64,000 nt of DNA, from assembly GCA_030156945.1 (NCBI GenBank), contig JASGLT010000006.1, forward strand, positions 38,723 through 102,722, read 5' to 3'. The position numbers and the translations under genes are program-made. Positions within the stretch are counted from its first letter, which is position 1. Each line of letters begins with the position of its first letter. Of this stretch, positions 1 to 64,000 are shown piece by piece. Source of the DNA: Thermococcaceae archaeon (GTDB taxonomy: Archaea; Methanobacteriota_B; Thermococci; Thermococcales; Thermococcaceae). The notes under the pieces were generated by a model. It was not told the origin of the DNA. It made no database searches and was given only the letters and a program-made list of their open reading frames with translations.

Positions 1-649
1 GAAGCCACAGGTGTAGCGGGAAGATTCCGGCCTTTAGGAGGAGCGAGGCTAAGGCGAGTGCAACGGCCGCCCTTATTTCCGTAGAGGGCGAAACCTGGGA
101 GATCAGCTCAAGGTTCAAATAGCCCGTCTTGAGGTAGATAATCCCTATGGAGAACACGAAGAAGTAGGAGGCAAGGAGGGAGAGCATGAGGTACTTGTAT
201 GCCGCTCTGATTGCCCTCTTTTCTCCAGAGAAGCCCACCAGGGCAAAGGAAGACACCGAGGCTATCTCCATGAAGATGTAGAAGTTGAAGAGGTCCCTGC
301 TTATGAACGTTCCAAGGAGGCCAGCATGAACCAGGAGGAGCAATATAAGGGCCTTCACTTCCTTTTTGAAGTAGGTAACGGAATACAAAGCCACAGCGGA
401 GAAGAGGATAAGCTCGCCGAGCACGAGAAGGGAGCTGTAAATATCGAGCGCGACCTCTATACCCCCCACCCTCGGCCAGCCACCCACAACCTCGCTTCCT
501 TCACCCATGAGAAGGTAGGCCAGCCAGGGGAGAAGCGCACCGACTAAGAAAAGGTACCTCGCGTACTTCTCCATCCTCAAGGGTATCGTGAGCGCAGTGA
601 GGAACGCGAAGAGGAGCGGAATCGCAACGAGAACTGCTATCACGCCCAC
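1..649 (-). CDS. Mrp/Mbh-type cation/proton antiporter subunit D (NuoN/M-like), C-terminus cut by window edge
   Basis: Manual translation of the minus strand gives VGVIAVLVAIPLLFAFLTALTIPL...ELILFSAVALYSVTYFKKEVKALILLLLVHAGLLGTFISRDLFNFYIFMEIASVSSFALVGFSGEKRAIRAAYKYLM, typical proton-translocating antiporter subunit; follows MrpC. Confidence 0.85.
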   Translation of the reverse strand, partial: MGVIAVLVAIPLLFAFLTALTIPLRMEKYARYLFLVGALLPWLAYLLMGEGSEVVGGWPRVGGIEVALDIYSSLLVLGELILFSAVALYSVTYFKKEVKALILLLLVHAGLLGTFISRDLFNFYIFMEIASVSSFALVGFSGEKRAIRAAYKYLMLSLLASYFFVFSIGIIYLKTGYLNLELISQVSPSTEIRAAVALALASLLLKAGIFPLHLWL

Positions 650-936
650 TCACCCCCGTTGCGCAGTATCATCGCCAGGGCCAGCGCGGTTATGGCCACA
701 TCCACAACGAGCGTCGTCAGCATCAGCGTTGCCGGGAGCGGGTCAACAGGGTTGGAGGGCATTATCGGGAAGTCCCCTCCCTCGACGTAGCCGGCGCCTA
801 TGAAGAAGAGTATCAGGCCGAGGGAGACCACGTTGATTGAGAGCACCTGCTTTATCGGGTTCTCCTTCGATATCAGGCCGTAGAGGCCTATGAGCATCAC
901 GATTATTCCGGCTGTCTCGGCGTTAATCACGGTCAA
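640..936 (-). CDS. mnhC: Mrp antiporter subunit C (NuoK/MnhC-like)
   Basis: 98 aa, 3 TM, MIVMLIGLYGLISKENPIKQVLSINVVSLGLILFFI. Confidence 0.85.
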   Translation of the reverse strand: MTVINAETAGIIVMLIGLYGLISKENPIKQVLSINVVSLGLILFFIGAGYVEGGDFPIMPSNPVDPLPATLMLTTLVVDVAITALALAMILRNGGEWA

Positions 937-1330
937 CCCACCTCGACAGGATGTAGAATACGAGGACGAAGGAAGTCCCTACCTTGAGGGCAACTCCGAT
1001 ATTGAAGGTCATTACGGTGCCTCCGGGAACGTAGGGCCGGAGGAAGTTGATGAAGAAGGCTCCAAAGGCAAGGCCAGCCATTGCGATTCCCACTATAAAG
1101 AGGGCCGCTGAAGATTCCACGAGCTGGACAGTTCTGAGCGGGAAGTGCTTTCTCGTCCTCCTGTATCCGTAGGCGGTCATGAGCAGGATAACGCTCACGG
1201 CAAATATAACCCCCGCCTGAAAGCCGCCGCCGGGGCTCTCGTAGCCGTAGATGGTGAGGTAGGCTCCATAGGTGACCAGGAAAGGTGCCACGAGCTTTGT
1301 CGTCGTCCTCACAACGAGGCTCATCTTCAC
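923..1330 (-). CDS. mnhB: Mrp antiporter subunit B (MnhB-like)
   Basis: 135 aa, YGAYLTIYGYESPGGGFQAGVIFAVSVIL signature. Confidence 0.88.
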   Translation of the reverse strand: MKMSLVVRTTTKLVAPFLVTYGAYLTIYGYESPGGGFQAGVIFAVSVILLMTAYGYRRTRKHFPLRTVQLVESSAALFIVGIAMAGLAFGAFFINFLRPYVPGGTVMTFNIGVALKVGTSFVLVFYILSRWVDRD

Positions 1331-1572
1331 TTCCGCTTCCCCCCAAGGAGCAGGTAAAAGCCGGTAACAGCTGCGAAGAGGAGCGTCGCTTCGCCAAGGC
1401 TGTCGTAGGCCCTCCAGTCAGCTAATATGGCCGTCACGAGGTTAGGTATTCCCACCTCGCGCCAGTTAGCTAAATAGTAGGCGTAGCTCCCCCCTGAAAC
1501 TTTGGTGTAGTCAAGCCTGAGGAGCTCCAGGAGGAGGGCTGAACTGAGGAGTGCTCCGAGGAGGCGCTTCAC
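1327..1572 (-). CDS. MbhE/MrpA C-terminal-like antiporter subunit
   Basis: 81 aa membrane protein in operon position of MbhE; DWRAYDSLGEATLLFAAVTGFYLLL motif. Confidence 0.75.
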   Translation of the reverse strand: MKRLLGALLSSALLLELLRLDYTKVSGGSYAYYLANWREVGIPNLVTAILADWRAYDSLGEATLLFAAVTGFYLLLGGKRK

Positions 1573-1799
1573 TCCCCCACCTCCTTTACCGTGTAGAGGA
1601 AGAGCCCTGTGACTATCGCTCCAACCACGACGGCCGAGAGGGCAACGTCTGGAGCTCTAAGCTGGATCAGGGCGATGACAAATGCTAAGCTCAGGAGGCC
1701 GTAGCGCAGCACCGCGGCTGAAAGTTTCTCGGCTTCGACCACCGAGACCGAGAGTAGTATTATCGCCACGAGGAGGGCTTCATGGATTGTCCCAAGCAT
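1569..1799 (-). CDS. MbhD/MrpA-like (DUF4040) antiporter subunit
   Basis: 76 aa, LLSLAFVIALIQLRAPDVALSAVVVGAIVTGLFLYTV. Confidence 0.8.
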   Translation of the reverse strand: MLGTIHEALLVAIILLSVSVVEAEKLSAAVLRYGLLSLAFVIALIQLRAPDVALSAVVVGAIVTGLFLYTVKEVGE

Positions 1800-2094
1800 A
1801 CATGTCCACCACCGCTTTCGGTTTTATTCCGCTCTTATAAGCGGCCCTCGCTATCGCGTGGCTGACCATCGGGTTTATCATGGCTATCATGAAGGCTATC
1901 ACCAGAAACTTCAGCTTTCCAGTAATTGGGAAGTCCGAGGCGAGGGCCAGGGCCAGGAGTATGCTTATCGCCCCTCCAGTGTCGCACTTCGCTGTCGCGT
2001 GTAGCCTCGTGTAAACGTCCGGGAAGCGAAGCAGGCCCAGGGCCCCGAAGAACATTATGAAGATTCCGAAGAGGAGGAAGAGGAGCTCTATCAT
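1780..2094 (-). CDS. mnhG: Mrp antiporter subunit G
   Basis: 104 aa, FFGALGLLRFPDVYTRLHATAKCDTGG signature. Confidence 0.92.
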   Translation of the reverse strand: MIELLFLLFGIFIMFFGALGLLRFPDVYTRLHATAKCDTGGAISILLALALASDFPITGKLKFLVIAFMIAMINPMVSHAIARAAYKSGIKPKAVVDMYAWDNP

Positions 2095-2363
2095 GCCCGC
2101 ACCTCCATGTACTTCGCTATAATCAGCCCGCCAACTGCGTTCACCATGAGGAGCACTATGCTCACGTCGAGGAGGTAGGGGGCATCGTAGAGGAGAGAGA
2201 GCATCGCTATTATCACCACTGCCTTTGTGGTAGCTGTGTTCAAGGCAACCGCCCTATCAGCGAGCGTCGGGCCGAAGATGACGCGGTAGCTGACAAGTGT
2301 GGCGGTAAACAGGAGGAAGGCAATAGCATAGGGCAAGATCACCAGAAAATTTTCTTGAGCCAT
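2091..2363 (-). CDS. mnhF: Mrp antiporter subunit F
   Basis: 90 aa, FGPTLADRAVALNTATTKAVVII signature. Confidence 0.9.
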   Translation of the reverse strand: MAQENFLVILPYAIAFLLFTATLVSYRVIFGPTLADRAVALNTATTKAVVIIAMLSLLYDAPYLLDVSIVLLMVNAVGGLIIAKYMEVRA

Positions 2364-2944
2364 TCCTCGATCTCCCCCTTTATCTTCATTCCCGCCTTCT
2401 CCCCGTCGAGGGTCTCAACATCAATCCAGTGGACGTAGAGGTAGGCCTCACCGAGCTTTTTGGTGACGTCGAGCGTCAGAGTACCGGGTGTGAGCGTTAT
2501 AGAGTTAGCTAAGACAGTTAAGCCGGTGTTGGAGTGGAGATTGGACTTAACCTTCACTATCCCGGGGTTTATGTCCATGAAGAGGACGTTTTTAACGACC
2601 TTGAGGTTGCTCTCAAGCAGCCTGAAGGCCATTATGAAGAGGTACTGCGGGATGAGGAAGAGAAAGATGTAGGCTGCCTTCGAGATTAGGTGTCCAGTCT
2701 GCCTTATGTCATCGGTCAGGAAGTCCCTAGTCACCACGGCAACGATAAGGGTCACGAGGGCACCGGTGATCATATGGGAAGGTGAGAACTTGCCGCTTAT
2801 GACTATCCAGAACGCAAATAGGGCCATCCACGTAATCACGATCCTTTCCCACGCCGGGAGCTTTTGGGCCTCATAGCTCTCGTAGAGAACCCTCTTTCGG
2901 ACTTCTTCAAGACGCTGTCGGAGATAGAAATGCATGCGGCTCAT
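2339..2944 (-). CDS. mnhE: Mrp antiporter subunit E, with N-terminal extension
   Basis: 201 aa; LANSITLTPGTLTLDV and YVHWIDVETLDGE signatures. Confidence 0.9.
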   Translation of the reverse strand: MSRMHFYLRQRLEEVRKRVLYESYEAQKLPAWERIVITWMALFAFWIVISGKFSPSHMITGALVTLIVAVVTRDFLTDDIRQTGHLISKAAYIFLFLIPQYLFIMAFRLLESNLKVVKNVLFMDINPGIVKVKSNLHSNTGLTVLANSITLTPGTLTLDVTKKLGEAYLYVHWIDVETLDGEKAGMKIKGEIEEWLKKIFW

Positions 2945-2983
2945 GTAGTTATTTAGGTTCCCGATGTTAAAAACGGTTTCGGG

Positions 2984-3619
2984 CTACTCCTTTGGCTTTA
3001 TGCCGAGTGCTTCCTTATAGTCCCATCTCCGACCGTCTTCCATTATCCAGATTTTGACGAGGATGAGCGGGCCGACGGGGCGCTCTTTAGTTATATCAAA
3101 GCGGTAGAAGTTCACGGCCATTCCGCGCGGGTAGTTCTCTATGACGCCTATGACGTCGGTGTTGTTCTTGTCCGCTATCGTCTGGAGGCTCTTGTTGCCC
3201 CTCGGGACGAACTTTCCACCAGTTAATTCTGCGAAGACCTGAGCGAAGGCCGTGTGATCTATCCCGACCCTCTTGGCCGTTGTAACAACGAAAGGCATCT
3301 CCTCCCTTATCGGGGGTATGTTCCTGAAACCGATCTCGCGCTGGAGCTTTATCCCGTGAAGGTAGAGGTAGCCGAGATAGCCCCAGTCCTCGGGGTCAAC
3401 CTTGATGAAAGTCATCTTGAGCGGGTTTCCCTTCCAGACGTTGATTATTAGCAACCTCTCGTAGTTCCTGTCGTAGGCCTCCATGAGGAGGTCTTGGATG
3501 GTTTTCTTGCCTCTCGTCAGGTAGAGGGAGTTGGGGAAAACTCTCTCTAAGTCATGCCCGAAACTCCTCGTTCTTCTGGTGGGTCTATGGGACGTAGTTA
3601 TCAGCATCATGGCTCTCAC
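2984..3619 (-). CDS. Brix-domain ribosome biogenesis protein
   Basis: 211 aa, TTSHRPTRRTRSFGHDLERVFPNSLYLTRGKKTIQDL...NRYERLLIINVWKGNP; downstream of rpoP/L37Ae as in other archaea. Confidence 0.85.
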   Translation of the reverse strand: MRAMMLITTSHRPTRRTRSFGHDLERVFPNSLYLTRGKKTIQDLLMEAYDRNYERLLIINVWKGNPLKMTFIKVDPEDWGYLGYLYLHGIKLQREIGFRNIPPIREEMPFVVTTAKRVGIDHTAFAQVFAELTGGKFVPRGNKSLQTIADKNNTDVIGVIENYPRGMAVNFYRFDITKERPVGPLILVKIWIMEDGRRWDYKEALGIKPKE

Positions 3620-3661
3620 TCAAAAATTGGTCGCATGAATAAAAGGCTTTCGAAGCAGAAT

Positions 3662-3811
3662 TCAGATAGCTTTAACGCGCCTGGCCACGCGGGGCCTTGG
3701 CTTGTAGAGTATCTTACTGCCGCAGTAAGGGCAGCGTACTTCCCTGGCGTTTTCGAGATCGAGTTCAACTTCCTTTCCGCATTTTGCACATCGGTAAATT
3801 GCCAAAACCAT
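3662..3811 (-). CDS. rpoP: DNA-directed RNA polymerase subunit P
   Basis: 49 aa MVLAIYRCAKCGKEVELDLENAREVRCPYCGSKILYKPRPRVARRVKAI; internal start of the listed ORF. Confidence 0.93.
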   Translation of the reverse strand: MVLAIYRCAKCGKEVELDLENAREVRCPYCGSKILYKPRPRVARRVKAI

Positions 3812-3836
3812 CGGAATCACCCACAATATAAATAAA

Positions 3837-4097
3837 TCAGGCCTTGGAGGCCGTAATACGCTTTGCGACCTTTCCGGCCGGAGTGGTCGGCAGATAAGCA
3901 CCGCCGGCAAAGGTTGCACCGCATTTTTGGCACTGCCATATGCCAGTGCTTATCCTTTTAACGGCCTTTCTGCCGCAGACAGGACAGACGTGCTTCTGCC
4001 TCATTCTCTCCTCTACTGCTGCCACCCTTCTCCTGATCTTGAGACCGTATCTTGGACCAAACCTTCCAGCTGAACCAACCTTGGTAGTCCTTCCCAT
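3837..4097 (-). CDS. rpl37A: 50S ribosomal protein L37Ae
   Basis: 86 aa [25 protein letters not shown]...[33 protein letters not shown]. Confidence 0.95.
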
Positions 4098-4197
4098 GAG
4101 CATCACCCCAACTTGAGCATTTTTCACGACTGGTGGGTTTTTTCAGGGACGTTTTATAAACCTTTGCCCACCCAAGCTTCTGGAGAAGTCTCCCAAG

Positions 4198-4825
4198 GAA
4201 ACTTTGTCCCGCAAAGTTTCATCAAAGTTTGTGGTTCTTGTTCACGAGGTCCTTTTTGAGGGATTTTCCCTTTTTGAATGCCGTCCTGGATTGTGAATTC
4301 CATTTTATTCGCTTGCTCTTTGTGAGTTTGCTTTTTAATGACGCCCGAAGGGCGTAAAGGGAAGAAAAACTCCTTCCAGTTAAGAGATTTTAGGAATTAA
4401 CTCACTTTTTAGCTCGAGTACATGAAAAATCCCCGTAGAAGGGCAATTTCAGAAGGAATCACGAATTTTGATCAAACTCAATGGGACTGTCATCCCGTGC
4501 GTTGAAGCTCCGCTTCAACGTCGCGCAGGAAGCTTTTAGAAAAAGATTCACCAAAAGCCCGTAGCTCCTCTTAGAAAGGCTATATACGGGGATTTTTACA
4601 CGATAAGTGCCTGTTCCAGGAGGAGAACAACTCAGATAAGAATCCTCAAAAAGGTTTGCATTCTCCTTGAAGCCCGAAGGGCGTCGATTTTTGAGTTAAA
4701 CCACCCCAAGGGAGCATTTTAAGAGTTCTCACTCTTAAAACAACCCTTCAAAAAGAAAATCACGTGAAAGCTGGCTTTTCAGAAAGAGCTACACTCTTTG
4801 ATGAAACTTTGCCCACCAAAGTTTC
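4198..4825. repeat. Imperfect inverted duplication of a ~310-bp non-coding unit (about 4198-4507 vs 4513-4825)
   Basis: Paired blocks centred on ~4510: gaaactttg-N5-caaagtttcatcaaag at both outer ends (16 nt caaagtttcatcaaag shared in inverted orientation), gacgccc...gggc, aaaaatccccgta (4425-4437) vs tacggggattttt (4585-4597), central hairpin cgttgaagctccgcttcaacg (4500-4520); no convincing ORF. Confidence 0.75.
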
Positions 4826-4826
4826 T

Positions 4827-4903
<77 letters not shown>

Positions 4904-4950
4904 TCAGAAGTGTTATAAGGGGTTCAAAAATAAAGGTTGCGGTGGTAAAA

Positions 4951-5430
4951 ATGATGCTGCCGGACTGGAAAATCAGGAAGGAGATACTGATAGAGCCTTT
5001 CAGCGAGGAGTCCCTTCAGCCGGCTGGCTACGACCTTAGGGTTGGGAGGGAGGCCTACTTGGAAGGACGTGTTCTGGATGTTGAGAAAGAAGGTAAGCTG
5101 GTAATCCCCCCCAAGACACATGCTCTTGTGCTGACCATGGAAAGGGTGAGGCTTCCCGATGATGTTATGGGCGATATGAAGCTGAGAAGCTCCCTCGCCA
5201 GGGAGGGGCTCCTTGGTTCTTTTGCCTGGGTTGATCCTGGATGGGATGGCAATTTGACCCTTGCACTTTTCAATTCGTCTAATGAACCTATCGAGCTCTA
5301 TTACGGGGAGCGCTTTGTCCAGATAGCTTTCATACGGCTTGAAGGCCCCGCCAGAAATCCCTACAGAGGAAACTATCAGGGGAGCAGGGGGATAGTTCTT
5401 TCAAAAAGGAGACAGAGAAGGGGAGTTTGA
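4951..5430 (+). CDS. dcd: dCTP deaminase / dUTPase family
   Basis: MMLPDWKIRKEILIEPFSEESLQPAGYDLRVG...MKLRSSLAREGLL...VDPGWDGNLTLALFN; real start inside listed ORF. Confidence 0.92.
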   Translation: MMLPDWKIRKEILIEPFSEESLQPAGYDLRVGREAYLEGRVLDVEKEGKLVIPPKTHALVLTMERVRLPDDVMGDMKLRSSLAREGLLGSFAWVDPGWDGNLTLALFNSSNEPIELYYGERFVQIAFIRLEGPARNPYRGNYQGSRGIVLSKRRQRRGV

Positions 5431-5769
5431 TGCTCTCCCCTAAGCTGTTCTTTTTTTATGGTCAAAGTTAACAGAGAGCGTACCTGGAAGATGGTATTTG
5501 ACACATGGCTTTTGGGGGATTGTTCCTTTCTTGTAAGCTTCAGCACTGTTAGAGGCACTCCCCCAGGTGTGGCCTCCTACTCGTTTTTCCAAATAGTCTA
5601 TGTCGTGGATATCCTTGGGAGTATTGGAGGTATTGACGATAGCAACACTGGCCTGTTTTTGTTCTCTGGTAATGGGTTGGGGGCATGAAAAGGCCCCGTT
5701 TTACCGAAACATTTATATACCTTTAACGGCCAAATAGATAGCGAAAAGCTCTTTAAGGAGGTGGAAAGA

Positions 5770-5973
5770 ATGGCCGAGTTGCCAATTGCCCCAATCGACA
5801 GGTTGATAAGGAAGGCTGGTGCTGAGAGGGTTAGTGAAGACGCCGCTAAGGTTCTCGCCGAGTACCTCGAGGAGTACGCCATAGAGATCGGTAAGAAGGC
5901 CGCTGCCTTTGCCAGGCACGCCGGCAGGAAGACCGTCAAGGCCGAGGACATCAAGCTTGCCATCAAGGCCTGA
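5770..5973 (+). CDS. Archaeal histone
   Basis: 67 aa [67 protein letters not shown]. Confidence 0.97.
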
Positions 5974-6057
5974 AGGCCTTTTTGGCTCTTTTCTAAACTT
6001 TTACCTTCCCAAACATGCACCGTTATCGTTTTAAGGCTCTTATGCAGTTCTGAGGTT

Positions 6058-7332
6058 ATGTCGGAGATAGCCGTCAGAATGACAAAGAGGAACCACAATG
6101 CATTCGTTCATCTTTTGGGGGCACTGGAGAGCCAGGGGTTTGAGCTGGACGAACTTTTGATAACCAAGGACTTCAAAGAAATATTCAGGGCCAGGCCTAA
6201 GGTTGTTCTGTACTCATTCTTCACGGAGGAAATATGGGGCTCATTGAGAGATGAAGTCGGGCTTTTGAAGAAACGGGGGGCCCTCTTAGTTGCAGGGGGC
6301 TACCACGCGATAGCCATGCCAAAACACACGTTGAATGTGCTTGGTTTCGACATAGCCGTCATTGGTGAGGGGGAAGAAGTTCTTTACCAGCTCCTCACGG
6401 CCCTAAAAAGTGCGGGGTATAAAATCACGAAGGAGCTGGCCAATATCAAAGGCTTAGCATTCTACTTAAACGGAGAGTTCGTTTTCACGGGCTTTGCCAA
6501 GGTAGAGGACTTCTGGCGCTTTCCTCCTTACCCTGAGAGCGTCCGATTGATTTCTCCGATTGAGATCACCCGCGGCTGTCCCTTTGGCTGCTACTACTGC
6601 CAGACTCCCTATATCAAGGGCTTCCGCATGAGGCACAGGCCGATAGACCAGATAGTGAAATACTCCCGCAGGATGAAGGACATGCGTTACATAACGCCGA
6701 ACGCCTTTGCCTACGGAAGCCCAGGAGCCATCCTAAAACTAAACAAGCTTGAAGCCCTTCTTAAGGCCCTTCAACCATTAAGAAAGGAGGGCAGGAGGTT
6801 GTTCTATGGCACGTTCCCGAGCGAGGTAAGGCCAGAGTTCGTCCTCCCTGAGACGCTGGAGCTGCTGATAGACTACGCCGACAACAGAAGGCTGGCGATA
6901 GGTGCGCAGAGCGGTGACGATGCGATGCTAAAGGCCATGCACCGTCTTCACAGGGTGGAACACGTACAGAGGGCCGTTGAGTACATGATTGAGTACGGCT
7001 TCGAGCCAGTGGTCGATTTCATAGTTGGATTGCCGAATGAGACTGAAGAAAGCCAGAGGAGGAGCATAGAGCTCATGAAGTGGATCATAGCGAAGGGAGG
7101 GAAGGTCAGGGCTCACTACTTCATGCCCCTCCCCGGAACGCCGTGGGCGAGGTGCAAACCTTCTCCACTTAGCAATGAAATGAAGAAGTTCCTCGGAAGG
7201 ATGGCGGCGAAGGGGAAGATAGAGGGGGCCTGGAGCAACCAGATGGAACTCTCGAGGAAGATTCAAAAGCTGATAGAAGAGTTCTATGAAGAACCAATGG
7301 CCTACCACGGTGGTGTGAAGAAGATCTGCTGA
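6058..7332 (+). CDS. B12-binding domain / radical SAM domain protein (TIGR04013-like)
   Basis: 424 aa; CPFGCYYCQTPY CxxxCxxC motif, N-terminal cobalamin-binding-like Rossmann domain. Confidence 0.88.
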   Translation: MSEIAVRMTKRNHNAFVHLLGALESQGFELDELLITKDFKEIFRARPKVVLYSFFTEEIWGSLRDEVGLLKKRGALLVAGGYHAIAMPKHTLNVLGFDIAVIGEGEEVLYQLLTALKSAGYKITKELANIKGLAFYLNGEFVFTGFAKVEDFWRFPPYPESVRLISPIEITRGCPFGCYYCQTPYIKGFRMRHRPIDQIVKYSRRMKDMRYITPNAFAYGSPGAILKLNKLEALLKALQPLRKEGRRLFYGTFPSEVRPEFVLPETLELLIDYADNRRLAIGAQSGDDAMLKAMHRLHRVEHVQRAVEYMIEYGFEPVVDFIVGLPNETEESQRRSIELMKWIIAKGGKVRAHYFMPLPGTPWARCKPSPLSNEMKKFLGRMAAKGKIEGAWSNQMELSRKIQKLIEEFYEEPMAYHGGVKKIC

Positions 7333-7538
7333 AGGTTTATTAACTCGGAAAGCTTAGCTTTGGGGCAATGAAGAATGCTCTCTCTTGAATCAAACACGCC
7401 AGATTCCTGGTCTTTTAGGGTTTTCTTAGCTTGTTTCTGATCGTTTGCTTTGGGGAGGGGAATAAGCTCTGTCTATGATGGCGGAGGGTGCGACCCAAAA
7501 CCTTATAACTCTGAGGAGTACTTACCCCCGAGGGCATT

Positions 7539-7937
7539 ATGTATGCCGAAAACTATAAAAGATTCCTGCAACTTATAGACAAACTGCGAGAGTTTGAGGG
7601 GGCCATCATAGTTGAAGGCCCGCGAGACGTGGTGGCTCTGAAGAATTTGGGGGTCAGAGCGGAGATAATAAGACTTTCCCGTCTCCCGCTTTCAGAAGTC
7701 GCGCTCATTGCATCATCCTACAAAGAGGTAATGGTGCTAACGGATTTCGACAGAAAAGGGGAAGAGCTTGCAAAGAAGCTCCTCCAGTACCTTGAGGGTT
7801 ACCCATGCAGGGTCGACATGGAGACGAGAAGGGAGCTCAAGAGGCTGGCAAAGAAGGACATTAAAGCCGTGGAGGACCTCTATGCCCTTTACGTGAAGGT
7901 TGTCTCCGTTTCTGACCCCCGAATGGAGGGGATCTGA
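7539..7937 (+). CDS. Toprim-domain protein
   Basis: 132 aa, AIIVEGPRDVVALKNLGV ... VMVLTDFDRKGEELA (E and DxD of Toprim). Confidence 0.85.
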   Translation: MYAENYKRFLQLIDKLREFEGAIIVEGPRDVVALKNLGVRAEIIRLSRLPLSEVALIASSYKEVMVLTDFDRKGEELAKKLLQYLEGYPCRVDMETRRELKRLAKKDIKAVEDLYALYVKVVSVSDPRMEGI

Positions 7938-8014
7938 TGAAGAGAAAAAAGGCAGTGATTCACCAGATTTTGGCTGAAAAGAGAAAGTTCGAAAAAAGGA
8001 AAGAGGGTGATGGT

Positions 8015-9364
8015 ATGTCAGCAAAAGACGAGTTTGGAACCACGAAGTATGTTGTGTACGCTGAGTTTGAAGCAAACGGCGTTGTTGAAAGACCCGACGT
8101 CGTAGGTGCAATTTTTGGACAGACCGAGGGGCTTCTTGGGGATGATTTGGACCTTAGGGAGCTCCAGAAAACGGGAAGGATAGGCAGGATAAAGGTTGAG
8201 GTTCACACTAAGGCCGGCAAGACCTACGGTACTATAACCGTGCCTTCGAGCCTTGACAGAGTCGAAACGGCAATCCTCGCGGCGGCGCTGGAGACAATCG
8301 ACCGCGTTGGTCCGGCCGAGGCCAAAATAAAGGTTCTGAGGATAGAGGATGTGAGGGCCACTAAAAGGAGGTACATAATTGAGAGGGCCAAAGAGATACT
8401 GGAGACGCTGATGGAGCAGGAGATTCCGGAGACTCAGGAACTCACCGAGGAGGTCAAGAAGGCGGTAAGGGCGAAGGAGCTCATAGAGTACGGCCCGGAG
8501 AAGCTTCCGGCTGGACCGCACGTGCCCTTCTCCGATTCAATAATTGTCGTTGAGGGAAGGGCCGATGTCCTGAACCTCCTCAAGCACGGTATAAAGAACG
8601 CAATAGCCGTTGAGGGCACCTCAGTCCCGGAGACGATAATCAAACTGAGCAAGGAGAGGATCGTTACAGCATTCACAGACGGAGACCGCGGTGGGGAGCT
8701 AATCCTCAAGGAGCTCCTTCAGGTAGCTGACATTGACTACGTGGCCCGTGCACCCGAGGGTAAGGAGGTAGAGGAGCTTACAAAGAAGGAGATAGTGAAG
8801 GCTCTGAGGAGCAAGGTCCCGGCCGAGCAGGTCATAACAGAAATATTCTACAAGGGCAAGAACTTTTACGATGTTATTAGGGACAAGGAGAGGGCTCAGG
8901 CTGAGGTAAAGGAGGAAAAGAAAGAGGAAGCCGCTCCAGCCGTGAAGCATGGGCCTCCCGTAAAGCCGCCCGTTCAGACCCCTCCCCAGCAGCAAAAGCA
9001 GCAGCCCGAGAGGTTGAGTGCTCCAGAGCCTCAGGAGAGGATAATAAGGCCTATGCCACAGCCGGGGCCGTCTCAGGAGGCTGAGGAGTTCAAAGAGTTC
9101 ATCGAGAAAGTTAAGAGCTCAAACGAATCCGTTGCACTCCTGCTCGACAGGGAAAAGAAGGTTATAGGGGAGATACCTGTAAGGGAGCTGACCAACAAGC
9201 TTATGGAGCGCAAGGACGTCTACGCGGTGGTCTTCAACGGGGTTATAACCCAGAGGCTTATAGATGCCGTCAGTGAAACGGGGATAAAGTACCTCGTTGG
9301 CGCGAGGAAGTACAACGTCGTTAGAAGGCCGGTCAACCTGAAGATAATTACCTTTGCAGAGTGA
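8015..9364 (+). CDS. dnaG: Archaeal DnaG primase
   Basis: MSAKDEFGTTKYVVYAEFEANGVVERPDVVGAIFGQTEGLLGDDLDLRELQK...IIVVEGRADVLNLLKHGIKNAIAVEGTSVPE...FTDGDRGGELI; start could be 7937 in the same frame. Confidence 0.95.
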   Translation: MSAKDEFGTTKYVVYAEFEANGVVERPDVVGAIFGQTEGLLGDDLDLRELQKTGRIGRIKVEVHTKAGKTYGTITVPSSLDRVETAILAAALETIDRVGPAEAKIKVLRIEDVRATKRRYIIERAKEILETLMEQEIPETQELTEEVKKAVRAKELIEYGPEKLPAGPHVPFSDSIIVVEGRADVLNLLKHGIKNAIAVEGTSVPETIIKLSKERIVTAFTDGDRGGELILKELLQVADIDYVARAPEGKEVEELTKKEIVKALRSKVPAEQVITEIFYKGKNFYDVIRDKERAQAEVKEEKKEEAAPAVKHGPPVKPPVQTPPQQQKQQPERLSAPEPQERIIRPMPQPGPSQEAEEFKEFIEKVKSSNESVALLLDREKKVIGEIPVRELTNKLMERKDVYAVVFNGVITQRLIDAVSETGIKYLVGARKYNVVRRPVNLKIITFAE

Positions 9365-9412
9365 CCCTTACCTTTTTAACTTCTCTTCCTCTTCTTTTCT
9401 CGGTGGTCAAAG

Positions 9413-11134
9413 ATGGAAGAGATTAAGGCCCTTATCCTGAAGTACGCGCTCATCAACGCCTACACGCACAGGGGAAAGGCAAACCCCAAGGCAGTCATCG
9501 GCAAAGTCCTTGGTGAGAACCCAGAGCTTAGAAAGAGGGCAAAGGAGATAATTCCCCTTGTGAACGAGGTCGTTAATGAAGTGAACTCCCTCTCACTTGG
9601 GGAGCAGGAGGCTAAACTGAGGGAAATATATCCCGAGTTCTTTGAGGAGAAAAAGGAGAAGAAAGAGGAGAAGAAGGGCCTCCCACCGCTCCCGAAGGCC
9701 GAAAAGGGGAGGGTAGTCACCCGCTTTGCCCCGAACCCCGACGGTGCCTTCCACCTCGGGAACGCTAGGGCGGCAATCCTGAGCCATGAGTACGCGAGGA
9801 TGTACGACGGCAAGTTCATTCTCCGCTTCGATGACACAGACCCCAAGGTCAAGAGGCCCGAGCCGATATTCTACGAGTGGATAAAGGAGGACCTTGAGTG
9901 GCTTGGGTTCAAGATAGACGAGATTCACATAGCGAGCGACAGGCTTGAAATCTACTACGACTACGCTGAGAGGCTCATAAAGATGGGCAAGGCCTACGTC
10001 TGCACCTGCCCGCCCGAGAAGTTCCGCGAGCTCAGGGATAAGGGAATAGCCTGCCCCCACAGGGAGGAGCCAGTTGAAGTCCAGCTCGAACGCTGGAGGA
10101 AGATGCTCAACGGCGAATACAGAGAGGGCGAGGCTGTGGTGAGGATAAAGACCGACCTCAACCACCCCAATCCAGCTGTCCGCGACTGGCCGGCCCTCAG
10201 AATAATAGACAACCCAAACCACCCGAGGACTGGAAACAAGTACCGTGTCTGGCCGCTCTACAACTTCGCCTCTGCCATAGATGACCATGAGCTTGGCGTC
10301 ACCCACATCTTCCGCGGACAGGAGCATGCAGAGAACGAGACGAAGCAGAGGTACGTCTACGACTATTTTGGCTGGGAGTACCCCGTTACCGTCCATCACG
10401 GGAGGCTCTCCATAGAGGGCGTAATCCTCAGCAAGTCCAAGACGAGGAAGGGTATCCAAGAGGGCAAGTACCTCGGCTGGGATGACCCAAGGCTCGGAAC
10501 GATAAGGGCACTGAGGAGGCGCGGCATAAGACCTGAGGCTATAAGGGAGCTCATCATAGAAGTCGGTCTCAAGAGGAGCGACACCACTATAAGCTGGGAC
10601 AACCTCGCTGCAATAAACAGGAAGATAGTCGAGCCGATAGCAAACAGATACTTCTTCGTCGCTGATCCGATTCCGATGTACGTTGAAGGTGCCCAGGAGT
10701 TCACGGCCGAGATACCCCTCCACCCAGATTACCCGGAGAGGGGAGTTAGGAGGCTCAAGTTTGAGCCTGATAAGCCGGTCTACGTCTCAAAGGACGACAT
10801 GGAGCTGTTCAAACCCGGAAACTTCGTCCGCCTTAAGGACCTCTTCAACGTCGAAATACTCGAAGTAAGCGAGAAGGGCATTAAAGCGAGGTTCCACAGC
10901 TTTGAATACGAAGTCGCGAGGGAGAACCGCTGGAGAATGGTTCACTGGGTCACAGAAGGAAAGGCCTGTGAAGTCTGGGTTCCCGAGGGAGACGAGCTGA
11001 TCATCAGGGAAGGACTTCTTGAGAGCGACGCTAACGTTAATGTGGATGACATTGTCCAGTTCGAGCGCTTCGGCTTCGTTAGAATCGACGACGTCAGGCC
11101 AGAGAAGGTTGTTGCAATTTTTGCCCATAAATGA
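9413..11134 (+). CDS. gltX: Glutamyl-tRNA synthetase
   Basis: 573 aa; RFAPNPDGAFHLGNARAAILSHEYA and LSKSKTRKGI class I signature. Confidence 0.97.
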   Translation: MEEIKALILKYALINAYTHRGKANPKAVIGKVLGENPELRKRAKEIIPLVNEVVNEVNSLSLGEQEAKLREIYPEFFEEKKEKKEEKKGLPPLPKAEKGRVVTRFAPNPDGAFHLGNARAAILSHEYARMYDGKFILRFDDTDPKVKRPEPIFYEWIKEDLEWLGFKIDEIHIASDRLEIYYDYAERLIKMGKAYVCTCPPEKFRELRDKGIACPHREEPVEVQLERWRKMLNGEYREGEAVVRIKTDLNHPNPAVRDWPALRIIDNPNHPRTGNKYRVWPLYNFASAIDDHELGVTHIFRGQEHAENETKQRYVYDYFGWEYPVTVHHGRLSIEGVILSKSKTRKGIQEGKYLGWDDPRLGTIRALRRRGIRPEAIRELIIEVGLKRSDTTISWDNLAAINRKIVEPIANRYFFVADPIPMYVEGAQEFTAEIPLHPDYPERGVRRLKFEPDKPVYVSKDDMELFKPGNFVRLKDLFNVEILEVSEKGIKARFHSFEYEVARENRWRMVHWVTEGKACEVWVPEGDELIIREGLLESDANVNVDDIVQFERFGFVRIDDVRPEKVVAIFAHK

Positions 11135-11198
11135 GCTCCTCTTTTTAACTCCTTTTTGGCAAAAACGAAGGGAAACTGGAAGTCCATCGGGCTGATTA

Positions 11199-12485
11199 TT
11201 ATTCCATAGGCGTGAGGAACTCACCAAGGATGCCGATTCCCACCAAAATGAGGGCGAGGATTAGGGAGCCGTGGTAGGCACCTCCCAATTTGAGGTCATA
11301 CTTTGCCTGCACGAGGAACCCCACCGCGAATATTACTGCCGAAACCGTGGCTACGATAAGCTGTAGACTATTTGGCTTCTGGACTCTTCCATTGATGATT
11401 GGGTACAACTCAAATATTGCGGTTACAAAGATGGCCGTAGTGACTGCTTTGAGCATCATGTCTGCTATGGTGGGCGACGAGTCAATGATTCCAAATAGGA
11501 GGACTATTCCCGTGAGGTACAGGGATGCCTTGCTTCTGCTCGTCCTGAGGATTGATTGCAGTATCTGAAGGTCAACCTCAGCTGTTGGGAGTATGCTGGT
11601 CATGCCGGCCATAAAGAGGCCGAGAGCGAGCGGATAAAGGAGTAAATTGTAGTCCTCAAGTATCTCGGGCAGCCTTTCCATCAGCTCTATTGCCTGCTCC
11701 TCGCCGCCGTTGGCGTAGCTAAGGAAGGTTCCGGGGTCAAGGGGAGTGATCATGTATGCGATGGCCACCGTGGAAAGAAGGCCAAGAATAAGCTGTACCA
11801 TTACGCCCGTGCCTATTATGATTCTTGGGTTGAGGCGTTCGTTCAGAAAGCTGCCGAGCATCAGATAAAACCCAAAACCGAGCCCCACGCCGTAGACTGC
11901 CCTTTCAGCCGCTGCTCTTATGAGGTCGGGGGTTATGGGTGGGACGTTAAGGAGCATGTTCTTGGCGATACTGACGTAAACGGCATCTTTTGGAGGATTG
12001 GTAACCGAGAGCACTGCAAACAGGGGTACCAGGACTATCAAGAAAAGCGAGCCGAAGGCCATAAGTAGAAACGCCTTCTCCTTAGCACGGGAAATGACAG
12101 CCAATATTACTCCCATGACCACTATTTTGGATATCAACCGCCCCAAGGCCCCAGCACCCACAAATGGCGACAGGATAGACAGACCAACGTTCGCTGTATA
12201 GTACGAAAGAAAAATCACGCCCAGGGCGAATATCGTCATGATCATCCCGGGCTTCCCCAGGATTTTGCGGTATAGGTCTACGAAGTATTGGCGTGATTTC
12301 ATGACGGCCTCCGTTTCACTGATTGCTAGAATCGTGAAGATTGCAAGAAAAACCACATGGAATGCAAGTCCCGTTATCCCGTATTTGAGCCACATTTGGG
12401 GAAAAAGCCCTATGGTCCCTATTCCTGTTGCAAATCCAGCCACGAGTACAATCATGTAAAAAGTCCATTTCCTGACATCGTCCAC
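11199..12485 (-). CDS. Sodium-dependent transporter (SNF/NSS-like)
   Basis: 428 aa polytopic; MIVLVAGFATGIGTIGLFPQMWLKYG resembles NSS TM1. Confidence 0.7.
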   Translation of the reverse strand: MDDVRKWTFYMIVLVAGFATGIGTIGLFPQMWLKYGITGLAFHVVFLAIFTILAISETEAVMKSRQYFVDLYRKILGKPGMIMTIFALGVIFLSYYTANVGLSILSPFVGAGALGRLISKIVVMGVILAVISRAKEKAFLLMAFGSLFLIVLVPLFAVLSVTNPPKDAVYVSIAKNMLLNVPPITPDLIRAAAERAVYGVGLGFGFYLMLGSFLNERLNPRIIIGTGVMVQLILGLLSTVAIAYMITPLDPGTFLSYANGGEEQAIELMERLPEILEDYNLLLYPLALGLFMAGMTSILPTAEVDLQILQSILRTSRSKASLYLTGIVLLFGIIDSSPTIADMMLKAVTTAIFVTAIFELYPIINGRVQKPNSLQLIVATVSAVIFAVGFLVQAKYDLKLGGAYHGSLILALILVGIGILGEFLTPME

Positions 12486-12611
12486 GACAACCCCCTCGAC
12501 AATTTGTTTGTAAAAAACTTAAAGTTTGCTGTTCCTGCTTGGAATGAATTTAACTGTGGCTTTTTGGGCTGATTTCTCAGAAGGTATTGGAGTTGAAAAA
12601 GGAGAAAAGGC

Positions 12612-14480
12612 TCACTCGCCCTCAAGGGCGAAGGGACTTATGTAGTCCCCGTACTTCTCCCTGGCCTCGAGAAGTCTCTGCCTCTCCTCTTCAAGAACTT
12701 TGAACAGCTCTTCGGGAACGTTGTCGAGCTTTCTGTAAATCTCCTCAATTCTGTCTATCTTCGCCAGCAGCTCCGGAACCCTTATCCTGAACTGCCTCTC
12801 GTAGTCCTCCTTCGTGTACTCCTTGTTGAGGACGTCCTTGAACAGCTTGGCTAGGTCTTTGTACTTCGGGATGTAGCCGATGGGGGTCTCTATCGCATCG
12901 ACGTCGCCGTGTACGCGGAGCTCCATCCACTTGAGCCAGACGGCTTTGTCGAGCTTGTGGTTGAGCCAGACGCCGTTCTCGCGGAGGAAGTAGTTCACCG
13001 CGAATATCTTTGGAGTCTTCTTGAGCTTCCTGCCGAACTCAAGGTAGTTCCTGAGGTAGTCACCTAGGTGGACGCTCATGAAATCGAGGATGGCCATGGG
13101 GTTGAAGGCCCTGACTCCCTCCTTTCCGAGGGTTGCCGCGGTGGTCTCGCTCTCAAGGGAAGCACCCATCGTTATGACGCCGTGCTCCCAGTTGAAGGCT
13201 TCTCTCACTGGAGGCCAGGTGTCTGCGTCCCTGCCGCCGAATATCATGCCGCCGACTTCAACGCCACAGGGGTTCTCAAGGGCTTCCATATCGACGTTCG
13301 GGAAGTGTTCGAGCGAAACTGTGAAGCGCGCGTTCTTGTGGCTCGGTGGAATCTCGTTGCCTTCGGCATCTTTCTTTCCGCGCCACCACTTTCCGCTGTG
13401 GTTCTCGCCTTCGTCCGGAATCTCGATGCCCATGTCGTTCCAGTAGGGCTTTCCATCCTTGACGAGGACGTTGGAGAAGATTATCTCGACCGGAGAGTGA
13501 AGGACCTGCCAGATTATTGGGTCGTCCTCTGGGTTTACACCCTGAATTATACCGAAGACGCCCTTCTCGACGTTTGCTCCTCTGGCAACTCCGTTTACTG
13601 GCAGGATGAAAGTCAGGTCGTCGCCTACTATGTTCTCCCACGGTATCATGGCCGTTGAGGTCTTTCCACACATGCTCGGGTAGGCTCCGGTGAAGTACGT
13701 CTTCCTGCCGTGTGGGCCGTTCACGCGCATCAGGAACATGTGCTCGCTCAGCCAGCCCTCCTCAACGGCCCTCTTGATTGTGAGCCTGAAGGCGAGCTTC
13801 TTGAGGCCTATCGTGTTCCCGCCGTACTGGGTATTGACGGAATAGACCGTTTCATCCTCAAGGTCGATGTATATTCTCCTCTTGTCGAGGTTCTTGCTGG
13901 TTTTTCTCTCGTCGAGCTCACCGGCACTGTGGACGAACCTGAAGAAGCGTGCACTCCTTCCCAAGCGCTTGAACTCCTCGTAGCCTTTTCTGTAGAGGAT
14001 GAACTCCGAGTGGGCAACGTAGGCAGAATCCGTGAGCTGGACTGCTGGAATCGTGAATATCGAGTTCTTAGGCCCAAGGACGAAGAAGCACACGAAGAGC
14101 TCTTTGCCCTTCATGATTCCCTTCATCAGCTCGCGTATCTCCTTCAGGCCTTCGTCCCTGTCCTTGGTATTGATGTATGGGAGCTTCTTGCCTCCTGGGA
14201 GAAGGATAGCGGTGTTGGCCTTGTCCCTGGCCTGGTCGTGGTAGTTGTCAAAATGGACAGTGTGGTTTGGCGTTTCCAGCATTCTCTCCTCGCCGTAGTA
14301 GAGGGCCTTCCACCGGACGTACCCCTCGTCCTCGGGGCTGTCAGTACAGACGAAAACCCTATCGGGCTCAAGCCACTCAATCCATTCCGCCAGAAACTCG
14401 TGAAGATCGGGATTGTCTATGGCCTTGATCTTTTCAAACTGTTCCTTATCAAGGAGCTTTTCCAGCTTTTCCAGCGACAT
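12612..14480 (-). CDS. pckG: Phosphoenolpyruvate carboxykinase (GTP)
   Basis: 622 aa; AYPSMCGKTSTAMI P-loop, FGGRDADTWPPVREAFNWEHGV. Confidence 0.96.
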   Translation of the reverse strand: MSLEKLEKLLDKEQFEKIKAIDNPDLHEFLAEWIEWLEPDRVFVCTDSPEDEGYVRWKALYYGEERMLETPNHTVHFDNYHDQARDKANTAILLPGGKKLPYINTKDRDEGLKEIRELMKGIMKGKELFVCFFVLGPKNSIFTIPAVQLTDSAYVAHSEFILYRKGYEEFKRLGRSARFFRFVHSAGELDERKTSKNLDKRRIYIDLEDETVYSVNTQYGGNTIGLKKLAFRLTIKRAVEEGWLSEHMFLMRVNGPHGRKTYFTGAYPSMCGKTSTAMIPWENIVGDDLTFILPVNGVARGANVEKGVFGIIQGVNPEDDPIIWQVLHSPVEIIFSNVLVKDGKPYWNDMGIEIPDEGENHSGKWWRGKKDAEGNEIPPSHKNARFTVSLEHFPNVDMEALENPCGVEVGGMIFGGRDADTWPPVREAFNWEHGVITMGASLESETTAATLGKEGVRAFNPMAILDFMSVHLGDYLRNYLEFGRKLKKTPKIFAVNYFLRENGVWLNHKLDKAVWLKWMELRVHGDVDAIETPIGYIPKYKDLAKLFKDVLNKEYTKEDYERQFRIRVPELLAKIDRIEEIYRKLDNVPEELFKVLEEERQRLLEAREKYGDYISPFALEGE

Positions 14481-14806
14481 GATATCACCTCTGAATGTCC
14501 GTACTTTTCACCCCTTTTAAAATTTGGCACAATGACGGATTAATGAGCCTATGGGCCCCACAGGTTCGAATTTTGTCCAAAAATAGCCTGGATATCCCGA
14601 TTATTGGTCAATTGGAGGAGGGAAATCCTTAAGAATGGACGTCTAATGGACATTTTTTGTCAAAAATGTTCAGCAATTTCAAAATGCTCTATGATGTTCA
14701 GCAAGAATCGCAAAGTATATTAACTCTCAGTGATACATGACATGAAGAATTCGTGATGGTGAATGTAAGCGATTGCAACGGTCCCATTTAAAAGGTCTGA
14801 AGCCGG

Positions 14807-15550
14807 TTGATGGACATTCAAAAGAAGGGGATGGTGGTTGGAATGGAGGTGTATTCGTCTCCCAAGTTCAATCCGGAGGAGCTTGCTTTGCTGGGAAGGG
14901 CTATAGGTACAGTCGCTCACGATACTATACTCGTTGGCAGGGATGGAAGGGCCATCTCCAGGTACGGAAAGAGGGCAATGGTCGTTGGAATACTCAGCAC
15001 GGGGACAACGATAATGGACGTCAGACTCATACCATTAATAGCGTTGAAGGATCTTGCCCTTAGGAGAGGGACACCTCTTGCCTACGTGTACTACCACGAG
15101 GGTGTTAGGGCGTACGTTAGCGGGATAGACGTTGAGGAAATAGAAGAGGTGCTCAAGTCAAGGAGCTTCATAGAGGCAAATCCAAACGACATTGGAGCGA
15201 CCGTTTACTATCCCAATGCCCTTGACGACTTTCTGCAGGATATTTTCAAGCGCTATTCATTCAAGGTCGATGGGAAAGCTCTCGTGGACGCTATGAACAC
15301 TCCAGCGGTACTCCTCTTCCCGCGTCTGAACGAGCATTTTGGATTCGATGTCGAAATCATCAACGACATGATGACAAGCTATCTCCCTCCCAAGCCGAAG
15401 AGCGTCTTCCTCCACAAGCTTTCAAAGGATAACTACGACTTTGGTCTCCGGTTCCGCCCCGAGGGGATTGTGGAGTTCCACAGGGATGGCGAAGAGGTAG
15501 AATTCGACAGCGTCTGGAAGCTCCTCGATCACATGAAGAAGACACTATAA
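14807..15550 (+). CDS. Phosphohexomutase-like protein lacking catalytic Ser loop and domains III-IV
   Basis: 247 aa; [36 protein letters not shown] matches domain I of alpha-D-phosphohexomutases; no TASHNP or DGDxDR. Confidence 0.65.
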
Positions 15551-15617
15551 ACTTCAGGAGCTCGAAAACGTTAAAAGCCCGCCGGGAGACTTCTTTTGGT
15601 TATTTGGGGGTGGAATT

Positions 15618-16241
15618 GTGGGGAAGTTCATAGTGTTTGAGGGCATAGACGGGGCAGGCAAGTCAACTCAGGTGAAGCTTCTGGGGAAGTGGTTAAGTGA
15701 GAGGGGTTATGAGGTTGTTCTCACGAAAGAGCCCACGGATACGGCCTTTGGAAAGCTAATCAGAAGGCTCGTTCTTACAGGCGGGAGGGAGGGTATAATA
15801 GATGGGGCCAGAATAAGCCCCGAGGCTGAGGCCCTTCTTTTTGCTGCCGACAGGGCCGAGCACGTCCATAAGCTGATAAAACCCTCTTTAGAGGCAGGTA
15901 AGGTCGTAATATCTGACCGCTACTTCTACTCTTCCCTCGCCTATCAGTGGGCGAGAGGACTCGATCTCGAGTGGCTAATCGATCTCAACAGGTTTGCCTT
16001 AAAGCCCGACCTTGTAATACTCCTCGATCTTCCGGTTGAAGAGGGTATGAAGCGCATAAACAGGAGGAGCCTCAAAACGGAGTTTGACAAGATAATTGAA
16101 CTCCAGAAAAAGGTTAGAGAGAATTACCTCAAACTTGCTAAGAGGTTTCCTGAAATTAAGACGGTCAATGGCCTTGCTGACGTTGAGGCTATTCACAGGG
16201 ATGTTGTTGCTTTAGTGGAGAGGGAGCTTGGAATAAAATAG
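15618..16241 (+). CDS. tmk: Thymidylate kinase
   Basis: 207 aa; [16 protein letters not shown]-loop, [11 protein letters not shown]. Confidence 0.96.
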
Positions 16242-16354
16242 CGGGGTCGGCCAGTGCCAGTCTCTTCATCCGGTAGCTATCAGACCGGTAAACGCTCTTC
16301 ATCCCCCTTCTTATTTTCCGGTTGCTTTTTAAAAGGGTTCTCCAAAATTAAGAA

Positions 16355-16412
16355 GGCCGATGACGAGCGTTAGCCACGCTGACCGGTGAGGAAAAGAGGG
16401 TTAGCCGAGGCC
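16355..16412 (+). ncRNA. Candidate C/D box sRNA (2'-O-methylation guide)
   Basis: GGCC-g-ATGACGA(C)-gcgttagccacg(12 nt)-CTGA(D')-ccg-GTGAGGA(C')-aaagagggttag(12 nt)-CCGA(D)-GGCC; terminal GGCC/GGCC stem; TATA-like tttttaaaa about 25 nt upstream. Confidence 0.7.
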
Positions 16413-16454
16413 ACGATTCATTCTTTTCACAAGAATCCTTGGGTTTTCTTGAAT

Positions 16455-17264
16455 TCAACGTTCGTGGTTGGGAGAGTTCCTTCCAACGGCGAAGGAGAGG
16501 AACTCCCTCAGAAACTTGAGTCCTGCCCCATAGTTTACGGCCTTTGGATGGATGGACAGGTAGAATGTACCTTTACATCTTGTATAGTCGTGTTTTGCTT
16601 TTTTCAGTGTAATATTGAGCTTGGTGCTTGAGTTCTGTAGATACCAGGTGTACTCTCTGTTTATAATTTTGTATGAAGTTCCTTGGGGAGTGTACAATGT
16701 GTCCTTGGTTATAACGCTCAGATTGTGTGATAGCACTACCTTCAGGGCATCTTCAGATATGGCGTAGTTGGGGGGTACGAAGTAGCTCGGGGAAAAGTTC
16801 AGTGCCCTCAACTCTTCCAGGCCAAGCTCCAGCTTCTTGCGCGCAGTTCCAGCATCGCAGTCAAACTCTCTATACTCATGTACGTAGCCGTGGAGCTCTA
16901 TGTGACAGCCTTTAGCTTGGGACTCCTTCAGGAATTTTACAAAATCGGGATCCTTATCTATGGGATGCTTTCCTGCGTGGTTTGGGATCACAAAGAAGTA
17001 CGTGTTGTTGGCCATGTTGTATTCGTCGATTATCTCGGTTATTTCCTTAAGCTCTTTGAGGTAAACTGGGCTTACATCGTGGACGAGGATAACAAGCCGA
17101 CAGGAGCTAGGAAATGTGCTGGATGTGTTGGCGTGACTCTCTGAAAAACTATCGTTTCGGGTTATGGATAAATCCGGCGAGTAATATTCCCGACTCCCAT
17201 ACAGAAAGATGCCCGCCCCGATTGCCAGGATAAGTACCGTTGTTATTACCAGCAATTTTTTCAT
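16455..17264 (-). CDS. Polysaccharide deacetylase-like protein (DUF2334-type), membrane anchored
   Basis: 269 aa; LVILVHDVSPVYLKELKEI ... HIELHGYVHEYREF. Confidence 0.75.
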   Translation of the reverse strand: MKKLLVITTVLILAIGAGIFLYGSREYYSPDLSITRNDSFSESHANTSSTFPSSCRLVILVHDVSPVYLKELKEITEIIDEYNMANNTYFFVIPNHAGKHPIDKDPDFVKFLKESQAKGCHIELHGYVHEYREFDCDAGTARKKLELGLEELRALNFSPSYFVPPNYAISEDALKVVLSHNLSVITKDTLYTPQGTSYKIINREYTWYLQNSSTKLNITLKKAKHDYTRCKGTFYLSIHPKAVNYGAGLKFLREFLSFAVGRNSPNHER

Positions 17265-17323
17265 AGAGGTAGTGATGTGGTTTCCCTTTAAAAGTGTTGC
17301 TACAGAAAATCAAAAAGGGTAAT

Positions 17324-18196
17324 TCATGGGTTGTTAAAGGCTCTGTTAAAAAACTCCCTGACTCTTGCCTTCCACTCCTCTGGGTGGAACTTGAGGGTTC
17401 TAACGTGGGGTGCATCGGTAACCCACAGTTCAACATTTGGATTGATTTTCCTGTTCCTCTCGTAGAACTCCCTGACTTCCTCAACCTTAACGAGCGGGTC
17501 TTTCTCTCCTGCTATAATGAGGAGCGGCTTCCTAACTCTGTCCGCGTACTCCATGGGGCTTATCTCCTTTCCACCGCTGAAGAGCTTCGTAAATGGTTTG
17601 ACGAAGACGTAGAGCCACTCTGGAAGGTTCGCGAAGTACTTCAGTCCCCTTGCACCAGTTTTGTCAAGGTCCATTGGGGGTGAGTCGGCAACACCACAGC
17701 AGACGTCTTCAATCTCTGCGAGCGACCTTATGGTGACCATAGCCCCCATTGAGAAGCCGATGAGTCCAATCTTGCCTGCCCTCTCCGGGTGAGTCTTTTT
17801 CAGCCACTCCACGGCGGCCTTCACGTCCAAGAGCTCTTTATCTCCAGCGGTAGTGTATTTCCCTCCGCTCTTTCCGTGGGCGCGGAAGTCAAAGACGAGG
17901 ACGTTGTAACCTTCCTCCAGGAGAAACTCCACAGTTGGCTTCATATAGAGCTCGTACCACCTGCTCGCGGTGTAGCCGTGGAGCGGAATTACAGTCTTGT
18001 CGCTCCCGTTGTCACCCCACCAGCCGCTGAGCCTAACGCCGTCTTCCGTTGTGAACTCGATGTCTTCGTACTCAAATCCGAAGTCCTTCGGTGTCCAGTC
18101 TTCGACCAGTCTTGGAGGCTTGACCATCTTGTAGCCGACGAAGGCCACAAACGCGATGAAAACAAGGATTAAAAGCAGAGCAATCTGCCATATCAT
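17324..18196 (-). CDS. Alpha/beta hydrolase with N-terminal TM segment
   Basis: 290 aa; GLIGFSMGAMV nucleophile elbow, VIPLHGYTASRWYE oxyanion region. Confidence 0.88.
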   Translation of the reverse strand: MIWQIALLLILVFIAFVAFVGYKMVKPPRLVEDWTPKDFGFEYEDIEFTTEDGVRLSGWWGDNGSDKTVIPLHGYTASRWYELYMKPTVEFLLEEGYNVLVFDFRAHGKSGGKYTTAGDKELLDVKAAVEWLKKTHPERAGKIGLIGFSMGAMVTIRSLAEIEDVCCGVADSPPMDLDKTGARGLKYFANLPEWLYVFVKPFTKLFSGGKEISPMEYADRVRKPLLIIAGEKDPLVKVEEVREFYERNRKINPNVELWVTDAPHVRTLKFHPEEWKARVREFFNRAFNNP

Positions 18197-18540
18197 TTCT
18201 CTCCCTCCAGCTCATTTAAGATTTCTTGAAGCCTCTCCTTAAGGGGAGGAAGATCTTTAACAGGGGTTGTCCAGACAATCTCGGTATTTATTCCAAAATA
18301 CCCATGGATGACCCTGTCCCGCATCGCGGCCATTGCCCTCCAAGGCACTTCAGGATACCTCTTCCTTATCTCCTTTGGAACCTTCTTGGAGGCCTCTCCT
18401 ATGATCTCAATGCACCTGAGGACAGCGTAAACAGTCTTTTCATCCTTCAAGAAGTCCTGGAAGCTCATTCCCTCCGTAAACTCCATGGCCTTTCTGATGT
18501 TTTCCAGAATATCTCGGATATAAAGGAGGTAGTCCCTCAT
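18193..18540 (-). CDS. HepT-like HEPN-domain toxin (DUF86)
   Basis: 115 aa; RDRVIHGYFGI (Rx4-6H) HEPN motif. Confidence 0.9.
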   Translation of the reverse strand: MRDYLLYIRDILENIRKAMEFTEGMSFQDFLKDEKTVYAVLRCIEIIGEASKKVPKEIRKRYPEVPWRAMAAMRDRVIHGYFGINTEIVWTTPVKDLPPLKERLQEILNELEGEK

Positions 18541-18830
18541 ACCTTAACGGCCTCCTTTGAAACGTGCTCCCAGAGCTCTTTTCTCAGCGAGTTCTTTGGA
18601 ATGAGGTCAACTTCCACTCCAAGAAGCTCCGAAAGCTCGATCTGGAGTTTCGCGATCGTAAGAAGGCCCACTGGCTCTTTGAACTCCACAAGGATGTCAA
18701 CGTCGCTGGACTCGCCGGCTTCCCCCCTAGCGTAGGAGCCGAAAACCTCGATATCAATGACACCGTACTTCTCCTCAAGCTCTTTCTTGTGATCCTTGAG
18801 GATCGATATGATTTCCTGGAGGGTTTTCAT
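18537..18830 (-). CDS. MntA-like nucleotidyltransferase antitoxin
   Basis: 97 aa; VFGSYARGEAGESSDVDILVEF (GSx10DxD). Confidence 0.92.
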   Translation of the reverse strand: MKTLQEIISILKDHKKELEEKYGVIDIEVFGSYARGEAGESSDVDILVEFKEPVGLLTIAKLQIELSELLGVEVDLIPKNSLRKELWEHVSKEAVKV

Positions 18831-18863
18831 CGGTCTCCCCCAAAAAGATGGAAAAAGAATTAT

Positions 18864-20189
18864 TTAACTTTTCTCCGCCTCAAGATTCTTCATCATCCAC
18901 ACCATCGGCAGGGCTAGGAGGACGAGGAGGGCACCTATCGGGAAGAGCACTCTGTAGTTCTCGCCCGCGAGGTCAACGATCGCTCCACCGGTCGTTCCTG
19001 CGAGGAGTACCGGGAGGGAGCGGGTGGCCTCGAAGAAGCCGTAGTACCTGCCCGTGAACGCTTCTCTCTCGAACTTGGTCAGAAGGTCTCCAATCACCGG
19101 GTACGATGCTGCCATGAGGATTCCCCAGCCTATGCCCGCTATTCCTAAGGCTATCGTTATCTGGGCCTTGGTCGTTATGAACCATCCCCATATCTGTGGA
19201 ATTGCGAAGATCAGGCCTCCGAGGACTATGCTCAGCCTTCTGCCGAGCTTGTCATAGATGATTCCTCCAGGCAGGGCACCGAGAAGAACGGCGACGTTGA
19301 AGAGCGCCATAAGGTAGAGGCCGAGGGAAGTTACCGCCTTCACGTTCTCCTCACTCGCCGAACCGTAGAGTATGAATGCGAGGATTCCGTAGAGGAAGAC
19401 CGCGATGAACTCAAAGCTCATCCACCAGAGAGTCTGAGCCGCGTAGAACTTAAGGAAGTCCCTGTTCCTGACGATGCTCCAGAGGTAATCTCCAAGGCTT
19501 TCGTTCTCTTCGATGTCGGGTGCCTCGGGTTCTCTGACAATGAGGTAGACAAAGACCGCGGCACCTATGAGGAAGAACGCCGTGACTAGGAATGGTATCT
19601 TGAGGTAAGGCGTCTGGGCGAGGGCCTTTATTCCCTCGCTCTCCCCGGTCATTGCAACTGCCTTTGCTATGAGGTAGCCGGCCAGTCCGAAGAGGAAGAG
19701 GTTGCCAGCCCACTCCAGCAGGGTTATAACGCCGCTGGCTGTACCGCGCTTTCCGCTCTCAACTGTATCCGGCATGAGGGCCCTGAACTGGGCCGTGTAG
19801 AGGTGCATCGAGAGGTAGAAGAACGCCAGCGTCAGGGCAAAGCCGAGCAGCGGAACACCCATGGCGTAGGCGGTGTATATCATTATGGCTGCTATGCCCG
19901 CCAGCAGGCCACCTATCATGATAAACGGCCTTCTCCTTCCGTGCTTCGACTTGAGTGTATCGCTGTAATAGCCGAGGAGCGGCGGAACGAGTATTCCGAT
20001 CAGACCCTCGAGGGCCAGTATAGTACCTTTAACAAACGCCGACTGGGTATAGCTCGACAACAGGGGGAAGGACAGGCCCTTGTTCAGAGCCCATCCAACG
20101 CTCCTGCTGAAGCCGAGCAAGGCGAGACCAAGGACAAGACCCCAGCTGAAGCCCTTCCCCACCATTTTCTGATCCGGTTCCCATTCCAT
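18864..20189 (-). CDS. MFS transporter (SLC45/sugar:cation-like)
   Basis: 441 aa; LGYYSDTLKSKHGRRRPFIMIGG. Confidence 0.85.
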   Translation of the reverse strand: MEWEPDQKMVGKGFSWGLVLGLALLGFSRSVGWALNKGLSFPLLSSYTQSAFVKGTILALEGLIGILVPPLLGYYSDTLKSKHGRRRPFIMIGGLLAGIAAIMIYTAYAMGVPLLGFALTLAFFYLSMHLYTAQFRALMPDTVESGKRGTASGVITLLEWAGNLFLFGLAGYLIAKAVAMTGESEGIKALAQTPYLKIPFLVTAFFLIGAAVFVYLIVREPEAPDIEENESLGDYLWSIVRNRDFLKFYAAQTLWWMSFEFIAVFLYGILAFILYGSASEENVKAVTSLGLYLMALFNVAVLLGALPGGIIYDKLGRRLSIVLGGLIFAIPQIWGWFITTKAQITIALGIAGIGWGILMAASYPVIGDLLTKFEREAFTGRYYGFFEATRSLPVLLAGTTGGAIVDLAGENYRVLFPIGALLVLLALPMVWMMKNLEAEKS

Positions 20190-20319
20190 GCTAACACCCC
20201 CAATTTCCTGTTTCTGTAACCAATGCCCTCAACATGACAGAAATGGCACTATAACGTCCTAATTTTTCAGTTTGCATTTGGTAGAGTTTCTCGCCAAATA
20301 ACGAAAGGGAGGGAAGAAA

Positions 20320-21702
20320 TCAGTCCATGTCGGGAACGTAATCGTAAGCGTCTTCGGCGCCACCCTTGACATCACCCCTCCTGACGAACTGCATCGCTAT
20401 CAGTGCCAGCAGGAAGAACGCCATTGCGAACGGCAGGAGGGTTTCGTAGCCTATCAGATCAAGCAGTGCACCCGCGAAAGGCGGCGCCACCAGGTTGGCC
20501 GCCTGGCTGAAGAAGTAGTATAGACCGGTGTAGCCGCCGACCTTCTCGTTCACGGTCATGTCAACGACCATTGGTAGCGAGTTGACGTTCACCATGGCCC
20601 AGCCTATTCCGCCGAGGAAGAACAGCCCCATGAACTTCATGATAACGGGGTCTGTGAGAGATACGTCCTGGGGCTTCGATGTTTCGCCGATGAAAAACGC
20701 CGCGAGGATTATCGCGATTATCGTTAGGAGACCGAGGGTTATCGTTTTCCTTCTTCCTATTCTCGCCCCGAGGAACCCGGCTGGTATTGCAAAGATCATG
20801 AAGCTGAGGCTGAACATTCCCAGCATGAAGGCGCCTGTACTCTCTATTTTCCTGGTTATCTCGGTTTCAGGAGCTCCCACTGGGATTCCGTAGAGGTGGT
20901 ACTTGACATAGCTGGTGAAGAAGGTCTCAAGGGAGTTGAAGGCTATGAACCAGAAGAATATCGCCAAGAGGATCGCCAAAAGGCTCCTCTCGTGGCTGGC
21001 GAAGACGTCCTTGAGGTTCTCCTTGAGCTCGCCGAAGCTTTTGCGTGAGGTCTCTGAGAGGAGCTCCCTTATTTTTATCTTTTTACCCGGAACGCGGTAT
21101 TCCTCGGGTTCCGGGACAAAGAGAACGACCAGCAGGTTGGCCAGGAGCATTATGAGAGCTCCCGCGTAGAACGGGTAGGCGTAGTTCATGTCGTAGAGGA
21201 CTTTGCCGCCGAAGTAGGCAAGAAGGGCGCCGAGGCCGCCCATGAAGTTGATTATACCGTTAGCCTGGCTCCTCTTTTCGCTGGGGGTTATGTCTGGCAT
21301 GAATGCTATTACTGGGGAGCGGAAGAGCGCCATGAAGAAGTTCATGAAGATGATGGTGCCCATGAAGAGGGCCAGGTTCTCATACCTCCTCGCCACGGGA
21401 ATGAGCGCGAACATCAGCGCGGCCGAAGGTGCGCCGAGCAGGATGTACGGCTTTCTCCTTCCGAGCCTCGTCCTCGTCATGTCGCTGAGCGCGCCCAGGA
21501 AGGGCAAAAGCAGGACGGCGAAGAGGTTGTCTATCGTCATTATGAAGCCAGTTATCGTCCTGTTCATGTGGAACGTGTCTTGGAGAAAGAGCGGTATGTA
21601 TGCGTTGTAGAGTGCCCATATTATGCTTATACCGAAGAAACCGAAGCCGAGCAGGAAAATCCTGCTGTACTTGAACTCCACCATTTTTATCCCCCCTGAC
21701 AA
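20320..21702 (-). CDS. MFS transporter, paralog of 18864-20189
   Basis: 460 aa; LGALSDMTRTRLGRRKPYILLGAPSAALMF. Confidence 0.85.
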   Translation of the reverse strand: MSGGIKMVEFKYSRIFLLGFGFFGISIIWALYNAYIPLFLQDTFHMNRTITGFIMTIDNLFAVLLLPFLGALSDMTRTRLGRRKPYILLGAPSAALMFALIPVARRYENLALFMGTIIFMNFFMALFRSPVIAFMPDITPSEKRSQANGIINFMGGLGALLAYFGGKVLYDMNYAYPFYAGALIMLLANLLVVLFVPEPEEYRVPGKKIKIRELLSETSRKSFGELKENLKDVFASHERSLLAILLAIFFWFIAFNSLETFFTSYVKYHLYGIPVGAPETEITRKIESTGAFMLGMFSLSFMIFAIPAGFLGARIGRRKTITLGLLTIIAIILAAFFIGETSKPQDVSLTDPVIMKFMGLFFLGGIGWAMVNVNSLPMVVDMTVNEKVGGYTGLYYFFSQAANLVAPPFAGALLDLIGYETLLPFAMAFFLLALIAMQFVRRGDVKGGAEDAYDYVPDMD

Positions 21703-21774
21703 TAGAGACGGAAGTAATCCCTAAAACTGTGGATAGAAGGGTTTTTAAGGGTTTTTTGAACATAATCGGGCAGG

Positions 21775-22473
21775 ATGAGAGTGCTCACGTTGGGACACAG
21801 GGGATGCAGGGGAAAGCTTGAGAACACCATTCCAGCCTTCAAGAGGGCCCTCAGATGGGCTGACGGTGTTGAGATGGACGTCAGGATTACTGGGGATGGT
21901 AAGCTTGTAGTCCACCACGATGAGGGCTTCTGGAGCGATGGAAATTACCATCTAGTCTCTGAGCTGACGTTTAAAGACCTAAAGCGCCTTCACCCTCTCG
22001 GAAAGCTTGTTCCAAGCGTTGAGGAAGTTATCAGGAGTGTTTCGGGGTTTTTCGATTTTGATGTTAAAGAATCTGAAGCCGTTGAACCGCTTTTGAGCCT
22101 GGTTGAGAAGAACTCTCTTTTTGCATTCTCGGTGTTCTCTGCGGATAATCCTGATGTTGTGAAGGAACTGATTTCCGAGTGTCCAGACTGCAGGGTGGGC
22201 CTCTCAATAATCGGATATTCAAACGCCCTCCTCCTTCCAACTTTAAAGGGGCTCTATTCCGTTCACGTTCCAATAGATGCAGTTTCATACGTTGGCTTCA
22301 GGAACCTAACGGCAATTCTCCGGGCCGTTCGGAAAAAGGAGCTTAAGATTTTCCTCTGGAACTACAGGATGGACGAGCTGACATGGGTTCCCCGGCTCCT
22401 GCCATTTGTTGATGCAGTAATTTCCGACGACCCCGCCTGCCTGAGAAAAGCTTTTATGAACGATGCGTATTGA
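21775..22473 (+). CDS. Glycerophosphodiester phosphodiesterase family
   Basis: 232 aa; [40 protein letters not shown]. Confidence 0.88.
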
Positions 22474-22489
22474 ACGCAAGGCGGTCATT

Positions 22490-23236
22490 ATGTGGGAGCG
22501 TAATAGGGTTATCGTCCTCGGACACAGGGGGTACATGAGCGACTACCCCGAAAACACCCTCCTTGCCTTCAGGAAGGCGGTTGAGGCCGGCGCGGACGGC
22601 ATAGAGCTGGACGTCTGGCTTACAAAGGACGGGCGCGTAGTGGTGATGCACGACGAGACCATAGACAGGACGAGCGACATGAAGGGCAGGCAGAAGGACA
22701 TGACCCTTGAAGAGCTCAAGAAGGCGGACGTCGGGCAGGGTGAGAGGATCCCGACGCTTGAAGAGGTCTTTGAGGTCATTCCGGGGAATGCGCTTGTGAA
22801 CGTTGAGCTGAAGGACAGGGACGCCGCCCGCGAGGTTGCTGAAATCGTAGCAGAGAACAACCCTGAACGGGTAATGATATCATCCTTCGATATGGATGCC
22901 CTCCGCGAGTACAGAAAGTACGACGATGAGACCACGATGGGCCTTCTCATAGACCGCGAGGAAGTGGTGCCTTTAATCCCGAAGCTCAAGGATGAGCTCA
23001 ACCTCTGGTCGGTGAACGTCCCCATGGAAGCGATACCGCTCATAGGGCTTGAAAAGACCCTCCAGGCCCTTCACTGGGTCCGCTCTCTGGGCCTGAAGGT
23101 TGTTCTGTGGACTGAAAACGACGTTCTCTTCTACAAGGACGACAACCTCGCCAAGCTCAAGGGGCTCTTTGAAGTGGTCATAGCGAACGACGTGGTGAGG
23201 ATGATTGATTACTTAAGAAAACTTGGACTTAGGTGA
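22490..23236 (+). CDS. Glycerophosphodiester phosphodiesterase
   Basis: [52 protein letters not shown]. Confidence 0.93.
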
Positions 23237-23251
23237 AAACTTTTTAAATTT

Positions 23252-23944
23252 TTGTTCTTACCACTATCTATGATTCGCATGGACAAACTCATTATCCTTT
23301 CACTGCTGGGGATTGTTCTGATGGTAGGTGCGGTTATCACACCCCCTACAAGGTGTGGAGCACCTCCGGAAATTTCAGTGTTTCCTAACTTCGAGGAGTT
23401 TAGTGAAGAGCTAGAAAAGCTGAACATCAGCGAGCCTTTGCATATACCCAGTGAGCGTCTGGTGTTTGTTTGTCGAATTGAAAATGATTGGGCACTAAAC
23501 AGGACTGTGGATGCACTCAACGGATTTCCCCACAGTTGGATAGAACTGGAGGACGGATACGGTCATACGTATGTTTTAGTCCCGAATGGAACCTCCCTTC
23601 TTGAGGTACTCCCAGACTCCTGTATTCCTGTGGGAAAAGCGACACTAAAATCTGAAACCTCCAACAGAAAGGAGCTGGAATCTAGCCTCAGGGCGTACAT
23701 TGAGCTGTATGGAGTCATATCCAATACTTCTGATCGTGAGTTTATCGGTACCCGCATACTCGACATGAAGTCTCTTCTCTCGTCCGAAGAAGAGGGAACA
23801 TCAAACGCGACTTGGGCGGAGGTAATCATCCTCTACCCCTGCAAAAGGAACAGCAACGTGCCGATCATGGCAATCCTGTGGCTCGGAGTCTTTCTGACGG
23901 GAATTGCGGGAGTGGTGGTAATATGGAAGGAAAGAAGGCCTTAA
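23252..23944 (+). CDS. Hypothetical membrane protein, N- and C-terminal TM segments
   Basis: 230 aa; hydrophobic ends, extracytoplasmic middle; overlaps next gene. Confidence 0.7.
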   Translation: MFLPLSMIRMDKLIILSLLGIVLMVGAVITPPTRCGAPPEISVFPNFEEFSEELEKLNISEPLHIPSERLVFVCRIENDWALNRTVDALNGFPHSWIELEDGYGHTYVLVPNGTSLLEVLPDSCIPVGKATLKSETSNRKELESSLRAYIELYGVISNTSDREFIGTRILDMKSLLSSEEEGTSNATWAEVIILYPCKRNSNVPIMAILWLGVFLTGIAGVVVIWKERRP

Positions 23945-24597
23945 TCCTTGCGATGGTTCCATTTATATTTTTCATACTTCTCGGTTCGATATTCCTCGGT
24001 GTTTACTTCAGGGAGGCTTTCCTCGCACGTGAGCAACTCCTGGCTATGGATGAACTCGAAAAATTCGGTGACAGCGATGTATCGGGAGGAGGGCACTGCC
24101 ACGTGGTCCATGTATATGTCACAGTAACAAGGCGCGAAGAGGCTGTAAGACTAATTAACGTCCTTACTAAGCTGAACATCTCAGTTAGATCAGACCGAAT
24201 TGATCAAAGGTACGTCAACATGTATGGAAACCTTAGGCTTGGGGATATAAAAAGGTTTGAGCGGATGTGCAGGGAGAATGGATGGGTGGTTTCTTACTTC
24301 AACAATTCTAAAGCATGCTTGGAGAAGGTTTTGGAGCTTCAGAAAGAGAATGAGATAATTCTCGAACACATCAACGATCTCAACCCGAAGAGCCAGGAAA
24401 TCCTGCTCAATGTCCTTGAGAGCAATAAGAGGAAAATCGAAGAGATTGAGAAGAACATGAATAACGTTGCTGACCTGAATATTTACGTTGATACTAGTCT
24501 GCCATACACACCTGTGGAATTCCATGGGCTTTCAGTCCTCCTTGCGGTGTTCGGCCTTATCTCTGCTGGTGTATATCTAATGTGGAGGTTTTCTTAG
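23923..24597 (+). CDS. Hypothetical membrane protein, N- and C-terminal TM segments, coiled-coil middle
   Basis: MEGKKALILAMVPFIFFILLGSIFLGVYF...; starts inside listed ORF, overlapping the previous CDS by 22 nt. Confidence 0.75.
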   Translation: MEGKKALILAMVPFIFFILLGSIFLGVYFREAFLAREQLLAMDELEKFGDSDVSGGGHCHVVHVYVTVTRREEAVRLINVLTKLNISVRSDRIDQRYVNMYGNLRLGDIKRFERMCRENGWVVSYFNNSKACLEKVLELQKENEIILEHINDLNPKSQEILLNVLESNKRKIEEIEKNMNNVADLNIYVDTSLPYTPVEFHGLSVLLAVFGLISAGVYLMWRFS

Positions 24598-24676
24598 AGG
24601 CATGACGGCGTGAACTCTCATTACTCTCCAATGCTGGAATGGTTCGTAATTGTAGTTTTCTTTCGTGGTTCTGATG

Positions 24677-24711
<35 letters not shown>

Positions 24712-24804
24712 GATTTAATTTCTTCTTCTCTTGTTCCACATAGAAAACATCGGTTGCGGAAACCCTAATAAGTCCCGATGCTCTCTATTCTCCTTAGGTG
24801 AGGC

Positions 24805-26295
24805 ATGGTGGAAAAGTTCATACTTTCTCTCGATGAGGGTACGACTTCCGCCAGGGCAATAATCTTCGACAGGGAGAGCAACATCCACGGAATAGGCCAG
24901 TACGAGTTCCCCCAGCACTATCCAAGGCCGGGATGGGTCGAGCACAACCCCGAGGAGATATGGGACGCCCAGCTCAGGGCGATAAAAGATGCAATTCAGA
25001 GCGCTAAAATAGAGCCGAATCAGATAGCGGCGATAGGAGTTACCAACCAGCGCGAGACGACGCTTGTATGGGACAAAGAGGGTAAGCCGTTGTACAACGC
25101 AATAGTCTGGCAGTGCAGGAGAACGGCTGAAATGGTTGAGGAGATAAAGCGCGAGTACGGGACGATGATAAAGGAGAAGACCGGCCTCGTCCCCGATGCC
25201 TACTTTTCTGCCTCGAAGCTTAAGTGGCTCCTCGACAACGTTCCAGGTTTAAGGGAGAAGGCCGAGAAAGGCGAGGTAATGTTCGGAACGGTCGATACCT
25301 TCCTCATCTACAGTCTCACAGGAGAGCACGTTACGGACTATTCCAATGCCTCAAGGACGATGCTCTTCAACATTAAGAAGCTTGACTGGGACGATGAACT
25401 CCTTGAGCTCTTCGACATTCCTGAGAGCGTTTTACCTGAAGTCAGGGAGTCAAGCGAGGTTTACGGTTACACAAAGAAGGAGCTTCTCGGGGCTGAGATT
25501 CCCGTGAGCGGCGATGCTGGTGACCAGCAGGCAGCGCTCTTCGGACAGGCGGCGTTTGAGGCGGGAATGGTGAAGGCCACCTACGGGACGGGCAACTTCA
25601 TCCTCGTAAACACGGATAAGATGGTGCTCTACTCCGACAACCTGCTCACGACGATAGCCTGGGGCCTCAACGGAAGGGTAAACTATGCTCTCGAGGGGAG
25701 CATTTTCGTAACTGGAGCTGCAGTTCAGTGGCTCAGGGATGGGATAAAAATCATAAAGCATGCCTCCGAGACAGAGGAACTCGCCACAAAGCTTGAGAGC
25801 AACGAAGGCATTTACTTCGTTCCCGCCTTCGTTGGTCTGGGGGCTCCCTACTGGGATCAGTTCGCCAGGGGCATTATAATCGGCATAACGCGCGGCACGG
25901 GCAGGGAGCATCTCGCGAGGGCGACGCTTGAGGCGATAGCATACCTCACCAGGGATGTCGTTGACGAGATGGAAAAGCTCGTTCAGATCAAGGAGCTCCG
26001 CGTCGATGGTGGAGCCACAGCAAACGACTTCCTCATGCAGTTCCAGGCGGACATCTTGAACAGAAAGGTGATAAGGCCCGTCGTGAAGGAGACAACGGCT
26101 CTTGGCGCCGCTTACCTCGCGGGGCTTGCCGTTGATTATTGGGCGGACACGAGAGAAATAGCCGAGCTGTGGAAGGCTGAAAGAATTTTCGAGCCGAAGA
26201 TGGATGAGAAAACTAGAGAGGGACTCTACAAAGGCTGGAAAGAAGCGGTAAAGAGGGCTATGGGCTGGGCAAAGGTTGTTGAGACAACTTCCTGA
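24805..26295 (+). CDS. glpK: Glycerol kinase
   Basis: 496 aa; [29 protein letters not shown]. Confidence 0.97.
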
Positions 26296-26447
26296 ATGTG
26301 CTGAGTTATTCATTGGGACAGTGTTCTCCTCTGTTCTTCCTTTTTGTGCCCGAAAACGTTCTTTAATTCCCTTTAAGTGCAACTAAAGGTTAAGGAAAGC
26401 TTTAAAACCTGAAAATTCGTTCCTCCTTTTAGTTTGGAGGTGCGAGC

Positions 26448-27938
26448 ATGAAGACCAGGGTGGCCATCATCGGTGCTGGAATAAGCGGCGCTAGCATAGC
26501 GCGCGTTCTGAGCAAATATGAGAACCTGGAGGTTCATCTAATAGAGAAAGCTCCCGATGTGGGCTGGGGAGTCAGCAAGGCAAACACAGCCCTCATACAC
26601 GGTGGCTACGATGATGACCCTGAGAAGTATCCGATGAGGGCAAAGCTCTGCATCAGGGGAAACCGTCTCTGGCACCAGTGGGTTAAGGAGCTTCAGATTC
26701 CCCACGTGTGGAACGGCGCTCTGATAGTGGCAACCAAAGAGGAAGACTTCGACGAGCTCGAGAAGCTTTTGGAGCGCGGTCATAAAAACGGCGTCCCCGA
26801 GATGAGGATTATCGATAGGGACGAGCTCTTCCACCTTGAGCCGGGCCTCACGAGGGAGGCAATAGGCGCCCTTTGGGTGCCGATAGTTGGCCAAATCGGC
26901 CCGATTCCAGCTGTTATAGCTCTCGTCGAGAACGCCGTGGCAAACGGCGTCAAAACCCACCTTGAGACAGAGGTTAGGGGCATAAAAGTCGAGAACGGCG
27001 AGGTTAGGGGCGTCGAGACCAACAACGGCTTCATCGAGGCGGACATCGTCATTAACGCCGCAGGCCTCTACGCCGATGAGGTTGCCAGAATGGCCGGAAT
27101 AGACTACTTCGAGATACATCCGAGAAAGGGTGAGTACTACCTCTTTGACGATGATGTTCCAGGCCCGGGGAGGGTTCTCTTCCCGACACCGACTCCCATA
27201 AGCAAGGGTATCGTTGTTACCACGGAGATAAGCGGCCACCTAATGATAGGGCCGAACGCGCAGGACCTTCCGCCCGAGGAGAAGGACAACCTCGCCACGA
27301 CGGAGGAAGGGTTAAGGGAAGTATGGGAAGGTGCTAAAAAGCTCTGGCCGAACCTTCCACCGAAGAGCAGGGTGATAAGGACCTTCGCCGGCCTGAGGCC
27401 CGAGCCGACGGGTGGGGACTTCATAATCAAGGCCGAGGAAGAGGTCTGGGGCTTCATAAACGTCGCTGGAATACGTTCTCCAGGTTTAACTAGCGCTCCC
27501 GCCATAGCATATGAGGTTGCGGAGATCATCCAGCGCGACCTCGGAATTAATCTCGTGGAGAAGGAAAAGTGGAACCCGTACAGGAAGGAGATAACGCACT
27601 TCTTCATGCTCCCGCCGGAGAAGGCGAACGAGCTGATAAAGAAGAATCCTGCCTACGGAAAGATAGTCTGCAGGTGCAACCACGTGAGCGAGGGCGACAT
27701 TCTTGAGGCCATCGAGAGGATGAAGTTCATAGGAGTTAAGACCCCGAGCGTCGATTCCGTCAAGTTCAGGACGAAATCAACCACCGGAACCTGCCAGGGA
27801 AGCTTCTGCAGGCCAAAGATCGTCCAGCTTCTGGCCAAAGAGTACGGCGTCGAGCCCTGGGAGGTAACCCTCAAGGGGAAGGGAAGCGAGATTGGAATAG
27901 GCGACGTTAAGGCCCTCCTCAGGGGGGAGGAAGCATGA
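26448..27938 (+). CDS. glpA: FAD-dependent glycerol-3-phosphate dehydrogenase (GlpA-like) with C-terminal Fe-S (BFD-like) region
   Basis: 496 aa; VAIIGAGISGASIARVLSKYENLEVHLIEKA; CRCNHVSEGDILEA..TTGTCQGSFC. Confidence 0.93.
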   Translation: MKTRVAIIGAGISGASIARVLSKYENLEVHLIEKAPDVGWGVSKANTALIHGGYDDDPEKYPMRAKLCIRGNRLWHQWVKELQIPHVWNGALIVATKEEDFDELEKLLERGHKNGVPEMRIIDRDELFHLEPGLTREAIGALWVPIVGQIGPIPAVIALVENAVANGVKTHLETEVRGIKVENGEVRGVETNNGFIEADIVINAAGLYADEVARMAGIDYFEIHPRKGEYYLFDDDVPGPGRVLFPTPTPISKGIVVTTEISGHLMIGPNAQDLPPEEKDNLATTEEGLREVWEGAKKLWPNLPPKSRVIRTFAGLRPEPTGGDFIIKAEEEVWGFINVAGIRSPGLTSAPAIAYEVAEIIQRDLGINLVEKEKWNPYRKEITHFFMLPPEKANELIKKNPAYGKIVCRCNHVSEGDILEAIERMKFIGVKTPSVDSVKFRTKSTTGTCQGSFCRPKIVQLLAKEYGVEPWEVTLKGKGSEIGIGDVKALLRGEEA

Positions 27939-29200
27939 TGGAGCCGATGCCCCAGATATCGATGCTCTCCTACGACGTCGTTGTCATTGGCGGTGGTCCA
28001 GCTGGAATGGCTGCCGCTGTAAAGGCCAAGGAGCTTGGGCTCAACGTACTCCTCCTCGATGAGAACGATTATTTAGGCGGAATCCTCCCGCAGTGCATAC
28101 ATCCGGGCTTCGGCCTCCACTACTTCAAGGAGGAGCTTACAGGCCCGGAGTTCGCATCGAGACTTGCGAAGCGTCTTGTAGAGCTCGGAGTTGAGTACAG
28201 GACAGCCGCGAGGGTGCTGGAGATAAAGAACTACTCCGACCTTGAGAAAGTGGTGATATTCACCTCGCCCGCCGGAGTTTATCAGGTCTGGACGAAGGCT
28301 ATAATTTACGCGGCGGGGGCGAGGGAAAGGCACGCCTTTGAGATTGGCATAGTCGGAGACCGTGTCGCTGGAATCTACACGGCTGGAGAGGCACAAACCC
28401 TCATGGACATCTATGGAATATTGCCGGGCAAAGAGGTCGTCATCGTCGGTTCGGGCGACGTGGGGTTAATAATGGCGCGCAGGTTCGCCCTTGAGGGCGC
28501 GAAGGTCAAAGCTGTGATCGAGCTCATGCCCTATCCTGGCGGTCTTGCGAGGAACGTCATGATACTGAGGGACTTCAACATCCCGCTTTACCTGAGCCAC
28601 AAGGTCGTTGAAGTCCGCGGGAGGGGCAGGGTTCAGAGGGTCAAGGTAGTTAGGGTGGACGAGAACCTCAACGAAACGGGCGAGGAGTTCTGGATTGAAG
28701 CTGACACGCTCGTCATTTCAGCGGGCTTAATCCCGAGCGTCAAGAAGCTCAAGAAGATCGGCGTCGAGATAGACCCGGCTACAGGAGGACCTGTTGTGAA
28801 CGACAGGCTTGAGACGAGCGTGCCGGGGATTTTCGTTGCTGGAAACTCCCTCCTCATAAACGACCTCGTGGATTACGTGGCCGAACAGGGTGAGTTAGCC
28901 GCTGAGAGCGCAAAGGAGTTCATTGAGAAGGGAGGAATAGAGAGCAGGAAGTGGGTGAAAGTTAGGAAGGGCCAGAACGTTCGCTTAATCGCTCCACACT
29001 ACCTGAGCGGCGACCGCGACGTTTACCTTTACCTACGCGTCGCCAGGCCTATGGAGAACGTTGAGCTAAGGATTCCCGAGATTGGAAAGAAGCTCAGACT
29101 CCCGGTTGTTAAACCCGCCGAGATGATACGGCTGAAGCTGAGAGCAGAGGAGATTCAGAAAGCCAGCGAAAAGCTCACAGTTGAGGTGGTGAGAGCATGA
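27935..29200 (+). CDS. FAD/NAD(P)-dependent oxidoreductase (NAD(P)H oxidase-like, glycerol operon)
   Basis: 421 aa; VVIGGGPAGMAAAVKAKELGLNVLLLDE, EVVIVGSGDVGLIMARRFALEG. Confidence 0.93.
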   Translation: MMEPMPQISMLSYDVVVIGGGPAGMAAAVKAKELGLNVLLLDENDYLGGILPQCIHPGFGLHYFKEELTGPEFASRLAKRLVELGVEYRTAARVLEIKNYSDLEKVVIFTSPAGVYQVWTKAIIYAAGARERHAFEIGIVGDRVAGIYTAGEAQTLMDIYGILPGKEVVIVGSGDVGLIMARRFALEGAKVKAVIELMPYPGGLARNVMILRDFNIPLYLSHKVVEVRGRGRVQRVKVVRVDENLNETGEEFWIEADTLVISAGLIPSVKKLKKIGVEIDPATGGPVVNDRLETSVPGIFVAGNSLLINDLVDYVAEQGELAAESAKEFIEKGGIESRKWVKVRKGQNVRLIAPHYLSGDRDVYLYLRVARPMENVELRIPEIGKKLRLPVVKPAEMIRLKLRAEEIQKASEKLTVEVVRA

Positions 29201-29541
29201 TATACCGCTTCACATGTATTGTCTGTCCCCTTGGGTGCTCGATAGAGGTGGAAATGGAGAACGGAGAGGTCCTGGGCGTTACCGGCCACACCTGCCCGCG
29301 CGGAATGGAATGGGCGATAGAAGAGGTCACCAATCCAAGGAGAGTCGTTATGAGCGTTGTCCCAGTTGAGGGCGGTGCCCTCCCAACGGTGAGCGTCAAG
29401 ACAGCCGAGCCAGTTCCAAAGGAAAAGATACCGGAGCTGATGAAGTTCCTGGCAAAGCTGAAGCTCAAGGCACCAGTGAACGTTGGTCAAGTGGTTGCGG
29501 AGTGGGAGGGAATAAAAATAGTGGCCACGAGGGGCGCTTAG
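29197..29541 (+). CDS. DUF1667 protein of glycerol-oxidation operon
   Basis: 114 aa; FTCIVCPLGCSIEVEMENGEVLGVTGHTCPRG. Confidence 0.9.
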   Translation: MIYRFTCIVCPLGCSIEVEMENGEVLGVTGHTCPRGMEWAIEEVTNPRRVVMSVVPVEGGALPTVSVKTAEPVPKEKIPELMKFLAKLKLKAPVNVGQVVAEWEGIKIVATRGA

Positions 29542-29548
29542 CCCCCAA

Positions 29549-30226
29549 TTAATTCCACTGTAGGCTCTTTAGCTCATAAACCCACTGGGGAACATTGCAG
29601 CTGGAACTCAATTCTGCGGAGAGCTCGAAACTCTCGAGGACTTCCTTCCCGGAGGTTATTTGCCCCCTGATTTCAAGTTTTTTGGGGAGGTATCCCTTAT
29701 CGAATTCAACCTTTACTGAACCGGTTAAAATCGCGCCCTTTCCCAGATACGTTGTATAAAAGGTGTAGTTCCCTTCCACCCAGTTCTCGCCGCTTTTTAC
29801 TTCAGAAGAACTACTGAGTGCCCGGAATGCGAGCTTGACTGGTTCGTATCTGAGGACGTCCGATAGCTCCTCCTTGGTGAGATTTAAAACTACATCCGAA
29901 GTTCCGCCTTCTTTCTGAATCTTCTCTTTGAGGGTGTTGTTCTCTATAACAGCCCACCATTCTGCTTGGGGGTTTTTTCCGTGGAAAAAGTACGCCCCTT
30001 CAGTGTAGCCCCCTTCAACGTGGCTCTCCCTTTTTTGGCCGTTACTCACCGTGCTCAGGTTCGCCGAATATGTGTAGCATTTTAGGGAACTGAGTTTTGC
30101 AACGACATAGCCTCGGTAGTCTTCCGTCGTTTTTCCCCGCTCTCGGGGGCTGTAAGTCATGATTCCAATGATTGCAACGACCAACAATACTCCAATAATG
30201 ATTCCGGCGAGTATCTTGCCCTTCAT
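29549..30226 (-). CDS. Hypothetical membrane-anchored extracytoplasmic protein
   Basis: 225 aa with N-terminal TM segment MKGKILAGIIIGVLLVVAIIGIMTY. Confidence 0.7.
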   Translation of the reverse strand: MKGKILAGIIIGVLLVVAIIGIMTYSPRERGKTTEDYRGYVVAKLSSLKCYTYSANLSTVSNGQKRESHVEGGYTEGAYFFHGKNPQAEWWAVIENNTLKEKIQKEGGTSDVVLNLTKEELSDVLRYEPVKLAFRALSSSSEVKSGENWVEGNYTFYTTYLGKGAILTGSVKVEFDKGYLPKKLEIRGQITSGKEVLESFELSAELSSSCNVPQWVYELKSLQWN

Positions 30227-30237
30227 GGTTCCACCCC

Positions 30238-30453
30238 CTAACCCTCAAGTGCCGTGAACTTTTGCAGGAATATCCTGATGTCGGTTTTGAAAGGCTCCTC
30301 GCTCCTTTGAAGTTCTCCTTCGAGCATTTGAATAAAAGCTTCCTCGCTCTCAGCCTTCTTCCATAGTTTTCTCACTAGCTCCTCGAGACGGTCATAGTAT
30401 TCTACATACGGTCTGGCCTCAAAAAGGGCATCTTCAATCTTTTTGCTGCCCAT
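30238..30453 (-). CDS. Hypothetical small protein
   Basis: 71 aa MGSKKIEDALFEARPYVEYYDRLEELVRKLWKKAESEEAF; tightly packed between neighbours. Confidence 0.65.
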   Translation of the reverse strand: MGSKKIEDALFEARPYVEYYDRLEELVRKLWKKAESEEAFIQMLEGELQRSEEPFKTDIRIFLQKFTALEG

Positions 30454-30459
30454 CGCAGT

Positions 30460-31164
30460 TCACCTCCTGAAAAAGTAGTACCAGAACCTTTCTCTGTCCT
30501 CCTCTTCACCGAGGGTTAGGAAATAGCGGAGTATGGCCACGTTGAGCATTATGAGAAAGACGAGCATCACGTTGTATGCAGGTACCCGTGTGCTCAGGAA
30601 GGCGAAGTAGTCCCACATGAAGTGAAGGAGGATGGCGAGGGCGTAAAACTGTCCCACGGAGAAGGATTTTCCCTCCGAGAGCAGCCCGTATCCGACTCCA
30701 ACTATGGCGCTCCAGGTTGCGTGGGCGAAGGGGGTTAAGAACGCCCTTGCAATCGTTACTCCAACTCCCCATCCAAGCCCGTAGAGGAAGTTCTCGGTGG
30801 CTGCAAACCCCAGTCCGGCTGCAACGCCGTAGACAATACCGTCCATTACTCCGTCCATCTGGCGGGCTCGAAAGGGCAGGAGGATTGCAAGGGCCTTTGC
30901 AGGTTCCTCCACAATTCCTGCAACGAGGGCCACATAAAAAGCGGTGGCCGGGAGGAGGGGCTTTATTATTCCACCCAGTGTCAGAACGCCTTCAAGCACG
31001 TAGGCCACGGATACTGAGAGGGTAGCCCCAATCAGAAAGGTGGCAATGACGTATTTCTTTGGTTCGGGTTCGTAACGGTCTTTGTGGTAAAAATACCACA
31101 GGAGGGCCAGTGCCGGTGCGTAGGCGAAAAATATCAGGTAGTTGAGAGTGCTCATAACGCTCAC
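30460..31164 (-). CDS. PrsW-family intramembrane metalloprotease
   Basis: 234 aa; YHKDRYEPEPKKYV, VAGIVEEPAKALAIL (EExxK). Confidence 0.88.
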   Translation of the reverse strand: MSVMSTLNYLIFFAYAPALALLWYFYHKDRYEPEPKKYVIATFLIGATLSVSVAYVLEGVLTLGGIIKPLLPATAFYVALVAGIVEEPAKALAILLPFRARQMDGVMDGIVYGVAAGLGFAATENFLYGLGWGVGVTIARAFLTPFAHATWSAIVGVGYGLLSEGKSFSVGQFYALAILLHFMWDYFAFLSTRVPAYNVMLVFLIMLNVAILRYFLTLGEEEDRERFWYYFFRR

Positions 31165-31201
31165 CTGTATCGGGAGGGGATTTTTGCTTTAAATCTTTTT
31201 T

Positions 31202-31879
31202 CTAAATAATCTTTAAAATCTCCGACAATTTTGAGAGCCTTCCAAAGTCTAGAAGTTCTTCTTCGAGCGGAACGAGCACCCTGAAGTCTTCCTTGATGGC
31301 GTGCATGAAGGGGGAAACTACCTCCCTGAAAACGTCGTTGCCGTAGGCCCAGGGACTGAAGGCTGGCACGACTATTAACCTCTCCCCAATAAGAAAAGCC
31401 GGAGTCTTTATCGTGGCCCCGACCTCATCCCTTATCCTGATCGCCGGGTGCTCGTGCCCGATTATGAATTTCTCGCCTTCCACGAGTTTGTGCCCGTGGA
31501 CAAGCTTCCATTCCCCCACTTCGAGCTCATCAAGAACATCCACGCCAAACTTTTTTACCCATCCAACGCCAACGTCGTGATTCCCTTTTATGAGAACGAT
31601 TTCATTAACAAGAGGGTTTATGTTTTCGAAAAACGCCCTGAGCTCCTCCCTCTCCCGCCATTCCGGGATAAAAGAGTGCTTGAGATCCCCGTTTATAATC
31701 AGCCTTTTTGGTTTTTCCTTCTCAATGAGGTTCTTCAGGCTTTCAACAACTTCTTGAAATACTCTCGGAAGGTAGAACCCCTCCCTGGCCATGCTTATCT
31801 CGTAACCCAGGTGGAGGTCGGCTATTATCAGGTTTTTTCCCAATTTGAGGGCCTTTTCTGGGAGGGGAATGGGCTTCAT
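31202..31879 (-). CDS. Metallophosphoesterase
   Basis: 225 aa; LIIADLHLGYE, LIINGDLKH, LIKGNHDVG, HGHK. Confidence 0.92.
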   Translation of the reverse strand: MKPIPLPEKALKLGKNLIIADLHLGYEISMAREGFYLPRVFQEVVESLKNLIEKEKPKRLIINGDLKHSFIPEWREREELRAFFENINPLVNEIVLIKGNHDVGVGWVKKFGVDVLDELEVGEWKLVHGHKLVEGEKFIIGHEHPAIRIRDEVGATIKTPAFLIGERLIVVPAFSPWAYGNDVFREVVSPFMHAIKEDFRVLVPLEEELLDFGRLSKLSEILKII

Positions 31880-32009
31880 GTTAGGGGCTTGGAGTTTCCG
31901 CTTTTAAACTTTGTTAGGATGTCCTAACTATCATCCGGACAAAACGTGAAATCGTTGGAGAAAATGAATAGGGTTGCAGCTATTTGGCACCTGATCTTGG
32001 GGGCTCCCT

Positions 32010-32681
32010 TTACCTCTCGAACTTAACCCTCTTTATAACATCGAAAATGCTCCACAGGTCTCTAATTACATGCAGATGTGGAATTAGGGCCAGAAGCTCT
32101 CTGTTTTTTTCCACGAACTTTGCGGTGGGAGGGAAGTAGTACCACACGTACTCGGTGTTCTCGTCCCCGTGCCCTATGAAGCGCCAGGGTTTGTCGTCCA
32201 CCCATACGAAAACTTCGTTTCCATACTTCCTTCGGACAAGCTGAAAGGCTTCGTCAATAGTCATCTCTCTTCCGAAAACGATAATATCGTCGAAAAGCTC
32301 ATACAACCCGCTGATCTTGAGCCTTCTGACTTTCATCCCGTCTATGAAGTCTTCTGCCGAAAACGAGATGACCAAGTGTCCTTCCTCTTTTAACTTTTTC
32401 AGCAGCTCTGGGGCGTCGTCCAAGGGTTTTGTGAGCCGAGCCCTTTCTTCAAACCACGTCTCCATGAACTTAGTCCTGAGGAAAAAGGGTGGTCTTGACT
32501 TTTTCTTGTGCTTCCCAAAAGTCGGTCTCTCGAAGTACATCTCCAATTTTGCAAGGAGTTTTGCCCATGCACTTTTGAACAGAAGCCACCGGAAGTGCTT
32601 CTCGAGGGCCCTCCTGAAGGCTTCCTCAATGACCGAATAGCTGTCCACGAGTGTTCCGTCGAAGTCGAAAGCCACTATCAT
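32010..32681 (-). CDS. HAD-family hydrolase
   Basis: MIVAFDFDGTLVDSYSVIEEAF; internal start. Confidence 0.88.
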   Translation of the reverse strand: MIVAFDFDGTLVDSYSVIEEAFRRALEKHFRWLLFKSAWAKLLAKLEMYFERPTFGKHKKKSRPPFFLRTKFMETWFEERARLTKPLDDAPELLKKLKEEGHLVISFSAEDFIDGMKVRRLKISGLYELFDDIIVFGREMTIDEAFQLVRRKYGNEVFVWVDDKPWRFIGHGDENTEYVWYYFPPTAKFVEKNRELLALIPHLHVIRDLWSIFDVIKRVKFER

Positions 32682-32731
32682 GCCCTCTACCTCCGTTTGT
32701 TTGGCAAAAGGTGGCCGCTTCTGGGAAGGGC

Positions 32732-33379
32732 TCAGTCCTCCAGCCACAGCTCGAGCCTCTGCTTGCCCTTCCCAAGGCTGGAGCGCTTGAGCTTCTTGAG
32801 ATGACCTATCTCCTTTATGTCTCTAACGTGCGTTCCTCCGCAAGGAATGATCTCAAAGTCCCTTATCCGGGTCAGCCTGGTTTCCCCTTCCCACCATATC
32901 TTCATCTCGCCGCCCTCGTCGACGTAGCGGTTGAAGAGCTCGATTATCTTCTCCTTGTACTGGTTGACGTTCTCGGGGTACTCTAGGTCATACCTGCCCT
33001 TCTCATAGCTCATCCCGCTCCCGTAGGGCTTCCACTTGCCCTGTCCAAGGACTTCGTTGAGCACGTGGTCGAGCAGGTGCATCGCGCTGTGTATCCTCAT
33101 CAGCTTGTAGCGGTAGTCCCAGTCTATCTTCAGCTCAACCTCGTCTCCAACCTTGAACTTCTCCGGCTCTGCAACGACGTGCCAGACGTTGCCTTCCTCG
33201 TCCTTGTAAACATCAAGAACTTCAACGCCGTTTATCACCCCCCTGTCGTGGGGCTGGCCGCCTCCATTCGGGTAGAATATCGTCTGGTCGAGAAGGAGTG
33301 CGTTGTCTCTTATTTCCAGAACCTTCGCCTTGGCTTCCTTCAAATAGGCGTCTTCGTAATAGAGTTTCCTCGTGGCCAT
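32732..33379 (-). CDS. alaX: Alanyl-tRNA editing protein AlaX
   Basis: FYPNGGGQPHDRG, RIHSAMHLLDHVL, IPCGGTHVRDI. Confidence 0.94.
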   Translation of the reverse strand: MATRKLYYEDAYLKEAKAKVLEIRDNALLLDQTIFYPNGGGQPHDRGVINGVEVLDVYKDEEGNVWHVVAEPEKFKVGDEVELKIDWDYRYKLMRIHSAMHLLDHVLNEVLGQGKWKPYGSGMSYEKGRYDLEYPENVNQYKEKIIELFNRYVDEGGEMKIWWEGETRLTRIRDFEIIPCGGTHVRDIKEIGHLKKLKRSSLGKGKQRLELWLED

Positions 33380-33455
33380 TCTCATCACCAGCGGAAAATA
33401 AGCTGTCGCCATTTAAATGGGTATCGAAAGAGAAAAGAAAATCCGGAAACGGAAC

Positions 33456-34853
33456 TCACTTCCTCCTCCTGAGGAGGAGCGGTACTATTGCCAGGCCCAG
33501 AAGGAGGGCGGGCCCACAGGTGCCCGTTTTCTCTTCCCCCACGGTGTATTTGACTTCAGCTTTTGGAGGGAGCTTCTCCATCATGGCGAAGTAGTCCTTG
33601 GCCAGCATTCCGTACCTTATGTATGCGCTGCTCTCGATGGTCACCTCATTTTCGCTAACTTTCGTGACCTTCATTGTTATCCGGCTCCCGTTGGCTTCCA
33701 CGTCAATGTCCTCTGGAAGCTGGGTGAATTCTGAGTGCTGGGGCAGTGTAATCCTGATGACAACTGTCTGGTTTATTCCTCCGTTTAGTCTTCCCTGGAG
33801 GGAAATGTTGCTGAGTCCCAAGGAGGGGTCGTGAGTGTATGTATTGTTTAGGGCCTGAGTGTAGTTTGTGAGAACCCAGTGGAGGCGTATTTTCAGGGGT
33901 CCCGGCGAGTTAAGATTTTCAAAGGTTATGTTCCAGTCTCTGACCTCTATCCCCTGCTCCTGGAAGGTTTGAAGGTAGCTCTGGTGCATTGATTCGATAA
34001 TGGTGTCTTCACCCTGGTAGGCAACCATGAGTTTGAGGTAGTTAACGTAGTCTTCCGGGGTTATGTACTCGTTTAGCGTGTCAATCACGGTCTCGTCTTT
34101 GCCGACGGTAATGTTGGTCTCTGTTCTTGAACCCCAAATTGAGTAGTTTCCTTCGGGCCCGGGTTTGCCTTTGTATTGGATAACGAAAGGTTGGAACTCT
34201 CCGTAAAGTTTCTGGAGGTCCTCTTTTGTAATTCCCTCGTCGAAGTGCATGTGAACATTAACGTGTATTTCATTTCCGCTAACATCGACTTTCAAGGATA
34301 TGGAGCTCTTTCCCGATTCCATGGAGTAGCTTGAAGGCACGTTCAGGATTTCAGCACCTTCCGGAAGGATTATGGAGTAATAGTCCTCAAAATCGAAAGT
34401 CTGGTTCAGGGACGTGACGTCTACCTGTGAAAGCTGGGACACACGCAAAACATCCAGCGTGATCTCCCAGACTCCGTCATAGGAGTAGTATTTTGCAAAG
34501 TTCAAGACTTTCCCGGTTATCTCCGTGATAAGGGGGCCATCGGAGTCGTAACCTTTAACGGTGCCCGAGGCGTTTACCAGGTTCATTCCAAGCTGCGAGA
34601 AGGTCTTTATCCTCTGGTTGACCATCATATTCGTCGCGTTATCAATTCCTATCTCTGAGAGACTTTCTTTCGTGCTGTTCAGAAGATCAGGGGGTCCGTA
34701 AAGGGCCGTGGTGAACTTTAGATCTGCCGAACCGTCCCAGTGGACGATGTATTCCTGCTCTACCTTTTCGGAGTATGTTCCAGCACCGAAATTTGGCACT
34801 GCCAGAGTTCCGAGCATCAGAACAGCCAATAACAAAACAACAGCTTTCTTCAT
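33456..34853 (-). CDS. Secreted protein with CGP-CTERM sorting signal
   Basis: N-terminal signal peptide; C-terminus KTGTCGPALLLGLAIVPLLLRRRK. Confidence 0.85.
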   Translation of the reverse strand: MKKAVVLLLAVLMLGTLAVPNFGAGTYSEKVEQEYIVHWDGSADLKFTTALYGPPDLLNSTKESLSEIGIDNATNMMVNQRIKTFSQLGMNLVNASGTVKGYDSDGPLITEITGKVLNFAKYYSYDGVWEITLDVLRVSQLSQVDVTSLNQTFDFEDYYSIILPEGAEILNVPSSYSMESGKSSISLKVDVSGNEIHVNVHMHFDEGITKEDLQKLYGEFQPFVIQYKGKPGPEGNYSIWGSRTETNITVGKDETVIDTLNEYITPEDYVNYLKLMVAYQGEDTIIESMHQSYLQTFQEQGIEVRDWNITFENLNSPGPLKIRLHWVLTNYTQALNNTYTHDPSLGLSNISLQGRLNGGINQTVVIRITLPQHSEFTQLPEDIDVEANGSRITMKVTKVSENEVTIESSAYIRYGMLAKDYFAMMEKLPPKAEVKYTVGEEKTGTCGPALLLGLAIVPLLLRRRK

Positions 34854-35058
34854 TAGAATTTCCTCCATCCATTCACTGATAGTGAGGAGTCAGTTAGGTA
34901 TTTAACCTTTTTCATCGGTTGAAGCTCTTGCCGGTTACCAGCGTGAGATTAAGATTCTAACGTGTATGCACTTGATTAGCCCACACAAATACAAGCGGTG
35001 AATGTTTAGGGCATCAAAAGTAAAGAGCAAAGAATAAGGGTAATGCAAATAAGGGTCA

Positions 35059-36351
35059 TCAATAGATCCACTTGCTCTCGTCCAGCTCGTTCTCGGTTTT
35101 GGCAACTATAACTGTTCCTGCTAAATCTCCTGTGACGTTGACCATCGTCCTGCCCATGTCGAGGATCGCGTCAATGCCGAGTATCATGGCGTAGGCAAGC
35201 GCCACCGGGCTTCCTGCAGTAAGGTCGAGGCCGACGCTCTGGAGAACCATCGCTAGCATTATGGCTCCGGCACCAGGGACTCCTGCTGTTCCTATAGAGG
35301 CTAGGACTGCGGTGAGGACTACGACGAGCTGTTGGCCAAGTGTGAGCGGATGGCCGATGGCGTTGGCGACGAAGAGAACCGTGACACCCTGGTAGAGCGC
35401 AGTTCCGTCCATATTTATGGTCGCACCGAGGGGCAGGGTGAAGGAGAATATTCCCTTGTCAACTCCCATCTCCTCCTCGGCAACGCGCATCGTAACCGGA
35501 AGGGTTCCGCTGGAGCTCCTCGTTACAAAGGCCGTCAGCATGGCGTCCTTAGCCTTTTTGATGAACTTGAGGGGGTCGATGCCGAAGACCTTCAGCAAGA
35601 TGAAGTAAGTGATGACTATCTGAAGGAAGAGACCGAGGTAAACTGCCGCAACTACCTTGGTAAGTGGCCCAACGACCTTGACACCCTGCTCGGCCATGAC
35701 ATAGGCTATGAGAGCGAAGACGCCTATCGGTGCGTACTGCATAACCCCTGCAACTATGAGGTACATCGCCTCCGCCAGCCCGTCAAAAACCCTCAATAGA
35801 GTTTCAGCTGACTTCCTGACCCTCTCCTCGTTTCTGGTCATGAGGTATGTTATGGCTATTCCGAGGAGTATGGCGAAGAATATCACTGGGAGGACATCAC
35901 CGTTGGAAAGCGAAGCGAACGGGTTCGTTGGGACTATGTTTAGGAGCGTCTGGACGAGGGATGGGGGCTGAGCTTCTATGGCCTTCCCGGTACCGCTCCC
36001 GAGGTTTACGTTTGCACCGACGTTGAAGAGCCTACCAACGATGAGACCGAAGAGAACAGCCATAGCAGAGGTAGCGAGGTAATAGACGACTATCTTGACA
36101 CCGACGCGGCCGAGGCGGGCCGGGCTGATGCTCGCCGCACCGACGACTAGCGAAGCAAGAACTATCGGCATCACGAGCATCTTCAGCAGTCTAACGAAGA
36201 GGTCGCCGAATGGCTTGATGTAGGTCTTGACGGCTTCCGCATAGCCGAAATGCCCCGCTATCAGGCCAAAGACGGCACCGAGAACCAATCCAATCAAGAT
36301 CTTCCACAGAACAGGATAGTCAAGATACCGCCTCAAGAGGCTTTTTCCCAT
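35059..36351 (-). CDS. gltP: Sodium:aspartate symporter (DAACS, GltTk-like)
   Basis: 430 aa, [18 protein letters not shown] and [10 protein letters not shown]; closely resembles remembered T. kodakarensis GltTk. Confidence 0.95.
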
Positions 36352-36453
36352 CTTTTCACCCCCTTATTGGCTGGCTTATTGGTCGCCAGCAAGGGAATTA
36401 GGGCATGAAAGCTTATTAGGGTTATCTGAGAAAAATTGGCAAAAAGTCAAAAC

Positions 36454-37152
36454 TCAGAGGTTAATCCTAACTGACACATCACCGTACACTACTTTAACTG
36501 TCTGTCCATCAACGTCCAGAAGAAGGGAGCCATCATCTGAGATGTCGATCGCTCTGCCCACGAGCTCACCATCCTCACGAAGGACCCTTACGGTTCTCCC
36601 GAGCAGAAGGGTTTTTCTTTTCACGCCTTCCACTACTATAAGGGGATCTTCCAGAAAAACCCCGTACCAGCGATCAAGATCGGAAAGGACTCTTTGAGTC
36701 AGGCTTTCAAGGTCAACGGGCTCCCCAAGAAGCTCTCTCATGGAAACGGCATAGCCCTTAAGCTCTTCCGGGATATCGTTGTTGACATTGAGGCCTATTC
36801 CCATTATTGCAAACCCAATTTTGGCCTCTGTGAGGGTTCCCGAGATCTTCCTCTCCCCTACCCAGACGTCGTTCGGCCACTTCACCCACGCGTCTATGCC
36901 GAACTCCTCCAGGGTGTCAGCTACCGCCAGCGCGCCAACGAAGACGAGCCTGGGATCGATCTCCGGCGGCTTCAGGACAACGCTCATCCATAGACCACCC
37001 TCTGGGGATGCCCACGTTCTTCCCCTCCTTCCCTTTCCGGAGCTCTGCCTCCGGGCTATTACAACGGTTCCTTCCTCAACGTTCGGTATAAGCCTCTTTG
37101 CGTATTCGTTTGTGGAATCGACTTCATCGAGGGTGATTATTCTCCACTTCAT
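36454..37152 (-). CDS. birA: Biotin--[acetyl-CoA-carboxylase] ligase
   Basis: 232 aa; [53 protein letters not shown]. Confidence 0.94.
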
Positions 37153-37225
37153 ATCAGATCACTGGGATTGGATCGGGTGGAGGGTCTTATAAACCCCTCC
37201 AAAAACCTTAAATTCTCAAAGGGTA

Positions 37226-37242
37226 TATCACTCATGGTGATT
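37226..37242. promoter_or_regulatory. Thermococcales glycolytic motif (TGM) at the aldolase gene
   Basis: TATCAC-tcatg-GTGATT; consensus TATCAC-N5-GTGATA (one mismatch); downstream of TATA-like ttataaac (~37190). Confidence 0.7.
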
Positions 37243-37245
37243 ACT

Positions 37246-38091
37246 ATGGATGCCTACCAGAGTGTCGGAATCAGAAGGAGGCTGAGGAGGTTCTTCCGGA
37301 AGGACGGGAGGGCCTTGATATTTGCCATGGATCACGGTTTCGAACACGGTCCAGTCGATTTTGAGCCCGTGTGGGAGCACGTCAACCCGAGGGTGATCAT
37401 TAGGAAGGTGGTTGAAGCAGGCATCGACGGTGTCATGATGCTTCCCGGAATCGTCAGGATGGCCGGCGATGAACTGAAGCCAGATACGGGGCTCATGGTG
37501 AAGCTAACAAGCAAGACAGAGCTCAGGCCCAAGGAGGACCAGCTTCTTCAGAGCCAGCTCGGTTACGTTGAAGACGCGATAAAGCTCGGCGCCGATGCGA
37601 TAGCGGCAACTGTTTACTGGGGCTCACCGCAGGAAGACGTCATGATGCGCCAGTTCGCGGAGATAGCGAGCTATGCCCATGACCTCGGCTTTCCGGTTGT
37701 CCAGTTCGCCTATCCGAGGGGCCCGTACATAAACGAGAAGTACGGCAAGAAGGAGGACTACCGCGTCGTCATGTACGGCGCGAGGGCAGCTGCGGAAACC
37801 GGAGCAGACATGATTAAGACCTACTGGACGGGATCAAAGGAGACATTCGCCAAGGTAGTTGATGCAGCCTCGGGCGTTCCCGTCCTCCTGAGTGGGGGAG
37901 CAAAGACCGAGAACCCCGTGGACTTCCTCAAGCTTGTCTGGGATGTCATCGAGGCTGGAGGAGCTGGGGCAGTTGTCGGAAGGAACATCTTCCAGCGCGA
38001 GAATCCCGAGCCAATGATAAGGGCCCTCCTCAAGGTTATCCACGAAAATGAAGATCCGGAGGAGGCTGCGAAGGCCGAGGGACTCATTTGA
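37246..38091 (+). CDS. fba: Archaeal class I fructose-1,6-bisphosphate aldolase
   Basis: 281 aa; [40 protein letters not shown]. Confidence 0.93.
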
Positions 38092-38280
38092 TCCTGCCTT
38101 CGCTTCTTTTAAATTTCAGATAGACGTGCCCTTCTCATGAGCGCTCTAATGTTCTCTCATACCCACCAATTTTCAAGGGGGCATTGGCGTACTCTTTTGT
38201 TCGTTTAATGACTAAAACTGTATCGTCAAAAGCCGACAACATTAAAAACTGCTGCGAGAAATAAAGACTGGGTGAGGAGA

Positions 38281-40071
38281 ATGGGAAGGGTTGAGATAAT
38301 AGACACGACGTTTAGGGACGCTCACCAGTCACTAATAGCGACGCGCCTTCGAACAAAGGACATGCTCCCCATAGCTGAGAAGATGGACAGAATCGGCTTC
38401 TACTCGATGGAGGTCTGGGGAGGGGCGACCTTTGACGTATGCATCCGCTACCTGAGGGAAGATCCCTGGGAGAGGCTCCGCCTTTTGAGGGAGCATATAA
38501 GGAATACAAAGCTTCAGATGCTCCTCCGCGGCCAGAACCTCGTCGGCTACCGCCACTACCCGGACGATGTCGTCGAAAAGTTCGTCGAGCTCGCTCACAA
38601 GAACGGAATAGACGTATTCCGCGTCTTCGATGCCCTCAACGACATCAGAAACATGGAGGTGGCGATAAGGAAGGCGAAGGAAGTCGGTGCGGAGGTTCAG
38701 GGGGCGATAGCATACACGACGGGGAAGGTGTTCACGCTCGAATACTACATGAAGAAGGTTGAGGAACTTTTAGCCCTCGACGTGGATGTCATAACAATAA
38801 AGGACATGGCAGCCCTTTTAACCCCCTGGAAGGCCTACGAACTTGTCAGCGAGATAAAGGAGAGATATGGTGTCCCTGTCAACGTGCACACTCACTCAAC
38901 GACAGGAATGGCCGTCGCCACCTACCTCAAGGCTGTGGAAGCGGGGGCCGACTTAATAGACACCGCAATAAGCCCCCTCGCCTTCGGCACTGCGCAACCC
39001 GGGATTCAGACGATATGGCACGCCCTTCCAGAGGCCGTTGGGTGGCATATCGACAGGGAGCTGATCCACGAGGTCTCACGCTACCTCAAGAAGCTCCTGG
39101 AGGAGAAATACTGGGGACTGCTCCACAAGGAGGCGCTGATGGTCAACCCCTACGTCCTCAAGTACCAGGTTCCGGGTGGAATGTTCTCCAACCTCATAAG
39201 CCAGCTTAAGGAGATGAACGCCCTCGACAAGCTCGACGAAGTCCTTGAGGAAATACCACGAGTGAGGGAAGACCTCGGCTGGCCGCCTCTCGTCACACCC
39301 ACCAGCCAGATAGTCGGCACTCAGGCCGTTTTGAACGTCCTCTTTGGAAGGTACGAAAGGGTAACCCAGCAGGTCAAGGACTACGTGAAGGGACTCTACG
39401 GAAGGCCGCCGGCGGAGATAAACCCAGAAATCAAGAAGAAAATCCTGGGCGACGAAGAGCCCATAACGGTCAGGCCGGCTGACCTCCTTGAGCCGATGCT
39501 TGAAAAGTGCAGGAAGGAGCTTGAAGAGAAAAGGTACAGCCCGACTGAGGAAGACGTTCTGACTTACTGCCTCTTCCCGCAGATTGCGCTAGAGTTCTTC
39601 GAGGCGAGGAAAGAGGGAAGGAAAGCCCCAGAAGTACCGCCTACTGCCCAGAAGTTCAAGCTCTACGTGGACGGTGTCGAGTTCGAGGTGGGAATTGAAG
39701 GAGTCGATTTAAGCGCGCTCAGATATCTTCCTCAGATAGCAAGTGCCGGAGCGGCTATCCCTACATCCCAAACGATTTCCGTCTCAAGTGCTCCAGCTCC
39801 GTCTCCGGTTCCTGCCCCAGCTCCAGCGGCACCATCACCGACTCCAGCCGCCGCTGGCGAGGGTGTCGTCACTGCCCCAATGCCGGGCAAAATCCTCAAG
39901 ATACTCGTGAAGGAAGGTGAACAGGTCAAGACCGGACAGGGACTGCTCATTCTTGAGGCCATGAAAATGGAGAACGAGATTCCAGCGCCGAAAGACGGTG
40001 TTGTAAAGAAAATACTCGTAAAAGAAGGCGACACCGTGAACACCGGCGACCCATTGATAGAGATAGAGTAG
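38281..40071 (+). CDS. Pyruvate carboxylase subunit B / oxaloacetate decarboxylase alpha-type with BCCP domain
   Basis: VEIIDTTFRDAHQSLIATRLRT; C-terminal ILEAMKMENEI biotinylation motif. Confidence 0.94.
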   Translation: MGRVEIIDTTFRDAHQSLIATRLRTKDMLPIAEKMDRIGFYSMEVWGGATFDVCIRYLREDPWERLRLLREHIRNTKLQMLLRGQNLVGYRHYPDDVVEKFVELAHKNGIDVFRVFDALNDIRNMEVAIRKAKEVGAEVQGAIAYTTGKVFTLEYYMKKVEELLALDVDVITIKDMAALLTPWKAYELVSEIKERYGVPVNVHTHSTTGMAVATYLKAVEAGADLIDTAISPLAFGTAQPGIQTIWHALPEAVGWHIDRELIHEVSRYLKKLLEEKYWGLLHKEALMVNPYVLKYQVPGGMFSNLISQLKEMNALDKLDEVLEEIPRVREDLGWPPLVTPTSQIVGTQAVLNVLFGRYERVTQQVKDYVKGLYGRPPAEINPEIKKKILGDEEPITVRPADLLEPMLEKCRKELEEKRYSPTEEDVLTYCLFPQIALEFFEARKEGRKAPEVPPTAQKFKLYVDGVEFEVGIEGVDLSALRYLPQIASAGAAIPTSQTISVSSAPAPSPVPAPAPAAPSPTPAAAGEGVVTAPMPGKILKILVKEGEQVKTGQGLLILEAMKMENEIPAPKDGVVKKILVKEGDTVNTGDPLIEIE

Positions 40072-40243
40072 CTCGCTGGTGGCTCCTTTTGTCTTTATCT
40101 TCTCCCATTGGTTCTAACAAATCACTTGAAAACGAGCATTATGCCCTTTAGTTAAAAATCGAAATATTTCCGGCTTATTGCCGAAAGGCTTTTAAGTACA
40201 GAAAGTATACATTAAAGCGCAAAATACTGAAGGAGGTGCAGAA

Positions 40244-41983
40244 ATGAACTCTGCTGTAATTGTTCTGCTGGCCGCTGCAATATACGTGGCCATGTACTTT
40301 ACCTATGGCAAAAGCCTCCAGAGCAAGGTTGTTAAAGCAGACCCCAACAGGCCAACACCGGCTCACAAGCTCTACGACGGCGTTGACTACGTCCCAGCAC
40401 ATCCGCTCGTCCTCTACGGACACCACTTCGCGTCAATAGCGGGTGCAGGACCGATAGTCGGTCCCGCGGTGGCAATGGCATGGGGTTGGCTGCCAGGACT
40501 CATATGGGTCTGGTTCGGAAACGTCTTCATTGGTGCCGTCCACGACTATCTCGCACTGATGTCATCTGTCCGCTATGATGGTAAATCCGTCCAGTGGATT
40601 GCAGGAAAGCTCATGAGCAAGAGGACTGGAGTGGCGTTCGAACTTTACATCTGGTTCACCCTGCTGCTCGTAGTTGCTGCGTTCGTTGCAGTAACTGCCA
40701 AACTCCTGACGACGACTCCGGAGGCAGCAACGGCAACACTGCTCTTCCTCGTGGTGGCAGTGCTCCTCGGATGGATGCTATACAAGATGAAGATGAACTT
40801 CACCGTGGCGACGATAATAGGCCTTGTATTGCTGGCAATCTCAGTTTGGATAGGCCTCAACTACCCGCTTGTCTTCGTTAACGGACAGACCGACGCGACC
40901 TCCGCAGCATACACCACCGCATACCACTACTGGAACATAATACTGCTCGTGTACATCATAGTTGCAGCCTCCCTGCCGGTCTGGGTTCTCCTCCAGCCCA
41001 GAGACTACCTCAACGCATACATCCTCTGGTTCGGCCTCCTCTTCGGCGGTATAGCCTTTGTATTGCTCGCTAAGGACTTCACCGCACCCGCCTTCACATC
41101 ATGGAGCGCCTACGTAATCAAGGGTACTGAGGCAGTTCCCTCCCCGTTCTGGCCGACGGTACCGTTAGTTATAGCCTGTGGTGCCCTCAGCGGCTTCCAC
41201 TCCCTCGTAGGCTCCGGAACTTCAAGCAAGCAGCTTGACAACGAGATTCACGGCCTCCTCGTTGGCTACGGCGGCATGTTCACCGAGGGCTTCCTCTCAA
41301 CGATTGTCATAACTGCCATAGCGGTCTACGGTGTCCAGCTTACCGGTCTTGAACCGGCCAAGTGGGCAACGGAGTATATAGCAAAGGGCGGCCTTGGAGC
41401 CTTCATCGGAGGCTACGCTAAGGGTGTCAGCGAGTTCTACGGCGTAAGCGAGACCTTTGGAAAGACCTTCGCCACTCTCTGGGTCTCGGCCTTCACACTG
41501 ACCTCCCTTGACACCGCCACGAGGCTTGGAAGGTTCGCCTGGCAGGAGCTCTTCGGAATGGTCGCCGACACGAGCCAGGGCGTGTGGAAGATCATCACCA
41601 ACAAGTGGCTCGCTTCAATAATCATAGCCGGTCTCGGAACCTGGCTTGCCTGGGGTGCGGGCTACAAAGTCCTCTGGCCGGCTTTCGCAGGAATGAACCA
41701 GCTCCTGGCAAGCATAGCAATGATGACCGGTGCCCTGTGGGTTGCCAAGGTGCAGAGGGCTGGAAAGTGGTCCTGGGCTGTCCTCCTGCCGGCACTGTTC
41801 CTCTGGATAACCGTTACAGCGGGACTCATTTGGTACATAGCAGTAGTGCCGCTGAGCGGAAGCACCCTCATAGCGGTTAAGGGTTCACTACTCGTCGGCC
41901 TGCTCCTGAACTTCCTCCTCGCATGGGACTTCTACATTGCCTGGAAGAAGCCGGAAGAGGAGTACGCCGCAGCCGCGGCCTGA
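40244..41983 (+). CDS. cstA: Carbon starvation protein CstA family transporter
   Basis: 579 aa; HHFASIAGAGPIVGPAVAMAWGWLP, SGTSSKQLDNE. Confidence 0.95.
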   Translation: MNSAVIVLLAAAIYVAMYFTYGKSLQSKVVKADPNRPTPAHKLYDGVDYVPAHPLVLYGHHFASIAGAGPIVGPAVAMAWGWLPGLIWVWFGNVFIGAVHDYLALMSSVRYDGKSVQWIAGKLMSKRTGVAFELYIWFTLLLVVAAFVAVTAKLLTTTPEAATATLLFLVVAVLLGWMLYKMKMNFTVATIIGLVLLAISVWIGLNYPLVFVNGQTDATSAAYTTAYHYWNIILLVYIIVAASLPVWVLLQPRDYLNAYILWFGLLFGGIAFVLLAKDFTAPAFTSWSAYVIKGTEAVPSPFWPTVPLVIACGALSGFHSLVGSGTSSKQLDNEIHGLLVGYGGMFTEGFLSTIVITAIAVYGVQLTGLEPAKWATEYIAKGGLGAFIGGYAKGVSEFYGVSETFGKTFATLWVSAFTLTSLDTATRLGRFAWQELFGMVADTSQGVWKIITNKWLASIIIAGLGTWLAWGAGYKVLWPAFAGMNQLLASIAMMTGALWVAKVQRAGKWSWAVLLPALFLWITVTAGLIWYIAVVPLSGSTLIAVKGSLLVGLLLNFLLAWDFYIAWKKPEEEYAAAAA

Positions 41984-42022
41984 ATTTCTTTCATATTTTT
42001 AACCTTTTTTGAGGGACAGGGG

Positions 42023-42307
42023 ATGTGGAAAATCAGAGATATTGTTTCAAAGCTCACCCTTCCGCTCCGCTTCCTATGGGAGTTTCACAGGGTGTTTGAA
42101 CTGTACTACATCCAGGGGATAAAATGGGAAGAGGAAGAGCTTGAAAACATATTCGCGCTCATACTCTTTGGAGATTACGTGGGCCTGCCACACCCTCCGA
42201 CCGTGCTTACATACAGGCTCCTTCCATACGTCATTAGGGAGCTGTACGTGATGGAGCAGAAGAGCAAGAAAGAGGTTTCCATGAAAACCGGATGGATAGG
42301 CGTTTGA
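42023..42307 (+). CDS. Hypothetical small protein A (paralog of 42319-42600)
   Basis: 94 aa; LENIFALILFGDYVGLPHPPTVLTYRLLPYVIRELYVMEQ. Confidence 0.8.
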   Translation: MWKIRDIVSKLTLPLRFLWEFHRVFELYYIQGIKWEEEELENIFALILFGDYVGLPHPPTVLTYRLLPYVIRELYVMEQKSKKEVSMKTGWIGV

Positions 42308-42318
42308 GGGGGATAAAA

Positions 42319-42600
42319 ATGCCGAAAAGAGTCCTTGAAGATGTAAAGGCTTTCCTGAAAGGGTTTGCAGAGTCGTTTAAGCACAATTCAACCGAATACC
42401 TTGAGTTTGAACTCAGGGAGCTTGAGAACGTCTTCGCTCTCACCCTCATGGGGGAATTCGTAGGAATACCGAGTCCGCCAACGACTCTGGTTATAAGGCT
42501 CCTCCCACACATGACCCGCGAGCTGTACGTGATGCAGAGAAGGGCCGTTGAAATGGACGACATTCTTGGCGAGCTCGCAGGGATGTTTGAAATCACATGA
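42319..42600 (+). CDS. Hypothetical small protein B (paralog of 42023-42307)
   Basis: LENVFALTLMGEFVGIPSPPTTLVIRLLPHMTRELYVMQR. Confidence 0.8.
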   Translation: MPKRVLEDVKAFLKGFAESFKHNSTEYLEFELRELENVFALTLMGEFVGIPSPPTTLVIRLLPHMTRELYVMQRRAVEMDDILGELAGMFEIT

Positions 42601-42610
42601 GGTGGTAGCC

Positions 42611-43606
42611 ATGCGAGAATTCTTCCTGCCGAAGAAAGACTACCGTGTTGTTTTCTTCATAGGGAAAGGCGGAGTCGGCAAGACGACGAGCTCTGCGGCA
42701 GCTGCCGTTGCCCTCGCCGACAAGGGCTACAGAACCCTCATAGTCTCACTCGACCCGGCGCACAACCTCGGTGACGTCCTCATGGAGAAGCTCTCAGATA
42801 AGCCAAAAAAGATAACGGAGAACCTCTACGCGAGCGAACTGGACATGGAGAAGCTGATAAAGAGCTATCTAAAGCACCTGGAGGAGAACCTCAAGCACAC
42901 CTACCGCTACCTGACGGTCATAAACCTCGAAAAGTACTTTGAGGTTCTCAGCTTCTCGCCCGGAATAGAGGAGTACGCAACGCTGGAGGCGGTAAAGGAG
43001 ATACTGATGAAGGGTGACGAATGGGACGTTATAGTGTTTGACACTCCCCCTACGGGACTAACCCTCAGGGTTCTTGCGCTCCCGAAGATATCACTCATCT
43101 GGACGGACAAGCTCATCGAGATACGGCGGGCAATTCTGGAGAGGAGGGCCGCAATAGCCAACATCCACGGCGAGCAGGAGTTCGTGGTCGATGGTGAGCG
43201 GATAAAACTCCCCACCAGGGAGAATGAAGACCCCGTGATGAAGGAGCTAAAAGCCTACAGGGAAGAAGTAGAATTCGTTGAGAGTGTCCTCACTGACCCG
43301 GATAAGACGAGCGTTGTGGCCGTTATGAACCCTGAGATGCTCCCGTTGTATGAAACTGCGAGGGCCTACGAGAGCCTCAGAAAGTTCAAAATCCCGTTCA
43401 ACATGATAGTGATGAACAAGGTCTTCGAGCTGAAGGGGGAAGTTCCGGAGCTGAAGGTCAAGCTGGAGGCTCAGGGGAGAGTACTAAAGGAGGTCTCAGA
43501 AAGGTTCAAAGGAGTTGACGTCGTGAAGATACCCATCTTTCCCGAAGAGCCCCGCGGCGTGGAGAGGCTCAGAGAACTTGGAGGGGCGATAATCGGTGAG
43601 AGTTGA
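42611..43606 (+). CDS. ArsA/GET3-family ATPase
   Basis: FFIGKGGVGKTTSSAAAAVALADKGYRTLIVSLDPAHNLGDVL. Confidence 0.94.
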   Translation: MREFFLPKKDYRVVFFIGKGGVGKTTSSAAAAVALADKGYRTLIVSLDPAHNLGDVLMEKLSDKPKKITENLYASELDMEKLIKSYLKHLEENLKHTYRYLTVINLEKYFEVLSFSPGIEEYATLEAVKEILMKGDEWDVIVFDTPPTGLTLRVLALPKISLIWTDKLIEIRRAILERRAAIANIHGEQEFVVDGERIKLPTRENEDPVMKELKAYREEVEFVESVLTDPDKTSVVAVMNPEMLPLYETARAYESLRKFKIPFNMIVMNKVFELKGEVPELKVKLEAQGRVLKEVSERFKGVDVVKIPIFPEEPRGVERLRELGGAIIGES

Positions 43607-43883
43607 GGAAATTTACCGGAGGCTTCGTAGAGTGAAGGAGCCCATAACGGAAATGGACATCGTTAGCCTTGGCCTCGTTGAGGGGGTTACCGTTGACGAA
43701 GATGGTGTTAAAATTTACCTCCGGCTCGCTGAGGGCATACGGCATCCATTCCAGAACGCTCTCAGCTGGCCGGTCCGTTGGAGGATTGTGAAGGACATAG
43801 TGAATGCCCTCGATGATGTGCCAAAACTTGAAATACTGGAAGCCAGCAACCTTGTTAGGTACTACCCTGAGGAGGATGATTGA
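43596..43883 (+). CDS. DUF59/MIP18-like protein
   Basis: 95 aa; VEEIYRRLRRVKEPITEMDIVSLGLVEGVTVDEDGVKIYLRL; no Cys. Confidence 0.7.
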   Translation: MRVEEIYRRLRRVKEPITEMDIVSLGLVEGVTVDEDGVKIYLRLAEGIRHPFQNALSWPVRWRIVKDIVNALDDVPKLEILEASNLVRYYPEEDD

Positions 43884-43884
43884 G

Positions 43885-44538
43885 ATGGACAACCAGCTCC
43901 TGTTCACAATAATATTTGTGCTGGCGGGAATCTCTGTGATGCAGTACTACCGTGGAAGGAAGCTGAACCTGCTCCTTATGGAGCACTACATAAGGGCAGT
44001 CAAAGAGGTGGTAAAACCCGAGGACGAGAACTACACGTGGCTTGGTGGCTACATAGGCTTCCGCGCGGAGTACAAGGTAAACCGTGACAACATAAGGAAG
44101 TTCGAGTACACCCTCACGCTCCTTCCAAGGCACAGCATCCTTTACTTCCCGATTTCGCTGGTCACGAGCAGACACGACAAGCTGTTCATAGTCGTCAAAC
44201 CCTTTGCCCAGATCAAGCGCGAGGCCCACCTCATCCAGAAGGGCTACTACCGCTTCAAGCCGAAGATAGAGAACGAGCCCCTCCTCCAGAGGGAGGTCAT
44301 AGAAGTAGCGGGTAAGGAGTACGAGGCACTCTTCGAAAAGAAACGCGATGTGGAAAGGCTCAAATCCCTCTTAGAGAGTATGTCAAAGCCCCACAACATC
44401 AAACATGTCTCCATCACCCCCAGCACGAACGTCCTCTACGTCTTCATGAAGCCAGAGCCGGAGACAATAGGAGAGGACGTCGAGAAAATCGTCCGTTTTG
44501 CCAACGAAAAACTCAAGGAAAGCCCATTCTCTTCCTGA
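43885..44538 (+). CDS. Hypothetical membrane-anchored protein of the CstA cluster
   Basis: N-terminal TM LLFTIIFVLAGISVMQYY; tightly follows DUF59 gene. Confidence 0.75.
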   Translation: MDNQLLFTIIFVLAGISVMQYYRGRKLNLLLMEHYIRAVKEVVKPEDENYTWLGGYIGFRAEYKVNRDNIRKFEYTLTLLPRHSILYFPISLVTSRHDKLFIVVKPFAQIKREAHLIQKGYYRFKPKIENEPLLQREVIEVAGKEYEALFEKKRDVERLKSLLESMSKPHNIKHVSITPSTNVLYVFMKPEPETIGEDVEKIVRFANEKLKESPFSS

Positions 44539-44588
44539 ATTTTCCTTTTCAAGCGCAACCCTTTTATGGGTTAAACTTCAAGTTATAC

Positions 44589-44876
44589 TTGGTGATACCA
44601 GTGGTTAGTATCCGCCTGAAGGTCGGCCCGAAGGGTCAGATAGTTATCCCAAAGGTTTTCAGGGAGGCCTACGGAATTAAGGAGGGCGGTGAAGTTATAG
44701 TGGAGCCTACTGATAGGGGGCTGATGATAATACCCAAGAAAAGTAAGGAGGAGTTGATAAAAGAACTCCTAGAATGGAAGCACAAGAGAGCAAAGGGGAA
44801 GCCCGCCAAACTTGGGGACCTCAAAGGAATAAGCCTCGAAGACGAGTTCGACGAGGCATGGGGGATAGAGGGATGA
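44589..44876 (+). CDS. vapB: AbrB/VapB-type antitoxin
   Basis: VSIRLKVGPKGQIVIPKVFREAYGIKEGGEVIVEPTDRGLMIIPK. Confidence 0.92.
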   Translation: MVIPVVSIRLKVGPKGQIVIPKVFREAYGIKEGGEVIVEPTDRGLMIIPKKSKEELIKELLEWKHKRAKGKPAKLGDLKGISLEDEFDEAWGIEG

Positions 44877-45277
44877 AGCTTTTCATTGACGCAAACCTCC
44901 TGGTGTATCTGCTAACAAAAACTCCTGACGAGGCAAAAAGGCTCGTGGAATTCTACGCGGATCTCGTGGAAAAACATACGCTCTACACCAACCCCCTGGT
45001 GCTCGACGAGACCATCCACGTGTCGAAAAAGAAGTACAAAGTCCCCTATGATACTTCCATTCAGTTCATAGACGAAAAAGTCCTTCCATACGTCAACGTC
45101 CTCCCGCTGACTGTCCTTGATTACCTCACGGCCAAAGAAATAATCCTCAAATACAACCTACGTCCCTCGGATGCCATCCACGCCGCCACGATTCAGAACA
45201 ACGGCCTTCAGGCGATTGTGAGTGAGGATGAGGATTTTGATAAACTTCCACTCAAAAGGATATGGCTGGAGGTCTGA
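44873..45277 (+). CDS. vapC: PIN-domain toxin VapC
   Basis: MKLFIDANLLVYLLT; LRPSDAIHAATIQNNGLQAIVSEDEDFD; 4-nt overlap with antitoxin. Confidence 0.92.
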   Translation: MKLFIDANLLVYLLTKTPDEAKRLVEFYADLVEKHTLYTNPLVLDETIHVSKKKYKVPYDTSIQFIDEKVLPYVNVLPLTVLDYLTAKEIILKYNLRPSDAIHAATIQNNGLQAIVSEDEDFDKLPLKRIWLEV

Positions 45278-45280
45278 GGT

Positions 45281-46063
45281 ATGGAAATCTACAAAGCCAA
45301 ATTCGGAAAACCCGAAAGGGGATGGGTTATCTTAGTTCACGGCCTTGGAGAACACAGCAGGAGGTACGGAAAGCTCATCTCGATGCTCAACGATGCAGGC
45401 TTTGCCGTCTACACCTTTGACTGGCCAGGACACGGAAAGAGCCCCGGTAAGAGGGGTCAAACCAGCGTTGAGGAGGCCATGGAGATAATCGACTCCATAA
45501 TTGACGAAATCGGCGAAAAGCCCTTCCTCTTCGGCCACAGCCTCGGTGGTCTAACGGTGATAAGGTACGCCGAGACCAGGCCGGACAGGATAAGGGGCGT
45601 CGTCGCTTCATCTCCAGCTTTGGCTAAAAGCCCCAAAACGCCGGGCTTCATGGTTGTCCTTGCCAAGGTTCTTGGAAGGATAGCCCCTGGTCTGACACTC
45701 TCCAACGGCATTGACCCGAATCTCCTTTCAAGGAATCCGGATGCAGTGAAGCGCTACATCGAAGACCCCCTCATCCACGACAGGATCTCCGGAAAGCTCG
45801 GCATGAGCATCTTCACCAACATGGAGAAGGCACACGAAGATGCAGGCAGGATTAAGGTACCCATTCTCCTTCTCGTCGGCACCGGCGACCTCATAACACC
45901 ACCCGAGGGCTCAAGGAAGCTCTTCGAGGAGCTTAAGGTGGAGGACAAGGAAATCAAGGAGTTCGAGGGTGCCTACCACGAGGTCTTTGAGGATCCTGAG
46001 TGGGGTGAGGAGTTCCACAGGGCGATAGTGGAGTGGTTCGTGGAGCATTCGGAGAGGGCTTGA
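45281..46063 (+). CDS. Alpha/beta hydrolase, monoacylglycerol lipase/lysophospholipase-like
   Basis: VILVHGLGEHSRRYGKL; FLFGHSLGGLTVIRYAE. Confidence 0.92.
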   Translation: MEIYKAKFGKPERGWVILVHGLGEHSRRYGKLISMLNDAGFAVYTFDWPGHGKSPGKRGQTSVEEAMEIIDSIIDEIGEKPFLFGHSLGGLTVIRYAETRPDRIRGVVASSPALAKSPKTPGFMVVLAKVLGRIAPGLTLSNGIDPNLLSRNPDAVKRYIEDPLIHDRISGKLGMSIFTNMEKAHEDAGRIKVPILLLVGTGDLITPPEGSRKLFEELKVEDKEIKEFEGAYHEVFEDPEWGEEFHRAIVEWFVEHSERA

Positions 46064-46064
46064 G

Positions 46065-46696
46065 ATGAGGGTCGATAGGGAACGCCTTTTCCATGTTTCC
46101 GCTTTCCTTCCTCTTCTGACGGTGCCGTGGCTCGGCACAACATGGTTAATCTTCACGGTTTTTGGCGCACTCCACAGATTTAGGGCAAGGGCATGGATCC
46201 TCTACGAACGTCATGGGGAAATTTTAAAGCGTATCTGCTCGTTGGTATGGCCTCCGCCTACCTGGTGGAAGTGCTTGCAGTAATCGACAACCTCAAACTT
46301 CCGCCAGAAGAGAGGATACTCCTCAATCCAGACCCGCTGACCGATTTGTACCTCGCTTTCGCCTACTACTTCCCCTTCGTCCTCTACTGGGGGCTGACGG
46401 TCAGGAGGTACGACTACTCCTGGAGGGAGGTTTTTCTGATAGGCGGCGCCACCGGAATACTAATGGAGCAGATGGGGGCGGTCTTTCTCTCGTTTAATCC
46501 CATAGCGTGGCTATACGTTCTCCTCGTCTACGGCTCCTACAAGGCCATCCCGGTGCTCGTGGCGGAGCGCTGTTTGGAAGGAATGGATAGAAAGGAGCTG
46601 AAGGTGTGGAAAAAGCTTGTCCTTGGAGCCCTTATAGAGTTCCTGGCCTTCGTCTCCGCTGGAGGACTACTATGGATTTTTGGAATTGCTCTGTAG
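46065..46696 (+). CDS. Integral membrane protein split across two frames (46065-~46229 frame, then 46193-46696 frame); programmed or mutational -1 shift
   Basis: Upstream frame ...YERHGEILK and downstream frame AYLLVGMASAYLVEV... join at T_TTA_AAG (46223-46229). Confidence 0.6.
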
Positions 46697-46782
46697 CGTG
46701 AAAGCCGGCACTTATCACAACCCTTTTATCGGGCAAGGTGGAAGGAATTCGGTGGGAGGCTCACTTTGGGCCCCGATAGGGT

Positions 46783-47616
46783 ATGCACTCCCGGGTGGCT
46801 TCGATGCTCCTCGACACTTTTCCCGGCTTCCTGGATGAGTGGGACGGGAGCGTAGACAGCTGGCTCCGGTATATTCGGGAATACCTGGAGCTATTTGAGA
46901 AGATAAAGTGGGACTACGAGCGCTATGGAATGGACTGGAGGGAGTTTACGAAGTTACTTTTAAAACGAAACGTGGAGGAGCTTGCCCTTGCCCACGAAAA
47001 GCTGCTTGAGGTTCTTCCCAGGGTGGAAACCAAGATTGAGGGGCTTTTTGGCATCACACCAAAGGACTACAACGTGGTTCTCTATGTAGGTCTTGAAAAC
47101 GGTGCCGGCTGGGTGACCGAATTCCTTGGAAAGCCCTCCGTCCTGTTCGGCCTTGAGGCGATAGCGGAGCTGGGGTGGGGAGAGAGGCTTGAGGGGCTGG
47201 TGGCTCACGAGCTCGGCCACGTGGTTCACTGGCTCCTCAGGGGGGAGAACATAGAGTTGATTGAGAACGAACCCGCGATGTGGCTCTACACAGAGGGCTT
47301 TGCCCAGAGGGTTGAGGACCTAGTGACCGGAAGGCCCTGGCACCTGGAGGAGGAAGGGTGGTTCGAGTGGTGTGAAGCTAACAAGGGGCTCCTGAAGGGG
47401 GAGTTCCTCAGGAGGATTGAGGAGAATGAACCCCTGAACCCGTTTTTTGGCTCGTGGTACACGCTCTTCGGGCGGCAGTTTACCGGCTACTACCTCGGTT
47501 ACGCCTTCATACGCTGGCTTGAAAATAGGCTTTCTCTGGTTGAGATTGCAAAGATGGAGGCCTCGCGAGCCATGAGGGAAATCATGGATTTTTTGGGTCT
47601 GGAAGATTCTCTCTGA
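46783..47616 (+). CDS. Predicted zinc metalloprotease (HExxH)
   Basis: 277 aa; VAHELGHVVHW motif with downstream acidic region. Confidence 0.7.
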   Translation: MHSRVASMLLDTFPGFLDEWDGSVDSWLRYIREYLELFEKIKWDYERYGMDWREFTKLLLKRNVEELALAHEKLLEVLPRVETKIEGLFGITPKDYNVVLYVGLENGAGWVTEFLGKPSVLFGLEAIAELGWGERLEGLVAHELGHVVHWLLRGENIELIENEPAMWLYTEGFAQRVEDLVTGRPWHLEEEGWFEWCEANKGLLKGEFLRRIEENEPLNPFFGSWYTLFGRQFTGYYLGYAFIRWLENRLSLVEIAKMEASRAMREIMDFLGLEDSL

Positions 47617-47695
47617 GCTTTCCCACTGTTCGGCTAAAGCGGGACACCCAAAGTTATTTTTACCCTGGAGACAATATCACTGTCGAGGGGTTATC

Positions 47696-49759
47696 ATGGA
47701 GTGGGAAGTCTCTCTGATAAAAATGGCTCCTGCAGATTTTTTGGCGGAGGCAATTTCAGAACTCTTGCGTAAATCCGGTTTTTCGGAGGTGGGCAGAGAG
47801 TACAAGAAAAAAGAGGGTGTAAGCTTGGTTCTGGTCACAGGTGAACGCGAAAATCCCTTCAGCGGTAAGGAGAGGCTTACAGTTGGAATCCTTAGGGGAG
47901 AGGCCGAGGTTGAATGGCTAAAATCTCAGCTGGATAAGTACGATAATCTTGTCATAGTCCCCCTTGAAAGCCCCCTTTCCCTTGAGGGCGTGAGGGTTAT
48001 CCCCCCCGAATGGCTTGTTGAAACTTTTTCGAAGTACGAGGTTTCGGTGCCGAGAACGCTCGTTGAAAAGTTTCTCCCCCCTGGGGAAACCACTTCTATT
48101 GAGCTTAAGAAGTTTGTCTTGGATGGGCCGTTCATCGATGAGGTGTCGCCTGGCAAGCTCGTAGAGGATGCAAAGCGTCTGCTCATGTACAAATACGGTC
48201 TGGCTCCCGAGGAAGTAACAATTGAGGGGCTTAAGCTGCATCTTAAGGCAGTTTATGCCGTTGTCCTTTCGAGGGAGAACGGAACGGTGATGAGGGCCCT
48301 TGTGGATGATAGGGGAGTTACTCTGGAGCCCCAGGGGAAGCTCAGGGGTCTTGTGATGAGAATACTCCTGGAAGATGTTTCTACAGTTCCCGCCACGGAG
48401 GTTTTGGTTGAGGACGGAAGGGACGCTGGGGCGGAAGCCATTGAGGAAGCCGCAAGGAGGGGCATCCTTGACGTGCGGGTTGGAGGTGTTAGACACGCCT
48501 ACGCCCTCAAGGGCGCTGAAGTTTCTTTTAGAGTGGGGTCAAACAGCGGTAAAGTTACCTTTGACCTTGCGGGAGGCCTCGTAAAGACGGACATGAAGCC
48601 CCTTTCCGAGGAGGTTTTGAGGGAGATCGCCACAAACAGCATGGTTGAGCTAACCGGTGAGGAACCGTCTGAGGTGTCCATGGCCCGGAAGGGAACAAAA
48701 TGGTTTCTGGTGAGAGGCCGTACGGAGCGGCACTTATTCGAGTTTGAGATAAATGCATACAGCGGCAGGATCAAAAGAAAGTCAGTGTCCCTGAATGAAG
48801 AGGCGATACTCAGGGAGATTCACATGAAGTATCCCGATGCAAGAATTCTTGGCGCCAGGAAGGGGCCAGAGACCGTAACTGTCGACCTCGTTGTAAATGG
48901 CATGGTAAAAACCCTTACCCTAAATCTGGCAACGGGGGAGATAATTGAGGAGAGGGAGCTTGCGTCGCCGGTTAGGATAATTTTTGAGAGGATGGGAGAA
49001 ATCGGCAGGTTATTGGATGAGGGGGATTTGGAGCTCAGGGAGTGCAGGGTGGTTGACCACAAGATAGTTGAGGCGGAAGTCACTGCCCCCGGCTTAAGGG
49101 CCTTTTTGAGGTACGATTCTAAATCGGGTGAAGTGCTCGATTACAAAATGGAAATTGGGAGAGAGATTGCCACGTCGCTGGCTCTGATGCACTACCCCGG
49201 CTCAAAAATAGTCTTCGCTGAGGATTCAGGGGAGTCCTATCTGATTACCCTCGAAAGGGAGAGGGACATAGTGAAGGTTCTCGTAACAAGGTACTGCTCC
49301 TTAACTGAAATAGACCGCTATCTCAAGGAGAGCGTGGTGGAGGAAATCGCCCTCCAGGAGATTGAAAAAATAGATCCCAGTCCCCTCGTGGAGGGCCTGA
49401 GACTCTCTGAAAACTGGGAGGTGGAGTTTTCGGGCTCGAGGACTTTTGGGCGCCTCTTAATCCACAGGAGCAGTGGGGAAGTTCTCTCGATGGTCTACCA
49501 GTACACTGAGAGCGCAATTTCCAAAATGTTTGAGGAGTTCGTTAAAGAGGAGTACGGGGAGGATATTTCAGTTGAATGGGTTGCTCACAACATAGAGGAG
49601 GGAATCGTGGCGATTAAGGGCGTGGGAAATAAAAACACGTATTTCGGAAAGTACGAGGCCCACACAGGAAAGCTCTTGGAACATGACGTCGTACCCTCTG
49701 AGGGCATTGCCTCAAAGCTCAAGATGTCCCAGGTGGCGGGTAAGTACGTGGTCAAATGA
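47696..49759 (+). CDS. Large hypothetical protein with tandem PepSY-like repeats
   Basis: 687 aa, no signal peptide; repeated pattern [13 protein letters not shown] / [13 protein letters not shown] / [15 protein letters not shown] / [13 protein letters not shown] / [11 protein letters not shown]. Confidence 0.7.
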
Positions 49760-50771
49760 CATCGCGCCTGTCAATGATGTGTTCCAGCTCGGGCCCGGTC
49801 TTTATGAGTCCAACCGGAACGCCCACTCTCTCCTCTATTTCTTCCACAAACTCCTTTGCTTTCCTCGGAAGTTTGTCATAGTCCGTTACACCGAAGGCTT
49901 CTTTATCGTACTTGTCGAGCATCGTTATCGCGAGCATAGTCGCACCATTTATTCTCGCGGAGTAGCGGGCAAACTCAAAGTCAAACCATCCCACCCTTCT
50001 TCTTCTGCCGGTTACGGTTCCATACTCAACGAGCCCAAGTCTGTCTGCCTCTTCCTCGCTCATCTCCGTCGGGAACGGTCCGGCCCCGACCCTCGTCGGA
50101 AAGCTCTTGAAGACGACTATGACGTCATCAACCCTCGTAGGTCCGATTCCAACGTCGCTCGCTATAGCTGAGGCCGTCGTGTCCTTTGAGGTCACGTAGG
50201 GGTAGGTGCCATAGTAGAGGCTCAGCCCGAAGCCTTGGGTTCCCTCCACGAGAACGAGCTTGCCCTCATCGAGCGCATCGTTCACCTCTGCAGCAACGTC
50301 TGTGAGATAAGGCTCGAGCTCTTTGAGATCCTTTGCGAGCTTCCCTCTTCTCATGACCCTGTCCGCGTTCGCCGGCCCGCACCCGCTTCCAGTGGTCCCA
50401 ATCTTCCCATGAAGATGGCTGTTGCTCCTGTCTAGCTGCTTGTGCTTTTCTTCGATTATGGCACACCGGTAGTCTATTCCCGCCCTCTCCGAAACGTTGA
50501 AATCCTTAAGGTGCTCAAGTTCGCTGAAAAATACTTCCGGATCCACAAGAACTCCCGCGCCCACTAAAAGTCTGGCTTTAGTCTGCATAAAACCGGTTGG
50601 GAGCTGCCTAACTGCGTACTTCCTGCCGTTTATGAAAACGCTGTGCCCCGCGTTTGTCCCGACGCCGCCACGTGCTATTACCTCTGGCTCGTCCTTGAGG
50701 GCGAGGTAAGCTATTACAGAACCCTTGCCCTCATCTCCCCATTGACCGCCAACAACTATGTAACTTGGCAT
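49752..50771 (-). CDS. purA: Adenylosuccinate synthetase
   Basis: 339 aa; [19 protein letters not shown]. Confidence 0.97.
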
Positions 50772-50889
50772 GGCTCTTACCCAGGTTTAAGTCAATAGGG
50801 GATTTATAATCCTTTCGATTTGTCTGATACATGTCAATTTAAGCACTCGGTTTTCCCAAAAGGTTTAAACTTGTGACTAAAATTCTCTG

Positions 50890-51825
50890 GTGGTGAAGGC
50901 ATTGAAGAACAAACTCGTCGTTGTAACTGGGGGTGCTGGATTCATAGGCTCTCACTTGGCCTGGGAACTGGTCAAGGACAACGAGGTTATAATCATCGAC
51001 AACCTCTACACAGGGAGGGAGGAGAACATCCCTCCGGGGGCAAAGTTCATAAAGGCCGACATAAGGGACTACGAGGCAATAGCGGAGCTGATAAGCAACG
51101 CTGACTACGTGTTCCATGAAGCGGCCCAGGTTAGCGTCGTGGAGAGCATTAAAGACCCCATTTTCACTGAAGAGGTAAACGTTCTCGGGACGCTCAACAT
51201 CCTCAAAGCCCTTCTTGCGGGGCACGGAAAGCTGATTTTCGCCTCTTCCGCTGCAGTTTATGGGGACAACCCGAACCTCCCGCTAAAGGAGACTGAGAGG
51301 CCCAGACCGCTCTCGCCGTACGGCGTCACAAAGTGGGCGGCGGAGGAGTATCTCAGGGTTTTCCACGAGCTCTACGGCCTGCCGGTCGTTTCCCTCCGCT
51401 ACTTCAACGTCTTCGGACCAAGGCAGACTGCAAACCAGTATGCCGGAGTTATAAGCATCTTCATCAACCGGGCCCTGAGGGGGGAGCCCCTCGTCATCTT
51501 CGGCGACGGAAAGCAGACAAGGGACTTCATTTACGTCAAAGACGTGGTTAAGGCCAACTTAATAGCCGCTGAGAGCAGAAAAGCCAACGGGAGGGTTTTC
51601 AACGTCGCGACCGGGAAGGAAACAACTATCCTTGAGCTTGCAATGAAGATCATCGAGATAACGGGAACAACCAGCTCAATAGTCTTCGACAAGCCGAGGC
51701 CCGGAGACATAAGGCACAGCAGAGCAGATATAAGCGAGATTAGAAAGCTCGGCTTTGAGCCGGAGTGGAGCCTGGAAGAGGGGCTGAAGAAGACGGTGGA
51801 GTGGTACTCAGGGTTGGGAGTTTAA
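50890..51825 (+). CDS. NAD-dependent epimerase/dehydratase (UDP-glucose 4-epimerase-like)
   Basis: VTGGAGFIGSHLAWEL; SPYGVTKWAAEEY. Confidence 0.94.
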   Translation: MVKALKNKLVVVTGGAGFIGSHLAWELVKDNEVIIIDNLYTGREENIPPGAKFIKADIRDYEAIAELISNADYVFHEAAQVSVVESIKDPIFTEEVNVLGTLNILKALLAGHGKLIFASSAAVYGDNPNLPLKETERPRPLSPYGVTKWAAEEYLRVFHELYGLPVVSLRYFNVFGPRQTANQYAGVISIFINRALRGEPLVIFGDGKQTRDFIYVKDVVKANLIAAESRKANGRVFNVATGKETTILELAMKIIEITGTTSSIVFDKPRPGDIRHSRADISEIRKLGFEPEWSLEEGLKKTVEWYSGLGV

Positions 51826-52661
51826 TCTTTGTCCTCTTTGCCAATTGATTCTATCTCCGAGAGTATCTCTTGGATCAGCTTTTGGATATACCTTGAGTTG
51901 AGCAATACCCTTTGGAGGTGCCCTTTAAGGGGGCGCTTCTTTTGTTTGGCGTTCACATCCAAACTTCCTGCCGTCGAGTTTTCCATATCGATGGAGAGTG
52001 TATTTCCAAGGGCTTGAATGGCCTGCAGAGAAGCTAAATTACCGCTGGATGGGGATTCAGGGGCAAATAGGAGCTCGTAGCAACGCAGAATTACGTAAAT
52101 CCGGTACAAACCCCCATCACGAGCCAAAACCCAGTAGTCCCCATAGTTGCCGGTGGGCATCCCTATTCCAAGCTTTTGGAGAGCTATGGATATTGACCCG
52201 GAGGATGATACTGAATATTCTGTGGACTGAACAATTACCCGAAATTCGGCCCTCTGGGCTTGGTTTGAATCTATGGGAGGATTTATAGAAACTCGTGTGA
52301 AGTCTCCTGCCTGGAGGGTTCTGGTTAGGGTTGTCCTCCCCGTAGATATCAGGCTGGATGAATCGTAGATGGCTATTGAGAGATTGGTCCCTTGGACTAA
52401 ATCACTTGTAAAATTGCCGGGATAAACCTCCTGGATGTTGTTTATGGGAAAGGGACCGAACCATCCTATAAGCTGTATCTGGTAGTAAGCGTAAGCGTAT
52501 GGGACACAAACCGTCCCCCTTTCAACCGGTGTGGAGATGCTCTCCTCCCCATTTCCCAAACTTTGAACGCTAACGTTTATGTTGGGAACGGCTAACCCAA
52601 GGCTTGTTATGAGCAGCAGTACCAGGATTGAGACTAAGAATATTCGGGGGAACCTCATCAT
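51822..52661 (-). CDS. Secreted hypothetical protein; N-terminus similar to 54156-52745 gene
   Basis: 280 aa, signal peptide ...LGLAVPNINVSVQSLGNG. Confidence 0.75.
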   Translation of the reverse strand: MMRFPRIFLVSILVLLLITSLGLAVPNINVSVQSLGNGEESISTPVERGTVCVPYAYAYYQIQLIGWFGPFPINNIQEVYPGNFTSDLVQGTNLSIAIYDSSSLISTGRTTLTRTLQAGDFTRVSINPPIDSNQAQRAEFRVIVQSTEYSVSSSGSISIALQKLGIGMPTGNYGDYWVLARDGGLYRIYVILRCYELLFAPESPSSGNLASLQAIQALGNTLSIDMENSTAGSLDVNAKQKKRPLKGHLQRVLLNSRYIQKLIQEILSEIESIGKEDKD

Positions 52662-52744
52662 TTACCGTTTGTTGGGATTCTCTTAAAAGAATATCGTGGG
52701 TATTCCTTAGAAAACACTATGGGCTTGCGGGTTTTAGGAGTTTA

Positions 52745-54156
52745 TCAGGGGTTTGCGAGATTGCAGAGTGGAGAAAGTTCCACATACCTGTACCACTCAT
52801 CTACATAAGCTTCTGGGGGATTTTGAATGTAGTATCTGAGCCTTAGGGCGTCTATGTGGTACGTCTGCCCCCCAAAGATGTACACCCTCGTAAAGTCGGA
52901 GTATTGGGAGTCCGTGTATGAAGTGGAGTCCAACAGATTGTAATTCCCATCATAGACCCTCATCGTTATGGAGCCGTCAGAGAGTATCTCAAGCTGTACC
53001 AAGTACCAAGTGTTGAGGTTGAGATTTAATACCCTATTGGAGTGTGTCTGTCCCCGGTAATTATTCCTCACATCAATTCGTATCTGGTCGTTTATAGCAT
53101 TAAGAACCGCCCCGTAGCCGTTTCCATTGTCATCGATTAAGCCGACTCTGTCCAGGTTCCCCCCGTCGTCCCTGACCCTTTTGTCCCAGTATTCAAGTAT
53201 TAAGCCCCCATACTGGTTGTTCCTGCTGAAAACTGTACCGAGGTTTTTGTAAGCTCCGTTAGGGTCATTATTCCCGGTTTTCTCGGCAGCGCGTGAACCC
53301 CCATATTCAAAATTGTCATTCACTTGATGCACCACACCGTTTCCATACTGAGTCCAGCCAGACCACGTCTCAAAGTCATCAAAGAAGGGGAAAACCCTGT
53401 GACCGTCATTGTAGGAGGAGTAGTCTCCAGTTCCGTAAACCATCCAGATTTTGGTCCCTCCCGGGGGATTAGGGGAAGATTCACCCATATGACCGCAAAC
53501 TGGTTGTCTGGATCGAGTATTTCAATCCAGTAATAAAGGAGGTTGCCGTTGCTGTCAACGAACCTGATGCTCTCGGGACTGTTTCTTAGGGTATTCCATT
53601 CAACATAAAGATCGTTTCCGGTTAACACAACCCTGACGGGCCAGTTCTGGAGAGGTTCTGTTCCGGAATAGGTTATGTTAATCGGGTTGGCGTAGCTAAC
53701 TCCATCCCACGTTCCGCTCCCCAGCTTTTGAGAAAAAACCGCGATGCTTCCATTGTATGAGCCGAGGTAACCATCAGCCACCACAAGCTTAGCTCCACTT
53801 ATCCTGTTAAAGCTGACTGGCTGGTTTAGCGGTATCGTTACTGGAGTGTTCGGAGGAAGGCTCGATACAGAAGTCTGCCCGTAGCTGGTTTGCCCGTTGT
53901 TGGTGTGAATTGCGGCATAAATGGTCGCATTTTCCAGCTGTGACGAGAAGACTGCAACAACCCCAGTAACTGTGTTGCCTTGTACCTGATAGTAGAACCC
54001 CCCATAACGGGAAGGGGAGCAGACTGGGGCGTTCCCACTCCCAATTTCCTGCACGTTCACGTTTATGGTGGGCACAGCTAACCCAAGCGTTGCAAGAATC
54101 AGCATAGCAACCAAGAGTAGGGTGATAGTACCAACTCTTTTCTCCATACTACCCAT
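52745..54156 (-). pseudogene. Secreted DUF2341-type protein, frameshifted in a C-run
   Basis: ORF 54156-53320 carries FVDSNGNLLYYWIEILDPDNQFAVIWVNLPLIP; ORF 53488-52745 resumes PPGGTKIWMVYGTGDYSSYNDG...; one-nt shift at ggggg 53463-53467 (+ strand) joins them. Confidence 0.75.
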
Positions 54157-54226
54157 GATTTAGCATCATCTCTTAAAAACCTCTCCCCAAAGAATTGAGG
54201 ATAAAGGTAGCAAAAATGAGCATGCC

Positions 54227-54670
54227 TCACTTCTTCACACTGAACCCCATTGCCTGCTTCTGCTGAAGCTCCTGGGCTTTTCTGGCGAGCTCTCCAAGCT
54301 GGGCCTCAAGCTTCTTGAGTCCTTCCTGGGTCTTGGCTATGGCCTCTTCGTATTCCTTTATCCTCGCATCAAGGTAGGTAATCGCGTCGTCCAGGGTCTT
54401 TTCTACGGCGTAACCAGCGCCGATACTAACGATGGTATTCTCCCTGTCCACGATAACGCCTTTAAGGAAGGAACCTGCACCTATTGGCACCAGAATCTCG
54501 GGCCTCTCTTCTTCCACTTTTTTCAGTCCTTCAAGGGTCTCTTTGACTGCTTGAAACTCGTTCTTCCCGAGGGTGAGGAGTTCGAGGTTCTGGGCGAGCA
54601 ACTGAGCCTGAGCCTGAAGTAGCTGGTACTCATACGCGAGCCTCTCAAGCTGCTCGTTGGTCTCCGCCAT
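54227..54670 (-). CDS. pfdA: Prefoldin alpha subunit
   Basis: [62 protein letters not shown]. Confidence 0.95.
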
Positions 54671-54760
54671 TTTCACACCACCAACGCCACTTTGAAAGAT
54701 GCCTTTTTAATGTTTGGGTGGAGGGGTAAAATTGGGAAAAAGGGCCTCGGATTTAGAGCT

Positions 54761-55388
54761 TTACTCGAGGATTTCCTTCTTTATCGTCTCTGCAATCTCA
54801 ACTATGGCCTTTAAGGCCTTGGCCTCTGGGAAGGCCTCGACAACGGGCTTCAGCATGCTCATACTCTTTGGGACTACCCTGTAGTAGGGTATTCTTCCCA
54901 GTATCGGTATTCCTTCTTTCTCGGCCCATTCCTCAAGTCCGGTGAAGCCGGGGTTGATGTCGGCTTTATTGATTATCAGGTAAGCCGGCTCCCCGAAGTG
55001 CTGGACGACCTTGTAAGCTCTCTGAACGTCGCTGAGCGAAGCCGGGGTGGGCTCTGCTATGAGTATGGCAACGTCTGCCCCACCGAGGCTCGCTATCACC
55101 TGACAGCCTATTCCAGCGGCCGAATCAACTATCATGTGCTCGAGGTTGAGCTCCTTCATGAGTTTTGACGCCCACTCCTTCTCTTCAGTTACCAGCTTTC
55201 CGCTCTCGGGCCTTCCGACGTCGAGCTGGGCCGAGATGAGCGGGAAGCCGTACTTGGTTGTCGCCTTTCTGATTACCCCTGAGCGGACTTCCTCAAGGGT
55301 TATGGTTCCGGCCACCGGGCAGACCAGGCCGCAGACGTTGCAGCCCTCGCAGGTGAGCTCGTTCACAACGTAGTTACCTTCATCGTCT
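54761..55388 (-). pseudogene. MinD-family ATPase with inserted ferredoxin domain, 5'-truncated (P-loop missing)
   Basis: Coding similarity extends to HIDDEGNYVVNELTCEGCNVCGLVCPVAGTI; C-terminal HMIVDSAAGIGCQVIASLGGADVAILIAEPTPASLSDVQRA; no GGKGGxGKS; abuts IS remnant. Confidence 0.8.
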
Positions 55389-55685
55389 ATATGACCTCCT
55401 GCCCGTCCCTAAAGGGCGGGGTTTCCGTCGAGGAAACCCCTCACCCTGAAGTTTCTTCTCAACGCTTATGCTGATGTGAGCATACCATTTCCTTCTTATC
55501 GGGTCGTAAGTTATCTCTAATCTTCCTTGCTTGTCCTTGAGATGAATCCTGCCTTTAAACTGGACTTCTAAGCGTTTAAACTTCCCAAGGCCTTTTAGAA
55601 TAAGCTTGTTCCCCTCAATCCCGTATTGGTCGTTTCTAAGGGCGATTAAGCCTCCTTCCTTGACGTAGTGGGGGAACAAAGGCAA
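55389..55685 (-). mobile_element. tnpB: IS200/IS605-family remnant: TnpB fragment fused to right end
   Basis: FPHYVKEGGLIALRNDQYGIEGNKLILKGLGKFKRLEVQFKGRIHLKDKQGRLEITYDPIRRKWYAHISISVEKKL resembles TnpB region before RuvC; then hairpin ggggtttcc-gtcga-ggaaacccc (55418-55440) and terminal gaccctcc-like end. Confidence 0.8.
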
Positions 55686-55720
55686 TAAACGGGAAGCACG
55701 AATAAAGGGCGGGATGTCTT

Positions 55721-56350
55721 ATGACGAAGATCGAGCCCTTCGAGAAGCACCACGACAGGTACGAGAGCTGGTTCGAGAGAAACCGCTACGCTTACCTTTC
55801 GGAGCTTGAGGCTGTCAAAAGGCTCCTGCCGAAGGAGGGAAAGGGAGCTGAGATAGGCGTCGGGACGGGAAGGTTCGCGGCTCCTATGGGGATAAAGCTC
55901 GGCGTTGAACCTTCCAAAGCGATGGCCGAGATAGCAAGGAAGAGGGGAATTGAGGTCATCGAGGGAACGGCTGAAAGTCTTCCCTTCGAGGACAACAGCA
56001 TGGACTACCTTCTGATGGTCACGACTATCTGCTTCGTCGACGACCCGGAGAAAGCTTTGAAGGAAGCCTACCGCGTCCTGAAGCCGGGTGGGGCGTTGAT
56101 AATCGGCTTCGTTGACAGGAACAGCCCGATAGGGAAGTTCTACGAGGAGCACAAGGACGAGAGCGTTTTTTACAAAGAGGCGAGGTTCTTCTCGACTGAG
56201 GAACTGTTGGAACTCCTCAAAAAGGTCGGCTTCAGGGAGTTCGAGATAGTGCAGACCCTCTTCCACAGGCTCGACGAGATTAAATCAGTTGAACCTGTAA
56301 AGCCCGGCCACGGTGAGGGGAGTTTTGTCGTGATAAAGGCGGTGAAGTGA
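55721..56350 (+). CDS. Class I SAM-dependent methyltransferase
   Basis: GAEIGVGTGRFAAPMGIKLGVEPS; YRVLKPGGALIIGFVDR. Confidence 0.92.
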   Translation: MTKIEPFEKHHDRYESWFERNRYAYLSELEAVKRLLPKEGKGAEIGVGTGRFAAPMGIKLGVEPSKAMAEIARKRGIEVIEGTAESLPFEDNSMDYLLMVTTICFVDDPEKALKEAYRVLKPGGALIIGFVDRNSPIGKFYEEHKDESVFYKEARFFSTEELLELLKKVGFREFEIVQTLFHRLDEIKSVEPVKPGHGEGSFVVIKAVK

Positions 56351-57093
56351 TGGCCATGCTGCTCTCGGAGATTAAGAAAAAGGCTTTGAATCTTGCAAAA
56401 GGACTTGAGTTAGTTGATTTTGGCTTTGCTTTGCCATATACATGGATCTTGGTTGAAGGGCCCGAGGGAAAAGCTTTGGGCGTTGCGATGACCCTCCCTG
56501 AGGAGGTTCAGAGGTACACCAACTCCATAAGTGAGCCTTCCATCAAGGCCTTCATCGAAAGGGCCAACAGCCTGAACGTCATCGAGCGAACCCTCGGGAT
56601 AGCGGCGGTAAACGCGGTCTCCCAGTACCACCTCGACGTCTCAGACCTTCCGGACGTTGATGTGGTTGAGCTTGTTGAAGGCTTCAGCGAGGTGGCAGTG
56701 ATAGGCAACATGCCACCGGTGGTCAGGGCACTCCGCGAGAAAGGAGTTAAAACGTTCGTTTTCGAGAGAAACCCAAAACTATGGGACAGGGAGACGCTCA
56801 GCGACGCTCTGGAATACATTCTCCTCCCCGAGGTTGAAGCGGTCATTGTCAGCGGCTCAGCACTGGTTAATGGAACGCTTGAGATGATCCTCGACCGGGC
56901 GAAAAAGGCGAAACTGATAGTCCTAACTGGCCCAACCTCTCAGATACACTCGGAGCTTGTCAAAGGGACGAGAATCACCCATCTTGCGGCTATGAAAGTG
57001 ATAGACCTTGAAAGGGCGCTCCTCGGTCTCAAGCTCGGCTCCTTCAGAGGGTTTGAGAAGGGAAACCGAAAGTACGTGGTGGAGGTTTGCTAG
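56350..57093 (+). CDS. DUF364 (Rossmann-like, putative heavy-metal chelation) protein
   Basis: VAVIGNMPPVVRALREKGVKTFVFERNP; VIVSGSALVNGTLEMIL; LTGPTSQIHSEL. Confidence 0.85.
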   Translation: MAMLLSEIKKKALNLAKGLELVDFGFALPYTWILVEGPEGKALGVAMTLPEEVQRYTNSISEPSIKAFIERANSLNVIERTLGIAAVNAVSQYHLDVSDLPDVDVVELVEGFSEVAVIGNMPPVVRALREKGVKTFVFERNPKLWDRETLSDALEYILLPEVEAVIVSGSALVNGTLEMILDRAKKAKLIVLTGPTSQIHSELVKGTRITHLAAMKVIDLERALLGLKLGSFRGFEKGNRKYVVEVC

Positions 57094-57183
57094 TGGCGTA
57101 GTTGGGGCAGAAAACGGGAAGTTCTCTCTGCGTATCTTCTCCACTCATCGATAAGGATTAGGCTCACCGAAAATTTTAAATGC

Positions 57184-57197
57184 TGTGCATATGCACA
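57184..57197. promoter_or_regulatory. Perfect palindrome TGTGCATATGCACA at NifX promoter
   Basis: 14-bp perfect palindrome directly after TATA-like aaattttaaat and upstream of start at 57230. Confidence 0.55.
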
Positions 57198-57229
57198 AAA
57201 TAATGGACGAAAGAATGGGGGTGAAGGAC

Positions 57230-57727
57230 ATGAGGATAATCGTGTCAACCGTTACCGGAGGGCTCGACGACAGGGTGAACCCGGCCTTTGGAAGAACGCC
57301 AACGTTCACGATCGTAGACGTTGAGAACGGAGAGATAGTGAACGTTCATGTGGTACCGAACCCCGGCCACTCACAGCCGAGGGGAGCGGGGGTTACGGCG
57401 GCGCAGTTCGTCATAGACCAGGGCGCTGACGTTGTCATCGCCGGCCAGTTCGGTCCCAACTCCTCGGGAGTTCTCCGGGTCGCTGGCATAAAGATGGTCT
57501 CGGCACCTGCAAACATGACCGTCAGGAAAGCCGTCGAGGCCTTTCTTAGGGAAAAACTGACCACCGCGGTCTTCGGGCCAGAGGGTGGAATGGGGCCAGG
57601 CATGGGACGCGGTATGGGCGGCGGATACGGCCGCGGCATGGGTAGAGGAATGGGCCGTGGCAGAGGCGGTGGAATGGGAAGAGGCCGCGGAAGGGACGGC
57701 GGCAGAGGAGGCGGATGGGGCTGGTGA
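57230..57727 (+). CDS. Dinitrogenase iron-molybdenum cofactor biosynthesis (NifX/NifB-C) family protein with Gly/Arg/Met-rich tail
   Basis: MRIIVSTVTGGLDDRVNPAFGRTPTFTIVDVENGEI...; tail MGPGMGRGMGGGYGRGMGRGMGRGRGGGMGRGRGRDGGRGGGWGW. Confidence 0.93.
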   Translation: MRIIVSTVTGGLDDRVNPAFGRTPTFTIVDVENGEIVNVHVVPNPGHSQPRGAGVTAAQFVIDQGADVVIAGQFGPNSSGVLRVAGIKMVSAPANMTVRKAVEAFLREKLTTAVFGPEGGMGPGMGRGMGGGYGRGMGRGMGRGRGGGMGRGRGRDGGRGGGWGW

Positions 57728-57803
57728 GGCCCTTCACTAACTACCTTTTCTTTCTGCCAAAACTTTAAATCTCCCAAGATCAAAACAATAATGGTGGGTA
57801 ATT

Positions 57804-58001
57804 ATGGAGATTATTGAGGCCGTTTACGAGAACGGCGTCTTGATACCCCTGAAAAAACCCAAACTTAAGGAGCACTCAAAAGTCATTATCAAGATAATAG
57901 AGGAGGAAGAACTTGATAAGCTTCTAGACTCACTCATCATTGAGAAGGTTGAGAAGATAGACTACAAAAGGCTTAAGGAGGCCTATTATGAGTCGCTCTG
58001 A
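57804..58001 (+). CDS. DUF104/AF2212-like VapB antitoxin
   Basis: MEIIEAVYENGVLIPLKKPKLKEHSKVIIKI. Confidence 0.9.
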   Translation: MEIIEAVYENGVLIPLKKPKLKEHSKVIIKIIEEEELDKLLDSLIIEKVEKIDYKRLKEAYYESL

Positions 58002-58470
58002 GGTCTTCGTGGACTCTTCTGTCCTCGTTGGGCTGAACCTGGGCGATGAAAAGGCAAAAAAGCTCGTGAAGTCTCTCATTGAAGAGGGCTACACCCTTGT
58101 TATAAACCCGATAGTATTTTCCGAGACGGTTTACAAGGTCATGTTCACTCTCGCTATCAGAGATGGGCTGAAAGGTGTCTACGACCTCAGGAAACACTTG
58201 GATGAGTACACGTGGGTTTATGAAAAGGTCAGGGACTCAATTGAGAAGCTCATGAAGAGCGGATTTTTGAGGGTTCTTGAAATTGATTGGCAAATCTCAA
58301 GGCTCTCCGCCGAGCTCGGGGAGAAATATGGTTTGCTGACCAACGATGCCATGATAGTAGCCACTTGCAAGTCCTATGGAATAGAGAAGATAGCAACTTT
58401 TGACAGCGACTTTGAGAAGGTTGATTTCCTGGAAGTTATCTCTCCTTTAATCTCAGAACAAGACGGATAA
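57988..58470 (+). CDS. vapC: PIN-domain toxin (VapC)
   Basis: VFVDSSVLVGLNLGDEKA; LLTNDAMIVATCKSYGIEKIATFDSDFE. Confidence 0.92.
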   Translation: MSRSEVFVDSSVLVGLNLGDEKAKKLVKSLIEEGYTLVINPIVFSETVYKVMFTLAIRDGLKGVYDLRKHLDEYTWVYEKVRDSIEKLMKSGFLRVLEIDWQISRLSAELGEKYGLLTNDAMIVATCKSYGIEKIATFDSDFEKVDFLEVISPLISEQDG

Positions 58471-58491
58471 CGAAACTGTTTGGTGAGCAGT

Positions 58492-59304
58492 ATGAAGGTC
58501 ACAATCCTTTTTGAAAACCACTCCGGCTGGAGGAAGGGTTTGATCGGCTACCACGGCTTTTCTGCCCTCGTAGAGCACAACCGCTACAGGGTTCTCGTGG
58601 ATGCTGGCACGGACGGGAAAGTTCTTCTCAACAACATGGACCAGCTCGGTGTTGATCCAGATTCCATAGATGCTCTCTTCATAACCCACGGCCACTACGA
58701 CCATACAGGCGGAATAGCCGAGTTGCTCAAAGCTCGGAGCGAACCGCTCGACGTTTACGCCCACCCAGGGATCTTCGCCAGAAGGATAGCCCTAAAGCCG
58801 AAGCGGAGGGAGATAGGAATTCCTTTCATGAGGGAGGAGCTTGAAAGCCTTGGGGCGGTCTTCCACCTGAGCGAGAAGCCTCATGAGTTCCTTCCGGAGT
58901 TCATTTCCTCCGGAGAGATAGAGAGGAGAACCTGGGACAGGGCCGTTGGACATCTTGTTGAAGACGGAAAAGAAGTCAAAGACCCTGTTAAAGATGACAT
59001 CGCGCTCATACTTGATCTTGGAGACAGTGTGGCCGTCATAACGGGCTGCGGGCACAGCGGAATCCTCAACATCGCCCGGCATGCTATGGGGGTTACGAGA
59101 AAACCGATAAAGGCCCTGATCGGCGGTTTTCACCTGAGGGGAGCACCTGAGCATCTCTTGGATGATGCCGTTAGTGGGCTCAAAGAGCTTGGTGTGGAAC
59201 GCCTATACACCGGCCACTGCACAGGAATAGATGAGTACGCCTATCTCAAGGTGCACTTTGGGATTGCGGAGCCTCTATTTGTTGGGAAGGATATTAAGGC
59301 ATAG
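58492..59304 (+). CDS. MBL-fold metallohydrolase
   Basis: FITHGHYDHTGGIAELL; ITGCGHSGILNI; YTGHCTG. Confidence 0.92.
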   Translation: MKVTILFENHSGWRKGLIGYHGFSALVEHNRYRVLVDAGTDGKVLLNNMDQLGVDPDSIDALFITHGHYDHTGGIAELLKARSEPLDVYAHPGIFARRIALKPKRREIGIPFMREELESLGAVFHLSEKPHEFLPEFISSGEIERRTWDRAVGHLVEDGKEVKDPVKDDIALILDLGDSVAVITGCGHSGILNIARHAMGVTRKPIKALIGGFHLRGAPEHLLDDAVSGLKELGVERLYTGHCTGIDEYAYLKVHFGIAEPLFVGKDIKA

Positions 59305-59338
59305 CTTTTTTACCTTTAAAGCCAAATTACTCCTGGTG

Positions 59339-60136
59339 ATGCGAGTGCTGAGTATAGACCTCTCCGGAAGGCTGGCCTTCACGACAGCCTCAAGCAAGGG
59401 CATAGGCTTCGGCGTTGCGAGGGTTCTGGCAAAGGCTGGAGCCGATGTAATACTCCTCTCAAGAAGCAAAGAGAACCTGAAGAGGGCAAAGGAGAAGCTA
59501 AAAGCCGAGAGCGACGTTGAGGTGAGCTACATCGTTGCAGACCTTACTAGGCGAGAAGACCTTGAGAGAACGGTAAAAGAGCTCGGAGACATCGGCGAGC
59601 CGGATATATTCTTCTTCTCCACCGGCGGGCCGAAACCTGGCTACTTCATGGAGATGGACATGGAGGACTGGGAAGGGGCAGTTAAGCTTCTCCTTTATCC
59701 TGCAGTCTATCTCACGAGGGCACTCGTTCCGGCTATGGAGCGGAAGGGCTTTGGAAGGATAGTCTACTCCACAAGCGTCGCCATAAAAGAACCGATACCG
59801 AACATCGCCCTCAGCAACGTGGTCAGAATATCAATGGCCGGCCTCGTGAGAACGCTCGCGAAAGAGCTCGGGCCGAAGGGAATAACAGTCAACGGGGTAA
59901 TGCCCGGCATCATAAGGACGGACAGGATGATAGGGCTTGCAGAGGACAGAGCTAAAAGAGAAGGAAAGACCGTTGAAGAGGCGCTCCAGGAGTACGCGAA
60001 GCCGATACCGCTCGGAAGGCTAGGAGAACCGGAGGAGATTGGCTACCTTGTGGCCTTCTTGGCCAGCGAGCTCGGGAGCTACATAAACGGCGCTATGATT
60101 CCAATTGACGGCGGAAGGTTGAATTCGGTGTTTTGA
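59339..60136 (+). CDS. SDR-family oxidoreductase
   Basis: LAFTTASSKGIGFGVARVLAKAGADVILLSRS; PIDGGRLNSVF. Confidence 0.92.
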   Translation: MRVLSIDLSGRLAFTTASSKGIGFGVARVLAKAGADVILLSRSKENLKRAKEKLKAESDVEVSYIVADLTRREDLERTVKELGDIGEPDIFFFSTGGPKPGYFMEMDMEDWEGAVKLLLYPAVYLTRALVPAMERKGFGRIVYSTSVAIKEPIPNIALSNVVRISMAGLVRTLAKELGPKGITVNGVMPGIIRTDRMIGLAEDRAKREGKTVEEALQEYAKPIPLGRLGEPEEIGYLVAFLASELGSYINGAMIPIDGGRLNSVF

Positions 60137-60277
60137 AATGGTTGCTATGTTAAACTTTTCTTTTTACATTGGGTTCTATTTTTAAACGAAAGTATTTTAT
60201 GGTTTGACAACTTACCATCTACTATAATCACATGGTTTTTTGACGTTTTGTCGCCGTGTGAAAAAGCTGGTGGAAGA

Positions 60278-62683
60278 ATGAAAGGTAGGTTTGCAGGCTT
60301 TGCCCTGCTTTTGAGTGTAGTGTTGCTTGGAGCGTTCATCTCTGGATGCATAAACCAAAGCATTAACACAGAAACGACCAGCAGGCCAACGGAAACAGTA
60401 ACGAAAACGGAAACCGAAACTAAGACTGAGACAGAAACAAAAACTGAGACCACCACGACGGATACGCATCCACCAACGGAAACTGAAACCAAGACAGAGA
60501 CCGAAACACAAACAGAAACAACGACTGAAACACAGAGCCCAACAGAGACTCCGACGGAAACGCCATCGGAAACCTCCAAGGGGCTCTGGGGGAACATGAC
60601 CGAGGAAGAGGTCGAGAAGTGGCTTGAAGAGATGGTGAGCATCATAGAGTTCTACAACAACGACATCGAGCACAGCAAGGAGCTTTTGAACAAGACCGGA
60701 GCCCAGCTGGACACCATGATGAACAGCCCCGGCATAGTGACCCCGGATGAGGAGTTTGCTTCGCTGATGGAGCTTGCCGAGGGAACGGACAACAAGACGC
60801 GGAAGCTCCAGTACCTGGTCAACGCCTCACTCCTGAGGTTCAGGCAGGCGATGGCCATGAGGAACCTCGTTCTCACGGTCGCCGTTGAGAAAAGCTACTG
60901 GGAAGCTTTTAAGAGCGGCAAACCGACAGACGAATACTACAGAAAGGAAAATGGCATGTTCACGGTCTTTGAGCCTCACTCCGACGTCCTCTCTGTTCAG
61001 AAGCTCGACGCCAGGCAGATGGCCGAGATGACGAAGGAAATAATAGGCAACAGAGAAATTGTAGGAGTCCACATACTCGTCCCCTCCGCCGATATGGGGA
61101 TCATTCTTGGAGAAGGGAGGAGGGACGTCGAGGCAAGGGTGGTTCCAAACCTCGTCCTCCCCAGGGATAAGCCAACGACGTTCAAGGTGATTACCCCGAG
61201 CGGCAAGGTGATTGTACGGGAGATTAAGAGGAAAAATAATATCGCTTCATTCCCCACAAACGAGCCGGTGAAGGTGGACTTTGAGATCGGGGGCATTTAC
61301 ACCATAGACGGCGTCAACGGGTGCGTCCTCATACCCGAGCAGGAGCCCCCATTTGACATAATCCTCACCCCAGCTCCGCCCTTCAACCCGTGCCCTTACC
61401 CAACTGAGAGCACGTTCTTCGTCGTCGGCGACTACAAAGAGCCCACGGAACTCAGCGAGGAAGAAGTTGCAAAGATTTTGGGTCGGGAAAACTCAGGCAG
61501 GCCGGTCATAGGCATTTCGCCGGGAACGTACTCAATAGTCCCCAAGGACTTCAACGTGGCGATAGTCATCGACCCGAGAACGGGGGAGGTCATCCACAGG
61601 ACGGACATGAGCGGTGGGGACTTCGAGCTCCCGCCCCTCGATGGTGAGGTCGTTCTCTACATTCCCTACGCGAAAGGCGAGACGTGCAGGAGAATAGAGC
61701 CGAAGATATCGGACGACGGTGTCGTTATCATAGGCTTTGAGGCGGTTAGGAGCGACTGCGGCTACCCACCGGACGACTGGCTCATCCCCGACCCGGAGAG
61801 CATGCTCATCGTGGAACCCGAAGAAGACAAGCCCTGGGATACTGAAATACCTACTGAAATACCCCCGTACATCGTCTACCGCCAGCCGGAGGAGAGCTAC
61901 CTTGAACCGGGCAACTACTCTGTAATAGCCGTAAACGTCACCGTGACCCCTGAGACGGCTCTGATTGACGAGATAATCCCCGCAGGCGAATACCAGGGGA
62001 GCGGGACCATAGGTGTAGGTATAGGTAAAACGATAGAGGACCTCCTCAAGCCCTCACCAACGTTCCCTAACCCGGAGAGAACCTCGGGCAAGTTTGAGAA
62101 CTCCCCGTGGGGCTATCCGATGAGGATGGGAGAAGGAGGCAACACCACACCGATGTTCCCAGGGCCCTACAGCCCGTTCCTCCTGGGGGTCTACAACGAC
62201 ACCTACGGCTCCGTGATCCCGGTAGACGACACTATCACTATAGCGGTCTACAACCCGATTGATGTTCCCCCGCTGATGGTAAACGACACCATAGGTTCAC
62301 CCGGCCCCTACGACCCCTTGGGGCCATCAAGAGTTGGGCCAATAACCCTCGAGATAAAGATAGTCATCAAGCTCGGCAAGACTACGAGAATGGGCGCTGA
62401 AGAGCCGCAGGTTCTGATAATCTCAAGCGGGCCAAGGGACGCGAGTGGAAGGAGTGTCATCCCCTACTACCTACCCCACTTCTCCCTCGACAGGCTCATC
62501 ATAGAGGTTCTGACCTTGAGGGAGCCGACGACGGGTGAGGAGAGCCAGGTGGCCTTTGTGAAGCTTATAGGGGTTGACGGGAAGTTCGACCTCAGACACG
62601 GGATACACAGGGCCAGCGTGGGAGTCCTCAACTGGCCGGGGATTACGATAAACGAAGAAGACAAGGGGAAAAGGGAAAAGTAG
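60278..62683 (+). CDS. Lipoprotein with Thr/Glu-repeat linker and large extracellular region
   Basis: LLGAFISGCINQS lipobox; TETVTKTETETKTETETKTETTTTDTHPPTETETKTETETQTETTTETQSPTETPTETPSET. Confidence 0.85.
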   Translation: MKGRFAGFALLLSVVLLGAFISGCINQSINTETTSRPTETVTKTETETKTETETKTETTTTDTHPPTETETKTETETQTETTTETQSPTETPTETPSETSKGLWGNMTEEEVEKWLEEMVSIIEFYNNDIEHSKELLNKTGAQLDTMMNSPGIVTPDEEFASLMELAEGTDNKTRKLQYLVNASLLRFRQAMAMRNLVLTVAVEKSYWEAFKSGKPTDEYYRKENGMFTVFEPHSDVLSVQKLDARQMAEMTKEIIGNREIVGVHILVPSADMGIILGEGRRDVEARVVPNLVLPRDKPTTFKVITPSGKVIVREIKRKNNIASFPTNEPVKVDFEIGGIYTIDGVNGCVLIPEQEPPFDIILTPAPPFNPCPYPTESTFFVVGDYKEPTELSEEEVAKILGRENSGRPVIGISPGTYSIVPKDFNVAIVIDPRTGEVIHRTDMSGGDFELPPLDGEVVLYIPYAKGETCRRIEPKISDDGVVIIGFEAVRSDCGYPPDDWLIPDPESMLIVEPEEDKPWDTEIPTEIPPYIVYRQPEESYLEPGNYSVIAVNVTVTPETALIDEIIPAGEYQGSGTIGVGIGKTIEDLLKPSPTFPNPERTSGKFENSPWGYPMRMGEGGNTTPMFPGPYSPFLLGVYNDTYGSVIPVDDTITIAVYNPIDVPPLMVNDTIGSPGPYDPLGPSRVGPITLEIKIVIKLGKTTRMGAEEPQVLIISSGPRDASGRSVIPYYLPHFSLDRLIIEVLTLREPTTGEESQVAFVKLIGVDGKFDLRHGIHRASVGVLNWPGITINEEDKGKREK

Positions 62684-62776
62684 AGAGATGAACAAGTCAA
62701 ACACAAATGAAGATATGCTTTGAAGCCCTTTCATTTTTCGGGCCCTTTTTCTTTTCTAAACGCTTGAAAGAGGGCT

Positions 62777-63838
62777 TTATTCCAGAATTCTCCTCAATAT
62801 GGCATACTCCTTTTCATCCAGGGCGTTTTTGTCAATGACAACTATAAGCGCCCCTTTGTTGGAGATAACGTAGTCTCTTACCGTGCTCAGCATTTTCGCT
62901 ATTGAGGGAAATTCGTTGTAGAGTCTCAGGTATTCTATGCCCTCTATCAGCACTATGTCATTAAAACCGCTTCTTCTTGCCTCGGTGATGTACCTGTTGA
63001 CCGTTTCTGTTACCTTGTAAAGATCGGTTGGGGGAGTGTGATTTCTGGCACTGATATCGCCTACTGTAGTGAAGAAAAATGCATTCCAGGCCTCGGCCGG
63101 CTTTAAGCTCCGCAAAAATGCAAGAACTGGTAGATTCTCAATCTCTCCCTTAACATTTTCGTAATCTTCTGGCGAGATAATATGAACCCCTGTTAACTTA
63201 GAAACTCCAGTGGTCCCCATTTTATGTCCAAACAAGAAGTGCGGAGTAAAGATTACCCTATAGTAGAAGTAGAACACTCCAAAACCCAGTGCTACTGCAA
63301 CGATTTGAGCCCCGATAAGTAGGTCTTGAGTTGCAATGGCGTATTGGTAAACAGGTGGATAGAGCATAGAAATCAGACCAGTAATTAAAATCATGGCTCC
63401 CAGCCTCTTTCCATCCTTGCCATACCTCGTGGAAAGTACTCGCATCCCTATACTTCCCACAACCACCGTTAATAATCCTCCTAGGTAGTATGCATCTTCA
63501 GGAAAATATTTCTCAAAGATGCTCTGTGCTATGGCAAAGACAACCAGGAGTATTGGGGGTATTAGGAGGGACTCTCTGGGAATGGGAATAGTTGTCTCCT
63601 CTTTGATAATGGAGAGGATTCCAGTATACCATAGGGCAAAGGCGAGTCCAATAAAGATGTTTTCTATTCTCATATCTATGAAACCAAAGGTTGTCGTTGG
63701 AATTGTCGCAATCCAGGAAAGCGCAATTATTAGGGCAGACTTCCTTTTGCTCTTGTAATAGGCGTATAAGAACAAAAAAGCCGCGACTAACCTTATTATT
63801 CCCAACCCAATGACACTTATTTCATATGTATGCGCCAT
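62777..63838 (-). CDS. Polytopic membrane protein with C-terminal DUF835-like domain
   Basis: N-terminal ~6 TM; C-terminal GVHIISPEDYENVKGEIENLPVLAFLRSLKPAEAWNAFFFTTVG...VLIEGIEYLRLYNEF. Confidence 0.8.
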   Translation of the reverse strand: MAHTYEISVIGLGIIRLVAAFLFLYAYYKSKRKSALIIALSWIATIPTTTFGFIDMRIENIFIGLAFALWYTGILSIIKEETTIPIPRESLLIPPILLVVFAIAQSIFEKYFPEDAYYLGGLLTVVVGSIGMRVLSTRYGKDGKRLGAMILITGLISMLYPPVYQYAIATQDLLIGAQIVAVALGFGVFYFYYRVIFTPHFLFGHKMGTTGVSKLTGVHIISPEDYENVKGEIENLPVLAFLRSLKPAEAWNAFFFTTVGDISARNHTPPTDLYKVTETVNRYITEARRSGFNDIVLIEGIEYLRLYNEFPSIAKMLSTVRDYVISNKGALIVVIDKNALDEKEYAILRRILE

Positions 63839-64000
63839 AAGTTCCCCCAAACATAGCTCCCTGTTGCATATTATAAAGTTTTATGATGGATAATTTATGG
63901 GGGTGGCAAATACGACAAAACTGATCCCGCCCTCCGAAATATTTTTATTACCGAGTGCTCGCTAAGATTCCTTATTGGCTTTGGCAACCTTCTCGTAGGC

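Follow-up and report, generated by a model that had tools for sequence, protein, structure and literature searches.

Prokaryotic MITEs, for example SM3A and SMN1 of Sulfolobus, Correia and ERIC, are short, non-coding and palindromic repeats that are dispersed over intergenic sites and have no transposase of their own. REP/BIME and palindrome-associated (IS200/IS605-derived) elements are characterized by hairpin ends, clusters and structure at the DNA level, and in integron cassette arrays the units are joined by folded attC sites of variable sequence. In the Thermococcales, chromosomal inversions are so frequent that close genomes hardly align, and their endpoints lie at tRNA genes. For Thermococcus, tRNA genes were reported as inversion endpoints together with a tRNA-targeting integrase mechanism, that of pTN3, and a Leu-Thr tRNA endpoint pair (in the context of strain sp. 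4557) was not recombined in vitro by the integrase (Cossu et al., 2017; PMC5495485). Repeated sequences of the order are also represented by the sRk48/sRk52 repeat RNAs, transcripts of about 130 nt with one copy in T. kodakarensis and more in Pyrococcus (Phok et al., 2011; PMC3124441).

The array analyzed here lies within a stretch of 64,000 nucleotides from a Thermococcaceae archaeon (the window, to which all positions refer), between the promoter of a presumed L37Ae gene and the 3' end of tRNA-Arg(TCG). A first-pass annotation had described an imperfect inverted duplication of about 630 bp at 4198-4825. Self-alignment of positions 4000-4999 recovered it over its whole length: 4193-4830 matched its own reverse complement in one alignment of 655 columns (58% identity, 115 bits, E 1.5e-29), a continuous anti-diagonal that goes beyond the short hairpins. 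The local score of arm against arm was 210 as compared to 123 ± 9.6 for dinucleotide shuffles, none of the 500 shuffles being as high, and a repetition of the test on the whole region gave 214 against 122 ± 9.5. Each arm is also palindromic on its own (self-palindrome scores of 82.5 and 88.0 versus about 57 ± 7 when shuffled; 0/300 as high), and for this reason the arms align in direct orientation too (score 170.5). The features of the locus are as follows, with the strand where the feature has one.

3837..4097, reverse strand: open reading frame with a zinc ribbon, which we take to be ribosomal protein L37Ae; left neighbour, reading away from the array
4150..4166, reverse strand: TATA-box region of the L37Ae promoter; the arrays of many relatives begin directly upstream (boundary after ..TTTATAAACCTTTGC)
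4173..4196 (about): left edge of the array, a degenerate end hairpin of E4 type (CAAGCTTCTGGAGAAGTCTCCCAAGG), as compared with CAAGCTTTTAGAAAAAGCTTGACCAAGG in loci L021-L024
4198..4478: unit 1, an imperfect palindrome with an E1 end on the left and an E2 core (TTTTGATCAAACT) on the right; full-length nhmmer match on both strands and self-palindrome score above shuffles
4198..4220: E1 end hairpin of unit 1, GAAACTTTG-TCCCG-CAAAGTTTC, followed by the ATCAAAG outer stem
4340..4355: central hairpin of unit 1 (GACGCCCGAAGGGCGT), from sequence and consensus structure
4479..4520: double-hairpin insert of 42 bp within the E2 end of unit 1, also found in L061, L052 and L250
4521..4529: leftover of the truncated E2 end (TCGCGCAGG), as compared with CAAACTTCGCGCAGGCGAAGTTTG ends
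4530..4825: unit 2, an imperfect palindrome placed head to head with unit 1, with an E4 end hairpin (AAGCTTTTAGAAAAAGATTCACCAAAAG) on the left and an E1 end on the right; full-length nhmmer match on both strands (4529-4825) and palindrome score
4672..4682: central hairpin of unit 2 (GCCCGAAGGGC), from sequence and consensus structure
4803..4825: E1 end hairpin of unit 2, 2 bases past the encoded CCA of the tRNA
4828..4903, reverse strand: tRNA-Arg(TCG) gene with encoded CCA and the array on its 3' side

The outer hairpins (GAAACTTTG-N5-CAAAGTTTC, at 4198-4220 and 4803-4825), the common 16-mer CAAAGTTTCATCAAAG, the GCCC/GGGC hairpins and the AAAAATCCCCGTA/TACGGGGATTTTT blocks listed in the first-pass annotation were all present as claimed, and the array is indeed AT-rich (42% GC versus 52% in the window). 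The perfect hairpin near 4510, to which a central position had been given, exists, but it is not the dyad of the element and belongs to the separate 42-bp insert at 4479-4520. Likewise, both units lie within the limits of 4198-4825 first proposed, but the array goes slightly further left, to the degenerate hairpin at about 4173-4196. The 42-bp insert is itself a repeat, smaller than the unit that encloses it; it occurs within E2-type ends elsewhere (L061, L052, L250) and is missing from some copies (compare L056 with L061 and L250 with L262). A coding function was rejected, as the array holds no plausible open reading frame, and a search against Rfam returned nothing at the array but tRNA-Arg; elsewhere in the window, a C/D box RNA, sR34, was recognized at 16356-16410 (RF01273, 75.6 bits). 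DNA similar to the L37Ae gene region was found in 59 of the 61 genomes of the genus, and an element ends at its TATA point in L124, L126-L132, L134, L136, L141-L143 and L145-L147, while no element was found at that point in L121, L122, L123 and L149.

Consensus folding of units from tRNA-proximal positions revealed the same plan in four classes: an end hairpin, an outer stem, an inner GGGTTTA/TAAACCC stem, a central hairpin and another end hairpin. Where two units join inside an array, only one of the two end hairpins is complete, the other being trimmed to its core. Changes on both sides were found in 79 of 261 consensus pairs, compared to about 36 with slid partners, and 81-87% of the cells were Watson-Crick against 17-41% in the control, a measure that favours structure by construction. 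On the tRNA strand, G.T and A.C were equally frequent in strand-symmetric pairs (39:42) and slightly unequal in the union of pairs (315:252); an early excess of G.U (291 to 143) was rejected as biased, the structure having been predicted on one strand. Since RNA tolerates G.U but not A.C, the equality suggests that what is kept in these sequences is DNA pairing or a palindrome-restoring mutation process. In their hairpin ends, their clusters and their DNA-level structure, which is kept while the sequence has diverged, the arrays are similar to REP/BIME and IS200/IS605-derived elements; they differ in that their units are much longer and linked to tRNA genes, and in that the Y1 transposase is absent from many unit-rich genomes. 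A search for this transposase (PF01797) gave no match in G000, G001, G009, G021, G056 and other unit-rich genomes, and it was rejected as a partner because its distribution does not track the units.

When the array DNA was searched in the genomes of relatives, it proved to be a dispersed repeat of the genus Thermococcus, with copies across many contigs of its own genome. A region of 700 bp matched 25 of the 41 searched genomes, all of one genus and often with 10-37 matches each; at the level of the family, 67 of 94 genomes matched window DNA, whereas the nine genomes of genus g9 gave 0 matches. An iterated profile search over the fetched loci recovered both window arms as full-length members, in agreement with the initial suggestion of one non-autonomous repeat present twice, and units scored similarly against the profile on either strand, which is required of a palindrome. 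A full unit measures about 230-310 bp, arrays comprise one to four units, and dozens of copies occur in Thermococcus species. The other initial suggestion, a single long palindrome as the unit, did not hold: lone units occur, sites hold from 0 to 4 units, and single units are gained or lost. The E1 end, scanned over 84,980 species, was found in 55 stretches, all in records labelled Thermococcus, Thermococcaceae or Thermococci. The end motif AAGYTTSAYCAAA has 59 copies in the complete genome G011, and its reversed form none; 15-58 copies are usual in genomes of the genus, and many Thermococcus genomes contain 20-59 exact end motifs, whereas the reversed control was found 0-1 times in most. Three members of the genus (G003, G019 and G070) have no exact end motif and may represent losses. 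Several draft contigs end inside or beside units (C13, C32, C14, C5 and C2 of G000; C1-C3 of G014), and unit counts from draft genomes are therefore too low. Phage, plasmid and viral collections contained no similar DNA, and an origin from such elements was rejected.

The MITE-like character proposed for the array is borne out by its anatomy and its link with a tRNA gene, but neither a target-site duplication nor a matching transposase was found. The units have the terminal inverted repeats and the short non-coding body of MITEs, and share with them the palindromic sequence, the dispersal over intergenic sites and the want of a transposase of their own. They differ in the exact placement at tRNA 3' ends, in chaining with one complete hairpin per junction, in showing no target-site duplication (at one clean site) and in having no parent transposon among the sequences found. 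In G011, pairs of end motifs bracket no gene-sized insert, and hence no matching transposase there. We count the family among the miniature palindromic repeats, a known kind, within which it stands out by its precise placement at tRNA 3' ends and by arrays built of hairpin-capped modules; in the open-licence literature searched, no description of the motif or of tRNA-linked palindromic Thermococcus arrays was found, which is weak evidence of novelty.

The proximity to a tRNA 3' end, first remarked at this single locus, is a rule across the genus. Arrays begin 2-10 nt past the encoded CCA of tRNA genes and almost never lie on the 5' side. In G011, 48 of the 59 end motifs are located within 1.3 kb 3' of a tRNA gene (random mean 1.3), as are 25 of 35 in G013 (random mean 0.8), and the tRNAs followed by units in G013 include one for Leu, one for Gly and two for Thr. 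Of the 20 clusters in G011, about 18 are at tRNA 3' ends or fragments, namely 15 intact tRNAs detected by covariance model, one intron-bearing tRNA detected by ARAGORN and two tRNA 3' fragments. These two fragments adjoin an integrase-like reading frame, to which they are fused directly beside unit arrays (L053, 4359-4900; L054, 4570-4700), and are probably ends of integrated elements. Over the fetched loci, a sample biased towards units, a unit edge lies 0-9 nt from the 3' end in 91 of 161 tRNAs, and no unit edge was found within 50 nt on the 5' side of any of them. About half of the tRNA units of G011 have no array, and in such cases a gene often starts close behind the tRNA (judged by eye). 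The ends E1 (GAAACTTTG..CAAAGTTTCATCAAAG), E2 (AAACTTCG..CGAAGTTTGATCAAGG) and E3 (CAGCCCTTTC..GAAAGCGCTGGCGG) directly follow the encoded CCA, each with a characteristic spacer, and E4 (GAAGCTTTT..AAAAGCTTCACCAAAAG) is mainly internal in arrays. A further module end, ACGAAAGACAAGGGGGCTCCGCCCCCTTATCTCTCTGTACTCTC, was observed in L092, L094, L113, L118, L269 (2732-3119) and L280 (2879-3264), behind tRNAs and at boundaries that also carry E1-E3 ends; several repeat families may thus share the tRNA 3' target.

Array-by-array comparison of three near relatives (G001, G012 and G014) revealed the gain and loss of whole units. An extra unit of 286 bp, present in G001 and G014 but absent in G012 (a gain or a loss), was found at the L37Ae locus, with both flanks unchanged; it occupies the place of the outer part of the E3 end hairpin in G012, and no target-site duplication was found at this one clean case (L236/L254 versus L274). 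At another promoter-side boundary, a different module end abuts one and the same base in each of the three genomes (L228, L248 and L269). Recent copies were also identified: L250 and L262 of G014 share 91% identity over 315 bp with sharp unit ends, and L269 and L280 of G012 share 95% over 388 bp, a copy that ends exactly at the tRNA end in one place and at the promoter in the other. Some copies take in the neighbouring tRNA (L273/L280). A derivative of a casposon or of another tRNA-targeted transposon would be expected to repeat the tRNA 3' end at the far side of its insert; at those unit junctions that were examined by eye, no tRNA 3' sequence was seen. Other shared units are mostly 93-99% identical and diverging in place, and turnover is therefore slow. 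As in integron arrays, units are joined by folded DNA sites of variable sequence and change at the edge beside unique DNA; the Thermococcus units, however, are symmetric and carry no cassette genes.

Whole tRNA cassettes have also been flipped. Both the tRNA-Ala/Val pair and tRNA-Arg(TCG) are inverted between unchanged neighbours, together with their unit or its remnant; tRNAs reversed relative to a conserved neighbour were seen in L234 versus L253/L273 (Ala-Val pair), L232 versus L272 (Arg-TCG) and L242 versus L264 (Trp). Among 30 genomes chosen for keeping the 5' neighbour of tRNA-Arg(TCG), clustering of the 3' neighbourhoods with units masked gave 13 clusters, or about ten arrangements when three clusters too short for a judgement are set aside, and in the largest synteny group (13 genomes) the unit content varied from 0 to 820 bp. 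Within the fetched loci of three genomes, 44 arrays have a flank that could be matched in a relative, and 17 of these lose the flank on the opposite side. After four contig-end cases were dropped by hand, synteny breaks were found at 13 of 40 arrays as compared to 4 of 72 flanking positions taken as controls (conservative count 12/40, p 0.001), at least one of the counted breaks (L237) possibly reflecting an insertion and not an inversion. If two arrays serve as the ends of an inversion, tail-to-tail tRNAs that share one array are expected, as well as arrays without a tRNA, and both occur (L056, L209, L295 and L300; L061 and L236). Arrays and the integrase sites of pTN3 both link tRNA genes with inversion endpoints, but the att sites of that integrase are inside the tRNA and the arrays are behind it; the Leu-Thr pair failed with the pTN3 integrase (PMC5495485), and the arrays of G013 sit behind Leu, Thr and Gly tRNAs.

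The main rival to an active copying of modules is their passive spread by homologous recombination or gene conversion from the shared T-arm and acceptor of tRNAs: the repair of a break, begun in one tRNA gene, would carry over the DNA that follows another, with template switching keeping the hairpin ends and the palindromy and no dedicated recombinase. We consider this reading improbable, but several observations agree with it: the tRNA-Val paralogues of G012 share tRNA and unit as one block of 392 bp (89%), the collapse of units between arms in L234 is typical of palindrome instability, paired changes without selection are also expected from template switching, the tRNA-including copy of L273/L280 could be ordinary conversion between tRNA paralogues, and neither the end-motif pairs of G011 nor the Y1 search revealed a dedicated enzyme. 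It accounts poorly for the 388-bp copy in L269, which ends sharply beside a promoter where there is no tRNA, for the G014 copy that is bounded by unit ends (L250/L262), and for a boundary to unique DNA that stays fixed while the adjoining module type changes (L228/L248/L269).

Two further explanations assign a function to the units themselves. That they are host elements, such as insulators acting in both directions, terminators or sites of chromosome folding behind strongly transcribed tRNAs, is less probable again; the exact spacing to the tRNA end, the symmetry, the occurrence in nearly all Thermococcus and the T-runs of at least 5 in the first 120 nt on the tRNA strand (40/84, versus 12/84 for A-runs) would agree with such a role, but about half of the tRNA units of G011 do without an array, one syntenic tRNA site ranges from 0 to 820 bp of array, and genus g9 lacks arrays altogether. 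T-runs within 60 nt were no commoner with units (5/17) than without (5/22), and with no excess of T-runs near tRNA ends in G011, the role of a tRNA terminator gains no support from them. Structural RNAs produced by extension of tRNA 3' ends would fit the consensus secondary structure with its covariation and the position directly behind the tRNA, and yet we regard them as highly improbable: on the strand of the tRNA, strand-symmetric pairs show G.T as often as A.C, the units match both strands alike and have no match in Rfam, and the parts consulted of a T. kodakarensis transcriptome paper (PMC4247193) name no such RNA. The doubt about a structural RNA already expressed in the first-pass annotation is thus supported by the missing G.U bias. 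The sRk48/sRk52 RNAs are likewise repeated, structured intergenic sequences of Thermococcales, but their distribution is opposite to that of the arrays, and identity with them was rejected on distribution and size.

The reading that we favour, with a probability of roughly 0.58, is that the locus is a two-unit array of Thermococcus-specific, non-autonomous palindromic DNA modules that are copied to the 3' boundaries of tRNA genes and serve as endpoints of inversions. Each module, of about 230-310 bp and capped by a hairpin of at least four kinds (E1-E4), would be copied or moved as a whole into a boundary fixed at 2-10 nt past the tRNA CCA, and modules would chain onto each other; copying of whole units is suggested by the sharp ends of the fresh copies. 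The pairing would be preserved as DNA, in a cruciform or a single-strand hairpin, and the folded end may be recognized by a recombinase supplied in trans or engaged in fold-back repair. Since about half of the tRNA transcription units are followed by similar arrays, these could serve as crossover points for inversions, a role to which the excess of synteny breaks points and which would give rise to tail-to-tail tRNA pairs with a common array, tRNA-less arrays and flipped tRNA cassettes. The missing target-site duplication and bracketed gene, the patchy Y1 transposase, the slow turnover and the tRNA-including copies count against this explanation. A more specific version, in which DNA-structure-guided recombination by a hypothetical enzyme adds and removes gene-less, hairpin-ended cassettes behind tRNAs without target duplication and causes the frequent inversions of the genus, is put forward tentatively and appears doubtful at present.

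If the favoured reading is true, the arrays, which follow about half of all tRNA transcription units, represent a direct and testable alternative substrate for inversion in a genetically tractable archaeon. The arrays would then be an archaeal counterpart of repeats that use the flanks of tRNA genes as a safe haven, and would show that long palindromes persist in a hyperthermophile.
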